This document shows, piece by piece, positions 1-20,367 of a stretch of 20,367 nt of DNA (the first letter of the stretch is position 1; every line of letters begins with the position of its first letter). The position numbers and the translations under genes were made by a program. Source of the stretch: a virus; IMG/VR virus record IMGVR_UViG_3300017740_000118, positions 1 through 20,367 of that record; one strand, written 5' to 3'. The notes beneath the pieces are model-generated. The model searched no databases. It worked only from the letters and a program-made list of their open reading frames with translations, and was not told the DNA's origin.

Positions 1-2
1 CA

Positions 3-1268
3 TGTTTACGATTAGGTAGTAGAATTATAGGTAAATGTATGATGGGCTCAACTTCAAATGCTTTAGACAAAGGTGGAGAAAACTTTAAAAAACTATACAA
101 CGCGTCAGATGTCAAGAAAAGAAATAGAAATGGTCAGACAAAGTCTGGACTATACTCTCTTTTTATCCCAATGGAATGGAACTACGAAGGATTTATTGAC
201 GAGTATGGAGTTCCAGTCTTTACTACTCCTGATATCGATAGACTCGCACCAGACGGTGAACTAATAGACATAGGCGTAATAGATAACTGGCAAAATGAAG
301 CTGATGGTCTAAGAGATGATCACGACGCTTTAAACGAGTTTTATCGTCAGTTTCCGCGAACGACAGAGCACGCGTTTAGAGATGAAACTCAAAACAGTAT
401 ATTTAACCTAGTTAAAATATATGAGCAAATAGACTATAACGAAGGTATAGGAAATTCAGCGGTAATATCAACTGGTAATTTCCAATGGGTAAATGGTGTT
501 AAAGACTCTCAAGTTATGTTTTACCCAGATCCAAAAGGTAGGTTTAAAGTTAGCTGGGTACCACCGGTTCACCTACAAAACAATGTTATATTGAAAAACG
601 GTATTAGGTATCCAGGTAACGAACACGTAGGCGCCTTTGGTTGTGATAGTTATGATATATCAGGAACAGTGGATGGAAGAGGATCTAATGGGGCTTTACA
701 TGGTTTAACAAAATTCTCTATGGAAGAAGCGCCTTCAAGTACTTTCTTTTTAGAGTATGTGGCTAGACCACAAACTGCTGAGATGTTTTTTGAAGACGTT
801 TTAATGGCTTTAGTTTTTTATGGTATGCCTTTATTAGCAGAGAATAACAAACCAAGACTTTTGTATTATTTGAGAAGAAGAGGTTATAGAGGTTATTCTA
901 TGAACAGGCCAGATAAAACGTGGAAGAAGTTATCTGTAGCGGAAAGAGAGGTTGGTGGTATACCCAATTCCTCAGAAGACATTAAACAAGCACACGCTGC
1001 AGCAATTGAAATGTATATACAGAGTCACGTTGGGTTACAAGTAAATGGTAACTATGGCACGATGTACTTTAATGAAACTTTGAATGATTGGGCAAAGTTT
1101 GATATAAACAAAAGAACGAAGTATGACGCTGCTATTAGTTCTGGTTTAGCTATAATGGCTTGTAATAGACACTTATACGCGCCTAACGCTAAGGTGGAGA
1201 GGCAAAAAATAAACATAAGCATATCTAAATATTCAAACAATGGAGATATGTCTAAAATAATCAAATAA
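3..1268 (+). CDS. terL: Terminase large subunit, C-terminal part (5' partial)
   Basis: This is the DNA-packaging motor that pumps phage DNA into the prohead and cuts it. The reading frame is open to the left edge, so the gene begins outside the window; the first internal ATG is at 39, but in-frame codons before it (ending IIGKC) read as continuous protein. The N-terminal ATPase domain with its Walker motifs is therefore missing. What remains starts at the conserved GSTSNALDKGG segment that closes the ATPase part, followed by an EFYRQFPRT linker and the RuvC/RNase H-like nuclease. Three acidic positions fit the nuclease active site: Asp in FGCD (codon at 645), Glu in AENN (codon at 840) and Asp in KYDAA (codon at 1125). 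The portal gene starts 5 bases after the stop, the classic packaging pair. The family call is from motif recognition; the catalytic assignments are inferred. Confidence 0.93.
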   Translation, partial: CLRLGSRIIGKCMMGSTSNALDKGGENFKKLYNASDVKKRNRNGQTKSGLYSLFIPMEWNYEGFIDEYGVPVFTTPDIDRLAPDGELIDIGVIDNWQNEADGLRDDHDALNEFYRQFPRTTEHAFRDETQNSIFNLVKIYEQIDYNEGIGNSAVISTGNFQWVNGVKDSQVMFYPDPKGRFKVSWVPPVHLQNNVILKNGIRYPGNEHVGAFGCDSYDISGTVDGRGSNGALHGLTKFSMEEAPSSTFFLEYVARPQTAEMFFEDVLMALVFYGMPLLAENNKPRLLYYLRRRGYRGYSMNRPDKTWKKLSVAEREVGGIPNSSEDIKQAHAAAIEMYIQSHVGLQVNGNYGTMYFNETLNDWAKFDINKRTKYDAAISSGLAIMACNRHLYAPNAKVERQKINISISKYSNNGDMSKIIK

Positions 1269-1273
1269 CGAAT

Positions 1274-3682
1274 ATGCATAATCAAGGTGTAACAGGTAGT
1301 TTTCCGAGTCAAGTTGTAAGTGATCTAGAGAAGATGACCGGTAAGTATGGTTTGGAGGTTGGAAAAGCTATTGCTAACGAGTGGTTTAATCACGGTGCTT
1401 ATAACAATAGGTATTTAAACGCGTCTAATAATTTTCATAATTTAAGGTTATATGCTAGAGGCGAGCAATCTATTCAAAAGTATAAGGATGAGTTATCTAT
1501 AAACGGTGATTTGTCCTATTTAAATTTAGACTGGAAACCAGTTCCAATTATACCTAAATTCGTGGATATTGTTGTAAACGGTATGGCGGAGAGAATGTAT
1601 GACGTAAAAGCTTATTCGCAAGACCCACATGGCGTATCTAAGAGAACGGAATATATGGAATCTTTGTTAGCTGATTACCAAGCACAACCTTTAAACAAGT
1701 TGATCGAAGAAACTTTAGGTTTAACGATAAATGAAAACGACAAATCTCAAATACCTGCCTCTGAACAAGAGTTGGATCTTCATATGCAACTAACTTACAA
1801 GCAAGCTGTGGAAATAGCAGAAGAACAAGCTATAAATGTTTTGTTAGAAGGAAATAGATACGAGTTAGTTAAAAAGCAATACTATTACGATTTAGCTACT
1901 ATAGGTATCGGTGCTGTCAAAACAACTTTCAACCAAAGCGAGGGTGTTAAAGTAGAATATGTTGATCCAGCTAATTTAGTGTACTCGCACACAGACTCAC
2001 CTTACTTTGAGGATATATACTACGTTGGAGAAATCAAAGAAATACCAATAAACGAATTAGTAAAACAATTTCCACAACTAACACACGAAAACTTAGAGGA
2101 AATAATAGATCAAGGTGGTGGAAACCAAAACGTGTACAGGTTTGCGGGTGATGGAGATGCTGATAGCAATAAGGTTTCAGTGCTATACTTTAATTATAAA
2201 ACTCACATGAATGAGGTTTATAAAATGAAAGAAACTAAAAGCGGAGGAGATAAAGCTATAGAAAAAGATGATTCATTTAACCCGCCAGAAGAAAAAGAAG
2301 GAGGATATAGCGCGCTTAAAAGGTGTATAGAGGTGTTGTTTGAGGGCGCCATGATATTAGGTAGTGATAAAATACTTAAATGGGAAATAGCTAGCAACAT
2401 GATGCGTCCTAAAAGTGATTTTACTAAAGTTAAGATGAACTATGCTATCTGCGCGCCTAGAATGTATAATGGTAAAATAGAATCACTAGTTGGTAGAATA
2501 ACTGGCTTTGCTGATATGATACAGTTAACACACTTAAAACTACAACAGGTAATGTCTAGAATGACACCTGATGGTATCTATTTAGATGCTGATGGTTTAG
2601 CTGAGATTGATTTGGGTAATGGAACAAACTACAGTCCTCAAGAAGCTTTAAATATGTACTTCCAAACTGGTTCGATTATAGGTAGGTCGCTAACGGCTGA
2701 TGGCGATATGAATCCAGGTAAAATGCCTATTCAAGAAATACAATCAGGAAACGGTGGTGGTAAAATGCAGAGTTTGATACAAACTTACAACTACTATCTA
2801 CAAATGATAAGAGATGTAACCGGGTTAAATGAAGCTAAGGACGGTAGTACTCCTGATAAATATTCGTTAGTTGGTGTTCAGAAATTAGCAGCAGCAAACT
2901 CAAACACAGCAACAAGACACATATTACAAGCGGGGTTATTCTTAACATCTGAGGTTTGTGAGGCTTTATCACTTAGAATATCTGATATTATAGAATACTC
3001 TCCAACAAAAGAAGCTTTTATACAACAAATAGGAGCACACAATGTTGCTACATTAAAAGAAATGTCTGAATTACATCTATATGACTTTGGTATCTTTATA
3101 GAATTACAACCAGATGAAGAGGAAAAACAGTTGTTAGAAAACAATATCCAAGCAGCGTTAGCACAACAAACGTTAGATATAGAAGATGCTATTGATCTTA
3201 GGGAGATAAAGAATATAAAACTTGCTAATCAGCTTTTAAAAGTTAGAAGAAAGAAGAAGCTAGAAAGAGATCAGAAGATGCAGCAAGAAAACATCATAGC
3301 ACAAACACAGGCTAATACTCAAGCTCAGCAAGCAGCTGCTCAAATGGAAATTCAAAAGAAGCAATCCGAGTCTGAATCTATGCAGCAACTAGAAGAGATA
3401 AAAGCTAATTTTGAATCTCAAAGAATGATGCAGGAAACTGAACTTAAAAAACAGTTAATGGATCATGAGTTTGAGATTAAGATTAGAATAGCAAAACTAG
3501 AAGCCGATGCTTTAAAAGCTAAGGAAGACGGTAAAGAAGATAGAAAAGACGAAAGAACAAAAATACAAGCAACTCAACAATCTGAGTTAATTGATCAAAG
3601 AAAAAACGATTCACCTCCTAAAGATTTTCAAGAGGCGGATAAACCTAATATGATGGATCCATCAGCTATGTTAGGTATGTAA
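1274..3682 (+). CDS. Portal protein (802 aa) with long C-terminal coiled coil
   Basis: The portal is a ring at one capsid vertex through which DNA enters and leaves and to which the tail joins. The call rests on position directly after the terminase, length, and portal-like segments such as VDPANLVYSH (residues 230-239) followed by a helix-rich stem region, and VQKLAAANSNTATRHIL in the second half. From about residue 650 to 775 the protein is a Gln/Glu/Lys-rich, almost proline-free stretch that should form long helices or a coiled coil, matching the barrel or crown extension of large podovirus portals. At 802 aa it is at the long end for portals. The start at 1274 lies 5 bases after the terminase stop with no Shine-Dalgarno sequence, as elsewhere here. 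Residues 650-775 could also help recruit internal proteins, but nothing shows this directly. Confidence 0.88.
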   Translation: MHNQGVTGSFPSQVVSDLEKMTGKYGLEVGKAIANEWFNHGAYNNRYLNASNNFHNLRLYARGEQSIQKYKDELSINGDLSYLNLDWKPVPIIPKFVDIVVNGMAERMYDVKAYSQDPHGVSKRTEYMESLLADYQAQPLNKLIEETLGLTINENDKSQIPASEQELDLHMQLTYKQAVEIAEEQAINVLLEGNRYELVKKQYYYDLATIGIGAVKTTFNQSEGVKVEYVDPANLVYSHTDSPYFEDIYYVGEIKEIPINELVKQFPQLTHENLEEIIDQGGGNQNVYRFAGDGDADSNKVSVLYFNYKTHMNEVYKMKETKSGGDKAIEKDDSFNPPEEKEGGYSALKRCIEVLFEGAMILGSDKILKWEIASNMMRPKSDFTKVKMNYAICAPRMYNGKIESLVGRITGFADMIQLTHLKLQQVMSRMTPDGIYLDADGLAEIDLGNGTNYSPQEALNMYFQTGSIIGRSLTADGDMNPGKMPIQEIQSGNGGGKMQSLIQTYNYYLQMIRDVTGLNEAKDGSTPDKYSLVGVQKLAAANSNTATRHILQAGLFLTSEVCEALSLRISDIIEYSPTKEAFIQQIGAHNVATLKEMSELHLYDFGIFIELQPDEEEKQLLENNIQAALAQQTLDIEDAIDLREIKNIKLANQLLKVRRKKKLERDQKMQQENIIAQTQANTQAQQAAAQMEIQKKQSESESMQQLEEIKANFESQRMMQETELKKQLMDHEFEIKIRIAKLEADALKAKEDGKEDRKDERTKIQATQQSELIDQRKNDSPPKDFQEADKPNMMDPSAMLGM

Positions 3683-3700
3683 CAAATTATTAACTATTAT

Positions 3701-3717
3701 TATATTATATTATGGCA
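3701..3717 (+). promoter_or_regulatory. A/T-only leader shared with the gene at 6317
   Basis: Eleven bases upstream of the start (TATATTATATT) plus the first six coding bases (ATGGCA) are identical to 6306-6322. The rest of this 29-base gap is also A/T-rich with no purine-rich ribosome site. It may be a translation start element or part of a phage promoter; the sequence alone cannot say which. Confidence 0.35.
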
Positions 3718-4803
3718 GAAAAAGAAGAACCAAAATTAGACGAAAAAGTAGAAAAGCTTAAGGTTAAGAAAAAACCTTCGGTAAAAAAACAAGTGCAAAG
3801 CGACGAACCTATAAAGGTTGACTTAAGCAAACCGGTAGAAACAACAGACGACATTATAAAGGTCGACATGACAAAGCCTGTTGAGGAAAAGGTTGAAGAA
3901 ATAGTTGAGCAACCAGTCGCAGAAGAACAACCTATAGTAGAGGTTACAAACGAGGTGACACCACCTCCACCACCACCTCAGCCAACACTACCTGAAAACC
4001 TTCAGAAGGTTGTAGAGTTCATGGAAGACACTGGTGGAGATTTAAATGACTACATACAGTTGAATCAAAATTATGACGAATGGGATAATGATGATTTATT
4101 AAGAGCATACTACAAAGATACAAAACCTCACTTAAACAACGAGGAAATCAACTTCCTTATGGAAGATAACTTTAAGTACGAAGAAAGTTATGATGATGAA
4201 AAAGAAATTAGAAGAAAAAAATTAGCGCTTAAAGAGCAAGTTGCCAGTGCTAAAAGCCACCTGGACGGGCTAAAGTCCAAATACTACGAAGATATTAAAA
4301 TGGGGTCTAAGCTCTCAGAAGAGCAGCAAAACGCCATTAAGTACTTCAACGAGTCGAAAGAGTTAAGTCAGATGCAAGAGCAGGCTAAGTCAGCGTTTTT
4401 AAATAAGACTGATGAGGTTTTCAATAGTGAATTCAAAGGTTTTGAATATAAAATTGGAGACAAAAGGTTTAGATACAACGTTAGCGATGCTGAAAAAGTA
4501 AAAACTACACAAAGCGACATTAATAATTTCATAGGAAAGTTTCTGAATGAAAAAAATCAAATGGAAAACGCGAGTGGTTACCACAAAGGTTTATTTACGG
4601 CAATGAATTCTGATGCAATCGCAAATCACTTTTACGAACAAGGTAAGGCTGATGCTTTAAAAAATAGCATAGCTAAATCTAAAAACATCAGTATGGATCC
4701 TCGACAGTCACACGGAGAAAGCGTTCAATCTGGTACTAAGTATAGAGTTTTAGGCGGTGAACAATCTAATACGGCTACATTTAAAGTTAAAAAAAGAAAA
4801 TAA
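3712..4803 (+). CDS. Probable scaffold-like head assembly protein (363 aa)
   Basis: I infer a capsid scaffold or assembly factor from its place between portal and major capsid protein and from its composition. Residues 1-80 are very rich in Lys, Glu and Val and look disordered, with a repeated KVD(L/M)(S/T)KPVE unit. Six prolines in a row follow (residues 84-89), then an acidic region with LNDYIQLNQNYDEW, and then a long charged helical part from about residue 155 with coiled-coil character (EIRRKKLALKEQVASAKSHL). The C-terminus is basic, ending in VKKRK; scaffolds often use a charged C-terminal segment to hold capsid subunits. No protease gene is seen nearby, so whether it is cleaved or expelled is unknown. 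A decoration or minor head protein is the main alternative. The stop is followed by the A-rich leader of the capsid gene. Confidence 0.6.
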   Translation: MAEKEEPKLDEKVEKLKVKKKPSVKKQVQSDEPIKVDLSKPVETTDDIIKVDMTKPVEEKVEEIVEQPVAEEQPIVEVTNEVTPPPPPPQPTLPENLQKVVEFMEDTGGDLNDYIQLNQNYDEWDNDDLLRAYYKDTKPHLNNEEINFLMEDNFKYEESYDDEKEIRRKKLALKEQVASAKSHLDGLKSKYYEDIKMGSKLSEEQQNAIKYFNESKELSQMQEQAKSAFLNKTDEVFNSEFKGFEYKIGDKRFRYNVSDAEKVKTTQSDINNFIGKFLNEKNQMENASGYHKGLFTAMNSDAIANHFYEQGKADALKNSIAKSKNISMDPRQSHGESVQSGTKYRVLGGEQSNTATFKVKKRK

Positions 4804-4826
4804 TTAAAAATTAAAAATTAAAAAAG
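4804..4826 (+). promoter_or_regulatory. A-rich tandem leader of the major capsid gene
   Basis: Three exact tandem copies of the 7-mer TTAAAAA (4804-4810, 4811-4817, 4818-4824) fill the gap before the capsid start, followed by AG and then ATG. There is no Shine-Dalgarno motif. Highly expressed genes of Bacteroidota rely on A-rich, unstructured leaders for ribosome entry, so this is likely a strong translation start for the most abundant virion protein. Confidence 0.55.
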
Positions 4827-6245
4827 ATGGCAATAACAGGAGCAACAAACACTGTGCCAGCTGCAAGAGCGCAGACGTTAGCAAGCAATTACATTGACTT
4901 TGCAACGGCTGGAAGTTCAGATGGTTGGGCACAACAATATTTACCAGATCTTATGGAGAAAGAAGCTGAAGTTTTCGGAAACAGAACTATCGGAGGTTTT
5001 CTTTCACAAGTAGGAGCTGAAGAGTCTATGGCTTCTGATCAAGTAGTTTGGTCAGAACAAGGTAGATTACATTTATCATACAAAAACTGTACGGTATCTT
5101 CTGAGACAATTACAATTGTAGATGAGGTTGATGGTCAAACATCTGCTTCAACTCACGCGATTCGTCCAGGTGATATGGTATTATTAGCTGACGCTAACGT
5201 TACAGCAACTGCTTTCGTTATATCAACAGCTGCTGATACTATTACAGTAAAACCTTACACTGCAACTAATTTAGCTGGTGCTGGGATATCTTCAACTTGT
5301 TCAGTACTAGTTTATGGTTCTGAGTATGTTAAAGGAGCTGTTGGTAGAGCGGGTGCTAATGCACCAGGATTTAAATCTTACACTAACAAACCAATCATAT
5401 TAAAAGATAAGTATGAGATCTCAGGATCTGACGCTTCTCAAATTGGATGGGTTGAAGTTTCTGGTGAAGATGGACAATCAGGGTACTTATGGTACTTAAA
5501 AGCTTCAGGAGACACTAAAGCTAGATTTGCTGATTACTTAGAAATGGCAATGATCGAATCTGAAAAAGCTACAGGTACTGCACCAGTTGCAACTGAAACT
5601 GGAGCTGCTGGTTCTGTTACTGGTACTGAAGGTTTATTTGCAGCTATCACTGATAGAGGTAACCAAACTTCTGGTGTTACTGGTGTTAACGCTGCAACTG
5701 ATTTAGCTGAATTTGACGCTATCTTAGCTGAGCTTGATAAAAATGGAGCTATTGAAGAAAACATGATGTTTGTAAATAGAGCAACTGCTCTAGCAATCGA
5801 TGACATGTTAGCTTCTATGAATTCTTACGGAGCTGGAGGTACTTCTTACGGAGTATTTGACAACGAAGAAGATATGGCTTTAAACTTAGGTTTCTCTGGT
5901 TTCAGAAGAGGTTCTTATGACTTCTATAAGTCTGACTGGAAATACTTAAATGATAAATCAACTAGAGGTATTATCAATGACACTAACACTGTTGGTGCTG
6001 TTAGAGGAGTTATGATCCCTGCTGGTGTATCATCTGTGTATGATCAAAACTTAGGAAAGAATCTTAAAAGACCTTTCTTACACGTTAGATACAGAGCTTC
6101 TAATACAGAAAGTAGAAAAATGAAAACTTGGACTACTGGTTCGGTTGGAGCAACTACTTCTGATTTAGATGCGATGGAAATGCACTTCTTATCAGAAAGA
6201 TGTTTAGTAGTACAAGGTGCAAACAACTTCATGTTGATGAACTAA
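4827..6245 (+). CDS. Major capsid protein (472 aa)
   Basis: This protein forms the icosahedral shell, presumably with the HK97 fold. Support comes from its place after portal and scaffold, a length fitting large capsid proteins, the Ala/Gly/Ser-rich composition, and capsid-like segments: DLMEKEAEVFGNRTIGGFL near the N-terminus (about residues 40-57), the long central helix ADYLEMAMIESEKATG and ENMMFVNRATALAIDDML. Residues about 88-180 (around RPGDMVLLADANVTATAFVI, from R113) are beta-rich and look like a small barrel inserted in the shell fold; such insertions can stabilise capsids. Codon choice is strikingly uniform (GCT, GGT, TCT, ACT, TTA), as expected of a highly expressed gene. It is flanked by the A-rich leader upstream and a terminator hairpin downstream. 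The fold is inferred, not tested. Confidence 0.88.
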   Translation: MAITGATNTVPAARAQTLASNYIDFATAGSSDGWAQQYLPDLMEKEAEVFGNRTIGGFLSQVGAEESMASDQVVWSEQGRLHLSYKNCTVSSETITIVDEVDGQTSASTHAIRPGDMVLLADANVTATAFVISTAADTITVKPYTATNLAGAGISSTCSVLVYGSEYVKGAVGRAGANAPGFKSYTNKPIILKDKYEISGSDASQIGWVEVSGEDGQSGYLWYLKASGDTKARFADYLEMAMIESEKATGTAPVATETGAAGSVTGTEGLFAAITDRGNQTSGVTGVNAATDLAEFDAILAELDKNGAIEENMMFVNRATALAIDDMLASMNSYGAGGTSYGVFDNEEDMALNLGFSGFRRGSYDFYKSDWKYLNDKSTRGIINDTNTVGAVRGVMIPAGVSSVYDQNLGKNLKRPFLHVRYRASNTESRKMKTWTTGSVGATTSDLDAMEMHFLSERCLVVQGANNFMLMN

Positions 6246-6257
6246 GCACAATTATTT

Positions 6258-6288
6258 AAAGAGTCGGGGCTTCGGCCTCGACCCTTTT
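6258..6288 (+). terminator. Intrinsic terminator after the major capsid gene
   Basis: An 8-base-pair stem (GTCGGGGC at 6263-6270 with GCCTCGAC at 6275-6282, one G-T wobble) is capped by a TTCG tetraloop, a very stable hairpin. AAAG at 6258-6261 can pair with CTTT at 6284-6287 beyond one A-C mismatch, and a T-rich stretch follows (TTTTATTTATTAATTTT). It lies 17 bases past the capsid stop. It should end or reduce transcripts after the capsid gene, or protect the 3' end of the message. Confidence 0.85.
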
Positions 6289-6305
6289 ATTTATTAATTT
6301 TATTA

Positions 6306-6322
6306 TATATTATATTATGGCA
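6306..6322 (+). promoter_or_regulatory. Leader repeat matching 3701-3717
   Basis: These 17 bases, spanning the start codon of the 275 aa gene, are identical to those at the start of the scaffold-like gene. As this copy sits just after the capsid terminator, it could hold a promoter restarting transcription, but I see no clear -33/-7 pair of the Bacteroidota type (TTTG, TAnnTTTG). Confidence 0.3.
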
Positions 6323-7144
6323 AAGAAAAAAGAAGTAAAACAAGAGGTGGTAGCCGAAGAGGTTACTAAGGTTGTAGAGCAACCAAAAAAAATAGTAGTG
6401 GAAAAACCGCTACCTAAAAAAGATACTTGGGAAATTAAAGATAGAGTTTATAGGTTGAAAAACGGAAAAAGCCCATTATCATACATGATCAAATCCGCGG
6501 ACATATATTATTTTGACGAGGAGAAAGGTTATGAAAGAGAGTTGAAGTACACTAAAAACCAAAGAACGGTTTTTGTTGACGAGTTCAAAGGTGATGCTAG
6601 ATTAGCTCACATTATATTTAGAGACGGAGTTTTAGCTGTACCTAAAAATAAAGTAACGTTGCAAAAACTTTTATCTATATATCACCCTTTAAAAGATAGG
6701 TTATTTTACGAGGTTGATAAAGTTAGAAATGCAGAGACTCAATTAGATTGGTTAGAATTTGAAATAATGGCTTTAAACGCTGCTAAAAACTTAGACATTG
6801 ATATGGCTGAAGCCGTACTACGCGTTGAGGTTGGTTCTAAAGTGTCTAAGATGAGTTCTAAGGAGATTAAACGTGATCTGTTATTATATGCTAAGAAAAA
6901 CCCAAAGTTATTCTTAGAACTAGTTACAGATAAAAATGTTGTTCTTAGAAACTTTGGTATCAAAGCAACTGAAATGGGTATCATTAAACTATCTCAAGAT
7001 CAAAGAAATTTCACTTGGGCGTCTAACGATAGAAAGCTATGTACAGTTCCATTTGACGAACACCCTTACTCGGCTTTAGCCGCTTGGTTTAAAACCGACG
7101 AAGGAATGGAGATTTACTCCAGTATTGAAAAAAGATTAAATTAA
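6317..7144 (+). CDS. Conserved-looking head or connector protein of unknown function (275 aa)
   Basis: I do not recognise a family with certainty. The first 40 residues are Lys/Glu/Val-rich and probably disordered (MAKKKEVKQEVVAEEV, then VVEQPKK), similar in style to the start of the scaffold-like protein. The rest looks folded, with aromatic segments such as DIYYFDEEKGYERELKYTKN and AHIIFRDGVLAVPKNKVTLQ, a helical middle (LDWLEFEIMALNAAKNLDIDMAEAVLRVEV) and a C-terminus with HPYSALAAWFKTDEGMEIY. There is no signal peptide, membrane segment or enzyme motif. Its place between major capsid and connector genes suggests a virion structural role, perhaps a head-stabilising or minor capsid protein. 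The terminator before it and the hairpin after it may set its expression apart from its neighbours. Confidence 0.7.
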   Translation: MAKKKEVKQEVVAEEVTKVVEQPKKIVVEKPLPKKDTWEIKDRVYRLKNGKSPLSYMIKSADIYYFDEEKGYERELKYTKNQRTVFVDEFKGDARLAHIIFRDGVLAVPKNKVTLQKLLSIYHPLKDRLFYEVDKVRNAETQLDWLEFEIMALNAAKNLDIDMAEAVLRVEVGSKVSKMSSKEIKRDLLLYAKKNPKLFLELVTDKNVVLRNFGIKATEMGIIKLSQDQRNFTWASNDRKLCTVPFDEHPYSALAAWFKTDEGMEIYSSIEKRLN

Positions 7145-7150
7145 TCTAAC

Positions 7151-7189
7151 TGTAGATGCAGTCGCTCTACGGGGCGATTGCAAACTACA
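7151..7189 (+). other. Two-part RNA hairpin between genes, no T-tract
   Basis: The 60-base gap before the 251 aa gene can fold into an inner 9-base-pair stem (TGCAGTCGC at 7157-7165 with GCGATTGCA at 7174-7182, one G-T wobble, 8-base loop) and an outer 5-base-pair stem (TGTAG at 7151-7155 with CTACA at 7185-7189). The downstream sequence is A-rich, not T-rich, so it is not a standard intrinsic terminator on the + strand. An RNA processing or message-stability element is possible. Confidence 0.6.
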
Positions 7190-7204
7190 AACTAAAAAGA
7201 AATT

Positions 7205-7960
7205 ATGCCCAACGTAGATACAGTATACCAAAGAGTATTAGCGCTAGCTAACAAAGAGCAAAGAGGTTATATAACACCTCAAGAATTTAACTTGTTAGCC
7301 AATAAAGCTCAGCTTATTATTTTTGAACAATATTTTTATGATATTGATATTGAACTCAACGAGATGGGTGCCAAACAAGCGCCAGGAAATAGCACCGAAT
7401 ATAGTAATAGAATAGATATTTTAGCAGAAAAAATAGCCCCATTTGAGCGGTTCGAAGTAGATATGTCTGCTGTTGCTGGTAACAAGATTTCACTACCAAC
7501 TATAGGTGTAGGTGGGGTTATTGCTGCTGTGCACAAGTTAGGCACGGTATTTTATAACGCGGGTGTTTATAATGTAGAGGTCGAAAGAGTTGAGAAGAAT
7601 GAATTACCTTATATGGAGAGAACAGCTTTAGCCGCTCCAACCAACGAAAGACCCGTTTACCTAAGACAAAGAGATGGTATTATTAAGTTGTATCCAGAAT
7701 CACCGACAGTAGCCTATACGACGGCTAATGTAACTTGCAACTACATAACAAAGCCAACACCGGTTATTTGGGGTTATACAGTCGTAAACAATCAAGCTAT
7801 GTACGATGCTACGACATCTACAGATTTTGAATTGCACGGATCTGAAGAAACTGATTTAGTTTACAAGATATTAGAGTTAGCTGGTATTACTTTAAACAAA
7901 CCAGGTTTAGTTCAAATGGCAGGAGCAGAAGAAAATGAAATAATAGCTAAAAAACAATAA
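7205..7960 (+). CDS. Probable head-tail connector or ring protein (251 aa)
   Basis: The N-terminus is helical (VDTVYQRVLALANKEQRGYI, then TPQEFNLLANKAQLIIFEQY) and matches a structural family I recognise from marine phages, in which a four-helix start precedes a beta-rich body. The body holds SLPTIGVGGVIAAVHKLGTV and a segment of alternating strands (ERPVYLRQRDGIIKLYPESP), ending in a helical tail. It would sit below the portal as an adaptor or ring. The assignment follows family likeness and gene order (after capsid, before the giant tail protein); no catalytic motif is seen. The stop is 3 bases from the next start, so the two connector genes are probably translated together. Which ring it forms is not decidable here. 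Confidence 0.62.
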   Translation: MPNVDTVYQRVLALANKEQRGYITPQEFNLLANKAQLIIFEQYFYDIDIELNEMGAKQAPGNSTEYSNRIDILAEKIAPFERFEVDMSAVAGNKISLPTIGVGGVIAAVHKLGTVFYNAGVYNVEVERVEKNELPYMERTALAAPTNERPVYLRQRDGIIKLYPESPTVAYTTANVTCNYITKPTPVIWGYTVVNNQAMYDATTSTDFELHGSEETDLVYKILELAGITLNKPGLVQMAGAEENEIIAKKQ

Positions 7961-7963
7961 TAA

Positions 7964-8839
7964 ATGGGATTAATAACACAAACAGGACAACAGTATTATA
8001 GTACAGCCTCGCCAACTCCGTTTGGTGATTATCAATTTACATCTTTAGAGCATATTATCAATCAGTTTATTATAGCTTACGTTGGTGAGGATAAGATTAT
8101 ACCTAAGGTAAAAAGAACTGATGTTGCTTTTCACGCTCAAAGAGCTTTGCAAGAATTATCTTTTGATACATTTAAATCTACAAAGTCTCAAGAGATAGTT
8201 TTACCATCATCACTAACCATGAAGCTGCCACAAGATTATGTTAACTATGTTAAGTTTACGTGGAGCGATTCAGCGGGCATAGAACATGTTATATATCCAG
8301 CAGCAAAAACTTCAAACCCACTTCAAGTACAGCAAGATGCAGCGGGTACTTATCTTTATGATAGCACCGCTTTAGATGTTGATAATACATCGACTACTAA
8401 TGCAAATTATCAAGCAGCTACACCTAACGATCTTGATGATTCTGCTAGCGACGAGATATACGCGGCTTTAGCTGGTCAAAGATATGGTATTGATCCTCAA
8501 TACTCCCAAGTAAATGGATCGTTTTTTATAGACGAACTAACGGGATTAGTTCACTTTAGTTCTAATATTGCTGGAAAAACTGTGATAATAAAATACATAA
8601 GCGATAGTCTTGGAACAGATGCCGAAATGAAGGTTCATAAGTTTGCTGAAGAAGCGATGTATAAATGGATAGCACACGCTATACTATCTACAAAAGCAAA
8701 TGTACAAGAATATATCGTACAAAGATTTAAAAAAGAAAGATTTGCTGAGGTAAGAAAAGCTAAATTAAGATTATCTAATATTAAATTAGAAGAGATTACT
8801 CAAATTTTAAGAGGTAAATCGAAACAAATAAAACACTAA
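7964..8839 (+). CDS. Probable tail connector / tail accessory protein (291 aa)
   Basis: The protein opens with a short polar arm, then a helical domain (SLEHIINQFIIAYVGEDKII, VAFHAQRALQELSFDTFKS) and a beta segment with LPSSLTMKLPQDYVNYVKFT and HVIYPAAKTSNP. The helical start with HAQRALQE resembles the P22 gp4-like tail accessory proteins that plug the portal and bind the tail in podoviruses and crAss-like phages; this is a likeness by eye. Residues near 240-291 are basic and helical (KERFAEVRKAKLRLSNIKLE), suited to contact with DNA or portal. It sits 3 bases after the other connector gene and 4 bases before the giant tail gene, forming one tight unit. An alternative is a tail tubular protein A-type ring. 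Confidence 0.62.
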   Translation: MGLITQTGQQYYSTASPTPFGDYQFTSLEHIINQFIIAYVGEDKIIPKVKRTDVAFHAQRALQELSFDTFKSTKSQEIVLPSSLTMKLPQDYVNYVKFTWSDSAGIEHVIYPAAKTSNPLQVQQDAAGTYLYDSTALDVDNTSTTNANYQAATPNDLDDSASDEIYAALAGQRYGIDPQYSQVNGSFFIDELTGLVHFSSNIAGKTVIIKYISDSLGTDAEMKVHKFAEEAMYKWIAHAILSTKANVQEYIVQRFKKERFAEVRKAKLRLSNIKLEEITQILRGKSKQIKH

Positions 8840-8843
8840 TTAA

Positions 8844-11800
8844 ATGCCAGAGTTAAAACGTAACTTTACGAAAGGTCGAATGAACAAAGACCTTGACGAA
8901 AGAATGGTACCTGACGGCGAGTATAGAGACGCTTTAAACGTTGAGATTTCAACATCAGAAGGCTCTAACGTTGGTACTATCCAAACTTTAAAGGGTAATA
9001 CAAACGTCATCACAGGTACTGTTTTATCAAATCTAACCGCGGGCACTAACCTATTTAGCAATGCTAGTTGTGTTGGTAGTATCGTTGATAATAAGTCTAA
9101 CAAGTTGTATTGGTTTGTGGCTGATTCTGGTATAAATTACGATGCTAGTTGGTCCACTGGAAACTCGGCTAACAATACTTATTCCCACGCTGAACAAGAT
9201 GCCTCTGGAACAGTTAGTGTTGTGCATAAAGTTTACTCTGATTATATTTTAGAGTACGACGATAATGCAAAAGAGTGTAATTGGATTGCTGTAGAAAACT
9301 ACAAAGTAGAAACTGTTATATCAAATGACAGTCATAGTACTGGTACTACTCCAGGAGATCATTTACATGTTAGTAATCTTGGTTTACCTGGAGACATACG
9401 ACCAGTTGGAATACAAGTTGGTATGGACGTTTTGGTTAATGGTATAAACACTAGAATAACAAAAATAGAAGAAGATGACACTGGTAGTTGGAATGGTTGG
9501 AGAGTTTATACTGAGCATGCTGCCGCTGACTTTCCTGGTTTAGGAACTATTACCGCTGGTACTAGTATTACTTTTACACTACCAAAAGAAAAAAGAGCTT
9601 TAGGGTTTTCTCACTTTGCAAACACTAGGCCTGGTAAACTTATAACCGGTATAAACGTTATTGATGATCTTTTATTCTGGACGGATAATTTAACAGAGCC
9701 TAAAAAAATAAACATAGAAAGGTGTAAGTACGGATCGACATACGGACCGCACGATAACTCAGCGTCTACACAACCTAGTGCTACCGCGCTATTCCACTCT
9801 TCCGTGTCTGGTGTTATAGTTAACTCAACATATGGAACTAGAAAGTACCCAACATTATTAATAGTAAACGGTTTAATACCATCAAGCGACAATTATAGAC
9901 TAGCATTAAAAACTACTTATGCTTCTGCTATTTTATATCCTTTTTTATCTTACCAACACACAACAGTAATTAAAAAATCTCCATTAACTCCTTTGAAGCT
10001 AACTATGTCCAAAGCTTCTAACTTGCAGTCTAATTTACTTGATTCCAAGGATGGCGTTTTAGTTGTAGATACTAATATTACCCTTGATGAGGTTGCACCT
10101 GGAAGCGGTACTTCTAATTACTTTTTTGATAACTTTGGTGTAAGACACCCAAGTGGTTATACTGGTTTAGACACTATTACCTTTCCACAGGTAATGGATT
10201 GGAAGGAGAGTGATATTATCGAGTTTTACCCAACCAATGACGATGCTGGTTTTGAAGACGAAGCTTTAGTTACTTTAGAAATAACTAGCGCTGTAAACGG
10301 GGTGACTTTTGGGTTCGAGATACAATCTATATCATCAGCAGTGTTACAATCTTTTCGTAATTGGAATGTTAAGTTGCAAGGTAAAGATCCTTTATTTGAG
10401 TTTAAATTTCCAAGATTCGCTTATAGGTGGAGATACGAGGATGGTGAGTACTCTACTTACTCGCCTTTTTCTGAAGTAGCGTTTTTACCAGAAGAATTTG
10501 ATTATTTTCCAAAAAAAGGTTTTAACCTTGGTATGACAAATAACTTGAGATATTTACTACTTTCTAATTTCAAACCAACAACAATGCCACTTGACGTTGT
10601 TGAGATAGACATTGTATACAAGGAATCAAACTCACCAAATATTTATACTGTTGAAACTATAAAGTCTCCAAGTTTTCGTGTTGAAAGTTTAAACACTATA
10701 GATTTTGACGGGGACGATGGGTGGAAGGGTTTAATTGAGGGAACTTCTGGTACTAGTGTGGAGGCTCCAAATACTTTAGAAGAGGTAATGGAGGTGGTTG
10801 GAATAAACACTTTCTCTGGAGATTATGTTTATCAAAATGGAACATACTACATTGGGGTTGAGTCTCTTACTAACATGAGAGTAGGTAGTGTTATTAGATG
10901 GCCGAATCTCAACCCTCAGATACCAACAGCACTCACCGCAAACGTCGTTGTTACTGAAATTATACAAGAGGCTTATACAGAGGTGGATCCCTTAACTGGT
11001 TTAACAGTAAGTGGAGTACGCGATTATATATCATTAAATCATAACGACCCAACAACCCCTACAGCTGTTACGATAAATAGCGCTAGTAATTGGTATACAG
11101 CTGGCACAGAGATATTAGCATACGATATGCAACCTAGAAGACCAGCGGTTTATTTAGACCACCCACAGGGTTCTCTAGAAGTAAAGACTGATATGATTCA
11201 TGCTACTTTACCCGCGAATCAATTGCTAAGGCCTTGGGACAATGTACCTAGAAAATCACTATCGCAAGAGGTTAGTGGGAATAGAGTTGTTTATGGTAAT
11301 TATGTTCAAAATTACGATTTAAAAGATGTGACGGGTAAAATTGTTAAACAGGAATTTAAAGTTGCAAGTGGATATAGAAAAAATATTCGAGAAAACATAA
11401 GGTACAATGCACAGACAGCTTTGTTAAACCCTACGACTGGAGCCACTATTCCTTGGTGGCACTCATTAAACACGATACCGCTAGCTGCGGCAGAGCCAGA
11501 AAGATCTATAAAATCTATACGTGATTATCAAATTGGCGTTGTTTTTTCTGACGAGTTTGGAAGACAGACGCCAGTACAAACCCACGAAACTGGAGTTTTA
11601 AAAATTCCTAAAGCACGTGCTATTAATTACAACGGTTTGAATATTAAGTTAAAAAGATACAATTATCCAGAGTGGGCAACACACTATAAGTATTATATAA
11701 AAGAAAACGCTAACGAGTATTATAATTTAGCAATGGATCGTTTTTACGACGCTGAAGATGGTAATGTTTGGTTATCATTTCCTTCTTCTGAAAGAAACAA

Positions 11801-14800
11801 GGTGGACGAAGAGACTTTTTTGATACTTAAAAAACAACATGATACCGATGTTTTTGTAAAAGAAGACGCTAGGTATAAGATATTAGCTATAGAAAATGAA
11901 GCTCCTGACTTTGTAAAAACAAAATATGATACTTTTGGTATAGTAAGCATCGACCCGTGGCCGACGACTGGAGAACCGAGATTCCAAAATCTTCACATTG
12001 ACATTCCTAGTTCGCATTTTGGTAACGGTGGGGCTTTTTATGGTGCCACTAGTGCTACAGATAGGGTTATGCGAATATTAGATGCCACTAATATATCGCG
12101 ATGGTACAACATCGTGAGTATAGAAACTTACGGTGGCAACAAAAGGGTTAGAGTAGAAAAGAACTTTGAGATAGACATGGCGTTTACCACAGACGACAAT
12201 ACGAATACCGGCGCTATAAACCCAAATTTATCCGTTGAAATCGCTAAAAAAGTAACTAAAATACTCCCAGAGTTTGAGGGAAGGTTTTTTGCGAAGATTT
12301 ATAGAGATGCTGTTGTTGAGAAAAATATACTTGCTTTTACTGCAAATAAAGACTATATTACAACTACACTACTAAAACTAGGACACTCTGATAACATTAC
12401 AGATGCTAAGAACCGTTGGAGATATACGTATAGCGGTGTGAGTGATTTTGGGGGAAGATGGTGGTGTTCCCACGAAGATCCTTACAATGTGCTTGAGGAT
12501 TTTGACGGTTCTCCCGTACTATATGGGCTAAGAAGTAGTACCTTAGATGTTCAAATACACTGGGGTTGGGAAGGCACGGAACATTGGGGTATAACTAGGC
12601 ATGGTAATAATTTTAGAGCAACCAACGCGGTTAAAGATCAAGCCACTAAACTGCGTAATGGTGGGCAGTTATTTAGATGGAAAGGAGATACAACTGTGTA
12701 TAGGGTCGTAAAGGGTAAGGAAAGAGGACAGCGTAATTACAACAAATCAAAATATGCCTCTAATCATAGTGTTGCTATAAGAATGTACTTTGAGCCAAAA
12801 GTTGGTGATACGAGTGGAATTAATAACACCGGTTTAGACGCGGTTGGACAACCGTGTTCGGGTTATGATCCTAGATACAAAAACGCAGAAGGAACCACTG
12901 GTGGCGCTTATAAAGACATTACCTTTTCATCAACTTGGAGTAAATCAGCTTGGATATACAACAACTTAAGCACCGCATCTTACAATAGAAGTATAGAGTT
13001 TTTAGAGGAGTTTATTCCAAATAACAGTTACAGTAGTGATAACCCAGCTATATGGGAGACAGAACCAAAAGAAAATGTTGATGTTGACATTTACAATGAA
13101 GCAAGTGAATGTTATCCTATTAGAGACGAGTGGAACCCTTACTTAAGTCAATTTACTTCTCACACTTATTACAATAGTTGGAATCCAATTAGTTATTATA
13201 ATTGTTTTTCTTTTGCTAATGGTGTTGAATCCAATAGAATCAGAGATGACTTTAACGCTGTTACAATAGACAAGGGACCTAAAGTATCTACCGTGTTAGC
13301 AGAGCAGTATAGAGAAGAGCGTAGGAAATCTGGTTTAATTTATTCTGGTATATACAACTCAACAAGTGGTGTAAATAGATTGAATCAGTTTATAATGGCT
13401 GAGAAGATTACAAAAGATTTAAACCCTACGTATGGTAGTATCCAAAAACTATGGTCAAAAGACACTAGTTTGGTTGCCTTCTGCGAAGATAGAGTAATAG
13501 GTATAACCGCTAATAAAGACGCTTTATATAATGCTGATGGAAACCCACAACTTATCGCTTCGGACAAAGTGCTTGGGGACGCAAAACCTTACACTGGTGA
13601 TTTTGGTATATCTACAGACCCAGAATCATTTGCCTTTGATCAATATAGAGCTTACTTCACCGATAAATCTAGAGGGGCTGTTATAAGATTTTCTCAAAAC
13701 GGTTTAACACCAATATCCGACATGGGTATGAAAGATTACTTTAGAGACGCTTTTCAGTTTCAAAATATTGATTTAAACGGTAGTTACGATACTAACAAAA
13801 GATTATACAACTTAAGCGTAAAACTAGGTTCAACTGCAACCTCAGAGACAGCTGGATGTAGTGATGGTATGGACGTAGCGTTTATAATTGATTACACCTC
13901 TAGCATGGAGAATGCTATTGAAAACGTGAAAACTGGAGTTGCCGCAATAGCGACACACATATCAACGTTAAGCACTTCTAACGACTATAGATTAAGTTTA
14001 TCGATACATGATGAATACGCTACAGAGGCCCCGTACGATAGTACAGAGCCGTTGTATTTAGCGCTTCCTGATTACACAAACTTACCCGCGAGTCAAAGAA
14101 GCGTGACAACAAGTGCTGCTACTAGTACAACTGGTATCGCGTATGGTGGTGGTGGATTTAACAGTCAAGTCTACGGTGGTACAAGAACCTATTACAGAAC
14201 AGCGTTGGAAATGTTCAGTATCAACAACGAAGCTTCATTCTCATCGCAACTCGCTAAATTAAATACCGCCGCACTTCCTCTTGGTTGGGGGTGGGGGCAC
14301 AACATGCCAGAGTCAACTGACACATTAGTAGAGATGGTTGCAAACGCAGCTTTTACTGGACAGTGGAGAAGTGGTGTTGCTAAGTATATCGTAATAATGA
14401 CAGACGCTAATCCCGCTGGTGAAGACGATTTTTTTGACTCTGCTGACACGGTTATTTTAGCCAATTTAGCCGCTGACTTAGTAGCGCAAGATATAAAGGC
14501 AATAGTTGTTGGTCTGGGGGTAAATATGCCAGATGATATTGTTATAGGGGCTACACCTACGTATCCTTGGAGAGATTTTGCAGATGCTACTGGTGGTATT
14601 TGGGACGACGCCGTTCCTAACGGTTACAGCACAGCTGTTATTGACGCTTTATCAGACCTGTGTGATATAACCATCAGTCCTTCTATCAACACAACTCCAC
14701 CAAGCTTTATTACTACGGTTAGTTTTAGCGAGGATTCAAAAGGTTGGACAAGTTTTAAATCTTGGCTACAAGAATCTGGCGCAAGTTTAAACAACAAGTA

Positions 14801-15254
14801 CTTTACTTTTAGCGGAGCAGCATTGTATCAACATCACAGCAACGAAACTAGGAATAATTTTTACGGTATACAGTACCCTTCAACTGTATGTGTTATTTTT
14901 AATGATATGCCGGGTAGTGTTAAAAACTTTAGTTCACTAAGCTACGAGGGTAGTCAATCAAAAATTGATATAAACATTACTGATGGAGAGTATTACAACA
15001 ACGCAGCTGTGGATGGGTGGTTTGCAGAGTTGATAACAACAGACCTAGAAACAGGGTTTATACCTGAGTTTAAAAATAAAGAAGGTAAATGGTTTAATTA
15101 CATAAGAGGGAATCAAACCAACAACTTATCTAATCTTGATGTAAGTCAATTTTCAACACAAGGTATTGGTAGACCTTCGGTTGTCGCTACGACGCAGGAT
15201 CCTAGAGTAGATAAATATACATTAACAATCCAGGATACTGGAGATACAGATTAA
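8844..15254 (+). CDS. Giant tail hub/stabilisation protein with inserted VWA domain (2136 aa)
   Basis: This is probably the main body of a short tail. The start (NFTKGRMNKDLDERMVPDGE, then YRDALNVEIS) is typical of podovirus tail stabilisation or nozzle proteins. Further recognisable parts are the KYYIKENANEYYNLAMDRFY region (about residue 960), NPAIWETEPKE (about 1400) and a beta-propeller-like part with YTGDFGISTDPESFAFDQYR (from about 1583). A VWA domain fills about 1662-1957: the metal-binding motif D-Y-T-S-S starts at D1683, NMPESTDTLVEM gives the second loop, and MTDANP holds T1853 and D1854. After it the tail fold resumes with VSFSEDSKGWTSFKSWL (1959 on) and a conserved C-terminus. C1672 and C1940 bracket the VWA. 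At 2136 aa it is large for the family. The tail role is well supported by neighbours; the VWA role is unknown, perhaps receptor or protein binding. Confidence 0.8.
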   Translation: MPELKRNFTKGRMNKDLDERMVPDGEYRDALNVEISTSEGSNVGTIQTLKGNTNVITGTVLSNLTAGTNLFSNASCVGSIVDNKSNKLYWFVADSGINYDASWSTGNSANNTYSHAEQDASGTVSVVHKVYSDYILEYDDNAKECNWIAVENYKVETVISNDSHSTGTTPGDHLHVSNLGLPGDIRPVGIQVGMDVLVNGINTRITKIEEDDTGSWNGWRVYTEHAAADFPGLGTITAGTSITFTLPKEKRALGFSHFANTRPGKLITGINVIDDLLFWTDNLTEPKKINIERCKYGSTYGPHDNSASTQPSATALFHSSVSGVIVNSTYGTRKYPTLLIVNGLIPSSDNYRLALKTTYASAILYPFLSYQHTTVIKKSPLTPLKLTMSKASNLQSNLLDSKDGVLVVDTNITLDEVAPGSGTSNYFFDNFGVRHPSGYTGLDTITFPQVMDWKESDIIEFYPTNDDAGFEDEALVTLEITSAVNGVTFGFEIQSISSAVLQSFRNWNVKLQGKDPLFEFKFPRFAYRWRYEDGEYSTYSPFSEVAFLPEEFDYFPKKGFNLGMTNNLRYLLLSNFKPTTMPLDVVEIDIVYKESNSPNIYTVETIKSPSFRVESLNTIDFDGDDGWKGLIEGTSGTSVEAPNTLEEVMEVVGINTFSGDYVYQNGTYYIGVESLTNMRVGSVIRWPNLNPQIPTALTANVVVTEIIQEAYTEVDPLTGLTVSGVRDYISLNHNDPTTPTAVTINSASNWYTAGTEILAYDMQPRRPAVYLDHPQGSLEVKTDMIHATLPANQLLRPWDNVPRKSLSQEVSGNRVVYGNYVQNYDLKDVTGKIVKQEFKVASGYRKNIRENIRYNAQTALLNPTTGATIPWWHSLNTIPLAAAEPERSIKSIRDYQIGVVFSDEFGRQTPVQTHETGVLKIPKARAINYNGLNIKLKRYNYPEWATHYKYYIKENANEYYNLAMDRFYDAEDGNVWLSFPSSERNKVDEETFLILKKQHDTDVFVKEDARYKILAIENEAPDFVKTKYDTFGIVSIDPWPTTGEPRFQNLHIDIPSSHFGNGGAFYGATSATDRVMRILDATNISRWYNIVSIETYGGNKRVRVEKNFEIDMAFTTDDNTNTGAINPNLSVEIAKKVTKILPEFEGRFFAKIYRDAVVEKNILAFTANKDYITTTLLKLGHSDNITDAKNRWRYTYSGVSDFGGRWWCSHEDPYNVLEDFDGSPVLYGLRSSTLDVQIHWGWEGTEHWGITRHGNNFRATNAVKDQATKLRNGGQLFRWKGDTTVYRVVKGKERGQRNYNKSKYASNHSVAIRMYFEPKVGDTSGINNTGLDAVGQPCSGYDPRYKNAEGTTGGAYKDITFSSTWSKSAWIYNNLSTASYNRSIEFLEEFIPNNSYSSDNPAIWETEPKENVDVDIYNEASECYPIRDEWNPYLSQFTSHTYYNSWNPISYYNCFSFANGVESNRIRDDFNAVTIDKGPKVSTVLAEQYREERRKSGLIYSGIYNSTSGVNRLNQFIMAEKITKDLNPTYGSIQKLWSKDTSLVAFCEDRVIGITANKDALYNADGNPQLIASDKVLGDAKPYTGDFGISTDPESFAFDQYRAYFTDKSRGAVIRFSQNGLTPISDMGMKDYFRDAFQFQNIDLNGSYDTNKRLYNLSVKLGSTATSETAGCSDGMDVAFIIDYTSSMENAIENVKTGVAAIATHISTLSTSNDYRLSLSIHDEYATEAPYDSTEPLYLALPDYTNLPASQRSVTTSAATSTTGIAYGGGGFNSQVYGGTRTYYRTALEMFSINNEASFSSQLAKLNTAALPLGWGWGHNMPESTDTLVEMVANAAFTGQWRSGVAKYIVIMTDANPAGEDDFFDSADTVILANLAADLVAQDIKAIVVGLGVNMPDDIVIGATPTYPWRDFADATGGIWDDAVPNGYSTAVIDALSDLCDITISPSINTTPPSFITTVSFSEDSKGWTSFKSWLQESGASLNNKYFTFSGAALYQHHSNETRNNFYGIQYPSTVCVIFNDMPGSVKNFSSLSYEGSQSKIDINITDGEYYNNAAVDGWFAELITTDLETGFIPEFKNKEGKWFNYIRGNQTNNLSNLDVSQFSTQGIGRPSVVATTQDPRVDKYTLTIQDTGDTD

Positions 15255-15258
15255 ATAA

Positions 15259-17463
15259 ATGGCAAATAACTATACAATAACATCTAGTGTTACGCAGGAG
15301 AATGTTGGTGATTCAGTAGTCAATGGAACCATACCCTCGAGTGTTGAGTTAACTATAACACCAGACACAGGTTTTGTTTTACAAGCTTCCGATTTTAGTA
15401 TAGGAACAACCTTACCAATAGAGGTTGCTTCTGTTTCCTTTGCAGACACTGGAACAGCTTTAGACCCAACAAACACAGTTGTAGCTACAGTTAATCTAGC
15501 TAGTTGGTATACCATGCCTAACAACTCAGATGTTATCAATATTGATATTGACGGTAGGACACAAGGTTTTAAACCAAGATTAAACTTTACGTCTGTTGTG
15601 GCAGTTGATGCTAATTTTAATGCGGTTTTGAGTGCTGAGGGTGGAACTGGAAGTATTACCTCATCAACCGTTGACTCGATCAAAACAGACACTTATTCAG
15701 GAATGGTTGACCAAAATAAGAACACTTTGGTGTGTACAATGAACATAAGTTTAGCTGATAGCCTAAAACACATGGCAAGTCAACCTTCTTACAGGTTATC
15801 TTCTAGTGACAGTTCTAGGTGGGGCTCTACAACCTCCCCTACGTACGACAGTGAAAACCAGCTTACAGGTATAGTGTATAGTTTTTACTATAACATGGGT
15901 GGTAGTGATATAGACACGTCTCTTGGTGAGAGTATAATATGGTCGCTACCGTCTGTTGTCGAAAACAACAAGACCATAAAGCATATTAGTGGCGCTTATT
16001 ACACTAATTATGAGAACGAATCCATATTACCAGCAGAAAACACCGACCTACAACTAAACGTTGTGGGTAGTGAAACTGGTGATTATGATATAAAAATTGA
16101 AGATACAAATGGTTTAACTTACGATTTTAGCACAAACACCTTTACAAGAGAACAAACGTCTTCTGGTATACAGCGGATATATTCTAAAGAACAACAGGAA
16201 CTACTCGGCCGAGTTGCGTATTTAAATTCACACACTATAAGTTTTCCTGCTTATTTCAAGGAATCTGGATATGATTTTCACTTCAAAACAACTATAACTC
16301 CATCCGATTGGTCAAATGCAAGTGGAACTAGTACTGATCCTCACGTTATAACACTAAGGCAATTTGGAGAGGTTGACTGCGTGTTGTCCACAACAGCCGG
16401 AACGTACGGTACGACTGTTGCTGATACTGTTATAAAAAGCATAACAAACGGAATACCACTATCCACATTATCAAGCTTTATTCCAGCTGACTTCCCAACA
16501 AGAAGTACGAGTAATAATGGGTATTTCTCGTCAACACAAGCTTTAGGGTATACTGTTAATGGTACGGTTTCTTCACATACCCACGTTAGCACGTCTGTTG
16601 TCTTAACGGCAACATCGGCTACTTTAAAACTACAAACCGGAGATAGTGTTACCGGCACGGGTATTGCCACAGATACAACGATAACAGTTGACGGCACTAG
16701 CACTATTGTTTTAAGCAAATCGTCTACCGAAACTATTACTGGTACACTAGTATTCACAAGAACAGTTGGTATATCTAGACAACCTTTAGCTACGGATATA
16801 CACAATGTTATCCCAACCGCTTCATACAGTCCATATTACTATGATTTTAGTGTAATAGAGAGCACGACAAACTCCACGTTGGTAAAAGTAGACCCTACAG
16901 ATGCAACTAATATCTCTGTAGGTATGCTTGTGGAGGGTTATAATGTAATAGGTTACCCAACGGTAGTATCGCATTCAAACGGTATTGTAGAGTTGTCACA
17001 AGCACAAACAATATCTATAGGAGAAAACTTAACTTTTTCTGCTGGAAGATCTTTAGATATAAGTAGATTAGAAGTGACTGGGGCTGGAACAGCAGCTTGT
17101 AAGTTGATTGTGGAGGGAAGCGTGCTTAGAATGGGTTATGGCGACACTTTAGATGCTTTGATTTTAGCTAACTTTATAACAACATACGCAGCACCTACAA
17201 TAGTAGCTGCAACAGCAACTTGTACACTTGACAGTAGTATTACTATAGAACCTTTGTCCGGTTGTACTACTCATACTGGCGTGCTTACGATAGAAGCTAT
17301 TGGAGTGGTAGGGAAAGGTAATGCTAAGATTAGCGATAACAAGCAGTCTATACTATACGTTGCTCCAACAAGTGGTAGCTCTGATACTATAACATATACT
17401 ATAAGCGATGGGGTTAGCGCGACTACAAGTGCTCAAAACATCGTGGTAACTTTAAGACCTTAA
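15259..17463 (+). CDS. Tail fibre / adhesin-like beta-rich protein (734 aa)
   Basis: The protein is rich in Thr, Ser, Val and Gly with little charge, as in phage fibres and surface adhesins. The N-terminal part (ELTITPDTGFVLQASDFSIG, about residues 27-46, through NVINIDIDG-like strands) looks like an Ig-type domain known from phage tail proteins. Two copies of a beta module of the form TL-x-V-x-D-x-T-x-G-x-x-V-x-G-x-G-I occur at about residues 447-500 and 535-596. The last 90 residues contain ILYVAPTSGSSDTITYTISD, a cadherin- or Big-like Ig domain common in cell-surface binding. It starts 4 bases after the giant tail gene and likely attaches to it. Receptor binding is inferred; a minor tail or head-fibre protein is the alternative. 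No collagen repeats or hydrolase motif were seen. Confidence 0.65.
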   Translation: MANNYTITSSVTQENVGDSVVNGTIPSSVELTITPDTGFVLQASDFSIGTTLPIEVASVSFADTGTALDPTNTVVATVNLASWYTMPNNSDVINIDIDGRTQGFKPRLNFTSVVAVDANFNAVLSAEGGTGSITSSTVDSIKTDTYSGMVDQNKNTLVCTMNISLADSLKHMASQPSYRLSSSDSSRWGSTTSPTYDSENQLTGIVYSFYYNMGGSDIDTSLGESIIWSLPSVVENNKTIKHISGAYYTNYENESILPAENTDLQLNVVGSETGDYDIKIEDTNGLTYDFSTNTFTREQTSSGIQRIYSKEQQELLGRVAYLNSHTISFPAYFKESGYDFHFKTTITPSDWSNASGTSTDPHVITLRQFGEVDCVLSTTAGTYGTTVADTVIKSITNGIPLSTLSSFIPADFPTRSTSNNGYFSSTQALGYTVNGTVSSHTHVSTSVVLTATSATLKLQTGDSVTGTGIATDTTITVDGTSTIVLSKSSTETITGTLVFTRTVGISRQPLATDIHNVIPTASYSPYYYDFSVIESTTNSTLVKVDPTDATNISVGMLVEGYNVIGYPTVVSHSNGIVELSQAQTISIGENLTFSAGRSLDISRLEVTGAGTAACKLIVEGSVLRMGYGDTLDALILANFITTYAAPTIVAATATCTLDSSITIEPLSGCTTHTGVLTIEAIGVVGKGNAKISDNKQSILYVAPTSGSSDTITYTISDGVSATTSAQNIVVTLRP

Positions 17464-17465
17464 AT

Positions 17466-17828
17466 ATGCCTACATTAACATTAACTTTTCCACAACAAAT
17501 ACAAGTATCAACTCAAGTAGGTGATATGGTTTTGTACTGCAATCCAAGCTCTACGGCTGCAAATGGTTTTTCTACATCAGCTCAATCAGACGTTGTTATG
17601 ATAGGGCCTTGTTTAACTATTGCTGGCAATCGATTGTCTATGACTGTAGATTATGTAACTGGAACAGTGCTGCCAACGAGTAGTAGTTTTATATTGTTTA
17701 GCAAAGATAAGTATTCTAATCCAAGTGGTTTGTTAGGGTATTATGCTGAGGTGTGTTTTAAAAACACCTCCTCAACTGAGGCTGAGTTGTTTGGTGTAAA
17801 CGCTGATATGTTTGAAAGTAGTAAATAA
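17466..17828 (+). CDS. Small beta-rich virion protein, unknown function (120 aa)
   Basis: The sequence begins with LTLTFPQQIQVSTQVGDMVL and alternates strands and polar loops, with three cysteines and no membrane segment. It resembles short proteins found after tail fibre genes in marine phages, where they are taken as structural, but I know no firm function. The start is 2 bases after the fibre stop (TAAATATG), so it is co-expressed and may be a fibre cap, chaperone or small spike. A perfect 7-base inverted repeat lies inside its 3' end (17748-17770). Confidence 0.62.
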   Translation: MPTLTLTFPQQIQVSTQVGDMVLYCNPSSTAANGFSTSAQSDVVMIGPCLTIAGNRLSMTVDYVTGTVLPTSSSFILFSKDKYSNPSGLLGYYAEVCFKNTSSTEAELFGVNADMFESSK

Positions 17829-17855
17829 ACAGCAAAAACTGTGACTATAAGCATA

Positions 17856-17870
17856 TTAAATTAAATTAAA
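17856..17870 (+). promoter_or_regulatory. TTAAA tandem leader before the cupin-like gene
   Basis: Three tandem TTAAA units run directly into the start codon, the last A being the first base of ATG. Like the capsid leader it offers an unstructured A/T-rich landing site and no Shine-Dalgarno motif. Confidence 0.4.
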
Positions 17871-18349
17871 TGGCTGACGAACAAGAGATAATAAAAAGAG
17901 AGAACCAACTACTAGCAAGAAGTAAAATTTTAGATGTAGAAAACGCTTTGCTCGAACTTGTAGATGGGGTGAATATCGTAAAAGGAGATTCTGACGTATG
18001 TCCTTTAAAACATACTTTTACAGAAGGTATATACGTGAGGCAAATGTCTATGAAAAAAGACTCTGCTGCTATAGGTAAGATACATAAAGATGATCACGTT
18101 TGGTTTTTAATGTCTGGAAGTATATGTGTAGCATCGGAAACTAGTTCTGAAAACTATGAAGCTCCTTGCTACGTAGAGGCTCCAGCTGGATCTAAGAGAG
18201 TTTTGTATGCAATTGAAGATTGCGTTTGGGTGAATGTGTATCCTAACCCAACAAACACAGAGGATTTAGAAGAATTAGAGGAGATGATTATAGCTAAGGA
18301 CTATAACGAATTTGAAGAATATATGAATAATAAAAACAATACAATATGA
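17870..18349 (+). CDS. Cupin-like small protein (159 aa)
   Basis: The central part (about residues 55-135) has the strand pattern and glycines of a single cupin barrel: GKIHKDDHVWFLMSGSICVA, then YVEAPAGSKRVLYAIEDCVW. Similar cupin-like proteins occur widely among phage tail genes. The metal site looks degenerate: H72 and H76 are spaced H-x3-H rather than H-x-H, and PAGSKR (from P105) lacks the usual later histidine, so an enzyme role is doubtful. The N-terminus is helical (KRENQLLARSKILDVENALL) and the C-terminus very acidic (NTEDLEELEEMI). Its place between fibre and internal virion genes suggests a structural or assembly part, perhaps binding a tail fibre or sugar. The stop overlaps the next start by 4 bases (ATGA), indicating translational coupling. 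Confidence 0.68.
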   Translation: MADEQEIIKRENQLLARSKILDVENALLELVDGVNIVKGDSDVCPLKHTFTEGIYVRQMSMKKDSAAIGKIHKDDHVWFLMSGSICVASETSSENYEAPCYVEAPAGSKRVLYAIEDCVWVNVYPNPTNTEDLEELEEMIIAKDYNEFEEYMNNKNNTI

Positions 18350-18993
18350 GCTGGGTAATGGTGGCGGTAACGGTTGGTACCGCGGTATATAAAGGTGTAG
18401 AGGCGAGAAAAGACCGTAAAGCAAGAGAAAAAGAGCAAGAGAGGGCTAACAAGGAAATGGCAAACCAAAAAGCTAAATTACAAGCTTTAGACATGAGTAA
18501 TCCTTACGCTAACATGCAAAATACTATGGAGGATTTAACCATCAACCAACAGCAAGTTGACTATCAAACCCAACAAAGTCAAATTAACCAAGCTAACACA
18601 TTACAAGCTATGCAAGGAGCTGCGGGTGGTAGTGGCATTGGTGCTTTAGCTCAATCACTTTATAATCAAGGGGCTAAAACATCTCAACAAATTGGGGCTG
18701 GAATCGGCCAACAAGAGAGAGCAAATCAATTATCAGCGGCTCAAATGGAATCTAGTATACAAGACAAAAAAGCTCAAGGTAAACAATGGTCTATCAATAA
18801 ACAACAAGAAGCAATCACGGGTCAACTGACAGCGGCTAGAGCAGATAAAGCTTCAGCTGATACAGCTGCTAATGTAGCCGCGACAAACCAAGCAAACGCT
18901 AACCAGGAATTAATAGGGGCTGTTGGTTCTGGAGTGCAAACAGGTGTATCAAATAGACAGGCTGGTGGAACTTTCTGGAACGCTAACGGTTAA
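18346..18993 (+). CDS. Probable internal virion / ejection protein (215 aa)
   Basis: A short hydrophobic start (MSWVMVAVTVGTAVYKG) leads into a basic coiled coil (RKDRKAREKEQERANKEMAN) and then a long Ala/Gln/Ser/Asn-rich helical region with a central glycine patch (AAGGSGIGALAQSL, QQIGAGIGQQ). This layout, a brief hydrophobic N-terminus plus an Ala/Gln-rich helical body of about 200 residues, resembles T7 gp14-type internal core proteins, which leave the head during infection and help form a channel through the cell envelope. The likeness is in composition and context, not proven homology. The 4-base overlap with the cupin-like gene couples their translation, and the next gene starts 11 bases later and may encode a partner internal protein. 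Confidence 0.55.
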   Translation: MSWVMVAVTVGTAVYKGVEARKDRKAREKEQERANKEMANQKAKLQALDMSNPYANMQNTMEDLTINQQQVDYQTQQSQINQANTLQAMQGAAGGSGIGALAQSLYNQGAKTSQQIGAGIGQQERANQLSAAQMESSIQDKKAQGKQWSINKQQEAITGQLTAARADKASADTAANVAATNQANANQELIGAVGSGVQTGVSNRQAGGTFWNANG

Positions 18994-19004
18994 AATAAAC
19001 AAAC

Positions 19005-20367
19005 ATGGGAAAAAAGAAAAATAAGAAATCAGAACCTTTAAAAGCAACAACATTTGATATTGCAAATTATGGTGTAACCAAAGCGTCTACAGCTAAAAGC
19101 GGTACATCATCAACGTCTTTTACTGGTGGTACTCCAGATTGGGATAAAGTTACCTCTGCTAAAACCCACATGGAAAACACAATGAAATTGCAAGAGCAAA
19201 ACCGTAAATCTGTGGCTGATAAAAAAGCAGCGCGTGAAAACAACGAGGAGGTAAAAGAAACTACCAACAAAGAGGAAGTTAAAACAACTGCAGCTGAAGA
19301 AAAAGCTACGGTTGAAGGAGAGACTCCAGTTGAGGTAGGAAATGAAGAGGTAAAAGATGAAAAGGAAAAAGAGGGAGATGTTGAAGATGATGTTGTTGGG
19401 GATGATGTTGTTGAGGATGATCCCGTTGAGCTTAGTGAAAAAGAGTTGACATCAGACGTTTATAATGTAAAAACAGCTACCAAAATTTCTTTAGCAAATC
19501 TTTTTAAAAATGGAAAACTAAAGAAAGGTAAACCACAGCACTCTAAAGAAGTACAAGCTAGAATGAAAGCTGATTACAGATCGGCGAAAAACGAGATAAC
19601 AAAATTAAAAAGGGATAAGAAAAACAGAAATAGCGAGGCGTCAAAGAAAAGAATAGAAGAGTTAGAAGAAATAGTCAAGAAAAACAACTATAAAAGCCGA
19701 AACATAAACTTACTAACAGTAACACTACCTAATGGGAAGAAAGAAGAAATGACAGCCGAAAGGTTTGAAACAGAATACGCTGATGTGTTTGATTTGAAAG
19801 ACAAGAGTGGTAGAAAGTATAAAGGAGGTTCAGTTAGAGGTGGAAGAGATTACATGTCGCCAATTGAATTCCGTAGCCCAATGAAAGATTTAGTACGAGG
19901 TATACATCCACATAATGATGATCATAGAGCGTATGATAAAGGTGAGGGTCCAGATCCACACGCGGAAGAAAAGCCAGCTCCAACTAAATTTAGATCACCA
20001 TTTGCTAGAAGATCTAGAGGTTACTTAAAAGTTCGTGAAAACTGGGCGCCACAACAGTCAGCGCCAATGAACCACGGTTCGTTTGAAGATTTTCAGCTTG
20101 GTAGAAACGGACACAATCCAGATACTATGTCGAGTAAGCATGAGGATTGGCACGCAAAGCAATCAGGTGAAAAACCACCGATGAATTACGGTAGTCCTTT
20201 ACACCAAGAACAAACTGGTATGGAAAACCCACAGTTTGGCAGTATATGGGATAAAATTGAGCACTATGGGCCCGACATGGAGGAGAAAGTTGATAAATTT
20301 ATACAACACGTTAGTTATAATCCTGACGCAGAAAAACCAATTAAGTCCATGCAAAACCAAGAATGGG
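19005..20367 (+). CDS. Charged coiled-coil protein with repeated SP motifs, probable internal virion protein (3' partial)
   Basis: The frame is open from the ATG at 19005 to the right edge (over 450 residues), so the gene continues outside. The start MGKKKNKKSEPLK is highly basic. Residues about 75-145 are acidic and repetitive (DVEDDVVGDDVVEDD) and likely disordered; about 180-235 form a charged coiled coil (RMKADYRSAKNEITKLKRDK, RIEELEEIVKK). From about 280 a polar region carries short recurring motifs: YMSPIEF (283), FRSPMKD (289), FRSPFAR (329), MNHGSFED (355) and MNYGSPLHQ (393). I recognise no enzyme domain in the visible part. Its position after the probable internal virion gene suggests a cargo or ejected protein, with any large functional domain lying past the edge. 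No Shine-Dalgarno sequence; the leader is AAATAAACAAAC. Confidence 0.72.
   Translation, partial: MGKKKNKKSEPLKATTFDIANYGVTKASTAKSGTSSTSFTGGTPDWDKVTSAKTHMENTMKLQEQNRKSVADKKAARENNEEVKETTNKEEVKTTAAEEKATVEGETPVEVGNEEVKDEKEKEGDVEDDVVGDDVVEDDPVELSEKELTSDVYNVKTATKISLANLFKNGKLKKGKPQHSKEVQARMKADYRSAKNEITKLKRDKKNRNSEASKKRIEELEEIVKKNNYKSRNINLLTVTLPNGKKEEMTAERFETEYADVFDLKDKSGRKYKGGSVRGGRDYMSPIEFRSPMKDLVRGIHPHNDDHRAYDKGEGPDPHAEEKPAPTKFRSPFARRSRGYLKVRENWAPQQSAPMNHGSFEDFQLGRNGHNPDTMSSKHEDWHAKQSGEKPPMNYGSPLHQEQTGMENPQFGSIWDKIEHYGPDMEEKVDKFIQHVSYNPDAEKPIKSMQNQEW

Follow-up and report, generated by a model that had tools for sequence, protein, structure and literature searches.

The muzzle gene and its surroundings

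The window, meaning the whole 20,367-nucleotide stretch of viral DNA that was analyzed (IMG/VR record IMGVR_UViG_3300017740_000118), carries genes in the order terminase, portal, capsid, ring-type proteins, and muzzle. The muzzle gene occupies positions 8844–15254 and codes for a protein of 2,136 amino acids of the tail-tip gatekeeper type; its features and the two genes upstream of it described here all lie on the plus strand. An earlier note on this DNA had called the product a giant phage tail protein, and a tail protein it is, but Pfam, PHROG, and structural matches of the flanks (7QOL/7QOK) allow it to be named more precisely as a crassvirus muzzle protein, with a propeller homologous to that of gp44 from phicrAss001. 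The crAss_MUZ_C domain (Pfam PF25729; residues 2002–2090, positions 14847–15113) scores 31.6 bits against a cut-off of 27 (E = 2.3e-7), and phrog_14478 matches the protein with an E-value of 5.8e-124. A profile built from the flanks aligns with gp44 in hhalign (E = 9e-9) and puts the insertion point discussed below at about gp44 residues 1195–1200. When the predicted flank structure is compared with solved structures, 7QOL and 7QOK, both of the phicrAss001 tail/muzzle, are the top two (Z = 11.5 and 10.6). The gene order is consistent with this identity.

Upstream lie a probable tail ring protein (7205–7960; phrog_14543, E = 3.5e-29, with Pfam CrAss_Ring_3_4 at only 0.033) and, directly 5' of the muzzle, a virion protein (7964–8839; phrog_13977, E = 3e-43). 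After the muzzle come a 734-amino acid open reading frame (ORF) with a weak Ig-like match (15259–17463) and a fibre-type gene matching phrog_12032 and phrog_24280 (17870–18349). In several other records (L016, L018, L020, L022, L026, and others), the ORF of the muzzle continues for several hundred residues more, so the muzzle and a protein of the 734-residue type may be fused there. The N-terminal half of the window's muzzle (8844–13000) has several extra long segments that are missing from the muzzles of phi38:1, elemo, and Panino (alignment A1). In Maribacter phage Panino (L002, 7445–7620), the muzzle frame is broken after YGSIQKLF and resumes in another frame, which is why that muzzle is annotated as two genes. 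The nearest named relatives of the window are the Pervagoviridae, the Pachyviridae, Elemovirus, and phage Panino; the source phage is here called crAss-like only.

The published muzzle is a hexamer at the end of the tail, with a seven-bladed propeller in which a loop of blade 4 forms the gate; its distal domain is the part that probably touches the cell, and the tip is thought to gate ejection (PMC10172136). By analogy with gp44, the muzzle of the window would likewise be a hexameric gate at the tail tip. The known variation in muzzle length comes from extra sequence inserted into the crass and IG2 domains (PMC10172136). The insertion found here is in another place, the propeller.

An integrin-type VWA domain in a propeller hairpin

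The segment at 13827–14714 corresponds to residues 1662–1957 of the muzzle, and the earlier note had read it as a metal-binding VWA domain set into a loop of the tail fold. The inserted cassette, linkers included, spans residues 1662–1955 (13827–14708), as judged from what is missing in short-hairpin relatives such as L009, and the VWA core runs from C1672 to C1940 (13857–14663), as placed by the AlphaFold2 model and its integrin beta I-like match. On either side are the two strands of a single beta-hairpin, each aligned in 34 sequences: strand 1 (residues 1653–1661, RLYNLSVKL, 13800–13826) and strand 2 (residues 1959–1968, VSFSEDSKGW, 14718–14747). In 33 aligned relatives, strand 1 (YNLTL) runs straight into strand 2 (TVSFSE..KGW) through a turn of a few residues. 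For example, L009 has an 11-residue turn at the hairpin, with both flanks 72–73% identical to those of the window. Exactly the VWA segment is missing from every short-hairpin relative. The VWA is thus an insertion in one otherwise conserved hairpin of the muzzle propeller; as the note had supposed, it sits in a loop and is not fused at an end, and it is not an inseparable part of the tail fold. A second copy of the in-line VWA on a muzzle was sought in IMG/VR and not found, leaving a single contig. There are no direct repeats of 7 or more bases at the ends of the insert and hence no trace of a transposition mechanism.

The relatives of the domain were gathered by similarity and by pattern. A phmmer search with the VWA segment finds about 40 viral ORFs (E = 5e-31 to 4.5e-49), and a DNA pattern for F-x-x-D-Y-T-[GS]-S-M finds 65 loci in IMG/VR, nearly all of which form one coherent family with the window VWA by phmmer. 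Pfam VWA (PF00092) matches 38 of the 39 members of the aligned family, the best at 2.3e-8, and Integrin_beta also matches 10 of them; the window VWA taken alone reaches 19.2–19.5 bits, below the Pfam cut-off of 23.8. Modeled with 38 homologues in AlphaFold2, the domain is predicted with a pLDDT of 86.7 and a pTM of 0.89. Folding the C-terminal 691 residues on muzzle relatives alone gave a pTM of 0.37 and left the VWA mostly below a pLDDT of 50, since no relative in that alignment carries the domain. Integrin beta I-like domains come first when the model is compared with solved structures, both in Foldseek (best 4wk4_B, 7.2e-9) and in VIA-align (best 9iuj_B, Z = 19.2, 2.9 Å over 198 residues). 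The VWAs of TFIIH p34, Rpn10, and BatB follow with Z-scores of 16–18. A phmmer search of the PDB with the VWA or the whole muzzle gave no meaningful match. As modeled, the inserted segment folds as an integrin-beta-type VWA domain, with the Rossmann-like alternation of strands and helices that the earlier reading called for.

The MIDAS residues are present in all three loops (D1683, T1685, S1687, E1823, and D1854). Loop 1 is D1683-Y-T1685-S-S1687 (13890–13904), of the form DxTxS; the second loop is G1818-H-N-M-P1822-E1823-S-T, ending at T1825; and loop 3 holds T1853-D1854 (14400–14405). D1683, T1685, S1687, T1853, and D1854 all stand where the note had put them. Its account of the second loop needs changing, as the ligand there is most likely not a threonine. 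In integrin beta 3, a D-x-PE motif supplies its glutamate as the metal ligand of loop 2, and the aspartate of loop 3 follows 31 residues later. E1823 (14310–14312), in a PE motif, has the same spacing to D1854, and for this reason it is proposed as the probable ligand. In the 39-row family, D1677, E1823 (39 of 39), and D1854 are invariant and T1853 is at least 90% conserved; the invariance of D1683-Y-T1685-x-S1687-M there is by construction, because the DNA search pattern demanded these residues. The domain is proposed to bind a divalent metal.

C1672 (13857–13859) and C1940 (14661–14663) are the only cysteine pair of the insert, both at least 90% conserved in the family, and a disulfide between them could close the base of the domain. 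Also, an extra segment that separates beta2 from the helix after it (about residues 1727–1795, 14022–14228; alignment A5 and the model) may, by its position, be equivalent to the specificity-determining loop of integrin beta. Most relatives have a shorter Gly/Ser-rich part in this segment than the window does (alignment A5).

Exchanged cassettes and split genes at the hairpin

Three scans of IMG/VR yielded 167 distinct muzzle homologues with a readable hairpin site. The hairpin is short in 115 of them (at most 25 extra residues in 107, 26–60 in 8), while 24 carry 61–300 extra residues and 19 carry more than 300, up to 1,440; in the other 9, strand 2 is missing from the same ORF. By phmmer, the large inserts (43 of the 167; 110–1,440 residues) form 13 groups, none with detectable similarity to another, and the window VWA is a further group. 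These groups are true families, one with 14 members (955–1,440 residues) and another with 10 (177–291 residues). The inserts do not follow their flanks. Between the window and its near relatives, the flanks are 66–81% identical and the inserts unrelated, whereas the type II inserts of L007 and L178 are 54% identical to each other with flanks at only 63% and 45%. A FastTree tree of the flanks, in which many branches are weak, needs 23 changes of insert type against a minimum of 14. The hairpin is an insertion hot spot, and its cassette has been exchanged among relatives.

The giant cassettes of 955–1,440 residues (L104, 8111–11491; L127, L150, L151, L153, L159, L161, L166, L170, L174, L191, L199, L201, and L216) bring the muzzle to as much as about 3,450 residues. 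The two members tested, L104 and L127, have no convincing Pfam or PHROG match, and the other IMG/VR cassettes tested gave no confident match to either collection.

In at least 10 records (L149, L176, L181, L193, L224, L238, L249, L261, L273, and phi46:3), the muzzle gene is broken at this same hairpin. The first ORF ends with strand 1 plus, in most cases, a cassette, and strand 2 is found in a later ORF, mostly right after the start codon (e.g., MAYTLTYSENAKGWPSF), so that it begins the second chain. In L176 and L193, the first ORF stops immediately after strand 1 and has no cassette. The cultured Cellulophaga phage phi46:3 (L006) has its muzzle divided at the hairpin as gp111/gp112, and the C-terminal cassette of gp111 is a bacterial Ig/cadherin-like domain (2.7e-20). 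That the fold tolerates both a broken chain and inserts above 1,000 residues at this one turn suggests that the turn is probably exposed.

The VWA family itself ends the first chain of the split muzzles in L224, L238, L249, L261, and L273, and in L269 it follows strand 1 before the end of the contig cuts the muzzle. On the VWA tree, well-supported branches put muzzle-borne copies in at least three places, so this family has been used on the muzzle repeatedly; the window VWA is on a long branch and can be placed only roughly. In many other viral copies, the VWA is the end of a protein of about 750 residues with no detectable muzzle flanks (L218, L226, L253, and dozens more, starting about MIPTNSSNSTNGCDSISSNCVIWQGPDI). 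Searches of 50,697 annotated phage records with the window segment and with the relative L218 found no member of the family, and exact peptide patterns of the VWA had no match in IMG/VR.

Outside viruses, a scan of 84,980 bacterial and archaeal species genomes found 26 loci, all Bacteroidota by title. The carriers are proteins of about 290 residues with a lipoprotein-type N-terminus (L293, L294, L298, and similar) and proteins of about 1,080 residues with bacterial Ig domains before the VWA. In Niabella aurantiaca (L293), the shorter type is encoded beside an OmpA-like gene. The longer type occurs in Chryseobacterium (L283–L287 and L289–L291; e.g., L284, 1475–4714), with tandem bacterial Ig domains and the VWA at the end. 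These Chryseobacterium genes adjoin a similar large ORF, and together they may belong to a surface apparatus, phage-tail-like or of another kind.

Proposed role and relation to known systems

The reading that best fits these results, to which a probability of about 0.6 can be given, is that the hairpin serves the tail tip as a display site with exchangeable contents and that the window carries there a metal-dependent, integrin-type VWA that probably binds a surface ligand of a Bacteroidota host. The muzzle hexamer would close the tail tip. One hairpin of its propeller accepts whole domains with the fold undisturbed, as it does in many lineages, and here it holds the integrin-beta-type VWA, whose base may be closed by the cysteines at its two ends. 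The tip would then display six copies outward, each holding a divalent metal through D1683, T1685, S1687, E1823, and D1854. On the host side, the VWA would bind an acidic group, or another that seeks metal, on a surface protein or matrix, so that docking would be metal dependent and could help to trigger the opening of the muzzle. Of course, MIDAS residues are also present in VWAs that work inside cells and not as adhesins, and the in-line VWA comes from one contig only. Also, the length variation described in the literature is in the crass and IG2 domains rather than the propeller (PMC10172136).

Other explanations have to be weighed against this one. The VWA may be a weak, general adhesin that binds matrix, particles, or the partners of host VWA proteins and raises the encounter rate, with the true receptor bound by separate fibres. 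The same family is found in Bacteroidota lipoprotein-like and Ig-containing proteins, so a phage could exploit the same ligands as the VWAs of its host, and the fibre-type gene at 17870–18349 is close by. However, the family has come to sit on the muzzle more than once, which speaks for a step close to the cell envelope, and a role in general adhesion is unlikely. A purely structural role is improbable too. Here the VWA would bind a neighboring virion protein (a muzzle subunit, a tail fibre, or the downstream Ig-type protein) and strengthen the tail tip without touching the host. VWA domains often mediate contacts within protein complexes, and the next gene codes for the 734-residue protein with the weak Ig-like match; but in close relatives with flanks 70–80% identical the insert is missing or unrelated, so the VWA is not required by any conserved partner, and cassettes of 110–1,440 residues at one point are ill-suited to a single structural role. 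An assembly chimera of two unrelated pieces, suggested by the single contig and by a G+C content of 0.44 in the insert against 0.35–0.36 in the flanks, is very hard to credit, given that the reading frame is open through both junctions, that 43 other large inserts enter at precisely the hairpin turn where these junctions lie, that synonymous codon use does not differ between insert and flanks (p = 0.24), and that six further contigs have muzzles with a VWA of this family.

With so many unrelated domains in the same loop of related phages, the hairpin resembles a plug-in socket that takes modules for surface recognition. Whether crAss-like lineages trade unrelated recognition domains of 100–1,400 residues through it, each swap changing the host surface recognized, with an integrin-type module in common with Bacteroidota hosts and with some lineages cutting the gene at this point, is taken together a matter of even odds. 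To our knowledge, host recognition by crAss-like phages is largely unknown. From many genomes, a precise and exchangeable insertion point on the tail-tip gate yields a shortlist of candidate receptor-binding modules with which the question can be put to the test. The integrin-type module common to phage and Bacteroidota proteins also suggests a trade of adhesion domains between phages and their hosts.

In the open-access papers searched, a set limited in extent, no VWA is described on a crassvirus, and neither are the combination of VWA and muzzle, a phage VWA of integrin-beta type, a propeller-hairpin socket, or the splitting of the gene there; the phage VWAs of the literature are AAA ATPase partners or cobaltochelatase-like. 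The closest system for the backbone is gp44 of phicrAss001 (7QOK, 7QOL; PMC10172136), which has the homologous propeller and C-terminal domain. Unlike the window, gp44 has a short turn at about residues 1195–1200, and its published account has insertions in the crass and IG2 domains, with no propeller-hairpin insert and no VWA. For the inserted domain, the best structural match is the integrin beta I-like (beta-A) domain, e.g., that of beta 3, which has the PE glutamate and the long post-beta2 insertion at about 16% identity. An integrin beta subunit has this domain inserted into a hybrid domain and accompanied by PSI and EGF-type modules, whereas that of the window is flanked by a phage propeller; the likeness is of the domain alone, so the VWA may work like integrin beta but is not one.

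The Bacteroidota proteins (about 1,080 residues in Chryseobacterium; about 290 in Niabella, Lutibacter, and Pedobacter) belong to the sequence family of the window VWA, with 35–42% identity over full-length matches, and have the cysteine pair and the motifs, but they are encoded in cellular genomes and sit on other protein backbones. Mfa5 of Porphyromonas gingivalis (6TNJ; PMC7835359) likewise presents a VWA on a Bacteroidota surface appendage; its profile match is weak (E = 0.055, non-significant alone), and it is a fimbrial tip/pilus protein rather than a phage one. In phi46:3, gp111/gp112 has an adhesion-type cassette at the same muzzle hairpin, though in two genes and with the VWA replaced by a bacterial domain of Ig/cadherin-like type. 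Muzzles, VWA domains, and modular phage adhesins are each of a kind already known.
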